Below are positions 1 through 46,304 of a stretch of 46,304 bases of DNA, in pieces. Each line of letters starts with the position of its first letter. Positions within the stretch are counted from its first letter, which is position 1. The notes under the pieces were generated by a model that worked only from the letters and a program-made list of their open reading frames with translations, was not told where the DNA came from and searched no databases. The position numbers were made by a program, and so were the translations under genes. This DNA is from a virus, in IMG/VR virus record IMGVR_UViG_3300005663_000078, positions 1-46,304 of that record; one strand, given 5' to 3'.

Positions 1-394
1 CATCATCAGCAGCAGCATCATCATAAGCAGCAGCATAAGCAGCATAAGCAGCATAAGCATCATAAGCAGCAGCATCATCAGCAGCAGCAGCATCATAAGC
101 AGCAGCACTTAATTGATCACCATCAATCAACCCATTTCCATAATCTATTGCGGCTTTTACGGCTGCTTTACTGCGGTCATCCTTCATTAAATGGAGAACC
201 GTTTCAACACATTTGCCTTTTGCTAGAGTTAAAATACGCTTATCAACTTTCAACCTTTGGGCTATCCATAGCATCCAATCACCGCGAGGGCAATTTTGCC
301 AGGATTCTTCAAATGTTTTGAACTTCTCCCTGAATTCCACAGCCTCACTACAAGGATTAAATTTTGCAATTTCTATTTTTTTAGTTATAGTCAT
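1..394 (-). CDS. Ala/Tyr/Asp-repeat protein, copy 2, N-terminal part (continues at 46304)
   Basis: The reading frame opens with ATG at 394 and runs off the left edge at base 1. Residues about 1-93 form a folded domain with the segments GDWMLWIAQRL, LAKGKC and MKDDRSKAAVKAAIDYGNGL, closely matching the intact paralogue at 45473-45997. From about base 113 leftwards the codons are almost only GCT, TAT and GAT, giving Ala, Tyr and Asp. The frame continues exactly in the segment 46085-46304 through the 71-bp overlap, and the joined product would be about 178 residues against 174 in the paralogue. It resembles phage and bacterial proteins annotated as putative immunity (Imm-5-like) proteins. The start overlaps the stop of the 59-aa gene by ATGA, so translation is coupled. 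Function unknown. Confidence 0.8.
   Translation of the reverse strand, partial: MTITKKIEIAKFNPCSEAVEFREKFKTFEESWQNCPRGDWMLWIAQRLKVDKRILTLAKGKCVETVLHLMKDDRSKAAVKAAIDYGNGLIDGDQLSAAAYDAAAADDAAAYDAYAAYAAYAAAYDDAAADD
7..77. repeat. 71-bp terminal overlap, left copy
   Basis: Bases 7-77 are identical to 46234-46304. The stretch is a low-complexity mix of cag, cat and aag triplets inside the repeat protein gene. The reading frame is preserved when the two copies are merged, which fits a circular or circularly permuted molecule whose assembly was opened in this repeat. Because the sequence is itself repetitive, the true number of units at the junction may be miscounted. Confidence 0.85.
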
Positions 395-570
395 AATTCT
401 AAATTTTCTTCGCCTTGATGCTCTAATAAATAATCCCGCTTTTCTGCTATCGCTATCCATAAAGGGTAAGCAGTTTCGTTGTCTGGCTGGCCGTCTTCGT
501 CAAAGGGGTAATATCTCTCATGGTAAACCATCCCTGACTTTTCAAGCTCTGCTATTACTTCTTCGGTCAT
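391..570 (-). CDS. Hypothetical 59-aa acidic protein
   Basis: A short frame begins MTEEVIAELEKSGMVYH and ends in HQGEENLEL. It carries no signal peptide or membrane segment. Its ATG overlaps the stop codon of the upstream gene (TAATG), and its stop overlaps the ATG of the repeat protein (ATGA), so it sits in a tightly coupled operon with both. Its last codons contain the GGCGAAG heptamer found at the duplication junction near 46011. I do not recognise the family. Confidence 0.7.
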   Translation of the reverse strand: MTEEVIAELEKSGMVYHERYYPFDEDGQPDNETAYPLWIAIAEKRDYLLEHQGEENLEL

Positions 571-926
571 TATATTAACCTAAGAGTTCCTATTTCGCCT
601 TTGATGTATTGAATAATTTGTAGCTGGGTGTCAGGATTAACCATGAATAAATACTTTTCAAGAGGTGTAAACCGTTCACCTCTTGTAAAATCTTGCATTC
701 CGAATGCCCAACCATTCCCATAGCTAATTGTCTTATAGATTTTAGGCATAATTTCTTTTGCCCTGTCAGATGCGCAATCCCCAGTCATTTGCCCGTATAT
801 GCACCTCTCATTGTGTGAGCGGTTAAAATGTCTGAAATCTAATCTACCTTTCTCCTTATCTGTAGCCACTTTTATTATGTGGTCTATCTCCTCAATTGCT
901 GTTTGAATAAATTGTGCCTTTTTCAT
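570..926 (-). CDS. Hypothetical protein, first gene of the repeat-protein operon
   Basis: The frame starts MKKAQFIQTAIEEIDHIIKV and is about 118 residues long. An in-frame extension to 959 exists, but it enters the promoter/operator palindrome at 955-971, so the ATG at 926 is preferred. It is a soluble, mixed-charge protein with no recognised motif. It is followed directly by the 59-aa gene (stop/start overlap TAATG). The palindrome about 30 bp upstream suggests that it opens the operon that crosses the window ends. Confidence 0.7.
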   Translation of the reverse strand: MKKAQFIQTAIEEIDHIIKVATDKEKGRLDFRHFNRSHNERCIYGQMTGDCASDRAKEIMPKIYKTISYGNGWAFGMQDFTRGERFTPLEKYLFMVNPDTQLQIIQYIKGEIGTLRLI

Positions 927-954
927 AATCGTCTGTATTAGTACACAACGAAGG

Positions 955-971
955 TACAAAACATATTTGTA
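955..971 (-). promoter_or_regulatory. Palindromic promoter/operator element 1
   Basis: TACAAA-ACATA-TTTGTA, preceded by cgaagg on the plus strand. This is one of seven related palindromes, each just upstream of a minus-strand operon. Read on the minus strand it gives a TTTTGTACCTTCG sequence resembling a Bacteroidota -7 region. It drives the gene starting at 926. Both the promoter and the operator role are inferred from position and recurrence. Confidence 0.6.
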
Positions 972-1020
972 ATAACCTAATCAGGTTAGTTTATTCCCAA
1001 GAAAGTATAGAGATTTATTT

Positions 1021-1290
1021 TTATGCCGCTGTCTCTATAGGCTTTGGAGTAAGCCCCGACCATCGGTAACTAGTCCTAAAAAATTCATCACATTTTTCAA
1101 CGACTTCCATCTTAACAAAAGTGTGGGAATGTGTTTTACGATTAAATTGATAAAAGGAAGTTGGCTCTACATTGATAGCTTTAGCGATACTATGCCGTGA
1201 TATTTTAGAAAGTGGCGTAGACTTTTCCAAAATGAATGTCTCTATCCACCGATCAAACTCTTTAGCGTCTACGTATTTTACTTCTGGCAT
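1021..1290 (-). CDS. Small helix-turn-helix-like protein, possible regulator
   Basis: An 89-residue protein starts MPEVKYVDAKEFDRW. Residues about 28-60 (ISRHSIAKAINVEPTSFYQF) have the spacing of a helix-turn-helix with a recognition helix ending in Phe-Tyr, as in Cro/CI-like or XRE-like proteins, although the match is loose. The ATG at 1290 is preferred over 1305, because the upstream codons run into the palindrome at 1301-1317. That element lies directly against its own start, as would be expected of an autoregulated phage repressor. The DNA-binding role is inference. Confidence 0.6.
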   Translation of the reverse strand: MPEVKYVDAKEFDRWIETFILEKSTPLSKISRHSIAKAINVEPTSFYQFNRKTHSHTFVKMEVVEKCDEFFRTSYRWSGLTPKPIETAA

Positions 1291-1300
1291 ATTACAAAGG

Positions 1301-1317
1301 TACAAATATTTATTGTA
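1301..1317 (-). promoter_or_regulatory. Palindromic promoter/operator element 2
   Basis: TACAAA-TATTT-ATTGTA, the most degenerate right arm of the seven copies. It ends about 11 bp from the start codon of the HTH-like gene (1290), so the transcript would have almost no leader. The role is inferred from recurrence and position. Confidence 0.55.
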
Positions 1318-1321
1318 ATTT

Positions 1322-1639
1322 CTATAACAAGAGTATCAATACTAACAACACTCCCTCAATAGTGGCAATTTTAATCCAGCGATTACGCTTTTTATTGCCT
1401 AGCTTCTTTTCCTTTTTAATCTGCTGACCCTGAAGATCAATAATTGTGTCCCTTTTATGGACTTCAATCTTTAAATCCTGGGCTATAAGAATAGTCTTTG
1501 AGTAATTCTCTTTAATATCACGGCATGAGTCGTTCCCAGGCTGCGATAATACTGTCCTGCTCGTTAGCATCAATATCAGAATTCCAATGATGGAAAATAA
1601 TCTTGTCAGGCTCTTTAGTCTCAATCTTCTTAATTTCAT
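1322..1639 (-). CDS. Membrane protein nested in the preceding gene, spanin-like
   Basis: A 105-residue frame begins MKLRRLRLKSLTRLF and overlaps the 75-aa upstream gene by 122 bp in another frame. It has an N-terminal hydrophobic segment (about residues 14-32, SIIGILILMLTSRTVLS) that could be a signal or an anchor, a charged middle with heptad-like character, and a second membrane helix at the C-terminus (about 89-105). A downstream ATG inside the hydrophobic segment is a less attractive start. Out-of-frame nesting of two small membrane proteins near an endolysin recalls Rz/Rz1 spanins, but no lipobox cysteine is clear. The call is tentative. Confidence 0.55.
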   Translation of the reverse strand: MKLRRLRLKSLTRLFSIIGILILMLTSRTVLSQPGNDSCRDIKENYSKTILIAQDLKIEVHKRDTIIDLQGQQIKKEKKLGNKKRNRWIKIATIEGVLLVLILLL

Positions 1640-1745
1640 GTTTAAGCGACTTTATGTTGTGCCGGGTACTTGCACCGCCAAACACAAAGTAAAGGGCTAC
1701 AACGATTAATATTAAGTCTCGTATGTCAAGTTTGTTGAAAGTCAT
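1518..1745 (-). CDS. Small single-span membrane protein, i-spanin-like candidate
   Basis: A 75-residue protein has one hydrophobic helix (about residues 10-24, LILIVVALYFVFGG) followed by a charged, helix-prone region rich in Lys and Glu. This is the layout of an inner-membrane spanin subunit such as Rz. Its start overlaps the end of the upstream 127-aa gene by 4 bp. The next gene starts inside it. The endolysin at 2562-3182 is upstream in the same operon. The assignment rests on architecture and position only. Confidence 0.6.
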   Translation of the reverse strand: MTFNKLDIRDLILIVVALYFVFGGASTRHNIKSLKHEIKKIETKEPDKIIFHHWNSDIDANEQDSIIAAWERLMP

Positions 1746-2125
1746 TTATTATGATTGTAAAGTGTTAAATTCTTTGGGGAGAAAATATAATGATCCGCCA
1801 TAGATATTTTTTTGTGTAAAATCTTCTTCCAATGTTTTGTTTTACTGTATAAATATAGTCTATCAATATCACTAAGAGCATCAATCTTCCATCTATAAAA
1901 ATTTTTCATCTCTTTACCCGGTTTATCAATTTGCAAATCTTCAATTATTCCGAGCTCAATTAATATGTCATTATGGTATGAAATCATGCTCATATGATAA
2001 TATACCCAAACTAAATATTCTATTTCCTTTATACTGATTTTCATTAGATCACCAACCTTACAATCGGCAAATTTACCGAATCCTAAAATGCTCTTCTTAG
2101 TTAATGTTCTAAGTAAAACAGTCAT
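1742..2125 (-). CDS. Hypothetical protein with exodeoxyribonuclease X C-terminal-like segment
   Basis: The frame encodes 127 residues. The segment LGFGKFADCKVGDLMKIS with the following YLVWVYYH resembles the small domain found at the C-terminus of exodeoxyribonuclease X and in DUF3820 proteins (FGKYKG...YLRW pattern). No nuclease catalytic residues are present, so any activity is doubtful. It is translationally coupled to the 29-aa peptide upstream (ATGA) and to the membrane gene downstream. Confidence 0.6.
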   Translation of the reverse strand: MTVLLRTLTKKSILGFGKFADCKVGDLMKISIKEIEYLVWVYYHMSMISYHNDILIELGIIEDLQIDKPGKEMKNFYRWKIDALSDIDRLYLYSKTKHWKKILHKKISMADHYIFSPKNLTLYNHNK

Positions 2126-2211
2126 ATCAAAGCCGAAATTGTTATACTTAATAATATTGCTACATTATAAATGTATAGTGCCGTTACCCAATCGTAAAAG
2201 TCTAGTTTCAT
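2122..2211 (-). CDS. 29-residue hydrophobic peptide
   Basis: A very short frame, MKLDFYDWVTALYIYN followed by VAILLSITISALI, is essentially one membrane helix. It overlaps the start of the 127-aa gene by ATGA and fills the gap after the 69-aa gene. The coupling argues that it is translated. Function unknown; a small membrane peptide in a lysis region could influence lysis timing. Confidence 0.45.
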   Translation of the reverse strand: MKLDFYDWVTALYIYNVAILLSITISALI

Positions 2212-2215
2212 TGTT

Positions 2216-2425
2216 CTATTCTTTAAATTTTGATGTATCCCGTCTAAAAGTTCCATTTGATATATCTACTATAATAGTTTCAGGTACATTGGGGATTTTT
2301 CTTTCAAATGACTTACGCTTACACCAATCCTTGAAGGTCTCAAAATTATAATTCCCATTATAAACTGCCTGTCCGTATTTCACTTGCGTATAAACAATAT
2401 ATCTAAGATCAAAACTATAATTCAT
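2216..2425 (-). CDS. Hypothetical 69-aa protein
   Basis: The frame starts MNYSFDLRYIVYTQVKYG. It contains an FKDWCKRKSF stretch and is rich in aromatic and charged residues. No known motif was recognised. Its start overlaps the stop of the 47-aa gene by ATGA, and it belongs to the operon headed by the gene at 3179-3805 and the endolysin. Confidence 0.6.
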   Translation of the reverse strand: MNYSFDLRYIVYTQVKYGQAVYNGNYNFETFKDWCKRKSFERKIPNVPETIIVDISNGTFRRDTSKFKE

Positions 2426-2565
2426 TGTGATTTTACATTAACTTTCTCACATGCAAATCTATGACCCTTGACAGCCTCATCCCATGTGGAATACCTGTCC
2501 TGATAACCATCATCTTCACCGCCAAATATCATCGTCTCAAATACTAAAATATATTTATCGCTCAT
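2422..2565 (-). CDS. Hypothetical 47-aa protein
   Basis: A short frame starts MSDKYILVFETMIFGGEDD and overlaps the endolysin stop by 4 bp and the next gene by ATGA. The double overlap is the main support for translation. It is acidic, with one Trp and one Cys and no membrane segment. Family not recognised. Confidence 0.6.
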   Translation of the reverse strand: MSDKYILVFETMIFGGEDDGYQDRYSTWDEAVKGHRFACEKVNVKSQ

Positions 2566-3182
2566 AATGATTTCCCGTAAGTGCCGTTTTTCTTTAATCG
2601 CTCGTATGCCTTTTTGATACGCACGTCATAGTTGTACATCTTATATCCTTTGCCATTGTACCCACGTGCAAACAGATCGTAACGCTTAGACTTTAAATGC
2701 CTCAGTAGATTATTGCCGCTAATGAAGTTCATCATTCCCCTAGCCTGTTCTAATTCATTTAATTCAAAAGCATCAACCATATCCATAACACTGTCAAATC
2801 CTGCGACCTTAAAGTTAAAGCCCATTACTTGGCCCAATCCCCAAGAAGTAGAAAGGTGAGCTATTTCAAAGTTAACTGCGCAAGCCTTGATGAAAGCATC
2901 CCACTCTTCTAATTGTCGCTCTACCCGGTTTTCTAAGATGAATTCCCCGTCTACATAAACTTTGTAAGAGCCGCGTTTACCTCTCGTATAATGAGCGTCA
3001 CGATCTTTTCTGTTTAGTAGTCTTACAAACCAATGCGGTTCAAACTGAATTTTGATTCTTTGTTCGCCTTCCCAATCGGTGAAGAAACCACTGCCGGAAG
3101 ACTCTACTTCCATAACCGCTTGGATCATTTCAGGTTCAAGCCCGAATTCAATCGCTAGTTGTTCAGATAGTTTTTTCATCAA
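2562..3182 (-). CDS. Endolysin, N-acetylmuramidase domain (DUF3380-like)
   Basis: A 206-residue protein matches the N-acetylmuramidase family (PF11860, Salmonella phage Gp110-like) over nearly its full length. Family landmarks are IQAVMEVESSGSGF near residues 20-33, where the Glu of VESSG (residue 27) is the expected catalytic acid, then IQFEPHWF, STSWGLGQVMGFN and RGYNGKGY near the C-terminus. It has no signal peptide, so it needs a holin or another export route; holin candidates lie at 5212-5409 and 7050-7662. It would cleave the glycan strands of peptidoglycan during host lysis. Its ATG overlaps the stop of the preceding gene by 4 bp. Confidence 0.9.
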   Translation of the reverse strand: MMKKLSEQLAIEFGLEPEMIQAVMEVESSGSGFFTDWEGEQRIKIQFEPHWFVRLLNRKDRDAHYTRGKRGSYKVYVDGEFILENRVERQLEEWDAFIKACAVNFEIAHLSTSWGLGQVMGFNFKVAGFDSVMDMVDAFELNELEQARGMMNFISGNNLLRHLKSKRYDLFARGYNGKGYKMYNYDVRIKKAYERLKKNGTYGKSL

Positions 3183-3805
3183 TTTGACGTTTCGTTTACC
3201 ACAAGTTCATCACTCGCTTCATCACCCCATGCTGTAACGATTAGATAATGTTTTTGGCCATCACAATATACAGGCTGTAAAACTACCGGGTCAGGAACTT
3301 GGATTTTTGAAAGTTTATTCTTTTTAATCTCCATGTTTTTAGTATTAAAGTCTTTAATAGGAGCGGCTATTTCTAAGGGTGCTTTACTGATATCCCCACT
3401 AAACATCGTAAATGTTGGTGATATTACGGGAAAATTAAAAGCACTAAAAATAGCAGTCCCTCGTTCTTCTATTATTTCCACTGGCCTTACTGCTTGCGCT
3501 TTCTTCTCTTCATATTGCAAATAGTCCTTATGCGAAGCAATATTTGCCCCGCCCCATGCAATATTTTCATACACTAAATCTATATCCTCTATGGAGAAAT
3601 TCTCAATTTCGTTTATGTTCTTTTCGGGAATATCGCCTTTGTAATTCTGGACGTTACCGTATATCAATCCATCTGATTTTATTTCGGCCCTAACAATTTC
3701 TGATTGTGGGATAACTTTAATGGACTCCATCAATCTGTCAACTTCGGTATAAAATTCTGTGTGAATTTCTTGTACAAGTGTTGCTGTATCTTTTTGTGTG
3801 GTCAT
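3179..3805 (-). CDS. Hypothetical 208-aa protein ahead of the endolysin
   Basis: The start MTTQKDTATLVQEIHTEF at 3805 is preferred over 3856, because the upstream codons cover the divergent promoter. The protein is soluble and rich in Ile, Glu and Lys, with segments such as PVVLQPVYCDGQKHYLI and an acidic end. No motif was recognised. It is the first gene of the operon that contains the endolysin, behind palindromic element 3. A structural or lysis-accessory role is possible but unproven. Confidence 0.65.
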   Translation of the reverse strand: MTTQKDTATLVQEIHTEFYTEVDRLMESIKVIPQSEIVRAEIKSDGLIYGNVQNYKGDIPEKNINEIENFSIEDIDLVYENIAWGGANIASHKDYLQYEEKKAQAVRPVEIIEERGTAIFSAFNFPVISPTFTMFSGDISKAPLEIAAPIKDFNTKNMEIKKNKLSKIQVPDPVVLQPVYCDGQKHYLIVTAWGDEASDELVVNETSN

Positions 3806-3831
3806 AATATATTTATTATACCCTACGAAGT

Positions 3832-3849
3832 TACAAAATAACTTTGTAT
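3832..3849 (-). promoter_or_regulatory. Palindromic promoter/operator element 3
   Basis: TACAAA-ATAAAC-TTTGTA, with a 6-bp spacer instead of 5. It lies between the divergent genes at 3805 (minus) and 3877 (plus), and its right arm forms the TTTG -33 motif of the plus-strand promoter. One protein bound here could therefore control both directions. The role is inferred. Confidence 0.6.
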
Positions 3850-3873
3850 TAAGCAAATGTTTCTTATCTTTGT
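3844..3873 (+). promoter_or_regulatory. Plus-strand Bacteroidota-type promoter of the 3877 operon
   Basis: TTTG at 3844-3847 and TATCTTTG at 3866-3873 match the Bacteroidota -33 (TTTG) and -7 (TAnnTTTG) elements with an 18-bp gap. The ATG of the first gene is at 3877, only 3 bp after the -7 box, so the mRNA should be leaderless or nearly so. Confidence 0.65.
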
Positions 3874-3876
3874 GGT

Positions 3877-4179
3877 ATGGATAGTATAAATTTTCATAAA
3901 GTCATCAATTGGCAAAGGGAAACGTTTAGACACGCAACCGCATTATCAAAGATTGCACATTTAAAACAGGAATTGGAAGAACTTGAAGCCGATATAAAAG
4001 AAGATAAGGATAGTAGGCTTGAATTCGCAGATTGTTTTATTCTTTTATTTGGTGCTGCTGAATGTGAGGGAATGACGTATTCAAGTATACAAATGTGTAT
4101 TGAAAACAAAATGGAAATTAATTACAATAGAAAATGGGGCGATCCTGATGAAAACGGGGTTGTAAATCATATCAAATAA
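3877..4179 (+). CDS. dATP/dGTP diphosphohydrolase-like (MazG superfamily, DUF550)
   Basis: A 100-residue all-helical protein has the MazG-type metal-binding pattern: an LKQELEELEADI helix followed about 15 residues later by LEFADCFILLF (E-x2-D). The start INFHKVINWQRETF and the tail ENKMEINYNRKWGDPDENG are typical of phage DUF550 proteins. The expected reaction is hydrolysis of (d)NTPs to the monophosphate and pyrophosphate, which adjusts nucleotide pools or removes signalling nucleotides. It is the first gene of the plus-strand island, directly at its promoter. Confidence 0.8.
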   Translation: MDSINFHKVINWQRETFRHATALSKIAHLKQELEELEADIKEDKDSRLEFADCFILLFGAAECEGMTYSSIQMCIENKMEINYNRKWGDPDENGVVNHIK

Positions 4180-4187
4180 TATAAGCT

Positions 4188-4541
4188 ATGACCCACAAAA
4201 GCTACATGAAACAAACCATATTCAACCGCAACAAGTACGGGAATATTCGCCAAACTTATAACGGATATTCCTATGACTCTAAATTAGAAGCTCAATATGC
4301 TGCGAACCTGGATTGGAGAATCAAAGCCGGGGAAGTTGAAAAGTGGGAACGTCAACATAAGATAAGCCTTGATGTAAACGATGTACACATAGCCAATTAT
4401 TTCATTGATTTTAAGGTTTATTTAACGGACGGATCAATAGAATATCATGAATGCAAAGGGCCGATAACTGAAGTTTGGCGGCTAAAGTTCAAACTAACCA
4501 AAGCCCTGTATCCTGATTGGGTGTTTAAAGTAATAAAATAG
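4188..4541 (+). CDS. DUF1064 protein, PD-(D/E)XK nuclease-like
   Basis: A 117-residue protein carries the DUF1064 pattern: YDSKLEAQYAANL (acidic residue in the first helix), ANYFIDFKVYL (Asp of the PD motif) and EYHECKGPI (E-x-K). This order matches the PD-(D/E)XK nuclease fold used by phage resolvases and repair nucleases. An alternative start is the next in-frame ATG at 4206. It lies between the MazG-like gene and a small gene, 8 bp downstream of the former. Cleavage activity is inferred from the motif. Confidence 0.75.
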   Translation: MTHKSYMKQTIFNRNKYGNIRQTYNGYSYDSKLEAQYAANLDWRIKAGEVEKWERQHKISLDVNDVHIANYFIDFKVYLTDGSIEYHECKGPITEVWRLKFKLTKALYPDWVFKVIK

Positions 4542-4543
4542 AT

Positions 4544-4762
4544 ATGAGTAAATTCACTGAGAATATAGAGCTTGACGCTCGCATAGTATTTGCTGCAATG
4601 CGCGGTGGCATTGACGGAGTTATGGAATTCGCCTTTAACCATAGGCAACATTTTAAAACTGCGAACGATGCGGTTGAGAGGGCGAAGTGGCTTAAAACCC
4701 AATCGGAGGACTATATAACAAAGGTCAGCGAAAAGGCAGCTAAAATAGAACTGATGAAATGA
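4544..4762 (+). CDS. Hypothetical 72-aa protein
   Basis: A small, helix-rich frame starts MSKFTENIELDARIVFAAMR. It has no membrane segment or metal-binding motif. It begins 2 bp after the DUF1064 stop and overlaps the methylase start by 4 bp (ATGA), so it is clearly part of the operon. Not recognised. Confidence 0.65.
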   Translation: MSKFTENIELDARIVFAAMRGGIDGVMEFAFNHRQHFKTANDAVERAKWLKTQSEDYITKVSEKAAKIELMK

Positions 4763-5193
4763 CTGAGAAACAAATGAATAAAGGATTATTCACAAGTAAT
4801 TCTCAGGATTGGGAGACTCCACAAGATTTATTCAATTTATTAAACCAAGAATTTAATTTCACTTTAGATCCATGCTGTACTATTGATACTGCCAAATGTG
4901 AAAAATTCTATACTCTAAAGGACAACGGATTAATCCAAGACTGGACCGGAGAAACAGTATTTTGCAATCCTCCCTATTCCCGTGAATTAAAACGATGGAT
5001 TTATAAATGCTTTTGTGAATCTAAAAAGCTAAATACTACCGTTGTCATGTTAATTCCTGCAAGGACAGATACTAAACATTTTCATGAATATATCTATGGC
5101 AAACATCAGATCAGATTCATTAAAGGAAGATTGAGATTTCAAGGTGCAAAATGGAATGCGCCTTTCCCTTCAATGATAGTAGTAATGAAATAA
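4759..5193 (+). CDS. DNA N6-adenine methyltransferase (phage Dam family)
   Basis: A 144-residue protein matches the phage Dam family (PF05869). It has the opening motif NSQDWETPQDLF, FTLDPCC, and the catalytic tetrad NPPY at residues 70-73 (FCNPPYS), then VVMLIPARTDTKHFHEY and RLRFQGAKWNAPFPS. The enzyme transfers methyl groups from S-adenosylmethionine to adenine N6, commonly shielding phage DNA from host restriction. It overlaps the previous gene by 4 bp. A start at the second ATG (4774) would match many relatives better. Confidence 0.88.
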   Translation: MTEKQMNKGLFTSNSQDWETPQDLFNLLNQEFNFTLDPCCTIDTAKCEKFYTLKDNGLIQDWTGETVFCNPPYSRELKRWIYKCFCESKKLNTTVVMLIPARTDTKHFHEYIYGKHQIRFIKGRLRFQGAKWNAPFPSMIVVMK

Positions 5194-5211
5194 TATAAAA
5201 GAAGTTTAGCC

Positions 5212-5409
5212 ATGACAGAAAAACAGATCAATAATTTCAAAAGCCGACTCACATCCAGGAAACTAATACTTTCCGTGTCCGTGCTTTGCGTGGCAACAAC
5301 AGCCCTATTCTTAAAGTTTTCCACTTTTGGGGAATGGTCAACATTTACTATATTTATACTTGGGCTTTATAAGGCTGCAAACGTTATGGAATCAAAGGTG
5401 AATAAATAA
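5212..5409 (+). CDS. Small two-span membrane protein, holin-like
   Basis: A 65-residue protein has a charged N-terminus (NNFKSRLTSRK), two hydrophobic stretches (about residues 17-34 and 43-56) and a short charged tail. The layout and the GLYKAANV ending resemble small phage holins, which form pores that release endolysin. It overlaps the next gene by one base (TAATG). The endolysin is on the other strand nearby. The holin assignment comes from topology only; the membrane genes at 7050-7662 are rivals. Confidence 0.6.
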   Translation: MTEKQINNFKSRLTSRKLILSVSVLCVATTALFLKFSTFGEWSTFTIFILGLYKAANVMESKVNK

Positions 5410-5747
5410 TGAAAAAAAAGAAAATTGACATTCCTATTTATGGTGGTGACTTGACAATATACCATTCTAAAACTCTAAAATACGTAAGGAAAAAACACAA
5501 GCTTGTTTCTACGAATGGATTTGATGCAATTACATTCAGAACCTATGCAAAAAATGGCTATGCACGTTATTATTTAGCTTTTAAAAAAGATGTAGATGCT
5601 GGGATTATTGCGCATGAAGCTTTACATATAGTATCTTTTATTTTTCAGGACTACAAAATAAAATTTCAATTAAAAAATGATGAACCTCAATGTTACTTAT
5701 TAGAGTGGATTGTTAAACAAGTACATGAATTTATAGATGAAAAATAA
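5409..5747 (+). CDS. Putative zinc metallopeptidase-like protein with HEALH motif
   Basis: A 112-residue protein contains IIAHEALHIVSFIF, an HExxH zinc-binding motif at residues 69-73, followed by a helical region with NDEPQCYLLEWIVKQVHEFI that could provide the third ligand. Small HExxH proteins of this kind recur in phages, usually without a known substrate. It is the last long gene before the terminator at 6061-6083 and is coupled to the holin-like gene by a one-base overlap. A role in cell-envelope processing is possible. Confidence 0.7.
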   Translation: MKKKKIDIPIYGGDLTIYHSKTLKYVRKKHKLVSTNGFDAITFRTYAKNGYARYYLAFKKDVDAGIIAHEALHIVSFIFQDYKIKFQLKNDEPQCYLLEWIVKQVHEFIDEK

Positions 5748-5878
5748 AATAAAATTTCCTATTGTCAAGACTTACTCATCCGATCCTATCTTTAATACAA
5801 ATTAGAATACTCTTGCACAATATCCCATAATAGATTTTAGCTTGTTGATCCTTAAGAAATGATTGTAAACACAAAAAT
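5748..5878. other. Intergenic stretch without recognised feature
   Basis: A+T-rich sequence after the HEALH gene. I see no convincing frame, hairpin or promoter box before the 35-aa frame at 5879. Confidence 0.4.
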
Positions 5879-5986
5879 ATGAACAACAACCATGAGTGCG
5901 CACACATTACTTTCCCGACCGGGAATGTGGCTGCTGGCGACCCTACAGACGTAAAAGTGTTTACGGAAGGGAAAGACAGGTTGTAG
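5879..5986 (+). CDS. Candidate 35-aa protein
   Basis: A short frame starts MNNNHECAHITFPTGN and ends in FTEGKDRL. It is not hydrophobic, and its Gly, Pro and Thr content looks protein-like, but there is no overlap with a neighbour to confirm translation. It lies alone in a 350-bp gap between the HEALH gene and the next promoter. Confidence 0.35.
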   Translation: MNNNHECAHITFPTGNVAAGDPTDVKVFTEGKDRL

Positions 5987-5994
5987 ATTACAAC

Positions 5995-6011
5995 TAAATT
6001 TTGTATATTCG
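5995..6011 (+). promoter_or_regulatory. Plus-strand promoter-like element
   Basis: The sequence AAATTTTGTATATTCGC matches, almost base for base, the minus-strand sequence at palindromic element 7 (TTTTGTATATTCGC). This suggests a promoter reading right towards the gene at 6105. The terminator hairpin at 6061-6083 lies between them, so the gene may be attenuated or only partly served from here. Confidence 0.4.
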
Positions 6012-6060
6012 CTGTGTTCTTTGCTATTAGTGAGGAATATTGTTATATTTAAATAAAATC

Positions 6061-6083
6061 AGCCCATCAAAACCTGGTGGGCT
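6061..6083. terminator. Hairpin terminator, possibly bidirectional
   Basis: AGCCCATC and GGTGGGCT pair around the loop AAAACCT, including one G-T pair, and are followed by TTTTGT on the plus strand. On the minus strand the hairpin is followed by GATTTTATTT, so it could also stop the leftward structural transcript that ends at 6592. Confidence 0.7.
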
Positions 6084-6104
6084 TTTGTACTTTGTTATGT
6101 GAGA

Positions 6105-6623
6105 ATGAATACAAAAGAAATACAAGAATTATTATGTAAAGAAGAAGTTTTGAAAGGTAATTTGCCTTGTGAAAATGTCAGCAATATTTTCTATTGTAGT
6201 GAATCTGATGTTGTTTCAATATTGAAAAGTGGTTATACAGTAGAATATGAAGTAAAAATCAGCAGATCAGATTTCAAGGCTGATGCGAAAAAATCTAAGT
6301 GGAAATTTTACAATGCAAAAGTTGAAAAAGGAATACCAAATTATTTTTATTATGCTTGTCCAGAAAATTTAATTAATAAAAATGAAGTACCAAGTTTTGC
6401 AGGATTGATTTATGTATATGAGAATGGGTGTAAAATAATTAAAAAAGCATCAATATTACATCGTTATAAACACGATTTAATAAAACTGCTTACAAAATTT
6501 TGCCGAGTGAAAAGCGAGAGAAAATATTTAGGCAGTTGCCTTTTAACTTATAAAAATAATAAAATTAAAGAAAGGAATACAATATTCGCTTTTAAAACGC
6601 CCGCACAGTATACCCCATTATAG
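6105..6623 (+). CDS. PD-(D/E)XK nuclease-like protein (MmcB-like fold suggested)
   Basis: The start at 6105 (MNTKEIQELL) is preferred over an in-frame GTG at 6099. The core TVEYEVKISRSDFKAD, followed by a YFYYACPENLI strand and a FAGLIYVYENG strand, resembles a conserved phage and mobile-element family in which E-x-K is the end of a PD-(D/E)XK site. The rest is Lys-rich. It lies after the terminator, and its 3' end overlaps the convergent PAS gene by 32 bp. Nuclease activity is inference. Confidence 0.6.
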   Translation: MNTKEIQELLCKEEVLKGNLPCENVSNIFYCSESDVVSILKSGYTVEYEVKISRSDFKADAKKSKWKFYNAKVEKGIPNYFYYACPENLINKNEVPSFAGLIYVYENGCKIIKKASILHRYKHDLIKLLTKFCRVKSERKYLGSCLLTYKNNKIKERNTIFAFKTPAQYTPL

Positions 6624-7050
6624 ACACCAACTTATTGATCTTAAAAAAGTACCTCAGAAAATGATTGTACTTTACGAATAATTCAGTTCTTAGCTTTATA
6701 AGCTCACCATCACCACGAATATACTGATATTCAAATGTCGCTGTTTTATATATCTCCAATTCAGTTAGCGCCTTTTGCATTAGCATAGCAAATTCCCTGT
6801 TTCCCGGGGTAACTATCAGTTCACTTGCATTCAATCCTATCAAATCCTTACGTTGTATTAAATCATGTGCCATTTTATTAGCCCATAATATCTTGCACCG
6901 TCCTTTGCCGTTGGGAAAGGAATATTCAATAAGTGCAGGCCCGGGATAAGTGCCGAACATCTTCATGTGACCATTCATGTGGATGTATCTGTAAAACCAA
7001 ATCCAACCTACAGCTTGGCTGACTATGCCAATAATCATCACGGCACTCAT
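6592..7050 (-). CDS. Membrane-anchored PAS-domain protein
   Basis: A 152-residue protein. Residues about 1-22 form a hydrophobic helix (SAVMIIGIVSQAVGWIWFY). Residues about 33-130 read like a PAS sensor domain: a strand (PALIEYSFP), ILWANKMAHDLIQR, DLIGLNASELI, a long helix, then TFEYQYIRGDGELIKLRTEL, matching the E-x-R-x-x-DG-x-x-I pattern of PAS/PAC. No kinase or output domain follows. It overlaps the upstream holin-like gene by one base at the end of the structural operon. PAS domains usually sense ligands or redox state; here one might tune lysis or act on the host membrane. Confidence 0.7.
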   Translation of the reverse strand: MSAVMIIGIVSQAVGWIWFYRYIHMNGHMKMFGTYPGPALIEYSFPNGKGRCKILWANKMAHDLIQRKDLIGLNASELIVTPGNREFAMLMQKALTELEIYKTATFEYQYIRGDGELIKLRTELFVKYNHFLRYFFKINKLVSIMGYTVRAF

Positions 7051-7331
7051 TACTTTTTGTCTCTTTTTAGTTCTTCAATGATGTCCTTGTACATCTGTTC
7101 TTTATCCTCACGTTCCTTGCGTATGGTTTCGTCTTTTTTCTGGTTCTGTTTCCATAGAAACCAACCGATAATAACAAAGGCTATAAGCGCCCCAAAAGGG
7201 CCAATTAAAAGTTCTACGATACCCTGAACATTTAGGGAATCAACTTGCTGAAGTCCCTGGACTGAATTATCAAGTACTGCGCCTCCTGCTACGGCTGCGC
7301 CAATCATAAATAGATTACTTAGTGTCTGCAT
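7050..7331 (-). CDS. Single-span membrane protein, holin- or spanin-like
   Basis: Starting at the internal ATG 7331 (MQTLSNLFMIGAAVAGG), the product has about 93 residues: a weak hydrophobic N-terminus, a clear helix (about residues 39-57, GPFGALIAFVIIGWFLW) and a very charged C-terminal helix (KDETIRKEREDKEQMYKDI). The layout suits a holin or an inner-membrane spanin. The longer start at 7373 would overlap the upstream membrane gene by 59 bp and is less likely. Confidence 0.6.
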   Translation of the reverse strand: MQTLSNLFMIGAAVAGGAVLDNSVQGLQQVDSLNVQGIVELLIGPFGALIAFVIIGWFLWKQNQKKDETIRKEREDKEQMYKDIIEELKRDKK

Positions 7332-7662
7332 TTTGTTTTTTATTAAGAAGGTAGAAAGTGAATATAAATCCAATACTTAGGATCGTAATATTGGCGTAAG
7401 CTGATGTATAATCTGCTTTGTCAAATCCGAATAATCTATACGCTAAATTGAATATATTGTTATACAACAAAGCCCAAGCTGCCGCCTTCTGGACGATGCT
7501 TTTAGAGTACTTAATAAAGAAAATATCTGCAAGAATACTATAGCCCATGATCTCTGATAGATATGGGTATAAATATGATGTATTAAACCCAAAGAACATT
7601 CCTGTAATTAGAATCAGAGTTATTGAAACCATTATAATAGGCGTATGTTCTATTTTTATCAT
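7315..7662 (-). CDS. Multi-span membrane protein, holin candidate
   Basis: A 115-residue, strongly hydrophobic protein has about three to four membrane helices (around residues 8-25, 33-48, 56-75 and 90-108) and a short charged tail, KKQNADTK. It follows the last tail-associated genes and overlaps the downstream membrane gene, so a lysis-cassette role is reasonable. No family was recognised. Confidence 0.6.
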   Translation of the reverse strand: MIKIEHTPIIMVSITLILITGMFFGFNTSYLYPYLSEIMGYSILADIFFIKYSKSIVQKAAAWALLYNNIFNLAYRLFGFDKADYTSAYANITILSIGFIFTFYLLNKKQNADTK

Positions 7663-7895
7663 GGTATGGGTATCCCACCTCCGCTTAGGGAACCGTCATA
7701 AATATTAGTGTCGTCTACATAAGTATCAAGATCATTGGCTTCATCAGTTGTTAATTCCTGAAATAACCATTGAAATCCAGATGTAGCCGAAAATGCTCTA
7801 ACACCCGATCCCGATGTATCAATAAAAGAAGATAAATTATTATCAATTGTTGTCTTGCCTGTAGCGTTCCAAACTATCTTATGTACTTCGCTCAT
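7659..7895 (-). CDS. Hypothetical 78-aa protein, tail-associated
   Basis: A small protein starts MSEVHKIVWNATGKTTIDNN and ends in a flexible Gly/Pro run (SLSGGGIPIP). Its Thr, Ser and Asp richness resembles the virion proteins encoded upstream, so a minor tail role is likely. It overlaps the next gene by 4 bp. Confidence 0.55.
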   Translation of the reverse strand: MSEVHKIVWNATGKTTIDNNLSSFIDTSGSGVRAFSATSGFQWLFQELTTDEANDLDTYVDDTNIYDGSLSGGGIPIP

Positions 7896-7906
7896 TTTTG
7901 CTTTGC

Positions 7907-8863
7907 TTAAGTTAAATTTCGTTTTAATGGTACTTGTGACACATCATTCATTGTGATCTGGAACTTGCCGTCCTTATTCTCTTTAAAGAATATACCCTCA
8001 TTGTAGTCAGCGAGTTTCAGTTCTTTTTCTCTATACCGTTCATTGGCAAAGATATTGAAATCTGTTATCAATACCGTATTAGCTATTAAATTATCATCTA
8101 ATATTAAGTTACTTATGACGCTAGGAATATATTCAAGCTCCAATGTATATTGAAATCCTATCTTGTCCTGAATCTGAAATAACCGTCTATCGGCTGTTTC
8201 ACCCTGCTCTTGTTCTAATATTCGTTGTTTGTTCCACAATCGGCCACGAACACGTACACTTTGCACCCAATCCATACCCGAATAGTCAAAGCCCCCTGTA
8301 ATCTGTCCACTTTGACTAGTTTCTATCTTAACTGTCTGATGTGCCAATTGTGGATTATCATCTACATTCCAGTTCATTAGCCTATACACTTGGCTGTCTT
8401 TTATAAAGGTTTGCCCTGCGATGGTCAAATTACCACGTATTACATATTTACCCGTACCTTCAGCAGCTTCAATAAGCTCCCAATCTGCTAAAAAGCCAGC
8501 CTTAAGTGGATGCCCTGAGATTGTACCCTTAGCAAAGAATGTCCCCAAAGTGTTATCGGTAATTGTTGCCTGAACGACGTAATTCTGTTCATTGATTACA
8601 ATTGTACCCGAATCATCTTGCTTTAATAATTGAATAACAACCGTATCGCCTGTTAATTGTAACTGATATAGGACAGACGAAGTATCACTTGTCTCACAAT
8701 TTTGTGAATCATTAGTGGCTACCAATGCAAGTTCTTCATAGCAACATCCAATATCACAATCACATAGCTTTTCGGGAATGTCAAAGCATACAAGCTCCAC
8801 AGATCCGCCAAGTAAATCCTGGGTCATTGGTGTGCCGTTCGGTAATGTTGATTCTATAGTCAT
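7907..8863 (-). CDS. Tail-associated structural protein
   Basis: A 318-residue, beta-rich protein has a Cys-rich patch (PEKLCDCDIGCCYEELAL, residues about 30-47). The remainder is rich in Thr, Asp and Asn with strand-like repeats and no membrane segments, as expected of an extracellular tail or baseplate protein. It is coupled by 4 bp to the 109-aa gene. The Cys cluster could bind metal or form disulfides. Specific family not recognised. Confidence 0.6.
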   Translation of the reverse strand: MTIESTLPNGTPMTQDLLGGSVELVCFDIPEKLCDCDIGCCYEELALVATNDSQNCETSDTSSVLYQLQLTGDTVVIQLLKQDDSGTIVINEQNYVVQATITDNTLGTFFAKGTISGHPLKAGFLADWELIEAAEGTGKYVIRGNLTIAGQTFIKDSQVYRLMNWNVDDNPQLAHQTVKIETSQSGQITGGFDYSGMDWVQSVRVRGRLWNKQRILEQEQGETADRRLFQIQDKIGFQYTLELEYIPSVISNLILDDNLIANTVLITDFNIFANERYREKELKLADYNEGIFFKENKDGKFQITMNDVSQVPLKRNLT

Positions 8864-9189
8864 TTAGGAAGCCATATTTGAAGTCCGTTATCTACTAAAT
8901 TATCCAGCTCAGATGATAATATAGCAATATCTACGCTATCGTCAAAATCTTCCCAACCACGCGCATAACCCCAAAGCTGAAAATAGTCAAACTGAAAGGT
9001 AAATAATCCTTTGTTTATCAATCGTTTTTCGGGCTTGTACTTGTCAGGATCACCGCTTTGCTTGTACTTTTCAAAACCTGTTTTGTTATCATCCATATCA
9101 AAGGTTTCAAAATCAGTGCTACCATCATTTTTAACCTTAATACAAAGGCCCATTGTCTTATAATTTATTATGTCTGCGTTGGTTTTCAT
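8860..9189 (-). CDS. Hypothetical 109-aa protein in the tail-tip cluster
   Basis: The frame starts MKTNADIINYKTMGLCIKV. It contains GYARGWEDFDDSVDIAILSS and ends in WLPK. It is soluble and acidic. It follows the large tail protein after a one-base gap and overlaps the next gene, so it probably belongs to the same tail-tip assembly. No motif known to me. Confidence 0.55.
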   Translation of the reverse strand: MKTNADIINYKTMGLCIKVKNDGSTDFETFDMDDNKTGFEKYKQSGDPDKYKPEKRLINKGLFTFQFDYFQLWGYARGWEDFDDSVDIAILSSELDNLVDNGLQIWLPK

Positions 9190-9190
9190 A

Positions 9191-12100
9191 TCAAAATGCT
9201 TTAGCCTCTACAAGCCCCGGTGTTGTGGACTTATCATCAGGGACAACCGTATCCACAACATTATCTACTGAACCGTCTTTGGAATTTAGGTCTATAAATC
9301 TAAAATTATTATTTGTCTGATCTACTGCAATAATCTCAGTTGCTGATTTTATAAAGCTACCCAAATGAAGTTCACCAAACCTAACCACACTACCCGTACC
9401 ATCAACATGGCCATCAATTCCTGCTGCTGCCTGGAATGGTGATTCTACCGTCCAGTTTGCCGCCGCCGGGACTGATATATTATCGGGTGTGCATACCCTG
9501 AATATTTCATTAGAACCGAATAGAGTTGCCCTCTGCCCTATCCACAAGGTAGGATTATTGTTAGAATCTTCTTCCAATATCTCAAGCTCTTCATTTGCTT
9601 GGAAACGTGCTGTAGCACCATCACCGTCTATATTGCCTGAAGCAGCATTATCTCCCAGTATTACCGTTCCTGTCCATTGGTTTACAAAGTCGGCTACCGT
9701 AGCTATCGCATCTGTTTGCAGGTTTCCATTGTAAATATATCGTTCTATGTTTCCTCCCCTGTTTGCTATTCCTGAACCATCGCCCCTATTTTGCAAGTAA
9801 ACCCTGCCTATAGAATCTGATACGCAAGTAGAAAGTCCCGAATGTCCCGGTAATGCATTAGTTAAAGTTCGCTTCCATATAGCACCATCAAACCACGCTA
9901 CAGATAGCTCATTACCGAATGCTGCTGTTATCAGTACTGGCTTGCCGTTTTCCCTTCGCCCCTCTATAATGGCTATATCTGCATTAACACCGCCGCCCAC
10001 ACCCGTTATAATCACCGTTGCTGTCCATCCTACACCTGCATTTTTGACCATCTCAAATACCTGACCGGTATTAAAACGATGACAATAGATTACAGGCTGC
10101 CCGTTAATTACGTCTAACTGATCTACTGCCAGCCCTTGAGGTGCACCTATAATAGCGATTACCTCAGAATCATTGATTTCCCTGAATGTATTATCAATAA
10201 ATGTCATCACCCTGACTCTTGAATTGGACTGATCAGCAACAACAACGGTATTTTCAGAAGCTAACAATAATTTAGCATGGCCAGGCCCGAACCAACGAGA
10301 GCTTATATGGAAGATAGGCACATCAATAGTATCTAAATTACTTTCTACGTTTGTTGGATCAAGGAAGCTACCTGTCACTTTCCATGCAATAGCTACTTGA
10401 ATAATTGAGTTGTAAGCATCATGCACATCGTTTTTATCATAAACTATGTTAGACGGTGGTATGTCCGTTACATCGCCTGCAAAGGCATTTTGAATATCTG
10501 TTTTTAATGCGCCCGAAAGTCCAGATAAAACACCTTGTGAGAAATCAAATGTTCCTATTATATCGCCATTATCTTCCGTAAATCGCCATAGCTCATCAAG
10601 CAAATTAATATCCGTTATGGCTGGATCATCACGACGAACGATTATTGTAGTGGTAGCAGTCGGATCATTACGATAATCTGTTGCCCCTGTTGGATCGCTG
10701 GCTTGATCTGTAATGATCTCTGCTGCCAGACCGTCCGTATTGTCGGCTGTTATATCGTATACTGGCAGTGGTATAAGTGTAGGCTCATTCCATGTCCTGT
10801 AACCCAAACGATAACAACGATCATCTTCTAACCTTGTATGATCTATCAGGCATTCAGTAACAAATGTTAGGTCATTAGCAGTAAAGCCTACGAATACTAA
10901 AAAGTCTTCACCGTCTTTAGGGATTAGCAAGTTATTAGGCGGTGGGTCACGGAATGTTGATAACTCCCAATTGTTAAATGTGCCGTCTATCTCCTGAATT
11001 CTGTGAGCAGCCGTTTGTGGTAGTGCCGGAATCGGTGCTATCCCCTTGGCCCATGTTGTCCTGTATAGGGTATTTGCATCCCTTGAAATTCCTGCATCAA
11101 TACCCACTCCAAACGAAATTGTTCCTGCTTCGTTAAATGTTTCTACTGTTGCCGTCCATCCCGGGTCTAGCGGTGGTGCTTCGTCCCTATTGAGTAAATT
11201 AATGGTGTTTGACTTGTGGCGGTAGGTAGTTACCGAATTTCCTTCTGTAATCCCGGCTTCTAAAAATATCCTTATCTCATAACCCTCTTTTAGTGAATAG
11301 CGGCTTATATTATTATTGAGTCCGTCATTCTCTTCAGCAGCATCGTAAAATACTGTATCTGCACCGTCAAGCGCAAGCCAGTCTTGCCAATTGGCTTTCC
11401 ATGCTATTGTTCCTTCTATTGGTTGACGATTTGATACCCTTGCTTGACCCGTTAAAGTCACTTCATTGAACTGGTCATCTACATTTAAATTAAAGCCCCG
11501 TGTAGTATCTAAGGTTATCTGTTGCGTGGTAAATCCCCCGTCTTGCGTAAAAACAGAATTAAAAACGTAGACAAAATTTTGAAGCTCAAAGAATTCTTCT
11601 GTCGTTGGGTTAAACGCTACTAATCTAAAGGTCATTGAATCCAACAGAGCATCAAGATCAAGGCTTAATTCACCCGTAAATTTTGTTAATATCCCATCTT
11701 CAATCCATCCTTTATAATCTGTAAATCCCGCTGTTGTCTTTTCAAAAGTATGTGGATAATGTACAACTTCGGTATAAGCCCAAAGCCCGGGAATATCTGC
11801 ATTAATCACATATTCGTCCCGATCTATCTCTACAATTTCTTCATCAGAGGTATCTACTGTCGTCGTTTGGTCTTCTACCGATACTGAGATGAGAAATTCA
11901 GCACCTTCTTCTATTAGTGCTTGTTGTGCCGTGGAATATTCAAGAATTACTTCTATCGCTACATTATTGGCATCAATTAAAGAACTATTTAAATTTGTTA
12001 TGATACCGCCAAAAGCTACCGCTGATCCTATCACAACGCTATGTGAGTCTGATAACCATATTTCATCATAATTACCTGTTTGGTCGGTATACTCTGCATC

Positions 12101-13108
12101 CGTTGGCAGTTTGCTAACATAAAACACGTACCTCGTAGCTGCCGTTACCAATGTGCCATTATCGCTGGTAAGTGTGAATTCTATTTTTGTGACTGCTGAT
12201 TTTTCTATTCCCGTTGTAACTATCGCAGTATCCTCGTTAGTATAAACCAGGTCTTTAAATCCATAAGTACTAAGGCCACCGTTTCTATTCTCGCCATAAG
12301 TGCCGTAGTTGCCCAACAAAAGACTATCTTCTGCTACTACCGCCGTATTGGGGTCTGATAAAACCGTTCTGATCTCAAAATTAGTTACGTAAGTAGGTGA
12401 TGACTCACCCGCAAAATCCCCCAATGGATCACCGAAGGTCTCACCCTCTAAATGGTATGGAACAACCCTGAATACATGCTCAATTTCATATTCCTGAACA
12501 TAGGTAGAAACGAAGCCATTTGTTAGAACTTGTAATTCACCTGTTTTCCATAATGGTTCGCCACCATCAGCCGTAGCAGTTTTTAATTCACCTGTAAGGC
12601 CATCTACCTTAAAAAATTGTTCTGTCCCTGTGAAAGCATTGTTATAATTAACAGTATCATCATTTTCTATTAGCCCATACTTAAAGACCATAGCAGTTTT
12701 TGCCGTTGTACCCCTTAATTCAACATCCGAATAAGGCCCGCCAGCGTCGGTTAACGGTACACCCGCATCAATAGAATAAAATAATTCTAAGTCGGTAAGA
12801 TTTGTAATAGTGCCTTCAAAAGTTGTTTTTACCCCCGCCTGAAACTCATGAAATGTATCACCTATAGACCAATCATCATCCAGCCAAGACCCCGATTGTC
12901 TTTCTATTAGATTCTGTGCATTAGTATAATCAAATAAATTTGTTATATCCGCAGTGCTTTCCCAGGATAATTGTAAGGTGTAATCAGCACGTTTAAGCCC
13001 TTGTATGAATCCTTTGGGATGCGTAGCGAAATCGCCTGTGTCAAGCGAAAAGTCGTCGCCATTTCTTAGAGCTGAGAAGAATTTTCTACTTGTGATCAGT
13101 AACGACAT
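9191..13108 (-). CDS. Large tail-tip/adhesin-like protein with NHL-type propeller region
   Basis: A 1305-residue protein, the longest in the genome. The first two thirds are beta-rich and rich in Asp, Thr and Asn, like tail-fibre or central tail-tip proteins. From about residue 900 on, repeated segments such as NTVVVADQSNSRVRVMTF, NIDGDGATARF, VDGTGSVVRFGEL and EIIAVDQTNNNFRFIDL follow the NHL-repeat pattern (VADxxNNRIR, GDGxxARF), so the C-terminus probably folds into a beta-propeller. That makes it the leading receptor-binding candidate. It overlaps the preceding 86-aa gene by 23 bp. Host-binding function is inferred. Confidence 0.75.
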   Translation of the reverse strand: MSLLITSRKFFSALRNGDDFSLDTGDFATHPKGFIQGLKRADYTLQLSWESTADITNLFDYTNAQNLIERQSGSWLDDDWSIGDTFHEFQAGVKTTFEGTITNLTDLELFYSIDAGVPLTDAGGPYSDVELRGTTAKTAMVFKYGLIENDDTVNYNNAFTGTEQFFKVDGLTGELKTATADGGEPLWKTGELQVLTNGFVSTYVQEYEIEHVFRVVPYHLEGETFGDPLGDFAGESSPTYVTNFEIRTVLSDPNTAVVAEDSLLLGNYGTYGENRNGGLSTYGFKDLVYTNEDTAIVTTGIEKSAVTKIEFTLTSDNGTLVTAATRYVFYVSKLPTDAEYTDQTGNYDEIWLSDSHSVVIGSAVAFGGIITNLNSSLIDANNVAIEVILEYSTAQQALIEEGAEFLISVSVEDQTTTVDTSDEEIVEIDRDEYVINADIPGLWAYTEVVHYPHTFEKTTAGFTDYKGWIEDGILTKFTGELSLDLDALLDSMTFRLVAFNPTTEEFFELQNFVYVFNSVFTQDGGFTTQQITLDTTRGFNLNVDDQFNEVTLTGQARVSNRQPIEGTIAWKANWQDWLALDGADTVFYDAAEENDGLNNNISRYSLKEGYEIRIFLEAGITEGNSVTTYRHKSNTINLLNRDEAPPLDPGWTATVETFNEAGTISFGVGIDAGISRDANTLYRTTWAKGIAPIPALPQTAAHRIQEIDGTFNNWELSTFRDPPPNNLLIPKDGEDFLVFVGFTANDLTFVTECLIDHTRLEDDRCYRLGYRTWNEPTLIPLPVYDITADNTDGLAAEIITDQASDPTGATDYRNDPTATTTIIVRRDDPAITDINLLDELWRFTEDNGDIIGTFDFSQGVLSGLSGALKTDIQNAFAGDVTDIPPSNIVYDKNDVHDAYNSIIQVAIAWKVTGSFLDPTNVESNLDTIDVPIFHISSRWFGPGHAKLLLASENTVVVADQSNSRVRVMTFIDNTFREINDSEVIAIIGAPQGLAVDQLDVINGQPVIYCHRFNTGQVFEMVKNAGVGWTATVIITGVGGGVNADIAIIEGRRENGKPVLITAAFGNELSVAWFDGAIWKRTLTNALPGHSGLSTCVSDSIGRVYLQNRGDGSGIANRGGNIERYIYNGNLQTDAIATVADFVNQWTGTVILGDNAASGNIDGDGATARFQANEELEILEEDSNNNPTLWIGQRATLFGSNEIFRVCTPDNISVPAAANWTVESPFQAAAGIDGHVDGTGSVVRFGELHLGSFIKSATEIIAVDQTNNNFRFIDLNSKDGSVDNVVDTVVPDDKSTTPGLVEAKAF

Positions 13109-13346
13109 CTTTTAAGTTTTCAAATGTTTTAATATCTAAATTACGTTCCATCCCCGATATACGCTGCATATCGCCCATCATAGCTATCATCTTATCAAGA
13201 TTACCCTCTCGTATACAATTTAGTGCTTTATTGGCTATCATCTTATCTTCTGGCGTTTTGGCAAGACTGCGAATTTCACCCGTAAGCTTACCAAGTCGTT
13301 TAGTTGCTTTGCCTGATTGTTTTATAAGTTTTTTTAGGTTATCCAT
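13086..13346 (-). CDS. Hypothetical 86-aa helical protein
   Basis: A basic, helix-prone protein starts MDNLKKLIKQSGKATKRLGK. It has two likely helices and no Cys or Trp. It lies between the 569-aa tail protein and the giant adhesin-like protein and overlaps both. It could be an assembly factor for the latter, but no family was recognised. Confidence 0.6.
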   Translation of the reverse strand: MDNLKKLIKQSGKATKRLGKLTGEIRSLAKTPEDKMIANKALNCIREGNLDKMIAMMGDMQRISGMERNLDIKTFENLKDVVTDHK

Positions 13347-15048
13347 TTATCTTTTCTTCTTGCAGGTTATTGGTGTATTGTTGATGTTTTGCATAGGTAA
13401 GCTCTGCCTTATCTGCCGCAGCAGTCCATAACAATTGTATTGCTTCTTCACGTTCGCCTTCAGTAGGTATAATTTCACCACTTTCTATTATTTCTATCCA
13501 ATTATCCAGGTGGAAAGATTCTTGTTCAACCGACCTGGGTAGCCTCAATTGCCCCGATCCTTCTACAAAGCTATCATATACATAGTACTTTTCATAAAGG
13601 GTTTCAGTGGATATTTTCTCTCTATGGTTAGGTCTTAACCCATTACCCTCAGTAAATACTAATTTAGGAACCGAAAACGTACGCTGTGAAATCTTCATCG
13701 GTTCAGGACGGTTTGTTAATCCTTTGGCCAAATTAGATTTTTGACCAAATGCCCTGAGTAAACTATCCGCGATCCCTGCAAGACCTAATAATATTTCTTC
13801 AATAAAATTAAGGTTTCCTTTGCGTGATCCTAAAGCAAGTGGTATCTGTATACGCTCTTCGCCTGTTATTGTTGTTCCACCACCGCCTTTTATACTGGTA
13901 ACTACGGTAAAGATCTTACCTTCTGTTTCCCTAGTAGTATAGTCGTCACTTGAATCGTCAATATACGATATAATCTTGGTGCGATTTAACTGATCATCAT
14001 TGAATTTAAACTCTTCATTGAGCACATCCTTGCGCCTATATTTAGCATTCTGTTGCCAAAATAGGTCGCCACGACTGCGCTGGTGGAATACATTGTTGAT
14101 AACCGCTGTTTTGGTATTGCCAAATGCTGTCACTATTCTTATTACGCCCGCAAGGGTGGCCCCCGGTTCACCATCGGCGGGTATGCCAATAGACCTCACA
14201 CCAAGTAAGGTATTTTTATCTTCTACCAATTGGGTCATAGTAGGAATATAAATAGCATCCTCTAGCTCCGTGATGTCAGTCTCAAAGCCGTCATAGCCCA
14301 GAGAGTCTATGCCTTTTTCTATTAGAGTCTTTAGACTTATTCCCTTTAATGTACCCCTACGATCTTCAAATAGCTTGATAATTGCGACAATAAGTAATGC
14401 TACCTGCGCTGCTAAAATAGCATAATAAAGAGCAAATATGATAGTTTGTCCTAACTTCTGTTTCGCTCCTGCGGCTACGCTTGTCGGGGTTCCTGTAGCT
14501 ACTATTGAAGTACTTGTATTATCATCTTCAGCGTCATCTCTAGCAACTTGTACCAAGCGATCAAATAAGTAGAAAACAATAAACTGTAATAATCCCGTTA
14601 ATGAATCATCATTAGTAGGCACTACTTGAAAAGGAACTGAAGTATAATCCGATACCGTAATAGCCTTTGAATCCACTAATTCTTTGAATGTAACACCTTC
14701 GGCCTTCGCCAACAGATCATTCATACCATTTATCTTTACAAGCGTTGCGGTATATTTTACGGGTGTTACTTCAGTTATTTCAGTTAGATAATTAGCGAAC
14801 CTGAATATTGAACCGTTTTTTGTAATCTCCGTATTGTATGGTATCTGTACAAATATGCCAAACTGCCCGTTTATATGATCCGTGATTATTGTTGCCGCTT
14901 CATTGACAAATGTAAGTTCAATAGGTTTAATTGATGCCTCAATGCTATTACGGGAAAACAATGCTTCAAACTGCATAGTCTTCCATTCAACAGGTGGAAT
15001 GATTTGCTTGCCGTTTAAAAAGTGCCTTATTTCCTGTGTTGTTCCCAT
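13339..15048 (-). CDS. Tail/baseplate protein with an internal membrane helix
   Basis: A 569-residue protein directly downstream of the tape measure, where distal-tail or hub proteins are encoded. An early part of strands (KPIELTFVNEAATIITD) is typical of virion proteins. Residues about 202-226 (TIIFALYYAILAAQVALLIV) form an unmistakable hydrophobic helix, unusual for a virion protein and possibly used to insert into the host envelope during DNA delivery. The C-terminal part includes EQESFHLDNWIEIIE. It overlaps the tape measure by 22 bp. Confidence 0.65.
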   Translation of the reverse strand: MGTTQEIRHFLNGKQIIPPVEWKTMQFEALFSRNSIEASIKPIELTFVNEAATIITDHINGQFGIFVQIPYNTEITKNGSIFRFANYLTEITEVTPVKYTATLVKINGMNDLLAKAEGVTFKELVDSKAITVSDYTSVPFQVVPTNDDSLTGLLQFIVFYLFDRLVQVARDDAEDDNTSTSIVATGTPTSVAAGAKQKLGQTIIFALYYAILAAQVALLIVAIIKLFEDRRGTLKGISLKTLIEKGIDSLGYDGFETDITELEDAIYIPTMTQLVEDKNTLLGVRSIGIPADGEPGATLAGVIRIVTAFGNTKTAVINNVFHQRSRGDLFWQQNAKYRRKDVLNEEFKFNDDQLNRTKIISYIDDSSDDYTTRETEGKIFTVVTSIKGGGGTTITGEERIQIPLALGSRKGNLNFIEEILLGLAGIADSLLRAFGQKSNLAKGLTNRPEPMKISQRTFSVPKLVFTEGNGLRPNHREKISTETLYEKYYVYDSFVEGSGQLRLPRSVEQESFHLDNWIEIIESGEIIPTEGEREEAIQLLWTAAADKAELTYAKHQQYTNNLQEEKING

Positions 15049-17915
15049 ACGTTACTGGAATAATGAGTAATTATTCTCTTATTTTTCATTGTTTTTGTTT
15101 CCCGTATCCCATCCACTAGGTTTGACCAGTCCACATGATACCCTGGTATACTATTTATTGCCTGCTTAACGTCACTAAGCTCACTTTTTAGCGTGTTTGT
15201 CTGGTTTTTGATAGCATTACCTATCCCGGCAGTAGAATCGCTTAAATTGAAGTTCGCCATACCCCGCGTCTGATTTAATATTTCTTTGGTTTGGCTGGCA
15301 GTGTAAACGGTAGAGTGTCTTGGCAAATACGCTACTGTTTTATCTTCTATTAAACTAGCCCCTTTACCTGTTTGAACTATCTCTGCTCCATGTTCAGCAA
15401 GCTTGGCTAATCCTTCGGGTGAATCGGTTGTTCCTTTGAAGAATCCCGGTATGCCTGCTGCCCCTCCGGCTGTCTCTAAAATTTTAAATACCCCTTCCAA
15501 TATTGCTTGTTGGCTTCCTGATTTTATAGCATCTAATAAATCAACTATCCCACCTAATCCTTCTTTAGTATTTTCAAGGTTTTCAATGGTTTGTTCTTGT
15601 CTTTTTTGCTCTGCATCGGCTGCATCTTGTTGAGCTTTGGATATTTTAGCAATAGACTCTTCTGTGTCCTTTACAATAGTATCAAGCGTATCTTTATTTT
15701 CCTGTATTTTCTTTTCGTCTGCTTTTTTAAGTGCTTCCAAATCATCAAGAACAATTTTAGGAACTCCCGTTTTTTCATTCTCTTCTGCCAAGGCTGCGTT
15801 TAAATCTCTTGAAAGTTTCACACGTAATTTGAATGCCTCTTTCTCCCTTTTTTCTCTCGCCTTCCTTTGTTCTTTGGTTTCTTCCCTAGAAATACTAATA
15901 TCAGGAGTATCTTCAATTGATTTTTTGATTGTTTCCAATTGTTTCTGTAATAATGCCAATTGATTTTTTAGGTTTACTGTCTTTTTAGACCCATCATCAA
16001 AAGCAAGATTTAAATTTTTAGTAGACTCTACTAAATCAGCATTGAGTACTAGTGCATCTGACTGTTGAGTTGATAGATTTTGCATCTTTTTGCCAAGATT
16101 ACCTAATGCCTCTTCTTCACGTTTGTTTTCTTTAGTTAAAATCTCTTCTTCTTGAATTAAATCTTGGGTAGCTTCTATTACATTTAATGTCTGAGCCAAT
16201 AAGTCCTTTTTCTGGCGTAAATTAGCTTCATCAATATTTTTAACCAGCCGATCTATTTCTATCGCCTCTTCTACCGATTTATTTAATTCTCTCTGCCCTT
16301 CTGCCGCTTCCTTGGCTCCTGATGCAAATGCTTTAAATGCTACCACTGCCGTAAGTACTACGGAAACTAAAGCACCGATTATATTTGCCTTTGTGACCTT
16401 GTCTAGCGTCTTAAATGATACTATCGCTGCTTTTATTCCACCAGTGAGGCCAGCCATTGCAACTTTTAATCCATTAACGCCAAAATTCAATAATTTAGTT
16501 CTTAGACTAATTGCTATTAATACCAATCTATAAGAGCCCCAAGCTGTTACAGCTATTAAAATTACTTTTACAATGGTTCTGATATTTTGCCCCAAAAACC
16601 TTACTACTCTGCTTAATCCCCTTGATGCCCCTGTAGCCTGATTGGTTCCTAATATAAAATCCTCCCACCTACTTTTTAATATTTTAAGTTCAGCATCCAA
16701 AGACATCAACTGACTATCAACTAAATCCTGTAATGCACCTCCATTATCTCTTATTGCTTGGGCATTTGTTTGAATAATATCCGTATTCTCGGCAAGAATA
16801 ACACCCACTTTAGCAGCCCTTGCACCGAATAAATCACCAGCAATAGCAAGTAATTCAACCCCTGTTCTTCCTTCATCAATTGCGATATTTATTTTATCCA
16901 AACCGTCCTGAAGCGTCAATCCTGATTTGGCAAGTTTTATTTGCGCAGTAGAAAGTAACCTACCAGAATTTGCAGCCTTTAGCCCGTTATCAGCTAATAT
17001 ACCTACTATAGCTCCTGTAAATGCTAAGTCTTCACCCAATAGTCTAGATATAGGAGAAAGAAATGCAAAGGCATCTTTCATTTTCTCAAAGTTCAGCGTG
17101 GTAGAGGTTCTTATAGTTGCTATTACATCAGCAAATTCTGCCGCCGCCGCCGAACCTCTACCAAAAGCGTTTAATTGTTGGATTAAAAATTCACCTGCTT
17201 CAGCAGATGTTACTTTTAATCCAATACTTAAATCTGTAACAGGCTTAAGTAAATCAATTATTTCTTCTCTGGTCTTACCTAAAGTTGCTAGTGATTCAGC
17301 TAGTTGTGCTGTTTCATTGGCTGTTCGTACTGATGAAGCCCCTACTCTTCTGATTTCTTCCTCAACTGCTGCTAAGTCTTCACGGGATATTCTAAATATA
17401 CCCGCTACAGTTTGCATGGTTAGCCCAAATTCACGAATCACTGTGATTGAACCACGAATTAGTCTGAATGCACCAAATATTCCTAAAGTAACTCCTGCGG
17501 CTTGAGAAAGTCTAATAAATCCTGCCCGTACTAATCCTAACTGCTTGCTTAATCCTAATGTTGATCTGGCCGTTGCTCGGTTTTCCCTGTTAACTTCTTT
17601 TAATCGTTCGCGTATAACAGCTAATTGCCTGGCTTCTTTAGTGGCTGCTATTCTTAATCGTTCAGTAGTTGTGACTAGGGCTTTTTGCTGCCTTTCCCTT
17701 TCCTTGAGAGCAATATTGCCACGTTCAAGCTGTTTATTTTGTTTAGCAAAATCTGCTGATCGTGAACCAGGGCCAAGTCTTGTAGATGACAGGGTAGTTT
17801 TAATTTCTTTTAATTCAGCATCAGTCTTCCTAAGAGTCTGATTAAGTGTGACAAACTCTGCCGCCAATTCCTGGACTGCTTTTACGCCTATCTCATCGCC
17901 CCTAATTATCCCCAT
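15027..17915 (-). CDS. Tail tape measure protein
   Basis: A 962-residue protein. The N-terminal 100 residues form coiled coil (LRKTDAELKEIKTTLSSTR and following). Residues about 150-420 match the phage-minor-tail (TP901-type) tape-measure core, for example LAESLATLGKTREEI, ILADNGLKAANSGRLLS and LFGARAAKVGVIL. Two long hydrophobic stretches lie around 447-560. Further coiled coil is followed by a Gly-rich end with GIPGFFKGTTDSPEGLAKL and AYLPRHSTVYTASQT, which resembles the C-termini of many tape measures. It sets tail length and helps DNA delivery. Its presence shows that the virion has a long tail. Confidence 0.9.
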   Translation of the reverse strand: MGIIRGDEIGVKAVQELAAEFVTLNQTLRKTDAELKEIKTTLSSTRLGPGSRSADFAKQNKQLERGNIALKERERQQKALVTTTERLRIAATKEARQLAVIRERLKEVNRENRATARSTLGLSKQLGLVRAGFIRLSQAAGVTLGIFGAFRLIRGSITVIREFGLTMQTVAGIFRISREDLAAVEEEIRRVGASSVRTANETAQLAESLATLGKTREEIIDLLKPVTDLSIGLKVTSAEAGEFLIQQLNAFGRGSAAAAEFADVIATIRTSTTLNFEKMKDAFAFLSPISRLLGEDLAFTGAIVGILADNGLKAANSGRLLSTAQIKLAKSGLTLQDGLDKINIAIDEGRTGVELLAIAGDLFGARAAKVGVILAENTDIIQTNAQAIRDNGGALQDLVDSQLMSLDAELKILKSRWEDFILGTNQATGASRGLSRVVRFLGQNIRTIVKVILIAVTAWGSYRLVLIAISLRTKLLNFGVNGLKVAMAGLTGGIKAAIVSFKTLDKVTKANIIGALVSVVLTAVVAFKAFASGAKEAAEGQRELNKSVEEAIEIDRLVKNIDEANLRQKKDLLAQTLNVIEATQDLIQEEEILTKENKREEEALGNLGKKMQNLSTQQSDALVLNADLVESTKNLNLAFDDGSKKTVNLKNQLALLQKQLETIKKSIEDTPDISISREETKEQRKAREKREKEAFKLRVKLSRDLNAALAEENEKTGVPKIVLDDLEALKKADEKKIQENKDTLDTIVKDTEESIAKISKAQQDAADAEQKRQEQTIENLENTKEGLGGIVDLLDAIKSGSQQAILEGVFKILETAGGAAGIPGFFKGTTDSPEGLAKLAEHGAEIVQTGKGASLIEDKTVAYLPRHSTVYTASQTKEILNQTRGMANFNLSDSTAGIGNAIKNQTNTLKSELSDVKQAINSIPGYHVDWSNLVDGIRETKTMKNKRIITHYSSNVWEQHRK

Positions 17916-18414
17916 GACTGTTTATATTTTGGATAATACCATAGTAAGCGGCAGCCTTGATCTTGCGTGGATCAATAAAAGATACATTCTGATATTTGGC
18001 AACCTGAGCCATTTCTTTGTTTCGTTGCGGTTTGGTATCTATTTGGAAGCCTTTTAATTCCCTTTCCTTGATCCTGATCCTGTTATTTAAAAACAGATTC
18101 CCGGTAAGTGCCATATCTATCCTATCAATCATAATAGCCCCTTTTATTTTCCATATCCTTGTGAATTCATCAGATATGCCCATCATGTCAAAATATTGAT
18201 CTTGCAATCCCATCCATATAGTCATAACATCAACTTTCACAGGTTTGTCTTTAAACAGGTATTTGGCATCGCCCTTATCAATCAGCTTAAACCAATTGAA
18301 CAAAGGGATTTCATCAAACTGGCTGTATACCAAGCTCTCGTCGTATTTGGTTTTGGAGCTTAGCCAAGATAAAAGCTTGCCCCAAATCTTGCGTATTTTC
18401 TGTAGTAAGTTCAA
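17902..18414 (-). CDS. Tail-assembly-region protein, non-ATG start
   Basis: A 170-residue frame begins with TTG at 18414, immediately after an in-frame TAA. The product opens NLLQKIRKIWGKLLSWL, and DEIPLFNWFKLIDKGDAKYL follows at about residue 34. The first in-frame ATG (18225) would discard this clearly protein-like stretch, so TTG or another internal start is more likely. It overlaps the upstream gene by 101 bp and the tape measure by 14 bp. Position between tail tube and tape measure suits a tail assembly chaperone. Family not named. Confidence 0.6.
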   Translation of the reverse strand: MNLLQKIRKIWGKLLSWLSSKTKYDESLVYSQFDEIPLFNWFKLIDKGDAKYLFKDKPVKVDVMTIWMGLQDQYFDMMGISDEFTRIWKIKGAIMIDRIDMALTGNLFLNNRIRIKERELKGFQIDTKPQRNKEMAQVAKYQNVSFIDPRKIKAAAYYGIIQNINSHGDN

Positions 18415-18796
18415 TTATATTTTCTCCATATTTATCTAATAGGTCTACTGTTAAACCTCTATCTCTAAAGTCTGTAGCCCTTTTAACCGTGTCGGCACTA
18501 GTCACAAGCCCTACACCCTTAACTGCATCGGCCCTGATAGACCTTCTGAAAACCCCGGTATCTGTAAAGTTAAACGGGTCGCCCGCTTTCTTCAGACCAC
18601 CCGTAATTTTCTCAGTAGCTATAGAATATCTGCCTATTATGACATCATCGGCGTTTACACCTCTTCTAAATAATTGATCATCACGAATGAACTTTACAGC
18701 CGCACTGCGAATAGCGGGATCAGAAAGAACTTTAAATAGGACGGTATCAGCATTAAGCCTTGCTCCCTTCTTTATCAGTTCCCTTAGTTTTCCCAT
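18314..18796 (-). CDS. Head-tail joining/tail-completion-like protein
   Basis: A 160-residue protein. The segment PFNFTDTGVFRRSIRADAVK followed by LLDKYGENIIELTTENTQDL resembles HK97 gp10-type or minor tail-completion proteins of Bacteroidota phages (FxDTGxFxxS, then KYGxxIxxLT). It lies between the tail tube and the tape measure. Its 3' end overlaps the next gene by 101 bp in the +1 frame. Confidence 0.55.
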   Translation of the reverse strand: MGKLRELIKKGARLNADTVLFKVLSDPAIRSAAVKFIRDDQLFRRGVNADDVIIGRYSIATEKITGGLKKAGDPFNFTDTGVFRRSIRADAVKGVGLVTSADTVKRATDFRDRGLTVDLLDKYGENIIELTTENTQDLGQAFILAKLQNQIRRELGIQPV

Positions 18797-18929
18797 GCTT
18801 TATAATATAAGCCCAACAGTCGCTAATATCAACACGCAGTTTACCCGTATGGGCTTTCATAAATGCTTCCTTGCCCATTGCCTTACAAGCGTCAACGTTC
18901 ATGTATTTTTTTACGTATTCTTCTATCAT
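18753..18929 (-). CDS. 58-aa protein between tail tube and tail-completion genes
   Basis: A short frame starts MIEEYVKKYMNVDACKAMGK and ends in KGTDKEGSKA. Its ATG overlaps the stop of the tail tube gene by ATGA, and its 3' end overlaps the 160-aa gene by 44 bp, so it fills the gap exactly. It has two Cys and one Trp and no membrane segment. A small tail-assembly role is likely by position. Confidence 0.6.
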   Translation of the reverse strand: MIEEYVKKYMNVDACKAMGKEAFMKAHTGKLRVDISDCWAYIIKHGKTKGTDKEGSKA

Positions 18930-19861
18930 GGTACTGTAATATCAGGTGGGTTTAACTTACTCAAGTCAAAAGTATCTCTTGATCCTGTCAACTGCAATAC
19001 ATCTGCCGATGTTTGTATAGGAAATACAAAATCATATATCCCAGAGACGCCGGGCGTTGTCTCAGTAACAGTAGTTACTACGATGGCCAGACTTGTCGTA
19101 AAATTAAAAAGTACAAAGTCAGCCAGTACAAGATTTGTGATAGGCTCTCTATTAGGGAGTGAACCATAGTCAAATGTAATGGTCGCAGTGAAAGTAGTTG
19201 TGGTGATAGTAGTATAAACACCATTAGCATCCCTTAAACCTTCTAGTGCAGTCAAATCAACACTGTCTAAGTCTTCAGAATTTACTTGACGTAAGTCTTC
19301 ATCAAACTCAGTCTGTGCCATTTGGAAGTTCATCTGAACATTTTGGTTGTTAGTACCGCCAGTAGCACCCATTAGACGAGTCCAAAAGTTAGACAATTCA
19401 ATTGGGAATAACTTACTGGTATCGTCATCTCTCCACATCCCTTGTATAGCCCCTGATCTGTCTACCATATAAAATGAAAGATCAGAACAAGAATGATTCC
19501 TAAATTGGTCAAGGTAAGTAGTAGATTCACCTTTATTGTGCGCCACAAACTGTCGCACACCTTGTGAGATGAATTCCGTTGAGCCGTCTGAATTTGATTC
19601 TTCTGTAGGGTCTGCCCTTTCAGTAGTAACATCTTTCAGATGCCCGGTAGTAGGAAACCAGCGTTTAGACTCATCCGTGTTATTAACCAAACCATCAAAA
19701 AGTGCTTGGTTAAGTGTTACGGACAAATCCAGAAAATTCGCTGCTCCTGTAGTGTCATTGGTCTTCACGAATATGATTGTATCCATCAAGCCAAATAGGG
19801 TAGCACAAGTGGTTGTTCCCGTGTTGCCTATCCCTCCGCCGCATTTACATAAATCTGCCAT
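18926..19861 (-). CDS. Major tail tube protein
   Basis: A 311-residue protein starts with a Cys-containing leader (MADLCKCGGGIGNTG) and then a beta-rich domain: DTIIFVKTNDTTGAANFLDL, FPTTGHLKDVTTERAD and QFVAHNKGESTTYLDQF. This pattern is typical of tail tube proteins of Bacteroidota siphophages. The C-terminal third is Thr-rich and probably an added surface domain (TTITTTTFTATITFDYG). Position just upstream of the tail assembly genes and tape measure agrees. Confidence 0.75.
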   Translation of the reverse strand: MADLCKCGGGIGNTGTTTCATLFGLMDTIIFVKTNDTTGAANFLDLSVTLNQALFDGLVNNTDESKRWFPTTGHLKDVTTERADPTEESNSDGSTEFISQGVRQFVAHNKGESTTYLDQFRNHSCSDLSFYMVDRSGAIQGMWRDDDTSKLFPIELSNFWTRLMGATGGTNNQNVQMNFQMAQTEFDEDLRQVNSEDLDSVDLTALEGLRDANGVYTTITTTTFTATITFDYGSLPNREPITNLVLADFVLFNFTTSLAIVVTTVTETTPGVSGIYDFVFPIQTSADVLQLTGSRDTFDLSKLNPPDITVP

Positions 19862-19866
19862 AATTA

Positions 19867-20187
19867 TTAATATTCTGTTATAAAAATTTCAAATGTTCCC
19901 GCTTCCGTTATTGCACATAGCTCACCCGTGTATATGTTATCCGTAGGCATTTCCCAAAATGGAATAGCACCTACTTTAGAGCTTATAAAGATGCCCTTCA
20001 TGTCATCGTCTACACTAGCGGGTTGTAATTTTAACCAAAACCCGATAGCGTTGTCATTATTAGATACATGCAAAAACACCCTGTTTGTATTGGCAACCGC
20101 TATCGTAGTAGATGAAGATGAATTTAAGGTAATACCTCCTGATACGGTAGCCGTTGGACTTGTATTTCTATTTCTTCCTATAGTCAT
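19867..20187 (-). CDS. Small structural protein, decoration-like
   Basis: A 106-residue beta-rich protein starts MTIGRNRNTSPTATVSGG, with SSSSTTIAVANTNRVFLHVS and a GTFEIFITEY end. The composition and the lack of charged helices suit a virion surface or fibre-associated protein. It overlaps the upstream structural gene by 4 bp. Confidence 0.55.
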   Translation of the reverse strand: MTIGRNRNTSPTATVSGGITLNSSSSTTIAVANTNRVFLHVSNNDNAIGFWLKLQPASVDDDMKGIFISSKVGAIPFWEMPTDNIYTGELCAITEAGTFEIFITEY

Positions 20188-21212
20188 GGTAGAAAATTAA
20201 ATGCCGGTGACACCTCAGACACCAATGATGAGTTAATAATTTTAAATTCCATAACCGCCGTTACAAACGTATTAGGGTTCGTATCCGATCGTGCCTGGAA
20301 AAGTATCTCTGACTTTTCAGGAAGCTTTAAAAATGTCTTAAACGGGTATATAACGTTTGACTGATAGTTTGAAGATATACCACCAACAGCAAACGGGCCA
20401 ACGCCGCCGATCTGTATTCTGGGCCTTACCCTTACGTCTTCACCTTTAGGCGCGAATATTACCGCTTGCTCCCAAAATGCTGTCTTGCCAAGGGGTACGG
20501 TAAAAAATGAATCAAAAGACGATAAATCGCCTGCCTTCATTACACTCCTAACTAGTCCACCTCCTGATACACGTAATGTTATATCACCATCATTCTCACC
20601 AAGACTGCCTACTTGTGAGGTTACGAACCTATTTTTTCTAAAATGTGTTCCCGATATTACAACGGGGGTTGTACCGTTCATATCTACTTCAACTTCCGCC
20701 TGTTGTGTATAATCAGCAGCAAGCGTTTGAATTATGATTTTCTGTGCTCCTGTTCCTGCTATTGTATCGTTAACACTTGAGCTTACTACTTCCCATTCTT
20801 CTGCAACAGTAGGAAATACAAGATTACCTCCACCATTCCACAGGTCAGCAAAAGTTAGTCCTACATCGGCCTGATTTGATATTATGCCCAAAGATGCAAC
20901 GCCAGGAATAAGACCAATGGCAACTTCTAAGTCGTAATTGGTAGATCGTGGCTTGCTTGCGCCAACATTTATTAAATCAAGTGCAGCTACTACCTGATCA
21001 ATAGTTGTGAATCCTGAGACACCGTCAATTGTCCAGTCTGCGGCTGCCGCCCCGGTGGTTATTTTTGTGCCGTCTTGTAATGACATTGAGATAGTAGCTA
21101 TAGATGCCCCACCTTTCGTATAACTATAATACCACAGGTTAGATGAATAAAAAAGATTGCCCTTTTCTGTCACCTTAAAACCGCCCGTCTGTAATCTTTC
21201 TATAATTATCAT
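20184..21212 (-). CDS. Structural protein of the connector/decoration region
   Basis: A 342-residue protein starts at the second ATG (MIIIERLQTGGFKV). The C-terminal half has GTHFRKNRFVTSQVGSLG and GKTAFWEQAVIFAPKGEDVR, a beta-rich segment resembling accessory virion proteins of environmental phages. There are no membrane segments. It overlaps the upstream gene by 4 bp and lies between the capsid and tail tube genes. Exact role unknown. Confidence 0.55.
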   Translation of the reverse strand: MIIIERLQTGGFKVTEKGNLFYSSNLWYYSYTKGGASIATISMSLQDGTKITTGAAAADWTIDGVSGFTTIDQVVAALDLINVGASKPRSTNYDLEVAIGLIPGVASLGIISNQADVGLTFADLWNGGGNLVFPTVAEEWEVVSSSVNDTIAGTGAQKIIIQTLAADYTQQAEVEVDMNGTTPVVISGTHFRKNRFVTSQVGSLGENDGDITLRVSGGGLVRSVMKAGDLSSFDSFFTVPLGKTAFWEQAVIFAPKGEDVRVRPRIQIGGVGPFAVGGISSNYQSNVIYPFKTFLKLPEKSEILFQARSDTNPNTFVTAVMEFKIINSSLVSEVSPAFNFLP

Positions 21213-21766
21213 TCTATACAAACATCATTTTCATCGTACTCTACCGATAAGTTAAACCTTACAAAGTGAAAATCGCTCATATCATCCTGTGATATTCTTT
21301 CACTTAACTCTGCGGATAATGTCAAACCTGTATAGACATTATCCCTGCCTGTAACAAAACTTTCAAGCTCAAACATGGCATCTGATCTGTTTATAGCCAA
21401 AAATATATCGTTGTGCATCTCTTCATCTGCCCTGTGTAACACCCCGGGATATAGCTGATCTAGCTTGCCCTGAAATACTATACTTATCTCTGAGGTAAAT
21501 GAATTAGCATCATACTCCCTGGTAGGATTGACCAGAAAAAAAGAACTTACATTAAATGAGTCATCAAAGAATACATCTTCGTATTCATTGCTTTCCAAAT
21601 AATGTTCTGGAATAATATCTAGCCCATTAACATTAACATAAACTCTTGGATATGATTGATAGTCTGTCCATGATGCCTTGGTAGTTAAATCCGTAAACAG
21701 GTGCTTTTGCAGGTTGTTCACCTGAATGTCTACAAGTACCGGGTTATCTTTTAACACTAAGCTCAT
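21209..21766 (-). CDS. Head-tail connector region protein
   Basis: A 185-residue protein starts MSLVLKDNPVLVDIQVNNLQ and contains SSFFLVNPTREYDANSFTSE and SIVFQGKLDQLYPG. It is beta-rich and acidic. It lies in the order capsid, 82-aa, 356-aa, this gene, which is where head-completion or tail-terminator proteins are usual. Overlaps of 4 bp on both sides show coupling. Confidence 0.5.
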   Translation of the reverse strand: MSLVLKDNPVLVDIQVNNLQKHLFTDLTTKASWTDYQSYPRVYVNVNGLDIIPEHYLESNEYEDVFFDDSFNVSSFFLVNPTREYDANSFTSEISIVFQGKLDQLYPGVLHRADEEMHNDIFLAINRSDAMFELESFVTGRDNVYTGLTLSAELSERISQDDMSDFHFVRFNLSVEYDENDVCIE

Positions 21767-22833
21767 GTCATCGTATCAACTGTCATCCTTACATTTCCAT
21801 ACCCTTCACGCAGTTTAGCGATCTGCTTTCTAATAGAAGCTATCTCACCAAAAAGCATCGGCCGAAGCCCACTGATCCGTAATAGCCCTTCCTGATTCTG
21901 TCCTTCTATCTCTTGTGTTATACGCACTATTAACTCATCTGTCTTGCGTTCATTTTTATTAGATCGTAGCGATGCTAAATAATTTGTCAGTGCATTGATT
22001 TGAGCCTTTAGCTGTATTGCACGTGAGAATAATTGCTTATTCTGTTTTATAAGATCAGTGAAATCATCAAAGACCATTATGTCAGGATTAAGACCGATAG
22101 AACTCTCCAAACTTTCTTCATCATCTAAGTCAAACATCGTTTCCGTATTATGCCCAGGTACGAAAATTCGGCGTAGCGATAAATGTGTGAACTGTGATTG
22201 TATGTCGGCACTCTCAAATTCACGTTCAAAAGGTGTGATGGTTAGCCCATCGGTCAAATATCCCAGATAATACTCTCCTTTATAAGTAGTATCAGAATTG
22301 TCAACCCTGAAATTCAATACCTCTTCCTGATGATCAGTGGTAATAGTAATTTCCTTCTCAAAAATAGGTGTAGTAAAAGATGTGTTAAACAACAACAGCT
22401 TAAATGTCCCCGTTGTTTTGAAGTCCAGAAGTATCCTTGTAATCTCAAAAGCTATGTTCTTCTCATTGGATACCCTGATTTGAAAACCTACAAATCCGTT
22501 AGGCAGGGCAACAGTGTCAATCCTATTCTGTGCGTTAATAAATAGTAGATTCTTATCTATATAATCCGCTTCATTGAATACAGAATTACATACATCAACA
22601 ATGCTAGTATCTATCAGTTGCGACAGAAATGTATTAAAGTCAACGTCTGATATGCCCGAATAATCTTGAGTGTCTTTAAGATACTCAATCTTAGCAAAAG
22701 GGTTGTCATTCACAAAATAACCAGAACTACTTAGCAGATTATTAGCATCCACTATGCTAAAATCAGGGTTAAAAGGTTGCCTATAACCTACCAACCCTGA
22801 TAAGTCTGTCGTTACTTTGGTCGGGTTAAACAT
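21763..22833 (-). CDS. Structural protein with C-terminal coiled coil
   Basis: A 356-residue protein. The first 230 residues are mixed alpha/beta and begin MFNPTKVTTDLSGLVGYRQP. Residues about 255-345 are long helices with heptads (LFSRAIQLKAQINALTNYLA and IRKQIAKLREGYG). It follows the 82-aa gene without a gap. A connector or capsid-associated role is likely from position, but the family is not recognised. Confidence 0.5.
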   Translation of the reverse strand: MFNPTKVTTDLSGLVGYRQPFNPDFSIVDANNLLSSSGYFVNDNPFAKIEYLKDTQDYSGISDVDFNTFLSQLIDTSIVDVCNSVFNEADYIDKNLLFINAQNRIDTVALPNGFVGFQIRVSNEKNIAFEITRILLDFKTTGTFKLLLFNTSFTTPIFEKEITITTDHQEEVLNFRVDNSDTTYKGEYYLGYLTDGLTITPFEREFESADIQSQFTHLSLRRIFVPGHNTETMFDLDDEESLESSIGLNPDIMVFDDFTDLIKQNKQLFSRAIQLKAQINALTNYLASLRSNKNERKTDELIVRITQEIEGQNQEGLLRISGLRPMLFGEIASIRKQIAKLREGYGNVRMTVDTMT

Positions 22834-23082
22834 TTACTTTTTCTTGGGGTCTTTCTTGTCCTGATAAATCTTATCCTCGGACTTGTTGATCTCCATGAAG
22901 ACACCTGAATTTCCAAAGACTGCATTGATACTATCGGCGTAATCATCCGTTACTACCATTCGTTCTTTGATAACCTTAGTCATCTTCTTATTCCAACCCT
23001 TTTCGTCCTTGTATAAGCTTTTATACTGGGTATAAACACTAAAATTTATGTCAACCTCTAAGAGTTTCTTTGCCTTTTTCAT
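22834..23082 (-). CDS. Hypothetical 82-aa basic protein after the capsid gene
   Basis: A Lys-rich protein starts MKKAKKLLEVDINFSVYTQY and ends QDKKDPKKK. It begins 4 bp after the capsid gene and ends against the start of the 356-aa gene. Its charge suggests nucleic-acid or capsid contact, but nothing specific is visible. Confidence 0.6.
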   Translation of the reverse strand: MKKAKKLLEVDINFSVYTQYKSLYKDEKGWNKKMTKVIKERMVVTDDYADSINAVFGNSGVFMEINKSEDKIYQDKKDPKKK

Positions 23083-23086
23083 GATC

Positions 23087-24115
23087 CTATACTAATGCGA
23101 ATGCCAAAAGAGAAGTTTCACCGGCAACCGTCAGTGGTGTATCGTGAAAAGCCAAGTCAAGTGATAGCTCCCATTCTGTTTTGGTATCCTGTTTTACTGA
23201 ATTAGTTGCTGTTCCATCAAATCGTTCTACATAAGTATGCAGAGCGTAAGACAGACCATCTACAGGATTGATCATGGTTGAATAAACATCTTCAGGAGTT
23301 ACCCTACCTTCCCTGTTTTGGCGTGGTATCCATGTGTTTACACCTACAGACCCGTCCTGAATAGCTATCCATGCACCTAAGCTGTAAGCAGAAACAAGAG
23401 CACCAAACAACGGGCCTAATTCAGGGGATCGTACAAACGTAATTCCTTCATTTTGGAAGGATAAGTTTGTAGAGTTAGAATTGCCCTGTTGGAGGTCTTT
23501 TTCAAACCTGTTGAAAGAAGTCTCATCGCAATAGAATGTATAACTTGGTGAGTAAGCATTAAGATCAAGAATAGATTTGGTAATCTGTACAGCACGTTCT
23601 CCATTTGTACTGTTTGTGATCTCAAAGGTATCTTCAACAACATCAAAAGTCCCTTCGTTTGATCCCTGATCAAAGTCTACTGTATTTCTGTTGTTGAATA
23701 GATGGTTGATAGCTAATGTCTCAAAGCCATTCATAAAGGCTTTAATACAATTGTCAACGCCTGTATCAAATTCATCTGCCTGAGTAAAGAAATTGTTATC
23801 CATTCTCTTTAGTGAGGTCTGGAATTCAGATGTGCGAGTAACCCAACTGAGGGTTAATAGACTTGAATCCCCTACTGGGCCAGTATGATTAAATAATCGT
23901 TCCGTTCCCAAAGCAGGTGGATCACTGGCGCGAAAATTCGCCTCTACAGCACGATCTTCACGTGTTCTTACTGAGTTGTCGGGAACAAAGAAGTTCTGAT
24001 TCTGTAAGAAATTCAGATACGTTGCTGGTCGTCTGAAGCGCAATTCATTTGCTTGAAACCTGTTTATCAATCTAACTTGCGCGGTTTTTAGATCGGTGGT
24101 TGTAAAATCTGCCAT
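23087..24115 (-). CDS. Major capsid protein
   Basis: A 342-residue protein, the right size for an HK97-fold capsid subunit without a long scaffold domain. It starts MADFTTTDLKTAQVRLINRF and contains VPDNSVRTREDRAVEANF, TLSWVTRTSEFQTSLKRMD and a beta-rich end. It directly follows the scaffold-like gene in the order portal, scaffold, capsid. Its leader (24116-24261) holds four copies of a GCGGTAGC repeat on the coding strand, suggesting control of this highly expressed gene. Confidence 0.78.
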   Translation of the reverse strand: MADFTTTDLKTAQVRLINRFQANELRFRRPATYLNFLQNQNFFVPDNSVRTREDRAVEANFRASDPPALGTERLFNHTGPVGDSSLLTLSWVTRTSEFQTSLKRMDNNFFTQADEFDTGVDNCIKAFMNGFETLAINHLFNNRNTVDFDQGSNEGTFDVVEDTFEITNSTNGERAVQITKSILDLNAYSPSYTFYCDETSFNRFEKDLQQGNSNSTNLSFQNEGITFVRSPELGPLFGALVSAYSLGAWIAIQDGSVGVNTWIPRQNREGRVTPEDVYSTMINPVDGLSYALHTYVERFDGTATNSVKQDTKTEWELSLDLAFHDTPLTVAGETSLLAFALV

Positions 24116-24151
24116 TTGATTAATTATTAGATAGTTAGAAAATACCTCTAA

Positions 24152-24240
24152 GCTACCGCTTAATTAATCCCTGCCAGCTACCGCCAGTCAAATGATTTAG
24201 AGAAGTGTTGGCTACCGCCTATATCTTATCAGCTACCGCC
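24152..24240 (-). repeat. Four GCGGTAGC repeats in the capsid-gene leader
   Basis: GCTACCGCT at 24152-24160 and GCTACCGCC at 24177-24185, 24211-24219 and 24232-24240 (plus strand) give (A/G)GCGGTAGC on the coding strand, spaced 25, 34 and 21 bp. The rest of the 146-bp leader is A+T-rich, so these G+C-rich nonamers stand out. They would lie in the 5' untranslated part of the capsid message or the portal-to-capsid transcript. See the complementary segment at 30894-30904. Confidence 0.75.
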
Positions 24241-24261
24241 GATTATTGCAAAAGTAAGGAA

Positions 24262-25077
24262 TTAATCTTTAAATTCCTTTTTTAACGTTCTTTTAAGAAG
24301 TTCTTGGTTGATCTGTTCATCTGTTTTACCCTCTTCTTCCAACTTCGCTACAACTTCCTCTACATCCGTTCCCTTCTTTGGGTTTTCATTGCCTCCTCCT
24401 GCTCCGCCTTCGGCTTTCTTTCGGAAGTCATTAACAAAATCCCCCATAATAACATCTATCTTCAAAGGTGATTCCATTTTGTCTTTTAGGATACCGCCAC
24501 CGTTTTTAGAAAAGGTAAGGTTGCCGTCCTCAAGGCTGGTATTAAATTCACTCTTAAAAAGGATCAACGCACGATCCCGACTGATATTCAGACCGCTTTC
24601 GGGAATAGCCCTCATTAACATATTATCTATTGTGGTCTGCTGCTTGAATTGACTGAAGGTTTTTTCATGGTTTTCAAATAAATCCTTTTGCTCTTGTATT
24701 GTTATGCGCAACTTTCCCAGGCTTTCATTTTGTTCCTGAATCTTTTTATCAGGCTCTATCTTGGCATCTTCCAAAACTTTATTTTGGAAAGCATCTAGAA
24801 AGATATTCAAGTCCTTTTTGCCTTCAAACGCTTCCATGCCTCTGTCTATTTTGGCTTGCTTAATGGCCATTTCTAAATTCAGATTACTAAAGTCTGACTT
24901 TGCCTGACTTTTAATGTTCTCTGTTAGCGTAGCTTTGAAGGTGTCGTCCTCTTCTTTGGTTCTTATTACTTCGGGCAAGGAAATTTCTACTTCTTCATCC
25001 TCTGTAAAGCCTTTTGCCAGCACACCTTCTTCAAGGCCGAGCCGTTTTTCTAAATCTTTTATATTTTTAATGGGCAT
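24262..25077 (-). CDS. Scaffold-like protein
   Basis: A 271-residue, strongly charged protein is dominated by helices and coiled coil (QEQNESLGKLRITIQEQKDL, residues about 118-137). It starts MPIKNIKDLEKRLGLEEG and ends in acidic and basic helices (KTDEQINQELLKRTLKKEF). Composition, size and place between portal and capsid match capsid scaffolding proteins, which guide shell assembly and then leave. No protease was recognised nearby. Confidence 0.65.
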   Translation of the reverse strand: MPIKNIKDLEKRLGLEEGVLAKGFTEDEEVEISLPEVIRTKEEDDTFKATLTENIKSQAKSDFSNLNLEMAIKQAKIDRGMEAFEGKKDLNIFLDAFQNKVLEDAKIEPDKKIQEQNESLGKLRITIQEQKDLFENHEKTFSQFKQQTTIDNMLMRAIPESGLNISRDRALILFKSEFNTSLEDGNLTFSKNGGGILKDKMESPLKIDVIMGDFVNDFRKKAEGGAGGGNENPKKGTDVEEVVAKLEEEGKTDEQINQELLKRTLKKEFKD

Positions 25078-25552
25078 AATTGATATTGTTTTGGTCTAAT
25101 AATTCAGTGAGTTTGGGTTCTTTTGCTAGGTGATGATATTTGATTTTATGCTTATCAAGTAAAGCTTTCATCTCTTGCAATGTTGCCGAAGGCGATTCGG
25201 CTTCCGCTTCTTTAATCTTGTTCACATCCGGGATGTTGCGCTCAGGCATAGGCACATGATCCGCCAAAGCATCATTCAATACGTGCTTCAGTACATTGCC
25301 TTTCAATAGCTCATCGCTTTCTTTTTGGGCTTTCCTTTTACGCATCTTTGCCTCTCCGTCTACATAATACTTGTTAGTGGCCTCTTCATCTATCTCATAA
25401 ATCTTACCACCATTTACCCAATTTGCATTGGTTTGCTCATACCATTCTTTCGTAATTTTTGCCGCTGGCATCAGTAATGTTTTGTGTTCTTTGGTGAATC
25501 CTTTCTCATTTCTGAAAAGTTGATAGTGCCGACATACATAAATTTCATTCAT
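25067..25552 (-). CDS. Hypothetical protein with C-terminal HeH/LEM-like motif
   Basis: A 161-residue protein starts MNEIYVCRHYQLFRNEKGFT. The last 40 residues (LQEMKALLDKHKIKYH, then EPKLTELLDQ) have the helix-extended loop-helix spacing of HeH/LEM-like domains found in phage head-associated proteins. It overlaps the portal gene by 8 bp and the scaffold gene by 11 bp. A head-assembly role is plausible. Confidence 0.55.
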   Translation of the reverse strand: MNEIYVCRHYQLFRNEKGFTKEHKTLLMPAAKITKEWYEQTNANWVNGGKIYEIDEEATNKYYVDGEAKMRKRKAQKESDELLKGNVLKHVLNDALADHVPMPERNIPDVNKIKEAEAESPSATLQEMKALLDKHKIKYHHLAKEPKLTELLDQNNINYAH

Positions 25553-27188
25553 CGCTATTTTTTATTTGATTAGTTTCAAACCAGCTATCAAAGCTGGCCT
25601 TTAATTCTTTTTCTGTTGATTTGAAGACAAAATCCTTGCTTTGTTCTTCCCACCAGTCGCGAAACTGTACTTTTTTTCGTGCTTGCTTCTGGTTAAATAT
25701 CTCTCCCACCTGTTCGGCTGTGTAATGAAGATACGGCTCTATGTTTGATTTTTTCACCAACACATTCAGCCAAATAGGATCGTTGTGGAATTTGGCCGTG
25801 ATCCATTCGTTATATAACCTATCAAGGATTACCGTACTGTCTCCCTTGTCTTTAGACATCTCATAACGCTTAAGGATCATATCGCTTGACTCAATGATAT
25901 ATCGCCTGCCGTAGGCTATAAGTGCCGCATTTTCTTCTTTGTCGCGTGTTGGCTGCAAGAAATCTGCAATGAAATTGGTAATCTGCAATTCCATAAACTC
26001 CGTAGTAGATGAATAGAAGTCTAGCTTATTTTCCAAAGGCTGTTTGTTCATTATCACAATTTCTGTTGCAGTTTTATTGGTGATCCTGTCTTCAGATACC
26101 CCTATAACAGTACCCCAATGAGTAACACTAGCCATATCCTGAAGTAATTCAAGCTCTTTTGTAAACTGATCCCAGGCATCAATATCAGGTGATACAAAGC
26201 CCATAATATTAGGTGCAAGGACAGTTTCATTCGCTTGGGGTATTTTAAGACGTATAACATCTGTTACATCATTGGTAACAAGCCATCCTTTACCATTACA
26301 GTTCTTACATGACTCTGATGATGCGCCTGATTTGCCCGTTCCTTTACACATCGCACAGCCCATCTCATAACGCCACATCTTAGGAAATCCCTGTTGAAAT
26401 TTAAAGATCGTCTTAATAGACTGATCACGGGCATATTCCCTGCTCAACTCTACTACTGATCTGATCGGTGATTCCTTAAATTCTTCACCAACCTTTTGAA
26501 TATTAGAATTAACAATTCCCGGTACACGTGAAAAAGGATGTTCAAAGGTATGTTCCTGGTCTACGGTAAAAGTATCACCTGATTCAATGATAGTATAATC
26601 CTTTTCGTCGTCTACCAATCGCCATAATTTTGCACCTTCTGGTAACACTTTAGGTTCAAACAATAGTAAATGAATGCGTTGTCCTATTACCCTGTACGTT
26701 TTTATTGATCCTATTGACTTATAAGTAGGGTAAACATCATCTACGCCGTGAATCTCTTCAGTTGTATATTCCATGAAGACGATGCCATTCGGATCAGTAT
26801 GATAAACCCTCATCCACTGGGTTTGTAGCCATTCTTCTATTGACTTATCACCGCGAAGATTCATGGTTTTGGCTATCAATTCAGCTTTGTCATCGTCGTT
26901 TTCAATAAGATACTTACGACTACCCCCGGTTGCTGAAAATACGTTATCAACAGGTGTTAACAGCCTTTGGTAGAAATCAACAATAGATCGTGAATATTTA
27001 CGTCTTGATTTGGATTTAGACTCAGATTCCAGGTGCTCAATACGAAGAATGAGTTCTTCTAAGAATCCATCACCTTCAATTAATGCGTTTAGCGTTTTTG
27101 ATTGTTTGCGTGCTTCAATAATAAACGGATCATTGCCTTGATGGGCTTTAACAAAGTCTATCGCTGCTTGATCGTCTACAAATACCAC
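25545..27188 (-). CDS. Portal protein with an inserted zinc-knuckle motif
   Basis: A 547-residue protein at the expected position, size and composition for a portal, the ring through which DNA enters the capsid. Regions such as KRYEMSKDKGDSTVILDRLY and FSRVPGIVNSNIQKVGEEF fit portals of Bacteroidota phages. Residues about 277-300 contain CAMCKGTGKSG and SCKNCNGKGW, two CxxCxGxG units as in the zinc domain of DnaJ, which is unusual in a portal. It begins a new block after a 48-bp gap from the small-gene operon. Confidence 0.75.
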   Translation of the reverse strand: MVFVDDQAAIDFVKAHQGNDPFIIEARKQSKTLNALIEGDGFLEELILRIEHLESESKSKSRRKYSRSIVDFYQRLLTPVDNVFSATGGSRKYLIENDDDKAELIAKTMNLRGDKSIEEWLQTQWMRVYHTDPNGIVFMEYTTEEIHGVDDVYPTYKSIGSIKTYRVIGQRIHLLLFEPKVLPEGAKLWRLVDDEKDYTIIESGDTFTVDQEHTFEHPFSRVPGIVNSNIQKVGEEFKESPIRSVVELSREYARDQSIKTIFKFQQGFPKMWRYEMGCAMCKGTGKSGASSESCKNCNGKGWLVTNDVTDVIRLKIPQANETVLAPNIMGFVSPDIDAWDQFTKELELLQDMASVTHWGTVIGVSEDRITNKTATEIVIMNKQPLENKLDFYSSTTEFMELQITNFIADFLQPTRDKEENAALIAYGRRYIIESSDMILKRYEMSKDKGDSTVILDRLYNEWITAKFHNDPIWLNVLVKKSNIEPYLHYTAEQVGEIFNQKQARKKVQFRDWWEEQSKDFVFKSTEKELKASFDSWFETNQIKNSDE

Positions 27189-27236
27189 TTACGGGCAAAG
27201 GTAAGGAAAATTGTTTAAATACGATGATTGCCCTTT

Positions 27237-27479
27237 TTATAGCTGATCCATTAAATCAAATGTTTCACATGCTATAAAATCTTCACTGACTTTATTGATT
27301 GCTGTTTGTATTTTATTTAAGGCCGTTAATTTATCTTTATTCCAATTAGTCTTTGAAGATTCATTATCGTCGTTTCCAAAGTAAACTGCTGTGATTAATA
27401 TTTTACCATCCTCATGATTATAAATTATTTCTAAATCACCGTACTTTTTAGTCTTTATTATTCTATGTAATGATTGCAT
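27237..27479 (-). CDS. Hypothetical 80-aa protein
   Basis: The start MQSLHRIIKTKKYGDLEIIY at 27479 is preferred over the first ATG at 27488. It is a mixed alpha/beta soluble protein with a DDNESSKTNWNKDKL loop. It lies just ahead of the portal in the small-gene operon. No known motif. Confidence 0.55.
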   Translation of the reverse strand: MQSLHRIIKTKKYGDLEIIYNHEDGKILITAVYFGNDDNESSKTNWNKDKLTALNKIQTAINKVSEDFIACETFDLMDQL

Positions 27480-27492
27480 TTTTATCAAAGTT

Positions 27493-27669
27493 TTATTTAT
27501 CCTCTAGAGAATTTACAGCATGTTTTGCTTTAATTAATGAGTCTCCTAGTATTTTAATACTCTTTGTTAATTTCTTAATGTTGTACGTGAGACTTTTCCT
27601 TTTCTCAACTGTCCCCCAACTAGCGGCCATAGGCTCTATGCTCTTATCCGTTCTCTTCTCAGGTTTCAT
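27493..27669 (-). CDS. Hypothetical 58-aa basic protein
   Basis: The start is ATG 27669 (MKPEKRTDKSIEPMAASWG); an upstream in-frame TTG exists. The short protein is Lys-rich and ends in a helix. Its leader, TGTATCATGAA, is shared with the neighbouring gene at 27859, suggesting duplicated start regions. It overlaps the 66-aa gene by 11 bp. Confidence 0.5.
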   Translation of the reverse strand: MKPEKRTDKSIEPMAASWGTVEKRKSLTYNIKKLTKSIKILGDSLIKAKHAVNSLEDK

Positions 27670-27859
27670 GATACACAATTTTTACATTATCTAAATAATC
27701 AACTAATGATAATTTACCATCATCTTCTATGAGCATTAACAGTCGCGTTTCAGTTAGAGCCTTTTTATCACGCTCAGTGAGTTGGTGTTTTGGAAACAAT
27801 TCTTTAATTTCCTCATCGGGTATTTTAGTTCCATCGGGATATTCCCATTCAATCTTCAT
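27659..27859 (-). CDS. Hypothetical 66-aa protein
   Basis: The start MKIEWEYPDGTKIPDEEIKE at 27859 is preferred, because an upstream TTG falls inside the -7 promoter box (27866-27873). It is a small acidic protein with two likely helices and a beta end. The box is 6 bp before the ATG, so the message may be leaderless. Family unknown. Confidence 0.6.
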   Translation of the reverse strand: MKIEWEYPDGTKIPDEEIKELFPKHQLTERDKKALTETRLLMLIEDDGKLSLVDYLDNVKIVYHET

Positions 27860-27865
27860 GATACA

Positions 27866-27873
27866 CAAATATA
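27866..27873 (-). promoter_or_regulatory. Minus-strand -7 box
   Basis: CAAATATA on the plus strand reads TATATTTG on the minus strand, a perfect Bacteroidota -7 element. It sits 6 bp before the ATG at 27859. Confidence 0.5.
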
Positions 27874-27880
27874 ATTATAT

Positions 27881-28144
27881 TTATACTGTTATTGCTGATT
27901 CAACTCTTTTACCAAATAGAAAATAAAAGCTCATACCATAACTATCACCACAACCCCAATTAGAATTTTCAATCTGAATTTCTTGGTTGAAAGTAATGGC
28001 ACGTTCAATATACATGCCATCACCTTCTAATATTTCCTTAGATGCTTCCAAATATTTTCTTTGTCGCAGACCCTTATATTCATCATACGCATAAGGCTGA
28101 CCTATCTCGTCAAAGGTCTTTTTAAGTTTTTCCAGGTCTGTCAT
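27881..28144 (-). CDS. Hypothetical 87-aa protein
   Basis: The frame starts MTDLEKLKKTFDEIGQPYAY and has a beta-rich C-terminal half with NWGCGDSYGMSFYFLFGKRV. It is soluble and overlaps the upstream gene by 4 bp. Small proteins with this layout are common in Bacteroidota prophages, but I cannot name a function. Confidence 0.6.
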   Translation of the reverse strand: MTDLEKLKKTFDEIGQPYAYDEYKGLRQRKYLEASKEILEGDGMYIERAITFNQEIQIENSNWGCGDSYGMSFYFLFGKRVESAITV

Positions 28145-28611
28145 TTATCTAGTGTGTTAATGTTTATTGCCAGCCTGGCATCAATCAACCCGAATACATC
28201 AAAGTGCCATTCAAAGAGTTTTTCCATTATTGCCATGCAATTCTCAATATCCACTCCTGCGTTTCCACCTGTCTTAATCATAACCGTCTTAGGTACAGGT
28301 TTCCCCTCTTCTTCATATAGCCAGTCCGCTTCTGGATTAATACTGCCTACAGACAAATACCAACTCATATGCTTAGGCTTGACGCCTTCATGATTTATAG
28401 GCACAAACCTCTCGCCATTGTGTTCTATTTCTTTGGTGAGGTCGGGAAGAGGGTGTAAATATGGACTTTGAAAGTACCCGATATTACCTCTCTTTAGGGT
28501 TATTAATTGTTTGCCATTATTAGTTCTTCCTTGTAATCCATAAGGCAAATAAGGGGCAAGGTGCTTTAATTCCAGTTTCATCTCTGTGTGTTTAGCTCTT
28601 TTCCCGTTCAT
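28141..28611 (-). CDS. Conserved Bacteroidota phage protein of unknown function
   Basis: A 156-residue protein contains the stretch MKLELKHLAPYLPYGLQ (from 28581, an alternative start), which I associate with a protein repeatedly found in Bacteroidota phages and mobile elements. Other conserved-looking parts are PLPDLTKEIEHNGERFVPI and FEWHFDVFGLIDARLAI. It is soluble. It is coupled to the 87-aa gene by 4 bp. Role unknown. Confidence 0.65.
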   Translation of the reverse strand: MNGKRAKHTEMKLELKHLAPYLPYGLQGRTNNGKQLITLKRGNIGYFQSPYLHPLPDLTKEIEHNGERFVPINHEGVKPKHMSWYLSVGSINPEADWLYEEEGKPVPKTVMIKTGGNAGVDIENCMAIMEKLFEWHFDVFGLIDARLAININTLDK

Positions 28612-28613
28612 TT

Positions 28614-28871
28614 TTAGAACAGTTCTTTATTGGCCACTTCCATAACCTCTAAAGCATTCTGGATGTCGGCAATTTCAACCATCGTTTCCCCGATCGCCGT
28701 CAAGGAAAAGTCTTCTTCCGCTGATTTCAGATCGTCTAATTTTTGTTCTGCTTCGGCCAGTTGTTGTTTGCATTCCAGAAGGTCGGCTTCCGCTTTTAAT
28801 TTTGATCTTCCGTTTAGAAAATCTTTGCCCTTGGATTCTTTGTCTTGTTGGATTCTTTTTAGGTATTTCAT
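28614..28871 (-). CDS. Hypothetical 85-aa coiled-coil protein
   Basis: A strongly helical protein starts MKYLKRIQQDKESKGKDF, with heptads in the middle (ECKQQLAEAEQKLDDLKSAE). It has no Cys cluster or membrane segment. Its 5' half is overlapped by the C-terminal extension of the upstream gene in another frame, which is probably an artefact of a one-base change (see that entry). Confidence 0.65.
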   Translation of the reverse strand: MKYLKRIQQDKESKGKDFLNGRSKLKAEADLLECKQQLAEAEQKLDDLKSAEEDFSLTAIGETMVEIADIQNALEVMEVANKELF

Positions 28872-29304
28872 TATTTTTTATTATTAATTTTCTTACGTGA
28901 TAAAAATCAGAATTGGGATCGCCGTCTTGATCTACTATTCTCCATTGTTGTGAATATCCAAATGTATTCTTTAGCCCCCACTCACTTCCATTAGTGTCAT
29001 TGCATAAAAAAACACCTTGTGAACTAACATGCACCTTCCCCTCACAATATTTCCTATTAATTTCAGCTGTAAACTCAGCCCCGTGAACATATTCAATTGA
29101 TTTCTTGCCAAAGTCTCCTGCTTTGGCACTCTTGTGAAGACGAACCCAATAACCATTGCCTTGAGATGACTTATTCCACCAACATCTGAATATTGCATCA
29201 TGTAATGAATCTACAATTTCCTCTAAATCCTTACTTTCTCTAATACACCACACCTTGTGAGGCTCTGGTAATTGTTCAAACCATTCTTTGGATGTCTTTC
29301 CCAT
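28675..29304 (-). CDS. Hypothetical protein whose C-terminus is probably frameshifted
   Basis: The first about 140 residues (MGKTSKEWFEQLPEPHKVW...) look natural, with RCWWNKSSQGNGYWVRLHKS and SEWGLKNTFGYSQQWRIVDQ. After a run of six A (minus strand, about 28878) the frame enters the next gene out of register and gives an unnaturally Arg/Lys-rich tail (RFSKRKIKIKSGSRP). One extra A would create a TAA just before the ATG of the 85-aa gene, so the ancestral stop was probably near 28872. Function unknown. Confidence 0.65.
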   Translation of the reverse strand: MGKTSKEWFEQLPEPHKVWCIRESKDLEEIVDSLHDAIFRCWWNKSSQGNGYWVRLHKSAKAGDFGKKSIEYVHGAEFTAEINRKYCEGKVHVSSQGVFLCNDTNGSEWGLKNTFGYSQQWRIVDQDGDPNSDFYHVRKLIIKNNEIPKKNPTRQRIQGQRFSKRKIKIKSGSRPSGMQTTTGRSRTKIRRSEISGRRLFLDGDRGNDG

Positions 29305-29333
29305 AGCTATCTTTAATGTTCATACTGCGAATA

Positions 29334-29350
29334 TACAAAATATCTTTGTA
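29334..29350 (-). promoter_or_regulatory. Palindromic promoter/operator element 7
   Basis: TACAAA-ATATC-TTTGTA, located about 30 bp upstream of the gene starting at 29304. On the minus strand it continues into TATATTCGCAG, which is also found at the plus-strand promoter-like site at 5995-6011. Confidence 0.6.
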
Positions 29351-29361
29351 CTAACCAAGAA

Positions 29362-29601
29362 CTATCTTTTGTTTGTGGGTTGCTTTATTAATTCCCATTC
29401 GGCAACATCACAGAAGACCGTCCTTTCCTGTTTTTCGCAGATTATAAAGCAGCTATCTTTTATGCAGAATTTCGTCCGGGGCTTTGAGCTTTTAACGTAC
29501 AATGTATCTGACTCAGAAACGCCGTCTGAATGCGTTACATTGACTATGTAGGTGTGTTGATAGCTGCATGAGAACAGTAGGCTAAGAAGTAGATATTTCA
29601 T
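29362..29601 (-). CDS. Small predicted lipoprotein
   Basis: A 79-residue protein has a short signal MKYLLLSLLFSC in which LFSC (residues 9-12) fits a lipobox with Cys12 as the lipidated residue. The mature part has Cys pairs (FCIKDSCFIICEKQ). Exported lipoproteins in phages often block superinfection or serve as outer spanins; which applies here is unknown. It overlaps the 85-aa gene by 4 bp. Confidence 0.6.
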   Translation of the reverse strand: MKYLLLSLLFSCSYQHTYIVNVTHSDGVSESDTLYVKSSKPRTKFCIKDSCFIICEKQERTVFCDVAEWELIKQPTNKR

Positions 29602-29855
29602 CTTTTCTTTTCAAACTCCATAAGTGCTTTCTCTCCATCAGGAACAATACGAATATACAATCCATGACCTGTTGCATAATCTGAAATAAGACCTTTCACA
29701 CGTAAACTCTCTTGTGTTTTCCAGTGTATCGTCTTTTCAAAATATTCCTGTCTCATTTCTTTCTTGCCAATAAGTAATTTAAGGGCATATGCTTGTTTAT
29801 TTGTAAGTGTATTACACCAATCTAAATATTCTCTTCTAGCTTCTAATAAATCCAT
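29598..29855 (-). CDS. Hypothetical 85-aa protein, winged-helix-like
   Basis: The frame starts MDLLEARREYLDWCNTLTNK. The pattern LTNKQAYALKLLIG ... TQESLRVKGLISDY ... YIRIVPDGEKAL resembles a small winged helix in which a helix-turn-helix is followed by a beta wing. DNA binding is possible but not proven. It is coupled by 4 bp to the lipoprotein gene. Confidence 0.55.
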   Translation of the reverse strand: MDLLEARREYLDWCNTLTNKQAYALKLLIGKKEMRQEYFEKTIHWKTQESLRVKGLISDYATGHGLYIRIVPDGEKALMEFEKKR

Positions 29856-29857
29856 AG

Positions 29858-30214
29858 CTAATCTTTAATTACGGTTTCATCTTTCAAAGTTAGTTCTTCG
29901 TTTGTAAGGGCATAGTAAAGGTTTTGGACTTGGTGGACATATTTGATCTCCATTCCAGTATGATAAAAATAATAACCCTTTCGTTGTTCTTTAATGCTTA
30001 TTCTATCCTTGGTGTAGCTGTGCGTTTTTTTGACAAACCCAAACTTCTCCAACCATTCTTTGGTGAGGGGGATTGCCCTACATTTCATATTCCCGTGTTC
30101 AATTTGAACCAAATCTTCTGCATCCTCTATTTGCGTTTCAAATCCATAGGTTCTTTCTGTTTCACCATATTCAAAATCTACCCAATTGCCAATTCTAAGT
30201 TCTTGTGATTTCAT
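29858..30214 (-). CDS. Hypothetical 118-aa protein of Bacteroidota phage type
   Basis: The frame starts MKSQELRIGNWVDFEYGETE and contains PLTKEWLEKFGFVKKTHSY and VHQVQNLYYALTNEELTL. This order of segments is familiar from many Bacteroidota phages and prophages, but its function is not known. It overlaps the short YopX-like frame by ATGA. Confidence 0.65.
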   Translation of the reverse strand: MKSQELRIGNWVDFEYGETERTYGFETQIEDAEDLVQIEHGNMKCRAIPLTKEWLEKFGFVKKTHSYTKDRISIKEQRKGYYFYHTGMEIKYVHQVQNLYYALTNEELTLKDETVIKD

Positions 30215-30294
30215 AGTTTCATTCCAAATATACTACCATAAGTCCATTTTCTAGTATCTCTTCGTTTCCCTCTAAATTTTATTTCCCGTCCCAT
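30211..30294 (-). pseudogene. Truncated YopX-like N-terminus, 27 aa
   Basis: The short frame MGREIKFRGKRRDTRKWTYG followed by SIFGMKL starts exactly like YopX-family phage proteins (REIKFRxKRxDTxxWxYG) but stops after 27 residues, whereas the family is usually over 100. It is coupled by ATGA to the next gene. A decayed gene or a retained leader peptide are both possible. Confidence 0.5.
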
Positions 30295-30331
30295 TTCTTA
30301 TATCGTTTAGTTACACAGTGCATTACTGCTA

Positions 30332-30625
30332 TTAATAATTCCATTTACTTTTAATAATTCTGTACCCGTTAGCTTTTAACAAAGTAACCAGTTCGTTAGC
30401 GCAAATAGTACAAAGTTCCATTTCTTCTGTCTGGCCGTCCCCTGATCCAGGGTATCTAAACCCCTGCACAAGTTCAAATGTAAACTCATCGGCACTATGG
30501 CTGCCGTGTGCTATCTTTTCTTCGCATTTATCGCATTCATGAAATCTCTCCTTCTCAACCTCAGATTCATGGGCTGGGATAATTTCTTCTGGAACTAGTA
30601 ATTTCTCTTTTATAGTTACTTGCAT
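30332..30625 (-). CDS. Hypothetical 97-aa protein with two CxxC pairs
   Basis: A protein starting MQVTIKEKLLVPEEIIPAHE contains HECDKCEEKIAHGSH (CxxC) and MELCTICANELVTLL (CxxC), which together could bind one zinc ion. The order resembles small treble-clef or zinc-ribbon proteins. It is the first gene after the long structured leader (30640-30805) and palindromic element 4, so it heads the small-gene operon that leads to the portal. Confidence 0.6.
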   Translation of the reverse strand: MQVTIKEKLLVPEEIIPAHESEVEKERFHECDKCEEKIAHGSHSADEFTFELVQGFRYPGSGDGQTEEMELCTICANELVTLLKANGYRIIKSKWNY

Positions 30626-30639
30626 AATCGTTGTTTAAA

Positions 30640-30805
30640 AGTGGTTGGAGCAGGATTTTATACCCGCATGGTTCAGTCGGTTTTACTTTGGGAACAGATT
30701 GTTACATCCTATTAATCAAAGCACACTCCCCAGTGTTGGAGGAAGGCCGAGAACGAATCCCATATTTACCATAACTCCTTTCTCGCCTTTTTATATCCAA
30801 CCACT
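30640..30805 (-). ncRNA. Structured leader RNA, about 165 nt
   Basis: Minus strand: the 5' arm AGTGGTTGGA (805-796) pairs perfectly with TCCAACCACT (649-640), closing a 146-nt interior. Inside are AAGGC-GAGAA pairing with TTCTC-G-GCCTT and a perfect ACACT-GGGG-AGTGT hairpin. GTTGGA can alternatively pair with TCCAAC at 740-735, so two exclusive folds are possible, as in a riboswitch or attenuator. The segment before the 3' arm (GCGGG...CCTGC) resembles a tRNA T-arm. The transcript would start at palindromic element 4 and lead into the gene at 30625. Confidence 0.55.
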
Positions 30806-30814
30806 CTACGAAGG

Positions 30815-30831
30815 TACAAAACTAATTTGTA
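30815..30831 (-). promoter_or_regulatory. Palindromic promoter/operator element 4
   Basis: TACAAA-ACTAA-TTTGTA. It lies about 10 bp before the 5' arm of the structured leader (30805), so a transcript from here would start at or just before that stem. Confidence 0.6.
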
Positions 30832-30844
30832 ATATGCAAGCAAC

Positions 30845-30875
30845 AAAAAAGCCCACCTATTAAGATGGGCTTTTT
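30845..30875. terminator. Strong bidirectional hairpin terminator
   Basis: AAAAAGCCCA and TGGGCTTTTT form a perfect 10-bp stem around the loop CCTATTAAGA. U-runs flank it on both strands. On the minus strand it separates the terminase transcript from the structured leader and ends the candidate small RNA starting near 30910. Confidence 0.8.
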
Positions 30876-30913
30876 AATTATTCTCATATCTCAGAGCGGT
30901 AGCCTTATTCACA
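30876..30913 (-). ncRNA. Candidate small RNA body, promoter to terminator
   Basis: Minus strand: a TATATTTG box (30914-30921) is followed after about 40 nt by the terminator, with no open frame between. The expected RNA (about 70 nt including the terminator) begins near TGAATAAGGCTACCGCTCTG. Its GGCTACCGCT (30904-30895) is complementary to the four (A/G)GCGGTAGC repeats in the capsid-gene leader. A regulatory antisense role is a hypothesis. Confidence 0.4.
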
Positions 30914-30921
30914 AATATACT
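30914..30921 (-). promoter_or_regulatory. Minus-strand -7 box of the candidate small RNA
   Basis: CAAATATA on the plus strand, TATATTTG on the minus strand. The overlapping plus-strand TTATTCACA at 30906-30914 also fits a DnaA box (TTATNCACA), which may be chance but is notable because this phage encodes a DnaA-domain-IV protein. Confidence 0.5.
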
Positions 30922-31255
30922 ACTTTTTTTGCAGGCCATTTATGGTTCACTAAATATCTTTTGGGCCATATCTGTATGATTGTGGCCTATAAAAGCAAAA
31001 ACCGCCAAGTCTGTCTCCCTTGACGATTTCGTTTCTCCTTTGACACTTGGTCAACGAGATATACAACATTATCCCCACATCTGCCAAAGGCAAATAAAAA
31101 CATGCTCCACCCTTTGCCGACCAATATTGACTAAGGTTTTTAACTTATTGATTATCAACCATGGACCTCAAACAGCTATTTTTAATCGTTTTTACTTTAA
31201 TTAACATTGTTAAATCATTGATAATAAGGAATATAAACCATGGTCCAGATAGGAC
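30922..31255. other. Non-coding region downstream of the terminase
   Basis: No convincing gene. It holds several inverted repeats: AGGCCA/TGGCCT, CCAAGT/ACTTGG around 31004-31050, and CAAAGG/CCTTTG around 31085-31120. AACCATGGACC at 31157-31167 and AACCATGGTCC at 31236-31246 repeat with a CCATGG core, each preceded by a TTGATAAT-like stretch, on an A+T-rich background. A 38-codon minus-strand frame exists but has no support. The region could carry a replication or packaging signal or an untranslated RNA. Confidence 0.4.
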
Positions 31256-32563
31256 CTACCCCCACATCATTACACTGCTAGGCTGTAATTCAAACCATTC
31301 ACGCATCATAATACTGTCCCATTCGTCAGGAGAACGCCCGATATTGGCCTTTACATCCTCTTTGGGTACTACTCTCAATTTTCCGTCCTTGTCTATGTCA
31401 CGCTGCTTGACCTGCTCCATTTCCTGAATGATCCTTTCTCGTAACCCCACATCAGTACATTCTTCATACACTTCTTTACGTGTGATCCTGCCAGCCATTT
31501 TGAAGGTACACTGTGCTTTTAAACTATCGTAATTTACCGATTGTCCTTGCTCATCTAAGGCTCTAGAGTTATTGACGAACCCTTTACATTCTAATATATC
31601 TACAACTCCCGATCCGATCCCATCCTCATCCACTATCACCTGACTCATGGGTACTTTGTACATATTGGCAAGCTTCCTGATTTCTGCCGCCGATTCAGTG
31701 ATTAATGATATCTTCATCTCCTTGCGATCTATCACCGTAAACCCATCCCAGACACGTATAATCGTGCTGTCACGGCCTTTTCTTGCTATGTCGGCGGTAA
31801 TGTAGTCTTCGCCCGGTTCAACGTGCTGATTCTTAAAGTAATCTTCAATTGAATCCCGGTCAATTAATGTTCGCGGGTCGTCGTCGTACTCCCATTCACC
31901 AAAAAGCAATCGTTGTTTGCTGATCTCATCTAGTGTCAGTAAGTTCTCCCGGTAATGTTCTGAGATATACGGATTGTCAGATAAGAGAGCTTGTACAAAC
32001 TTTCTATATTCGGGCAAAGTACCGTCCTTCCAAGGCTTATAGAACCGTGAATACACCCAGTTCTTAGTAGGATTACAGCTACCTAATATCTTCGGTGTAA
32101 GCCCATATTCATCCAGCCTATACCTGATCCTTGACTTAACGATGTTCCACCCTTTTTCGTCTATCTGATTGACCTCATCCAAGAATGCCCCGGTAATCTC
32201 TAATGATCCAAGTTCATCATAATGTGGATCGCTAGGATAATGAAATAAGTCTTTGAGAAGGATCTCACTACCATTGGAATAATAAATAGTGCTTTTCTGT
32301 TGGTTGTAATCGTGAATATTAGGGTCAAGGTCTAACTTTTTGAATATGTCAAAATAGGTGTTTAGAGTAGTTTCCTTGAGTGTTTTAAGCCTTGACCTAC
32401 CCATTAGCCATCTAGTGCCTGGAAAGCGTGTACAGCGATCTATGAGCCACAATGAACCAAGAGAACTTTTCGCGCCACCTGCTCCGCCTCCGAAAAGTAT
32501 TTCAGTCGTTGTCTTGTCGGCGAGATACTTGGTGGCTACGGTCTGCTTTTTGGTGAGCTTCAT
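31256..32563 (-). CDS. terL: Terminase large subunit
   Basis: A 435-residue packaging motor. The ATPase part has a Walker A-like GGGAGGAKS at residues 25-33, Walker B ITGAFLDE around 123-130 with catalytic Glu130, and a coupling motif LGSCNPT. The nuclease part has acidic residues in YITADIARKG, QVIVDEDGIGSG and SPDEWDSIMM, consistent with an RNase H-like fold. It cuts concatemers and drives DNA into the prohead through the portal. It follows the small subunit and an 83-aa gene. The 630 bp after it are mostly non-coding. Confidence 0.93.
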   Translation of the reverse strand: MKLTKKQTVATKYLADKTTTEILFGGGAGGAKSSLGSLWLIDRCTRFPGTRWLMGRSRLKTLKETTLNTYFDIFKKLDLDPNIHDYNQQKSTIYYSNGSEILLKDLFHYPSDPHYDELGSLEITGAFLDEVNQIDEKGWNIVKSRIRYRLDEYGLTPKILGSCNPTKNWVYSRFYKPWKDGTLPEYRKFVQALLSDNPYISEHYRENLLTLDEISKQRLLFGEWEYDDDPRTLIDRDSIEDYFKNQHVEPGEDYITADIARKGRDSTIIRVWDGFTVIDRKEMKISLITESAAEIRKLANMYKVPMSQVIVDEDGIGSGVVDILECKGFVNNSRALDEQGQSVNYDSLKAQCTFKMAGRITRKEVYEECTDVGLRERIIQEMEQVKQRDIDKDGKLRVVPKEDVKANIGRSPDEWDSIMMREWFELQPSSVMMWG

Positions 32564-32573
32564 TCATTATTTC

Positions 32574-32825
32574 CTAATTCTTATGGGCATCAAGATAAAA
32601 TCTGTCATACAGATTATTTATTCTGATCTTAATTTCACTGATTCTTAAAATAGCACGTTCACAGTCGGTCGGCATTGATTGATATGGTGGTATAAGATGG
32701 CCACCTTCTACATTATCAAGTATTGATTTATATAATGCTCTTATGTAATCTAAATCACGAAATGTAGCCTCTAAAGAAGTAGACCATTCTTGAAAATCCG
32801 TAGTTTTTTTTATATTATTCTTCAT
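32574..32825 (-). CDS. Hypothetical 83-aa protein between terminase genes
   Basis: A helical protein starts MKNNIKKTTDFQEWSTSLEA and contains FRDLDYIRALYKSILDNVEG. It overlaps the small terminase gene by 11 bp and ends 10 bp before the large one. Position suggests a packaging accessory, but nothing in the sequence confirms it. Confidence 0.6.
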   Translation of the reverse strand: MKNNIKKTTDFQEWSTSLEATFRDLDYIRALYKSILDNVEGGHLIPPYQSMPTDCERAILRISEIKIRINNLYDRFYLDAHKN

Positions 32826-33162
32826 CAGGTATCACATGGATGGTTATTGGCTTGCCGCCTGTAGTATGATCAATTTCTTTCTTGTCAGCCCATCCAAAAC
32901 GATTGCGCATATTCATATAAAACAGGGTTGCATTAAACTTAGGGTTTTCAAGGTTTTCCCGTGCATTTTTCATCCACCAGCCTAGTGAAAAGTCTGTCCC
33001 TCTTTTTTTAGCGTGTAATAACTCATCGTGTTTCTTACACCAGTTGTAGAAAGTCTTCTTCGCAACATTCAGTTCAAGACATATTTCCTCAATAGAATAT
33101 CCTTGCTTCATAAAGGAAACTACTTTATCAGGAATATCTTCTGAATATTTACTTGGCCTCAT
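32815..33162 (-). CDS. terS: Terminase small subunit
   Basis: A 115-residue protein with an N-terminal helix-turn-helix (residues about 10-40, VVSFMKQGYSIEEICLELNV then KKTFYNWCKK) that would bind the packaging site, followed by GWWMKNARENLENPKFNATL and FYMNMRNRFGWADKKEI, the helical oligomerisation part typical of small terminases. It lies directly before the large subunit. Its first 14 bp overlap the end of the HNH gene. Confidence 0.82.
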   Translation of the reverse strand: MRPSKYSEDIPDKVVSFMKQGYSIEEICLELNVAKKTFYNWCKKHDELLHAKKRGTDFSLGWWMKNARENLENPKFNATLFYMNMRNRFGWADKKEIDHTTGGKPITIHVIPDEE

Positions 33163-33697
33163 AGATGGAATCCTTTTTAGACATATTAGTACTAGGCTGT
33201 AATAATTGTATATTACTTGATGTATGTGTTCCTCCTTTAGATAGTGGAATTACGTGGTCTAAGTGATAGTTGCCATTACTTATATCTTTACCACTTATTG
33301 CGCATTTATAATTCTGTTCTTTTAACAGATGTATAATAAATCCCCCCGTCACTGTGCCATCTGAAGTTGATCTTTTTTTTGACCTTCTTTCTTGATTCAC
33401 AGCCTTTACAAGCGCCTTACCTTCTTCAGAATTATACCGCTCCCTTTTATATGTGTTGATAGCATCCTTATTATTTAAGTAATACTCTCTCATTTTGATA
33501 GCATATTTAGGATTGCTATTCTTTAGTAGCCTATACTTATCCCGGGTATCCCAATAAAATTTTGATTGACAAACTTTACACGGTGACTGATGCCCCGATT
33601 TTGCCCTTTTATCTTTATTAAAAAATTCAACACTTTTCAATAGGCCACACTTTGTACAAACTTTTTGTCCATTAACTATTAAAGGGGGTCTGGGCAT
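33149..33697 (-). CDS. HNH endonuclease with N-terminal zinc ribbon
   Basis: A 182-residue protein. The N-terminus has CTKCGLLKSVEFF and PCKVCQSKFY, a four-Cys zinc ribbon. The C-terminus has KCAISGKDIS...YHLDHVIPLSKGG and SNIQLLQPSTN, an HNH site with His-Asp-His. HNH nucleases beside terminases often take part in DNA packaging cleavage, but they can also be homing enzymes. It has its own -7 box only 5 bp before the ATG and overlaps terS by 14 bp. Confidence 0.85.
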   Translation of the reverse strand: MPRPPLIVNGQKVCTKCGLLKSVEFFNKDKRAKSGHQSPCKVCQSKFYWDTRDKYRLLKNSNPKYAIKMREYYLNNKDAINTYKRERYNSEEGKALVKAVNQERRSKKRSTSDGTVTGGFIIHLLKEQNYKCAISGKDISNGNYHLDHVIPLSKGGTHTSSNIQLLQPSTNMSKKDSIYEAK

Positions 33698-33702
33698 AAT
33701 CG

Positions 33703-33710
33703 CAAATATA
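33703..33710 (-). promoter_or_regulatory. -7 box of the HNH/terminase transcript
   Basis: CAAATATA (minus TATATTTG), 5 bp before the ATG at 33697. The message is probably leaderless. It would also serve terS and terL downstream. Confidence 0.55.
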
Positions 33711-33717
33711 CGAAATT

Positions 33718-34326
33718 CTATTCATTAGGGAATACCATATCTTCTTGCATCGGTTCCAGTTCAGCATTTATTGCTTTATCATAGTTGGTGAATTCATTGT
33801 CTACTTCAAAGTAAAAACGTTTATCTACAGATGTTTGAAAGTAGAATTTCCCATTACCTTTCCCGCGGCCAAATCCTAAATACACTAAATGATCTATTTT
33901 CTTATATAGCCTGTTAGTGGACAGCCCTAACGGTTTATTATTTTTGTCTAACCATAAAGTTACGCCTGGGCTAAATGCATTAAGCTCACAAAAGGAAACC
34001 ATTTCAAAACCATCATTCATTAAAAATACTTCAAAAGGAAATAATTTTGTGCATGATCCTGATCCTTCTTGCTTCAATAGGAAATCGTAGATAACTTTAA
34101 GACCGTTTTCTTTCAGTTTTTCGTCTAGCCATAGATTTGAATCACAAATTCTTAGGGCTTCGGTATATTTATGACTTTTAAGCTTAATATCCCCCCAATT
34201 TTTTCTTTCATAGCTATCCTGTGAATATTGATGATATTCCTTACCGTTTAGCTTTTTAACGGGTTGTTTATGGTGAAACCCTTCTTTATGCTCATAGTAT
34301 GTTTTAATGAAATATTTTGGTTTCAT
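33718..34326 (-). CDS. Hypothetical 202-aa protein
   Basis: The frame starts MKPKYFIKTYYEHKEGFHHK. It has a central part with NGLKVIYDFLLKQEGSGSCT and a segment LSTNRLYKKIDHLVYLGFGR reminiscent of a winged-helix core. It ends acidic. It is soluble. It is the last gene of the accessory operon before the terminase promoter. Function unknown. Confidence 0.6.
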   Translation of the reverse strand: MKPKYFIKTYYEHKEGFHHKQPVKKLNGKEYHQYSQDSYERKNWGDIKLKSHKYTEALRICDSNLWLDEKLKENGLKVIYDFLLKQEGSGSCTKLFPFEVFLMNDGFEMVSFCELNAFSPGVTLWLDKNNKPLGLSTNRLYKKIDHLVYLGFGRGKGNGKFYFQTSVDKRFYFEVDNEFTNYDKAINAELEPMQEDMVFPNE

Positions 34327-34330
34327 CTGT

Positions 34331-34561
34331 TTAATGCCTTGGCCAAGTAATTAGATATTCTGTGCCGTTGTGTTTTAACCTTGTTGTGAACCCCTTGGTT
34401 CTTAATGCTCGGACTTCGTAAGGAATTAATGGCCTGTTGGGTGAGATTGTTAACTCTTCATCTGAAGTTTGCTTAATGTCGTGAAGGATCGCTTCTAACA
34501 GGTTGTTTCTGATCCCTTGTTGATCTCTGCGCTTTTGTGCTGCTGTGTAATTTAGTATCAT
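34331..34561 (-). CDS. Hypothetical 76-aa protein
   Basis: The frame starts MILNYTAAQKRRDQQGIRNN and ends GTEYLITWPRH. The part RALRTKGFTTRLKHNGTEYL could form a beta hairpin or a small wing. It is basic. It overlaps the 51-aa gene by ATGA. No family recognised. Confidence 0.6.
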   Translation of the reverse strand: MILNYTAAQKRRDQQGIRNNLLEAILHDIKQTSDEELTISPNRPLIPYEVRALRTKGFTTRLKHNGTEYLITWPRH

Positions 34562-34713
34562 GTTCTATAGTAGTTAAATCCTAAGTAAAATAAGTCTATG
34601 CTGATCATAGATTTGGTGATTACGATTGCAAATAATGCTCTACGAGTTTTGATATTTTCCATAATTTGCAGAGCAAAAAGGTAGGTGGTAATTTCTAAGT
34701 TAATTATTGTCAT
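34558..34713 (-). CDS. Hypothetical 51-aa protein with hydrophobic segments
   Basis: A short frame starts MTIINLEITTYLFALQIMEN and ends in SIDLFYLGFNYYRT. It has moderately hydrophobic segments (LFAIVITKSMISIDLFY). Its stop overlaps the next start by ATGA, which supports translation. Possibly a small membrane-associated protein. Confidence 0.5.
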   Translation of the reverse strand: MTIINLEITTYLFALQIMENIKTRRALFAIVITKSMISIDLFYLGFNYYRT

Positions 34714-34725
34714 TCTTCCAGTAGT

Positions 34726-35088
34726 TTAGATTTGAGCCAGTAATTTAATTACTTTATTTCTAAAATAATCAGAAGCCGTTTTAAATCCTGTTTCAAAACC
34801 CCAAGCCCTTATACCAATGTAATACCATTCATCTTCTAATTGTCGTTTAATTTCATCTTCAATTTGAACACCAGTAGGCCATTTCATGCCTATCTCCTTC
34901 TCACTAGGCATCTTGGCCTTGAGTCTTTCTTTGAAGGGTAAATTCAAGAAGTTAATAATTGTCCAGATTTCATCAAGAACTTTTTTAGATGTAAGATCCA
35001 CCTCTTCGCCTTCAATTACCCCGTTGCCTATAATTTCTTGAACTTTCTCATAGAGTATTCTTCTGTTTACTTTTATATTTGCGCTCAT
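34726..35088 (-). CDS. Hypothetical 120-aa protein
   Basis: The frame starts MSANIKVNRRILYEKVQEII. It is predominantly helical, with IWTIINFLNLPFKERLKAKM and EWYYIGIRAWGFETGFKTA. There are no Cys clusters or membrane segments. It overlaps the DUF551 gene by 4 bp. Not recognised. Confidence 0.6.
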   Translation of the reverse strand: MSANIKVNRRILYEKVQEIIGNGVIEGEEVDLTSKKVLDEIWTIINFLNLPFKERLKAKMPSEKEIGMKWPTGVQIEDEIKRQLEDEWYYIGIRAWGFETGFKTASDYFRNKVIKLLAQI

Positions 35089-35285
35089 GGTTGTTTGGGT
35101 TTAGGTGGGTCGGGTAATGGCATCCAATGGGTGACTGTATAGTAATGGTTTTCTGTTCTGATGTGCATAAAATTGTGAATTTTATGAAAATATGCTACTC
35201 CAACACTTTGCGAATTATTAGTATATGCAACAAGGCAGTTACATGTTCTTTCAGGCAATTTTTCTTCTACTGATATCCATTCCAT
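35085..35285 (-). CDS. DUF551 protein, first copy
   Basis: A 66-residue protein starts MEWISVEEKLPE and contains NNSQSVGVAYFHK and VTHWMPLPDPPKP. The W-I-x-V-x-x-x-L-P start and the THWMPLPxPP end are diagnostic of DUF551 (PF04448), a common phage protein of unknown role. A second, less typical copy is at 37072-37272. Confidence 0.85.
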   Translation of the reverse strand: MEWISVEEKLPERTCNCLVAYTNNSQSVGVAYFHKIHNFMHIRTENHYYTVTHWMPLPDPPKPKQP

Positions 35286-35286
35286 C

Positions 35287-35469
35287 TTAGTTGTCTTTTT
35301 CGTTTAGTACCCATTTAAGCGTATTTCTTTCGGCCAGATACAAATCGGACATTACCTTGGCATTATCTCTTAATTCTCTCCGAGGTTCGGTTTCGGCTTT
35401 TAAGCGATACTTAGCCGCTCTTTGTTCAAGAACTCTTATTTCTGCTCTTATTTCTTCTTCTGTTCTCAT
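35287..35469 (-). CDS. Hypothetical 60-aa helical protein
   Basis: A short, highly charged helical protein starts MRTEEEIRAEIRVLEQRAAK and ends with a Lys/Asp tail. The even spacing of charged residues suggests one long helix or hairpin. It overlaps the zinc-ribbon gene by 4 bp. Function unknown. Confidence 0.6.
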   Translation of the reverse strand: MRTEEEIRAEIRVLEQRAAKYRLKAETEPRRELRDNAKVMSDLYLAERNTLKWVLNEKDN

Positions 35470-35855
35470 AGTGGGTTAGTTAAATGTATAAGACCATCAA
35501 ACCCACATGGACATACAGCGGTTACAGCGGTTATTTCTGTTTGCCCCTCTTCCATCCATTCATCTAAAATGCGCACATTTTTCTTGCATTTTGGACATTG
35601 TATATCTGATTCTTTAGAATCGTTGTTATATTTATTTATCGCAGTTTGCTTATCAAATTCTTCTTTACTTTGAGTACATCTAAGAGCTTTAATCTTGCTC
35701 CTACCGTCTATTTCGATTGAATGTAAATCCCTGCACTTACCTTTAATTCCACAGTTTTCACAATACATTATATCATACGTGCCTTGCGCATCATCAAGGG
35801 TGACAAGGTTTAGTTTTCTGAATAAATGATTAGCGTCTGACAGATATACTTTCAT
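35466..35855 (-). CDS. Protein with two zinc-ribbon-like Cys clusters
   Basis: The start MKVYLSDANHLFRKLNL at 35855 is preferred over 35876. Cys pairs occur at IMYCENCGIKGKC and IQCPKCKKNVRIL, with AVCPCGFDGLI near the end, enough for one or two zinc sites. The rest is charged. Such small phage proteins often bind nucleic acid or act as adaptors. No family is named with confidence. Confidence 0.6.
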   Translation of the reverse strand: MKVYLSDANHLFRKLNLVTLDDAQGTYDIMYCENCGIKGKCRDLHSIEIDGRSKIKALRCTQSKEEFDKQTAINKYNNDSKESDIQCPKCKKNVRILDEWMEEGQTEITAVTAVCPCGFDGLIHLTNPL

Positions 35856-35856
35856 C

Positions 35857-36363
35857 TTACACTTTAAACAGTTCAATTATTACTGAATCCATACTTACCC
35901 AAATCATTCCTTTCCCAACAAGAAAGTCTATTGAGTTTGTGTGCCTCTTGTTCATTTTATCCTGGATTATCCATAGGCCGTTGTAAATCATTTCACATTT
36001 CTTAACTCTTATAGTATCGCCATATTCAAATGGGCCTTTTGGTTTTAGTAAGTCTGGGCTTACCCCGCAAATCCTGTGTTTTTCAGGGTGTCGCCTGTTA
36101 ATCTTAAATCCGCTTGCAGTTACAAAAGGGGTGCTATCTGTTTGTGCTACCGTTGCGTGATAGATCGTTGCATGTACGTAAATAGGGGAGGGTTTCACTT
36201 TTAATGATTCCCTCCCATTATCTACGCCCGCAGTTAAGGGCTGACGATTATGATTGCCATATTCAGGCTGTAATAAAACCCCTGATGTTACTGCGGTAAT
36301 CATCAATACTATGATTATTCCTGTTATTAATCTTCGGTTGAAAATATCTAGCTTGGATTTCAT
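35857..36363 (-). CDS. Exported 3D-domain-like protein
   Basis: A 168-residue protein has a membrane anchor or signal (residues about 12-32, LITGIIIVLMITAVTSGVL). Its mature domain contains VHATIYHATVAQTDSTPFVT, CGVSPDLLKPKGPFEYGDTI and QDKMNKRHTNSIDFLVGKG. The YGD...D-x-M-N...ID layout matches the 3D/double-psi barrel domain of MltA-like and YabE-like cell-wall proteins. It may bind or process peptidoglycan in the periplasm. It lies far from the endolysin, among accessory genes. Confidence 0.65.
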   Translation of the reverse strand: MKSKLDIFNRRLITGIIIVLMITAVTSGVLLQPEYGNHNRQPLTAGVDNGRESLKVKPSPIYVHATIYHATVAQTDSTPFVTASGFKINRRHPEKHRICGVSPDLLKPKGPFEYGDTIRVKKCEMIYNGLWIIQDKMNKRHTNSIDFLVGKGMIWVSMDSVIIELFKV

Positions 36364-36369
36364 TGACCT

Positions 36370-36528
36370 TTATTTATTTGCGAATGAGTAATACCCAAAA
36401 TATTTCCTCTCTACATTAAATTTTAATCTTAGTTTTTTAAGATTTCTTTCGGTAACAACCCCAAGGTGTAATGATACGCTCCCGTGTTTATCTAAATCAG
36501 CTTGAATCTTTTTAATTAAATCTTTCAT
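36370..36528 (-). CDS. Hypothetical 52-aa protein, operon head
   Basis: A small basic protein starts MKDLIKKIQADLDKHGSVSL, continues GVVTERNLKKLRLKFN and ends in YFGYYSFANK. The start lies about 25 bp after palindromic element 5, and the stop is 6 bp before the 3D-domain gene, so it is probably the first gene of that operon. Confidence 0.6.
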   Translation of the reverse strand: MKDLIKKIQADLDKHGSVSLHLGVVTERNLKKLRLKFNVERKYFGYYSFANK

Positions 36529-36552
36529 AATCGTCTTATTATAACACAAAGG

Positions 36553-36569
36553 TACAAATAAGTTTTGTA
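36553..36569 (-). promoter_or_regulatory. Palindromic promoter/operator element 5
   Basis: TACAAA-TAAGT-TTTGTA. On the minus strand it precedes the gene at 36528 by about 25 bp. It lies back to back with the plus-strand -7 box at 36602. Confidence 0.6.
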
Positions 36570-36601
36570 AATACCTAATTGGTTATTTAAATGGAAAACA
36601 T

Positions 36602-36680
36602 TATATTTGTAGAATAGCATATAAGTTATATGTATAGTTAAAAATAAAATCCGCAAGCCGCCTTATGGGCGGTTTTTGCG
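36602..36680 (+). ncRNA. Candidate plus-strand small RNA region
   Basis: TATATTTG at 36602-36609 is a -7 box on the plus strand. About 8 bp further on lies a perfect palindrome CATATAA-G-TTATATG (36618-36632), and the terminator hairpin at 36652-36680 follows. No frame lies between. A transcript of about 70 nt would consist of one A+U hairpin and the terminator, antisense to nothing but the end of the HNH gene. Alternatively the palindrome is an operator. Confidence 0.35.
36652..36680. terminator. Hairpin terminator overlapping the HNH stop codon
   Basis: CGCAA-g-CCGCC and GGCGG-TTT-TTGCG pair around TTATG. The stop codon of the minus-strand HNH gene (36663-36665) lies in the loop. U-rich sequence follows on the minus strand (ATTTTATTTTT), and TTTTT lies within the 3' arm on the plus strand. 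Confidence 0.7.
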
Positions 36681-37061
36681 TTCTTTAAACAAACTTTTTG
36701 TTTTTATTTTATGGCAAGGAATACATAGGGTTTGATAATTCTCAATTCCCCGGCCTCCTCCACCGTTTACAACCTCTACAATATGATCAGCGTGCCATTC
36801 ATCCCATTTAGTCTGAATACCACAATTACGACATTTATACCTATCAATTTTAGAAAGCTCATTTCTTATAGTTTGAACATCCCCTTTTATGATCCAATAA
36901 TCGGTAAGTAATGGTTTAACACAATCATCAGTCGCCCACCTTTTTCTCCTGCCTGTTAATTTTACACCACAACCACAAGAACATGTTCCATCTGGAGGAT
37001 TAGGATACATCTCATGTAGTTTGAAATCCTTTTGATATCTCTTATATGGGTCTATTGGCAT
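36663..37061 (-). CDS. HNH endonuclease, second copy
   Basis: A 132-residue protein. The N-terminal part has GTCSCGCGVKLTG with a further Cys in TDDCVKP, a probable zinc site. The C-terminal part has YKCRNCGIQTKW, EWHADHIVEVVNGGGGRG and NYQTLCIPCHKIKTKS, a complete HNH site with a zinc-stabilising four-Cys frame. It would nick or cut DNA; phage HNH proteins act in homing, replication or packaging. It ends in a terminator hairpin. Confidence 0.88.
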   Translation of the reverse strand: MPIDPYKRYQKDFKLHEMYPNPPDGTCSCGCGVKLTGRRKRWATDDCVKPLLTDYWIIKGDVQTIRNELSKIDRYKCRNCGIQTKWDEWHADHIVEVVNGGGGRGIENYQTLCIPCHKIKTKSLFKERKNRP

Positions 37062-37071
37062 AGTATTAATT

Positions 37072-37272
37072 TCATAATTTCCAATATTTTACTTCTGAAC
37101 TTTGTATTAAAGATGTGAATACACACCAATAATCCTCACGCTTTACATAACAATCAGGCCAATATTTACAGTATGATAAAAATCCCCTTGCAGTTCTACC
37201 GTCTTCCGTTTTCACATGAACTCTTTTTTTGTGTTCTGGTAATGAATCTTTAATGTCTATCCAATCTTCCAT
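37072..37272 (-). CDS. DUF551 protein, second copy
   Basis: A 66-residue protein starts MEDWIDIKDSLPEHKKRVHV and ends SSEVKYWKL. The start fits DUF551 (W-I-x-I-x-x-x-L-P), but the end lacks the THWMPLPxPP motif, so it is a diverged copy of the one at 35085-35285. Function unknown. Confidence 0.7.
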   Translation of the reverse strand: MEDWIDIKDSLPEHKKRVHVKTEDGRTARGFLSYCKYWPDCYVKREDYWCVFTSLIQSSEVKYWKL

Positions 37273-37362
37273 TTTAAGCGTTTATTCTTTGCTTTGGTAT
37301 CCTACTACCAAAAAGTTGTTAAAGTGTCTTAAATCGTACTTAGGTGGGCTGTGTGGTGATTT

Positions 37363-37707
37363 TTACGTGAGAAGTCTAACCCTCTGTTTTAATTTCTCAA
37401 TATAAGATTCAACTTCAGCCTTTAATTGTTCTAATGTTTCACAGTCAAATTTCTTTTCTTCAACTTTATTTCCAAAAATACTAACTGTTGCTGTTCCATC
37501 CCATGTTTCACCATAATGAGTTTTCGGAGGGTAGAATCTACAATTCAATGAAATTAGATCACCATCATAATCAAGTTTAAACCCACTGTCAAATGACCAT
37601 TGTGGATAATCCGCTCTTTTATTGTTCGCATCATCACACCATTTTTCAGCTTGATGCCAGTCAGTAGGACAATCTTTTAAGGGATTACCTCCATTTATAA
37701 TAATCAT
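37363..37707 (-). CDS. Hypothetical 114-aa protein
   Basis: The frame starts MIIINGGNPLKDCPTDWHQA. It has an SFDSGFKLDYDGDLISLNCR beta region and a helical end (EQLKAEVESYIEKLKQRVRL). It is soluble, with several Trp residues. It lies in the early-type gene block before the DnaC-like gene. I do not recognise it. Confidence 0.6.
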   Translation of the reverse strand: MIIINGGNPLKDCPTDWHQAEKWCDDANNKRADYPQWSFDSGFKLDYDGDLISLNCRFYPPKTHYGETWDGTATVSIFGNKVEEKKFDCETLEQLKAEVESYIEKLKQRVRLLT

Positions 37708-37723
37708 CGTCTATCTTCTCCTT

Positions 37724-37999
37724 TCATTTTAAATCTATACCAAACTCACGCCTGTCTAAACTAATCCCAAGCTCTTTAGCTTTTTCAATTAGAGGATATG
37801 TGTGGTGGTAGTTATCTGTGAGTTTCCAAATTTTTATCAGTCGTTCCCGATATAATTCCACAGGCTCTTTTATCTTCTCAACAGTAAATCTATATTTTTC
37901 TAATGATACCATTCCGTTAAAACAACTTGGCTCTTTTTGAATATGAATCCCATAAGTTGACCCATTAAAACTTTCTATTATTTTTTTATCTTCTGTCAT
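37724..37999 (-). CDS. Hypothetical 91-aa protein
   Basis: The frame starts MTEDKKIIESFNGSTYGIHI and ends SLDRREFGIDLK. The middle is charged and helical (ELYRERLIKIWKLTDNYHH). It overlaps the ATPase gene by 14 bp, so it is expressed with it. Family unknown. Confidence 0.6.
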   Translation of the reverse strand: MTEDKKIIESFNGSTYGIHIQKEPSCFNGMVSLEKYRFTVEKIKEPVELYRERLIKIWKLTDNYHHTYPLIEKAKELGISLDRREFGIDLK

Positions 38000-38654
38000 T
38001 GCCTTTCATTTCTATAAAGTTAAACATTTCTTTTGCCCGTGACCATTCGCGGACACTGTAAATTTCTTGTATGTTTTCGTGGGTTAGATTGCTTGTAAAG
38101 TGGGTTCGGTAAAGCCCCCTATCCATTAGGTCGTTCCGGTAACTGATAAGTTCTGCCAAGGGTTGAACACGTTGCCCGAAGTGGATAACCTCCATATTTT
38201 CATCACCTTCATAGCCTAAATCCTGAATAAGAATTTCTGGCTTACAATAGTTTCGCAGAATCTTAATCCCTTCTTCAGAATATTCAATTGCTATTTCCTT
38301 GGCTGTGTATTCCATGCACTTACGAAATGGATTTGGACAGGTAATAGTTGACATCATGTTGACGTAGTGAATGAATGCCGACATCACTAAGGATTTACCT
38401 ACACCACAAACACCATGTAAAAATATTCCCTTATTCAAACTACCGTCAAATGATGGATCGTTATGAAAGTATTTAACCAGATTTTTGAATATGTGTTCGT
38501 TGTCTTTATCAATGTTAAACACAGGTTCTTTTTTATTTAATGCTTTCCCAATCTTGATTACTGTTTTCATCGCCTGTTCGTAATCCATCGGAACAATTCC
38601 AGGAACCTTCTTAGCCTGTTCTAATGATAGTATGTAGTCGTCAATGTAACTCAT
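37986..38654 (-). CDS. DnaC-like ATPase, probable helicase loader
   Basis: A 222-residue P-loop protein. Walker A GVCGVGKS is at residues 81-88 (FLHGVCGVGKSLVMSAF), and a Walker B-like strand is ILIQDLGYEGDE. The later segment LISYRNDLMDRGLYRTHFTS contains the sensor region of the DnaC/DnaA AAA+ class (Thr-Ser-Asn in FTSNL). It would load a replicative helicase; the phage encodes no recognised helicase, so the host DnaB is the likely client. It overlaps the 64-aa gene by 4 bp. Confidence 0.8.
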   Translation of the reverse strand: MSYIDDYILSLEQAKKVPGIVPMDYEQAMKTVIKIGKALNKKEPVFNIDKDNEHIFKNLVKYFHNDPSFDGSLNKGIFLHGVCGVGKSLVMSAFIHYVNMMSTITCPNPFRKCMEYTAKEIAIEYSEEGIKILRNYCKPEILIQDLGYEGDENMEVIHFGQRVQPLAELISYRNDLMDRGLYRTHFTSNLTHENIQEIYSVREWSRAKEMFNFIEMKGNDRR

Positions 38655-38845
38655 GACAATTTTTTCATGATTAATTTCGTCAGCTTCTTATTTAATTCCT
38701 TTTTGCAATTAAAACTAAATATTTCCTTAAGGTTGTCGGTTCTGACCGTGCCAGATAAATCACTACATGTACAGATTATAAGCGGGTAATCGCTTTCTCC
38801 AGTTAACTCATCCAAAATAGCTAGTTTTCTTAATATCTTTTTCAT
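38651..38845 (-). CDS. Hypothetical 64-aa protein
   Basis: A small protein starts MKKILRKLAILDELTGESDY and has TCSDLSGTVRTDNLKEIFSF in the middle. It sits between the DUF1376-like gene and the DnaC-like gene with 4-bp overlaps on both sides, so it is probably made with the replication proteins. Role unknown. Confidence 0.6.
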   Translation of the reverse strand: MKKILRKLAILDELTGESDYPLIICTCSDLSGTVRTDNLKEIFSFNCKKELNKKLTKLIMKKLS

Positions 38846-39612
38846 CTCAATTTTACTTTAGGTTTTGGTTGTTTATTATTTTCATCATTAAGCTTAAAAA
38901 ATCCTTTCCATCCTTTCGCCATTGATCTGTCTATAATCTTAACTGCAATTGATTCCTTTTCTCCTGATAGGTTATATAATTCAGTTAATGTAGCTTGTTC
39001 ACTTTGCTTGGATTTGTATTTAAACTCAAATTCATCATTTTTATACTCCCGCCAATCTTTCCATTTACTTTTAAAAGTTTCTGTATTAAAAAATAAATTC
39101 ACACCTTTCTTAATATTATCTTTATTTACATCTTCATCTACATTTATATATAGTTCAAGTTTTTGTTCTAACATATGTTTTAACACTTGTTCATTTTTAA
39201 GGTCAATAGTTAGGTCAATTTTCTCTTTTAAAAACAGTTCTTTCTTCTTGTTAAGCTTAAAGTTTTTCCTTGCATAGCGCATTATATAACTAATTTTCCC
39301 GGCAGAACTTCGCTTCTCAACAAACTTTTGTCGTCGTTGAATTATCTCTTTTGCAAATCCATTTTCATAACGCTGTTCATCATTCAACTCGAATTTTTGT
39401 TTAAGCACTTGTTCAAACACTTGTTCAAACAGTTTATATTCAGAAGGACGTACTGCACAAATGGAGGCTAATTCATCCAAATCGGAAGGGATAGAACCTT
39501 TATCAAATTGATGTAATATTAGATCAAAATACCAACCTTTTTCAGCTCCTTTCATGCCTTTAGTGGCTGAAATCCATTTGTCAATATAGACTAATGCAGC
39601 AGGGTCTTTCAT
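38842..39612 (-). CDS. DUF1376-like replication protein
   Basis: A 256-residue protein. The first 90 residues (MKDPAALVYIDKWISATKGM, GWYFDLILHQFDKGSIPSDL, DELASICAVRPSEYKLF) match the winged-helix-like DUF1376 (YdaU) found N-terminal in phage replication initiators. The remainder is highly charged, and a C-terminal part containing SMAKGWKGFFKLND resembles the DnaD-like tail (GWKGFF). It would help place DnaC and helicase at the origin. Genes downstream in the operon agree. Confidence 0.7.
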   Translation of the reverse strand: MKDPAALVYIDKWISATKGMKGAEKGWYFDLILHQFDKGSIPSDLDELASICAVRPSEYKLFEQVFEQVLKQKFELNDEQRYENGFAKEIIQRRQKFVEKRSSAGKISYIMRYARKNFKLNKKKELFLKEKIDLTIDLKNEQVLKHMLEQKLELYINVDEDVNKDNIKKGVNLFFNTETFKSKWKDWREYKNDEFEFKYKSKQSEQATLTELYNLSGEKESIAVKIIDRSMAKGWKGFFKLNDENNKQPKPKVKLR

Positions 39613-39614
39613 TA

Positions 39615-40124
39615 TTAAAAACCTTCGTATTTTAATTTGTACTCTCCTTCTTTATTAAAACCTATGCCATTAATTGAATAGTCATAAGTATATATTTCAA
39701 AAATTAAAGTATTAGAATTTAGCAGGAAATCAACCAGATATATAATATCATCGTCCATATTAACATCAGAACCAATACAGATAATTTTATATGTAACAGG
39801 ATATTTGAATTCTCTTTTTTCTAAATAATTCCTGATTCCTTTAATATATCTAAGGGCTTGTAAAAAAGTATTTGTACTAACTAAATCCTTTTTTAATTCA
39901 TAAACTGTAATAGTAGCAGGTATTGCATGTTCTTTTTTAATATTCCATCGTGGCCTTTCAAACGTAATTACATCAGCAATCCCATAAGCTCCTATTTTGA
40001 ATTGCCTGAATATTTTATTAGGATAATAAATAGGGAATCCTTTATTTATAAGGTTTTCAATTGATTCCTTATCTTTGATATTGTCCCAGATAATATCTTC
40101 CAAATCTTTTTCTAAGAACTTCAT
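39615..40124 (-). CDS. PD-(D/E)XK nuclease-like protein
   Basis: The start MKFLEKDLEDIIWDNIKDKE at 40124 is preferred, because upstream codons enter structured element A. Core motifs are a first-helix Glu (EKDLEDII), YGIADVITF (Asp of the PD motif) and TVYELKKDLVSTNTFLQALR (E-x-K). This arrangement is common in Bacteroidota phages and mobile elements. It may process recombination or replication intermediates. Leader element A (40149-40238) precedes it. Confidence 0.7.
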   Translation of the reverse strand: MKFLEKDLEDIIWDNIKDKESIENLINKGFPIYYPNKIFRQFKIGAYGIADVITFERPRWNIKKEHAIPATITVYELKKDLVSTNTFLQALRYIKGIRNYLEKREFKYPVTYKIICIGSDVNMDDDIIYLVDFLLNSNTLIFEIYTYDYSINGIGFNKEGEYKLKYEGF

Positions 40125-40148
40125 AATATAAAAGCCTACTAAAAAGGT

Positions 40149-40227
40149 TGTGACAAAACGATGCAAGAAAGTTTTTACCTTCCGTTCGGCTTAATTTTTA
40201 TGTTCAAATGATTTTCGTTTCGTCACA
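40149..40227 (-). ncRNA. Structured leader element A
   Basis: Minus strand: the 5' arm (227-215) and the 3' arm (161-149) form a 13-bp stem with one G-U pair and no mismatch; it is imperfect if read on the plus strand. The stem starts 3 nt after the TATATTTG box. The 53-nt loop contains AAAAACTTT. After the stem comes AACCTTTTTAG and then the ATG at 40124. It has the same plan as element B, but the stem sequence is different. Confidence 0.6.
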
Positions 40228-40230
40228 TTA

Positions 40231-40238
40231 CAAATATA
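40231..40238 (-). promoter_or_regulatory. -7 box of element A
   Basis: CAAATATA (minus TATATTTG), part of the 20-plus bp attacaaatatagtctttta that is repeated identically at element B. The box is followed by TAA and the stem. Confidence 0.65.
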
Positions 40239-40243
40239 GTCTT

Positions 40244-40777
40244 TTATTCTTCCATTGCATATAAAATATTGTAATACCTAGCAATTTTTTCATAGGTTTC
40301 AACAACTACATCTATAGCTTCATTAAAGCGTTTAGTGGCATCATCACATTTATCGTCATAAAATTGATAAATACTATTTTCAGTCATTTCATTTGCAATA
40401 AAGTTATTCTTAATTTTTTTATCTAAATACCATGCTGATTTTTGGCTTATACTCAGAACCCGGCCTAATTGATGGGTGCTTATTCCTTCAGGGGATAAGT
40501 AAAGTGCAACAAATAACTTACGAATGGGTAATTTACTTTCTTGAAATGGTGTACCAATACGAATACTAAATTGCTTTCTGCATTTCTTACATTTCCATCG
40601 CTTGCCACGATTGGTTAAATTCAATTCATAGCAAACATCGTGATTACAATATTGACAAATAGGTTTACCATTCCATCTAAATTGAGCTAAATAATCAACA
40701 CATTTTTCTTCTGTATTTAATTCCGATAATAGATCAAATGTTGATTCAAATTCTTGTCGCAAATGTTCTATAATCAT
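40244..40777 (-). CDS. IS1595-type zinc ribbon/HTH protein without DDE domain
   Basis: The start MIIEHLRQEFESTFDLL at 40777 follows the upstream stop directly. Residues about 25-80 match the N-terminus of IS1595 transposases: a zinc ribbon (CQYCNHDVCY, then KRWKCKKCRKQFSIRIGTPF). Next comes an HTH segment, ISTHQLGRVLSISQKSAWY. The DDE catalytic part is absent, and about 50 residues of unrelated helical sequence follow. It is probably a domesticated DNA-binding protein. The upstream gene is the HTH-phosphoribosyltransferase chimera. Confidence 0.75.
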   Translation of the reverse strand: MIIEHLRQEFESTFDLLSELNTEEKCVDYLAQFRWNGKPICQYCNHDVCYELNLTNRGKRWKCKKCRKQFSIRIGTPFQESKLPIRKLFVALYLSPEGISTHQLGRVLSISQKSAWYLDKKIKNNFIANEMTENSIYQFYDDKCDDATKRFNEAIDVVVETYEKIARYYNILYAMEE

Positions 40778-40779
40778 TA

Positions 40780-41223
40780 TTAACTCATTACAAATACTGC
40801 GTAAATCCATCGCGGAGTAAGTGTTCTGGCAAAAATTACCGCCCCAACACTAGGTTCATCAATTTTTTTTGACATAGTGTACATACTATTTCCTGTTGTA
40901 AATACATCATCACAAATCAATGTTAATGATGAATCTTTATTCACGTATTTATCCAAAGCCAACTTTAAACGATCACCGCCTGTAGGTATTGATACCACTT
41001 TATTGAATGCTTTTGAATATGTTCTCCAATTTTTAACCCCAATTGCTTCCATAACCATCTGTGAAGGAAAGCCAAATTTTTCTTTCCATCCTAATCTATT
41101 ACAATGCTCTATAGCAAAGAAATATATTGCCGTGTGAATTGGCCTTGTTCGTTCTGGATTTTCAAAACAGAAGTCAAACCAATCCCTTGATAATTCATAG
41201 CCGTTTAACTTCTGCTCATTCAC
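40780..41223 (-). CDS. Chimera of a phage N-terminal domain and a phosphoribosyltransferase end
   Basis: A 147-residue protein. Residues 1-74 (LNGYELSRDWFDFCFENPER, AIYFFAIEHCNRLGWKEKFG) match the N-terminus of larger Bacteroidota phage proteins thought to act in replication. Residues 75-147 match the C-terminal half of phage-type phosphoribosyltransferases: VVSIPTGGDRLKLAL, the PRPP loop LICDDVFTTGNSM (102-114) and GAVIFARTLTPRWIYAVF. Neither domain is complete. It looks like a deletion fusion. Enzyme activity is uncertain. Confidence 0.65.
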   Translation of the reverse strand: MNEQKLNGYELSRDWFDFCFENPERTRPIHTAIYFFAIEHCNRLGWKEKFGFPSQMVMEAIGVKNWRTYSKAFNKVVSIPTGGDRLKLALDKYVNKDSSLTLICDDVFTTGNSMYTMSKKIDEPSVGAVIFARTLTPRWIYAVFVMS

Positions 41224-41239
41224 CGTTAAATAGTATAGG

Positions 41240-41653
41240 CTATTCTACTGTATTTGTTATCCTGGTTTTTGCTTCTAGGATAGGCAAGTTTGCTTCTGTT
41301 GGTATGTAAATCTTATCACCATCCATTTTGTCAATATTTCTAACCCATAAATATTGTATATACTTATCAGTTAATTTCCCATCTTCTATCTCAATAGCTA
41401 TCGCCATTCCCTTTGCGCGTTCAACTTCTGCCTGACTATTTAATTTTTGAGATTCTAAATTTGCCTTTGCTTCTTCAATAAGAATCTTTCTATTTTGTTC
41501 TGCTTTTGCCATTTCAGCACGCCCAAAATTTTCAGCACTTTCAATCTTAACCTTTGACCTCCAAACCTGATATTTTGGTAAGCCAAACATAGCACACATA
41601 ATAATAACAATAATCGTAAGCACGATTGTAAAAAACCATCCTAATTCACTCAT
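41240..41653 (-). CDS. Membrane-anchored SPFH/prohibitin-like miniprotein
   Basis: A 137-residue protein. Residues about 5-24 form a membrane helix (WFFTIVLTIIVIIMCAMFG). Then come KYQVWRSKVKIESAENFGRA, an alanine-rich helix (AEQNRKILIEEAKANLE, QAEVERAKGMAIAIEIEDGK) and IQYLWVRNIDKM with KIYIPTEANLPILEA. These match the C-terminal half of stomatin/HflK-type SPFH proteins (coiled coil, then LWxxxxxK...IxxPTxAN). It could disturb host membrane quality control or superinfection. It is preceded by leader element B. Confidence 0.6.
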   Translation of the reverse strand: MSELGWFFTIVLTIIVIIMCAMFGLPKYQVWRSKVKIESAENFGRAEMAKAEQNRKILIEEAKANLESQKLNSQAEVERAKGMAIAIEIEDGKLTDKYIQYLWVRNIDKMDGDKIYIPTEANLPILEAKTRITNTVE

Positions 41654-41694
41654 AATATTTAAATTAAATTAATCAAAAAGCCCTTCCAACATGT

Positions 41695-41776
41695 TGCACA
41701 CTTACCAGGAAGTAAGATGACACGTTTTCGGGGCTATGAAAAAAGTTTTTGTAACATGTCCTGGTCTAAGTGTGCA
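41695..41776 (-). ncRNA. Structured leader element B
   Basis: Minus strand: the 5' arm (776-759) and the 3' arm (710-695) form 10 bp, a 2-nt bulge and 6 bp. The stem starts 3 nt after the TATATTTG box, exactly as in element A. The 48-nt loop contains AAAAACTTT. The 3' side continues AACATGTTGGAAGGGCTTTTTG before the ATG at 41653. The closing stem has no sequence similarity to that of element A. Confidence 0.6.
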
Positions 41777-41779
41777 TTA

Positions 41780-41787
41780 CAAATATA
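41780..41787 (-). promoter_or_regulatory. -7 box of element B
   Basis: CAAATATA (minus TATATTTG). The surrounding attacaaatatagtctttta is identical to that at element A. Confidence 0.65.
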
Positions 41788-41802
41788 GTCTTTTATTCGG
41801 GG

Positions 41803-42117
41803 CTATCTGTTATTTTCATACAATTTAAAACCCTTTTCTGTTAATCCATAGTAGTGACAACCATCATCATCACACCACTCCGAAGGAATATTAATATATT
41901 GTCCTTCTCTCACTATGTCTATTACTGCAACCTCATTATCACCATAGGCATGAATATGGGAATCTCCAAATCCACTAATATTTTTAGCATCATAAGCATA
42001 TAGCGAGCCGTATCTATTGACAAAATTTATTCCTTCTTTTTCACAATCTTTATAAGCCTTTTTTAATCTATTAAAAGCACGTTGCTGGTTTGCTGTTAAA
42101 TCAAATATGTCTTCCAT
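41803..42117 (-). CDS. Hypothetical 104-aa protein
   Basis: The frame starts MEDIFDLTANQQRAFNRLKK. It contains YKDCEKEGINFVNRYGSLYA and IPSEWCDDDGCHYYGLTEKG. The ending resembles a winged-helix strand followed by GLTEKGFKLYENN, as in small phage regulators, but evidence is weak. It lies just upstream of the element B promoter. Not recognised. Confidence 0.55.
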   Translation of the reverse strand: MEDIFDLTANQQRAFNRLKKAYKDCEKEGINFVNRYGSLYAYDAKNISGFGDSHIHAYGDNEVAVIDIVREGQYINIPSEWCDDDGCHYYGLTEKGFKLYENNR

Positions 42118-42120
42118 AAT

Positions 42121-42390
42121 CTAAACTTCAATCGTTTCAAGTAACTCTTCTACCGCCTCTTCGGCTTGTTGCCAATCTTCTAAGGGTGCGAAAAATTTAC
42201 TATTTGCATAAAAACTACGTAAATCTCTGTCACAAGTAGTACAGGTAGTGCTCCCATTCATATTTTTATGTACATAAATAGATATTATGCTACAACATTT
42301 AGTTACACTATAGATTAGATATTCTTTGCCTGCACTAATACCAAGTGTATTTACAGTTTTAATACAAACAACTTTATCTCCAACGTTCAT
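42121..42390 (-). CDS. Hypothetical 89-aa SH3-like protein
   Basis: The frame starts MNVGDKVVCIKTVNTLGISA, with GKEYLIYSVTKCC and Cys residues in STTCTTCDRDL, then an acidic helix at the end. The VGDKVVCI...L...G..Y.V pattern recalls short SH3-like phage proteins of unknown function. It overlaps the next gene by 4 bp. Confidence 0.55.
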   Translation of the reverse strand: MNVGDKVVCIKTVNTLGISAGKEYLIYSVTKCCSIISIYVHKNMNGSTTCTTCDRDLRSFYANSKFFAPLEDWQQAEEAVEELLETIEV

Positions 42391-42581
42391 AATTTCTCTA
42401 CTTTACACTCTTCAAAATTTATAAATAAAAAATCATCAGGATAGTATGTTTGCTTATTGAGTGTTAGCTTACCTGCCACTTTAACCCAATGGGTTGACGG
42501 GCCTATTTTCTTGTCGTAGACAGCATCAAAAGTGCCTTTGGTGGGATGTTCTATTCGTATCTTATCCCCCTTTACGTACAT
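42387..42581 (-). CDS. Hypothetical 64-aa beta-rich protein
   Basis: A small protein starts MYVKGDKIRIEHPTKGTFDA and ends FINFEECKVEKL. Strand-rich composition with KxGxWV-like spacing (KKIGPSTHWVKVAGK) suggests a barrel. It overlaps the DnaA-like gene by 10 bp and the SH3-like gene by 4 bp. Function unknown. Confidence 0.6.
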   Translation of the reverse strand: MYVKGDKIRIEHPTKGTFDAVYDKKIGPSTHWVKVAGKLTLNKQTYYPDDFLFINFEECKVEKL

Positions 42582-43180
42582 CGGTTTAAATATTGATAGC
42601 CCTTAGCTGTTATGTCAAATTTAGGCGGGTCATGTGACGATATAGTACCTATCATTTTAATGAATCCATCACGTTTAAGATTAAATAATCTAGAATGTAT
42701 ATTGGTTTCTTCTTGAAAGTCTAATTTATCCATGATTTCTATTGATCCTTTCGGCCCCTGAGAGGCAACAAGATTAAGAATCTTAAATTTATGCGTCTTA
42801 ATATCCGCAATTGGCTTGCCATAGAATACCTTATCAAATCTCACATTAACTAGCTTACAAACTTTTTTCAGAGAATTCCTTATGTTTATATTCGTAAGAC
42901 ATAAATTATAGAAATTTTCACGACTATGAATTATAGTTGAATGATCCCGACCCCCTACTTTAACTCCAATATATTCCAATGACAATGAAGTAAGACTACA
43001 AGCCATAAATATTAAACAATGCCTTGGTTCTACATATTCACGCCTTCTAACCTTTCCTATAATATGCTCTTTATCCACATCAAAAACCTTAGATATGTTT
43101 TTCATCAGGACATCAAACTTCTCGTTATCGGTGTAAATATTAAACGATCTGGTAAAACCTGGGATTGCAAAGTAATTCAT
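42572..43180 (-). CDS. DnaA domain IV protein with C-terminal winged-helix-like part
   Basis: A 202-residue protein. Residues about 25-95 match the DnaA-box-binding domain IV of DnaA: VFDVDKEHIIGKVRRREYVE, then the signature GGRDHSTIIHS at 76-86. The AAA+ and DnaB-binding parts of DnaA are absent. Residues about 130-200 (FKILNLVASQGPKGSIEIMD, LFNLKRDGFIKMIG) read like a winged helix. It may mark the phage origin or compete with host DnaA. A perfect TTATCCACA DnaA box lies inside the gene at 43071-43079. It overlaps the exonuclease gene by 4 bp. Confidence 0.8.
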   Translation of the reverse strand: MNYFAIPGFTRSFNIYTDNEKFDVLMKNISKVFDVDKEHIIGKVRRREYVEPRHCLIFMACSLTSLSLEYIGVKVGGRDHSTIIHSRENFYNLCLTNINIRNSLKKVCKLVNVRFDKVFYGKPIADIKTHKFKILNLVASQGPKGSIEIMDKLDFQEETNIHSRLFNLKRDGFIKMIGTISSHDPPKFDITAKGYQYLNRCT

Positions 43181-43917
43181 TTAATTTCCTTTATTATCTG
43201 GTGCAGTTTTTCAACCACTTCTTTAATTCTATCCTTGATTGCTTCAATTATTTCTTCGTTCCTTCTAACCCGTATAACAACCATTCTAAGAGATTTTTCA
43301 ACCACTCTTGGATCATAACTTATAAAGTCGCAATACTTCCTATCAGTGGCCATTAAATTGCCTTGTAATTGAAAGATATCTTGTTTAGGAACCTCTTTAG
43401 TGATTAATACTCTTGCATAATTAGCCGGGTTAAAAGGACATTTTATTTCTATTATTCCGTCATCATTAATTAATCCATCTGGACTACCCCCTGCATAGTC
43501 ACCATAGGTAATAAACCCGACTTGGGTAACTTGGTTATCTGTCTTTTTTTCGTAGAAATCTTGTGCTTCTTGTTCATAATCTAAACCCCAATCCGTAGCT
43601 TGAGAGGTTTTAATATGATATGAATTAGTAAGTATTTCAGCAACTTTTTCATAGATGTAAGTCATGCAACCATCACCAAAACGGGCTGCATTTTCAATAG
43701 CCACACAGTCCGAAATTTCAGCGTTGTATGCTTTCTGAGTTATCTCTTTTTTGTCCAGTTGCTTTTTAAGGCGCGCCCTTCGGGTTTTTGTGCCAGGTGC
43801 TCTCATAGACATCATATCAACATATCTTGATGAAGTAAGTCGCCCCTTTCGTTCTTCAAACCAATTATCGGTCTGCTGGTCTTTCGCTTTTGCTATCTCA
43901 AGATCAAGAAAGTCCAT
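43177..43917 (-). CDS. YqaJ/lambda-type viral exonuclease
   Basis: The start at 43917 (MDFLDLEIAKAKDQQTDNWF) is preferred over 43980, because upstream codons overlap the ERF gene. Family motifs are NWFEERKGRLTSSR, GLDYEQEAQDFYEKKT, and the PD-(D/E)XK site GGSPDGLI followed by GIIEIKCPFN. The enzyme digests one strand of double-stranded DNA ends and works with a single-strand annealing protein, here the neighbouring ERF protein. This pair mediates recombination and perhaps replication of concatemers. Confidence 0.87.
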   Translation of the reverse strand: MDFLDLEIAKAKDQQTDNWFEERKGRLTSSRYVDMMSMRAPGTKTRRARLKKQLDKKEITQKAYNAEISDCVAIENAARFGDGCMTYIYEKVAEILTNSYHIKTSQATDWGLDYEQEAQDFYEKKTDNQVTQVGFITYGDYAGGSPDGLINDDGIIEIKCPFNPANYARVLITKEVPKQDIFQLQGNLMATDRKYCDFISYDPRVVEKSLRMVVIRVRRNEEIIEAIKDRIKEVVEKLHQIIKEIK

Positions 43918-44437
43918 ATTGCATTGATAAGTTGACAAGTTGTGATTTTTGTGAAGGCGTAAGTGCAAAATGCGCTTCACATTGAATCATTATATTTTGT
44001 TCACCTGCTTTTATTCGTTCACAAGCCTTCTTAAAGGCATCGTCCGTTAATTTGGATTTCTTCTCTTCCATAGGCTGTACGTCTTTATCTTCTTCAGTGA
44101 TAAGGCCAAGTAAAGCAGATAATGTGTAACGCTTTGCATAGGTAATATTAGCACCTATAGCTTTTGCATCTCCTGCGTTTGGAATTAATAATTCACATTC
44201 CATTGATTGACCTGATTCAACATGGTAGATATGACATTTTACCGCCCCATCTTTCTCAGTTGAATGAAAGAACATAAGATTCTTTCTATCAAGTACTGGT
44301 TTAATAGTTTTAACTATATTAGCCAGGGATGCGTATTTAAATTTTGTTTTTCCAAATGAAACTTCGCTATCCAAATTTATAGATTTACATTCCTTTTGGA
44401 AATCAAATAATGCCTTTAATATTTCGTTATTATCCAT
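43904..44437 (-). CDS. ERF-family single-strand annealing protein
   Basis: A 177-residue protein matches the ERF recombinase family (PF04404). It contains FKYASLANIVKTIKPVLDRK (ERF hallmark), AIGANITYAKRYTLSALLGL and ITEEDKDVQPM. It binds single-stranded DNA and anneals complementary strands, acting with the exonuclease downstream. The C-terminal part after about 120 is shorter and more variable than in P22 Erf. It overlaps the exonuclease gene by 14 bp. Confidence 0.88.
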   Translation of the reverse strand: MDNNEILKALFDFQKECKSINLDSEVSFGKTKFKYASLANIVKTIKPVLDRKNLMFFHSTEKDGAVKCHIYHVESGQSMECELLIPNAGDAKAIGANITYAKRYTLSALLGLITEEDKDVQPMEEKKSKLTDDAFKKACERIKAGEQNIMIQCEAHFALTPSQKSQLVNLSMQYGLS

Positions 44438-44657
44438 GTTGGTTTAGTTTTTTACCTATTGAGTGTAATGTCTGTAGTTGATCACCAACCAATCCATTTT
44501 TGGTTAATGATTTTATACTTTTAACAACCGTTTCAATTCCGTGATGGAAGGCCTCTAATTGTTCTTGATCTCTTAAATAGCCACCATTATAATCATGGCA
44601 TCCTTTAGCTATATTGAGACAAGTTTGGAAGTCTTCGTATTTAGATAGCTGTGTCAT
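44430..44657 (-). CDS. Hypothetical 75-aa helical protein ahead of ERF
   Basis: The start MTQLSKYEDFQTCLNIAKGC at 44657 gives a 4-bp overlap with the upstream gene, whereas the longer start would overlap by 40. It is helical, with FHHGIETVVKSIKSLTKNG. It is translated together with the ERF protein (8-bp overlap). Role unknown. Confidence 0.6.
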   Translation of the reverse strand: MTQLSKYEDFQTCLNIAKGCHDYNGGYLRDQEQLEAFHHGIETVVKSIKSLTKNGLVGDQLQTLHSIGKKLNQHG

Positions 44658-45013
44658 GATATTGCTTTTTGAGTCTTGCCTTTTGTTTTCCAAACAGCAT
44701 AAGATTCTGAAAATCCAGAGTCAAAATAAACTACAATAATAGGTTCTGCCCACATTGAAGTTCCATAACAATCATATTCGTAATATTTTTGATCCTCATA
44801 TATTACCATAGAGTTGATTCCCCAATCACCATCCAGTCCCATTTCTACACGGTTAATTTCACGATCATTTTTTATCAGTGCTTTAATAATCTCTTTAGCT
44901 TTATTAAAATCGGCTTCCATAAAAAACCCAACATCACCTTGTGGGCCTAAAAATCCTGACGCAAAACTTATACTGCCGGGGACATAATTGTGATCTTTTA
45001 TTATTAATTCCAT
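44654..45013 (-). CDS. Hypothetical 119-aa protein, operon head
   Basis: The frame starts MELIIKDHNYVPGSISFASG and contains FNKAKEIIKALIKNDREINR and YYEYDCYGTSMWAEPIIVVY. It is mixed alpha/beta and soluble. It lies directly after palindromic element 6, so it probably opens the recombination and replication operon. Not recognised. Confidence 0.6.
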   Translation of the reverse strand: MELIIKDHNYVPGSISFASGFLGPQGDVGFFMEADFNKAKEIIKALIKNDREINRVEMGLDGDWGINSMVIYEDQKYYEYDCYGTSMWAEPIIVVYFDSGFSESYAVWKTKGKTQKAIS

Positions 45014-45034
45014 AATCTTTTCTTTAAACGAATG

Positions 45035-45051
45035 TACAAATATCTTTTGTA
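45035..45051 (-). promoter_or_regulatory. Palindromic promoter/operator element 6
   Basis: TACAAA-TATCT-TTTGTA, about 22 bp upstream of the recombination operon start (45013). Confidence 0.6.
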
Positions 45052-45061
45052 TTAGGCAAAT

Positions 45062-45183
45062 TTAGAACTGAATTCTTATACCACAATTGATACATATACC
45101 CCCTGTGTCATAAGAATGCAATGTGCAGAGCTGTTGTTCACCAAATACATTATAGTCCAAATCCTGCAATGCCTTCTTTTCAT
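45062..45183 (-). pseudogene. Start-less remnant with C-terminal Cys/His pattern
   Basis: An open frame without ATG (DDEKKALQDLDYNVFG, then LCTLHSYDTGGICINCGIRI) starts right after a TAG and ends at 45062. The C-x2-H...C-x2-C end is typical of small zinc proteins. A TTG start after the first residues is possible. It appears to be the 3' part of a gene whose 5' part was lost when the HicB-like fragment was formed. Confidence 0.45.
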
Positions 45184-45319
45184 CGTCCTAGTTCTTTAAG
45201 TTGTTTAATGTAATCATCAACCATATCCACAAAGGCTGACCTTGCCCGATCAATACTGTCCCCTTCAAATGTAACAAGGTCTTTTACGTCGTTGAATACC
45301 CTTTATAAGTCCCTTTCAT
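45180..45319 (-). pseudogene. HicB-like antitoxin remnant
   Basis: The ATG at 45319 opens MKGTYKGYSTT, as in HicB antitoxins (MxYKGYxG), but a stop follows. In the next frame FNDVKDLVTFEGDSIDRARS and AFVDMVDDYIKQLKEL match the middle of HicB (DxxTFxGxSxxExxxAFxxxVDDYL). About 20 residues between the two are missing. No HicA toxin or DNA-binding tail was found. It overlaps the end of the 55-aa gene. Confidence 0.55.
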
Positions 45320-45470
45320 TTTGATTCTTTTTTGTTTGACGGTCATACATAATAATACTTCCTGCTTTTGGCTTGTCCGTTGTATCTTCTTTACCCTTCG
45401 CCTGTTTCTTCTTTGAGTCAGGAGAATAGATTTTATTGAATTCCTGGAATAGTTCTGTGAGTTGATTCAT
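45303..45470 (-). CDS. Hypothetical 55-aa protein, intact copy
   Basis: A small Lys-rich protein starts MNQLTELFQEFNKIYSPDSK and ends in KKNQNERDL. Bases 45396-45458 are identical to 46011-46073, where the same start is fused to a different tail. It begins 2 bp after the stop of repeat protein copy 1. Function unknown. Confidence 0.6.
   Translation of the reverse strand: MNQLTELFQEFNKIYSPDSKKKQAKGKEDTTDKPKAGSIIMYDRQTKKNQNERDL
45396..45458. repeat. 63-bp direct repeat, left copy
   Basis: Identical to 46011-46073 and offset by 615 bp. It covers most of the 5' half of the 55-aa gene. The right edge of homology (cttcgcc) coincides with the sequence at the end of the 59-aa gene near position 410. 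Confidence 0.9.
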
Positions 45471-45472
45471 AA

Positions 45473-45997
45473 TTATAGTTTTTCAAATACAGATTCGGTT
45501 AAAATGTCCCTGCATATATTGGCAGTGGTTAGTTCGTTTCGCTTTCTGGCAACCTCATCCGGCTGTGTGCTTGCATAATAAGAATCAGCATTTGCCTCTG
45601 CGCTAGCCTTTGCGGCATAATAGGCAGAATAATAGGAGTCGCCAAAAAGGCAAGAAGCAATATCAGCAGCATGAGCAGAAAACTCTGCTGAAGAAGATTC
45701 TGCTAATTCACCAGCAGCACCACCCGCTGCACAAGAAACAATAGTAAGTTGCCTATCATCAATCAATCCATTACCGTAATCAATAGCGGCGTTTATAGCA
45801 GCCTTACTCCGGTCATCTTTCATTAAATGAAGGACGGTTTCAGCACATTTTCCTTTTGCCAAGGTTAACAGTCTTTTGTTTATATTTAATCTTTGCGCTA
45901 ACCATAACATCCAATCGCCACTATGAGAAGCTTGCCAAGCTTTTTGCGGAGTGTCAAATCGTCCCATAAATTGTGTTATTACTTTCTCCTTAATCAT
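45473..45997 (-). CDS. Ala/Tyr/Asp-repeat protein, copy 1 (degenerate repeat)
   Basis: A 174-residue protein paralogous to the copy that spans the window ends. The N-terminal domain shares GDWMLWLAQRL, LTLAKGKC and HLMKDDRSKAA, and the C-terminus shares ARKRNELTTANICRDILTES. The region between (residues about 89-150) is Ala/Ser/Tyr-rich but irregular (SAYYAAKASAEANADSYYAS), unlike the near-pure GCT/TAT/GAT triplets of copy 2. It resembles proteins annotated as Imm-5-like putative immunity proteins. Function unknown. Its start overlaps the 32-aa frame by 8 bp. Confidence 0.75.
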   Translation of the reverse strand: MIKEKVITQFMGRFDTPQKAWQASHSGDWMLWLAQRLNINKRLLTLAKGKCAETVLHLMKDDRSKAAINAAIDYGNGLIDDRQLTIVSCAAGGAAGELAESSSAEFSAHAADIASCLFGDSYYSAYYAAKASAEANADSYYASTQPDEVARKRNELTTANICRDILTESVFEKL

Positions 45998-46088
45998 AAT
46001 TGTAAATTTTCTTCGCCTGTTTCTTCTTTGAGTCAGGAGAATAGATTTTATTGAATTCCTGGAATAGTTCTGTTAATACTTGGCTCAT
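45990..46088 (-). CDS. Truncated 32-aa copy of the 55-aa protein
   Basis: Starts MSQVLTELFQEFNKIYSP, as in the 55-aa protein, then diverges after KKKQAK into KIYNYD and stops. The break lies at the GGCGAAG heptamer shared with the end of the 59-aa gene, so this is a recombination junction. Its ATG overlaps the stop of repeat protein copy 2, and its end overlaps copy 1. Confidence 0.6.
   Translation of the reverse strand: MSQVLTELFQEFNKIYSPDSKKKQAKKIYNYD
46011..46073. repeat. 63-bp direct repeat, right copy
   Basis: Identical to 45396-45458. It marks the second unit of the tandem duplication. Confidence 0.9.
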
Positions 46089-46304
46089 AGTTCTAATTTC
46101 TCAAATATCGTTTCCGTTAATATTTCTCTACATATATCGGCAGTCGCTAATTGATTTCTTTTTCTAGCATCATCAGCAGCAGCATAAGCATCATCAGCAG
46201 CAGCATAAGCATCATAAGCAGCAGCATCATCAGCAGCAGCAGCATCATCATAAGCAGCAGCATAAGCAGCATAAGCAGCATAAGCATCATAAGCAGCAGC
46301 ATCA
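46085..46304 (-). CDS. Ala/Tyr/Asp-repeat protein, copy 2, C-terminal part
   Basis: The frame enters from the right edge with Asp, Ala and Tyr codons (for example DDAAAADDAAAYDAY) and ends ARKRNQLATADICREILTET then IFEKLEL. It is in the same frame as the N-terminal part at 1-394, once the 71-bp overlap is merged. Its C-terminus matches that of copy 1 at 45473-45997. The stop overlaps the ATG of the 32-aa frame. Confidence 0.8.
   Translation of the reverse strand, partial: DAAAYDAYAAYAAYAAAYDDAAAADDAAAYDAYAAADDAYAAADDARKRNQLATADICREILTETIFEKLEL
46234..46304. repeat. 71-bp terminal overlap, right copy
   Basis: Identical to bases 7-77. On its left side the identity ends because this copy has four cag units where the other has three. 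Confidence 0.85.

Follow-up and report, generated by a model that had tools for sequence, protein, structure and literature searches.

What are the two similar sequences that precede genes on the minus strand of this viral genome, and what might they do? The genes and relatives of the window (the whole stretch of 46,304 nucleotides that was analysed) fit a flavobacterial phage, and a contig of a Maribacter MAG carries a terminase with 100% identity to that of the window. The initial annotation had described two elements, A and B, each with an identical promoter block, a 3-nt gap and a long stem, and all of these are present on the minus strand at the positions it gave. The promoters are of the Bacteroidetes type, with a −7 box (TATATTTG) that fits the TAnnTTTG consensus and lies in a 24-nt block (GAATAAAAGACTATATTTGTAATG) identical in A and B; in both, the box is followed by TAA and then by the stem. 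The stems, here called H1 (arms b and b′), differ in sequence and both pair, as had been claimed. That of A is 13 bp long (40227–40215 with 40161–40149) and includes one G-U pair valid solely in minus-strand RNA, and that of B is 16 bp long (41776–41767 plus 41764–41759 with 41710–41695) with a 2-nt bulge. Across the window, the quality of the A stem (score 29.5) is matched at 0.006% of start positions and that of the uninterrupted part of the B stem (score 24) at 0.06%.

Two further helices, H2 and P3, which the initial annotation overlooked, join the loop to the sequence 3′ of the stem: AGCCC/GGGCU and AACGUGU/ACAUGUU in B, and AAGCC/GGCUU and AAGGU/ACCUU in A. Their combined score was equalled in 12 of 2000 shuffles for B, where the test scored a longer alternative outer helix (CAAAAACUUUUUUC with GGAAGGGCUUUUUG), and in 259 of 2000 for A, whose extra helices alone are not significant. 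The features of the two elements are as follows.

40231–40238, minus strand: −7 box TATATTTG of the A promoter, a TAnnTTTG match within the identical 24-nt block
40215–40227, minus strand: 5′ arm b of H1 in A (TGTGACGAAACGA)
40188–40192, minus strand: tentative 5′ strand of H2 in A (AAGCC), alone not significant
40177–40181, minus strand: tentative 5′ strand of P3 in A (AAGGT), alone not significant
40149–40161, minus strand: 3′ arm b′ of H1 in A (TCGTTTTGTCACA)
40144–40148, minus strand: tentative 3′ strand of P3 in A (ACCTT)
40132–40136, minus strand: 3′ strand of H2 in A (GGCTT), continuing into a T tract
41780–41787, minus strand: −7 box TATATTTG of the B promoter
41759–41776, minus strand: 5′ arm b of H1 in B (TGCACACTTA, GA bulge, CCAGGA)
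41731–41735, minus strand: 5′ strand of H2 in B (AGCCC)
41720–41726, minus strand: 5′ strand of P3 in B (AACGTGT)
41695–41710, minus strand: 3′ arm b′ of H1 in B (TCCTGGTAAGTGTGCA)
41688–41694, minus strand: 3′ strand of P3 in B (ACATGTT)
41675–41683, minus strand: 3′ strand of H2 in B with T tract (GGGCTTTTT)

The loop motif said to be common to the two elements, AAAAACTTT, does occur in both, between P3 and the 3′ arm in A and in the linker 5′ of H2 in B; since these sites are non-equivalent, the sharing is probably incidental. A candidate third copy at 30844–30919 (minus strand) was rejected, as H1 is absent. It consists of the TATATTTG promoter, a strong ordinary terminator within 75 nt and then another TAnnTTTG promoter, and could either encode a short RNA or mark the limit of an operon behind the terminase.

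Downstream of the elements lie the following genes.

39615–40124, minus strand: first gene behind A, its ATG at 40124, 7 nt past the last base of H2
38842–39612, minus strand: second gene behind A, a primosomal-type protein (DUF1376; Pfam PF07120, PHROG 3992)
37986–38654, minus strand: DnaC-like helicase loader (PHROG 50)
41240–41653, minus strand: first gene behind B, for a small protein whose N-terminus is predicted to be membrane-like (PHROG 11227, ‘protease’)

The first gene behind A has no Pfam or PHROG match, and a search for its relatives found none. Adjoining A in the replication region, 40244–40810 (minus strand) encodes a protein that contains the zinc ribbon of IS1595-type transposases (Pfam PF12760) and gave no match to a transposase catalytic domain. 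The product of 40780–41223 (minus strand) is by eye phosphoribosyltransferase-like, and 72 aa of it align at 60% identity with part of a ‘transcriptional regulator’ of Polaribacter phage Danklef. Elsewhere in the window, at 45303–46088 (minus strand), two short ORFs flanking the gene 45473–45997 have the peptide LTELFQEFNKIYSPDSKKKQAK in common, a duplicated gene start, and a Met/Leu-rich low-complexity ORF at the contig end (46147–46302) is probably a simple repeat.

The initial annotation took the covariation between A and B as an argument for a conserved RNA structure. Two copies alone are no proof of this; the conclusion was borne out by a family of relatives. When 80 terminase-related viral loci were scanned for TAnnTTTG followed by a stem, the same layout was found elsewhere, including the loop-complementary sequence 3′ of the stem, and relatives of two replication proteins yielded many further elements. 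The collection comprises 94 unique elements with one architecture: a promoter, a short hairpin P1, an A-rich linker (often AAAGAAATTATT), a second hairpin with H2 as its outer and P3 as its inner part, and a GG-UUU end. The pairing segments run in the order a-b-a′-linker-c-p-b′-p′-c′, so that P1 (a/a′) holds b in its loop, H2 and P3 (c/c′ and p/p′) hold b′ in theirs, and H1 (b/b′) is a loop-loop helix; the assignment of P1 and P3 relied in part on visual inspection. Most members are about 80–95 nt long, with the two hairpins and the loop-loop helix. The 94 elements contain 76 different H1 cores, mostly of 6–11 bp and nearly always complementary, and loss of complementarity in relatives, named beforehand as the refuting outcome, did not occur. 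Several phage contigs carry two elements (L299 and L300 on one contig, and L056, L127, L118 and L090), and H1 differs in each case examined.

The family is apparently undescribed. Against the covariance models of Rfam 15, neither the window nor any of six loci reached a gathering score, and a search up to E=10 returned nothing convincing for A, B or the member L042. Its novelty is probable, judged from a search of open papers and from Rfam, which may lack motifs of a 2017 survey (224 motifs). The exact promoter block of A and B was found at only two places in viral contigs, neither of them with the fold, and a nucleotide-similarity search for the element in named phages gave no match.

Since early members had been chosen partly by their H1, a model, R1, was built from P1, H2 and P3 only. 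R1 matches outside the training set carry H1 in the right place, with a median pairing score of 19.5 versus 12.0 for mismatched arms, and the two matches that have no H1 do not have the remaining fold either. Members with an H1 of only 6 bp score barely above background. The promoter and linker pattern alone matched at least 120 stretches; from the matches listed, 66 unique elements were fetched, 32 of which lie above the 95th percentile of mismatched arms. About 35 of these 66 have the whole fold, and the remainder resemble chance matches in coding sequence. In 13 aligned members, 92% of cells are paired versus 80% in shuffles (0 of 500), and the figure for H1 is 98%, with both sides changed at six of its eight pairs, in a set chosen with H1 in view and with pair counts that include related, non-independent sequences. 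The pattern of sequence change thus strongly supports the RNA fold. Counts of G-U versus A-C pairs were discarded as a proof of strand, because the pair scoring used favours G-U. The idea that the element encodes a small leader peptide was also rejected, as the ORF of some members (e.g. L042) is shortened or open in others.

Among eight close members, divergence in H1 is three times that in the remainder of the element (30% versus 9.6%), but overall it does not exceed the divergence at fourfold sites of a downstream gene. Diversifying selection on H1 was therefore rejected, and free drift under pairing suffices. Elements L167 and L170 differ clearly (4 of 16 positions in H1, 8 of 88 in the rest) and have nearly identical downstream genes (3% at fourfold sites), a mismatch probably produced by exchange through recombination.

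The weaker link of the analysis is the assignment of A and B to this family as a divergent subtype with a long H1 and without a clear P1. Their TAnnTTTG box lies 3 nt from the fold, within the limit of about 12 nt set for the family, and H1 is clear in both; P3 and H2 are beyond chance in B and weak in A. No convincing P1 hairpin was found around b in either element, and R1 did not match them at E≤1. The assignment is supported by L182, a locus fetched by protein: among the relatives found, its primosomal protein is the closest (53%) to that of the window. Its element is of the window type, with an 18-bp H1, P3 CCCTGGAG/CTCCAGGG and H2 AGAGA/TCTCT, and its P3 and H2 are beyond chance (score equalled in 4 of 2000 shuffles). 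The sequence CATAAAAAT before the second hairpin is common to A and L182, and downstream of the L182 element come an HNH gene and then the gene for the primosomal protein. Apart from L182 itself, a search for further relatives of it returned a single match, distant and partial.

In the main family, H1 starts 5–13 nt (mostly 9–11) behind TTTG, and a −33-like TTG peaks 21–22 nt upstream of the −7 box; transcript starts are predictions from promoter position. In 36 of 46 cases the first ORF starts 17–30 nt behind H2, so that the element fills the 5′ UTR. In Flavobacterium johnsoniae, structure is least at −20 to +20 around start codons (PMC6847099). Intrinsic terminators cluster immediately before the promoters, at 0.55 per kb, and the same strand downstream has hardly any (0.01 per kb), which argues that the elements begin transcription units. 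The genes behind them are mostly for replication or DNA metabolism: DUF6291/DUF1376 primosomal proteins, helicases, primase-helicases, ParB-methyltransferases, thymidylate synthase and sometimes HNH genes. Four cultured or named phages carry the element at the following positions.

33621, plus strand: Flavobacterium phage 11b
28556, plus strand: Polaribacter phage Danklef_1
34477, minus strand: Polaribacter phage P12002L
10239, plus strand: Cellulophaga phi10:1

With strict filters, R1 matched in 1 of 299 genomes from one host family, and its matches in terminase-related loci of bacterial genomes included no true members. The family is widespread in phages of Flavobacteria and their relatives, at the start of predicted replication-gene mRNAs.

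On these grounds A and B have about an even chance of being cis-acting structured 5′ leaders of phage mRNAs that probably set mRNA life and translation. This reading is favoured by the variety of complementary H1 helices, the L182 subtype, the promoter and ATG spacings, the upstream terminators, the replication genes and the near-absence from hosts; the failure of R1 to match A and B and the non-significant extra helices of A weigh against it, and the tight spacings could instead reflect genome compactness. Transcription would begin at the TATATTTG promoter, a few nucleotides before or at the element, and the nascent RNA would fold into two hairpins with mutually pairing loops; in A and B the loop-loop helix would be unusually long and the stem of the first hairpin reduced or absent. 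In the family, this structure would occupy the 5′ UTR, stop some 20 nt short of the ATG and leave the ribosome-loading stretch open, acting in cis on its own transcript, mostly for proteins of DNA replication or DNA metabolism. Its likeliest job would be to set mRNA life and translation by tucking the 5′ end into a compact structure, with conserved unpaired stretches offered for recognition by a shared factor from the phage or the host. A bound factor is possible because stretches outside H1 are conserved in sequence, and a specific partner is assumed because mere 5′-end protection needs no such conservation.

The other readings fit less well than a cis-acting leader. It is a tentative possibility that the elements are protein-independent leaders that modify RNA polymerase, as a Bacteroidetes counterpart of put, or ligand-sensing leaders common to a phage DNA-replication regulon. 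Antitermination of the put type, in which the RNA would remain on RNA polymerase and make it ignore pauses and terminators of the operon, draws on the similar anatomy of HK022 putL (PMC9378689) and the constant distance from promoter to structure, but with only four same-strand intrinsic terminators in 398 kb downstream, none between B and the terminase in a scan of the window, and a constrained ATG distance that it does not lead one to expect, it is rather unlikely.

Of the identities proposed initially, a leader fits best, and an attenuator and a standalone small RNA fit poorly. In an attenuator or riboswitch, the second hairpin and U tract would be a conditional terminator, on which a ligand or protein would work via the loop-loop helix. 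The GG-UUU end of H2, the T tracts (at least six T in eight positions in 32 of 46) and the conserved unpaired stretches agree with this, but U tracts are poor in some subfamilies (TTTTGACG, ATTTTCGT), the terminator scan picked out only 7 of 96 as simple terminators, and the helices found are mutually compatible, with no alternative, mutually exclusive antiterminator helix seen by inspection; we consider it unlikely. That the element is a small RNA acting in trans is very unlikely, because, for all its own promoter and the terminator-like end in part of the family, its distance to the ATG is constrained and its H1 arms pair within each element and drift freely, as those of a cis fold would. 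An element acting as DNA (a protein operator of inverted repeats, a miniature transposon or a transcription-primed replication origin) is hardly credible despite inverted repeats close to replication genes and the IS1595-type zinc-ribbon gene next to A, since the arms differ in nearly every copy yet keep their pairing, which led us to reject a transposon or repeat origin, the helices cross in the manner of RNA pseudoknots, and a replication origin was rejected for want of a GC-skew turn at the elements of five phages.

Few structured RNAs are known from Bacteroidetes phages, and this kissing-hairpin element is common, a single promoter-plus-linker pattern matching at least 120 stretches. Its four-helix kissing fold is unusual in that one helix varies freely in sequence yet remains paired. 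As the leader heads replication genes of cultured phages, its function is directly testable, and the element offers a compact leader module for Flavobacteria.

Among known RNAs, the leader of phage T4 gene 32 has a pseudoknot at the 5′ end of a replication-gene mRNA, with an unstructured stretch between it and the ATG. The present elements resemble it in both respects, but stand before many different first genes, with no ssDNA-binding protein among those examined, and their kissing-hairpin fold is larger and without a known protein partner. They share with the pistol ribozyme (RF02679) the segment order a-b-a′-linker-c-b′-c′ and the A-rich linker. Unlike in the ribozyme, P3 encloses b′ instead of lying behind it, and there is no evidence of cleavage; the pistol model is absent from the Rfam matches of the window, the loci, A, B and L042. 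The c4/P4-type phage immunity RNAs (RF01695) likewise have complementary segments within the leader of a phage operon, but here the pairing is internal to one element, and their Rfam model was not matched. The start of HK022 putL nearly coincides with that of the transcript; the RNA is about 70 nt long, forms two hairpins, occurs twice per phage and is protein-independent (PMC9378689). Like putL and putR, the present elements are phage-specific, lie at or near the predicted start of an early transcript, form two hairpins in about 70–95 nt and occur in two copies in some genomes. They differ from put, a feature of which is binding to the β′ zinc-binding domain of RNA polymerase, in the few intrinsic terminators downstream, the fixed spacing to the ATG of the first gene, the Bacteroidetes hosts and the long loop-loop helix, which is not described for put.
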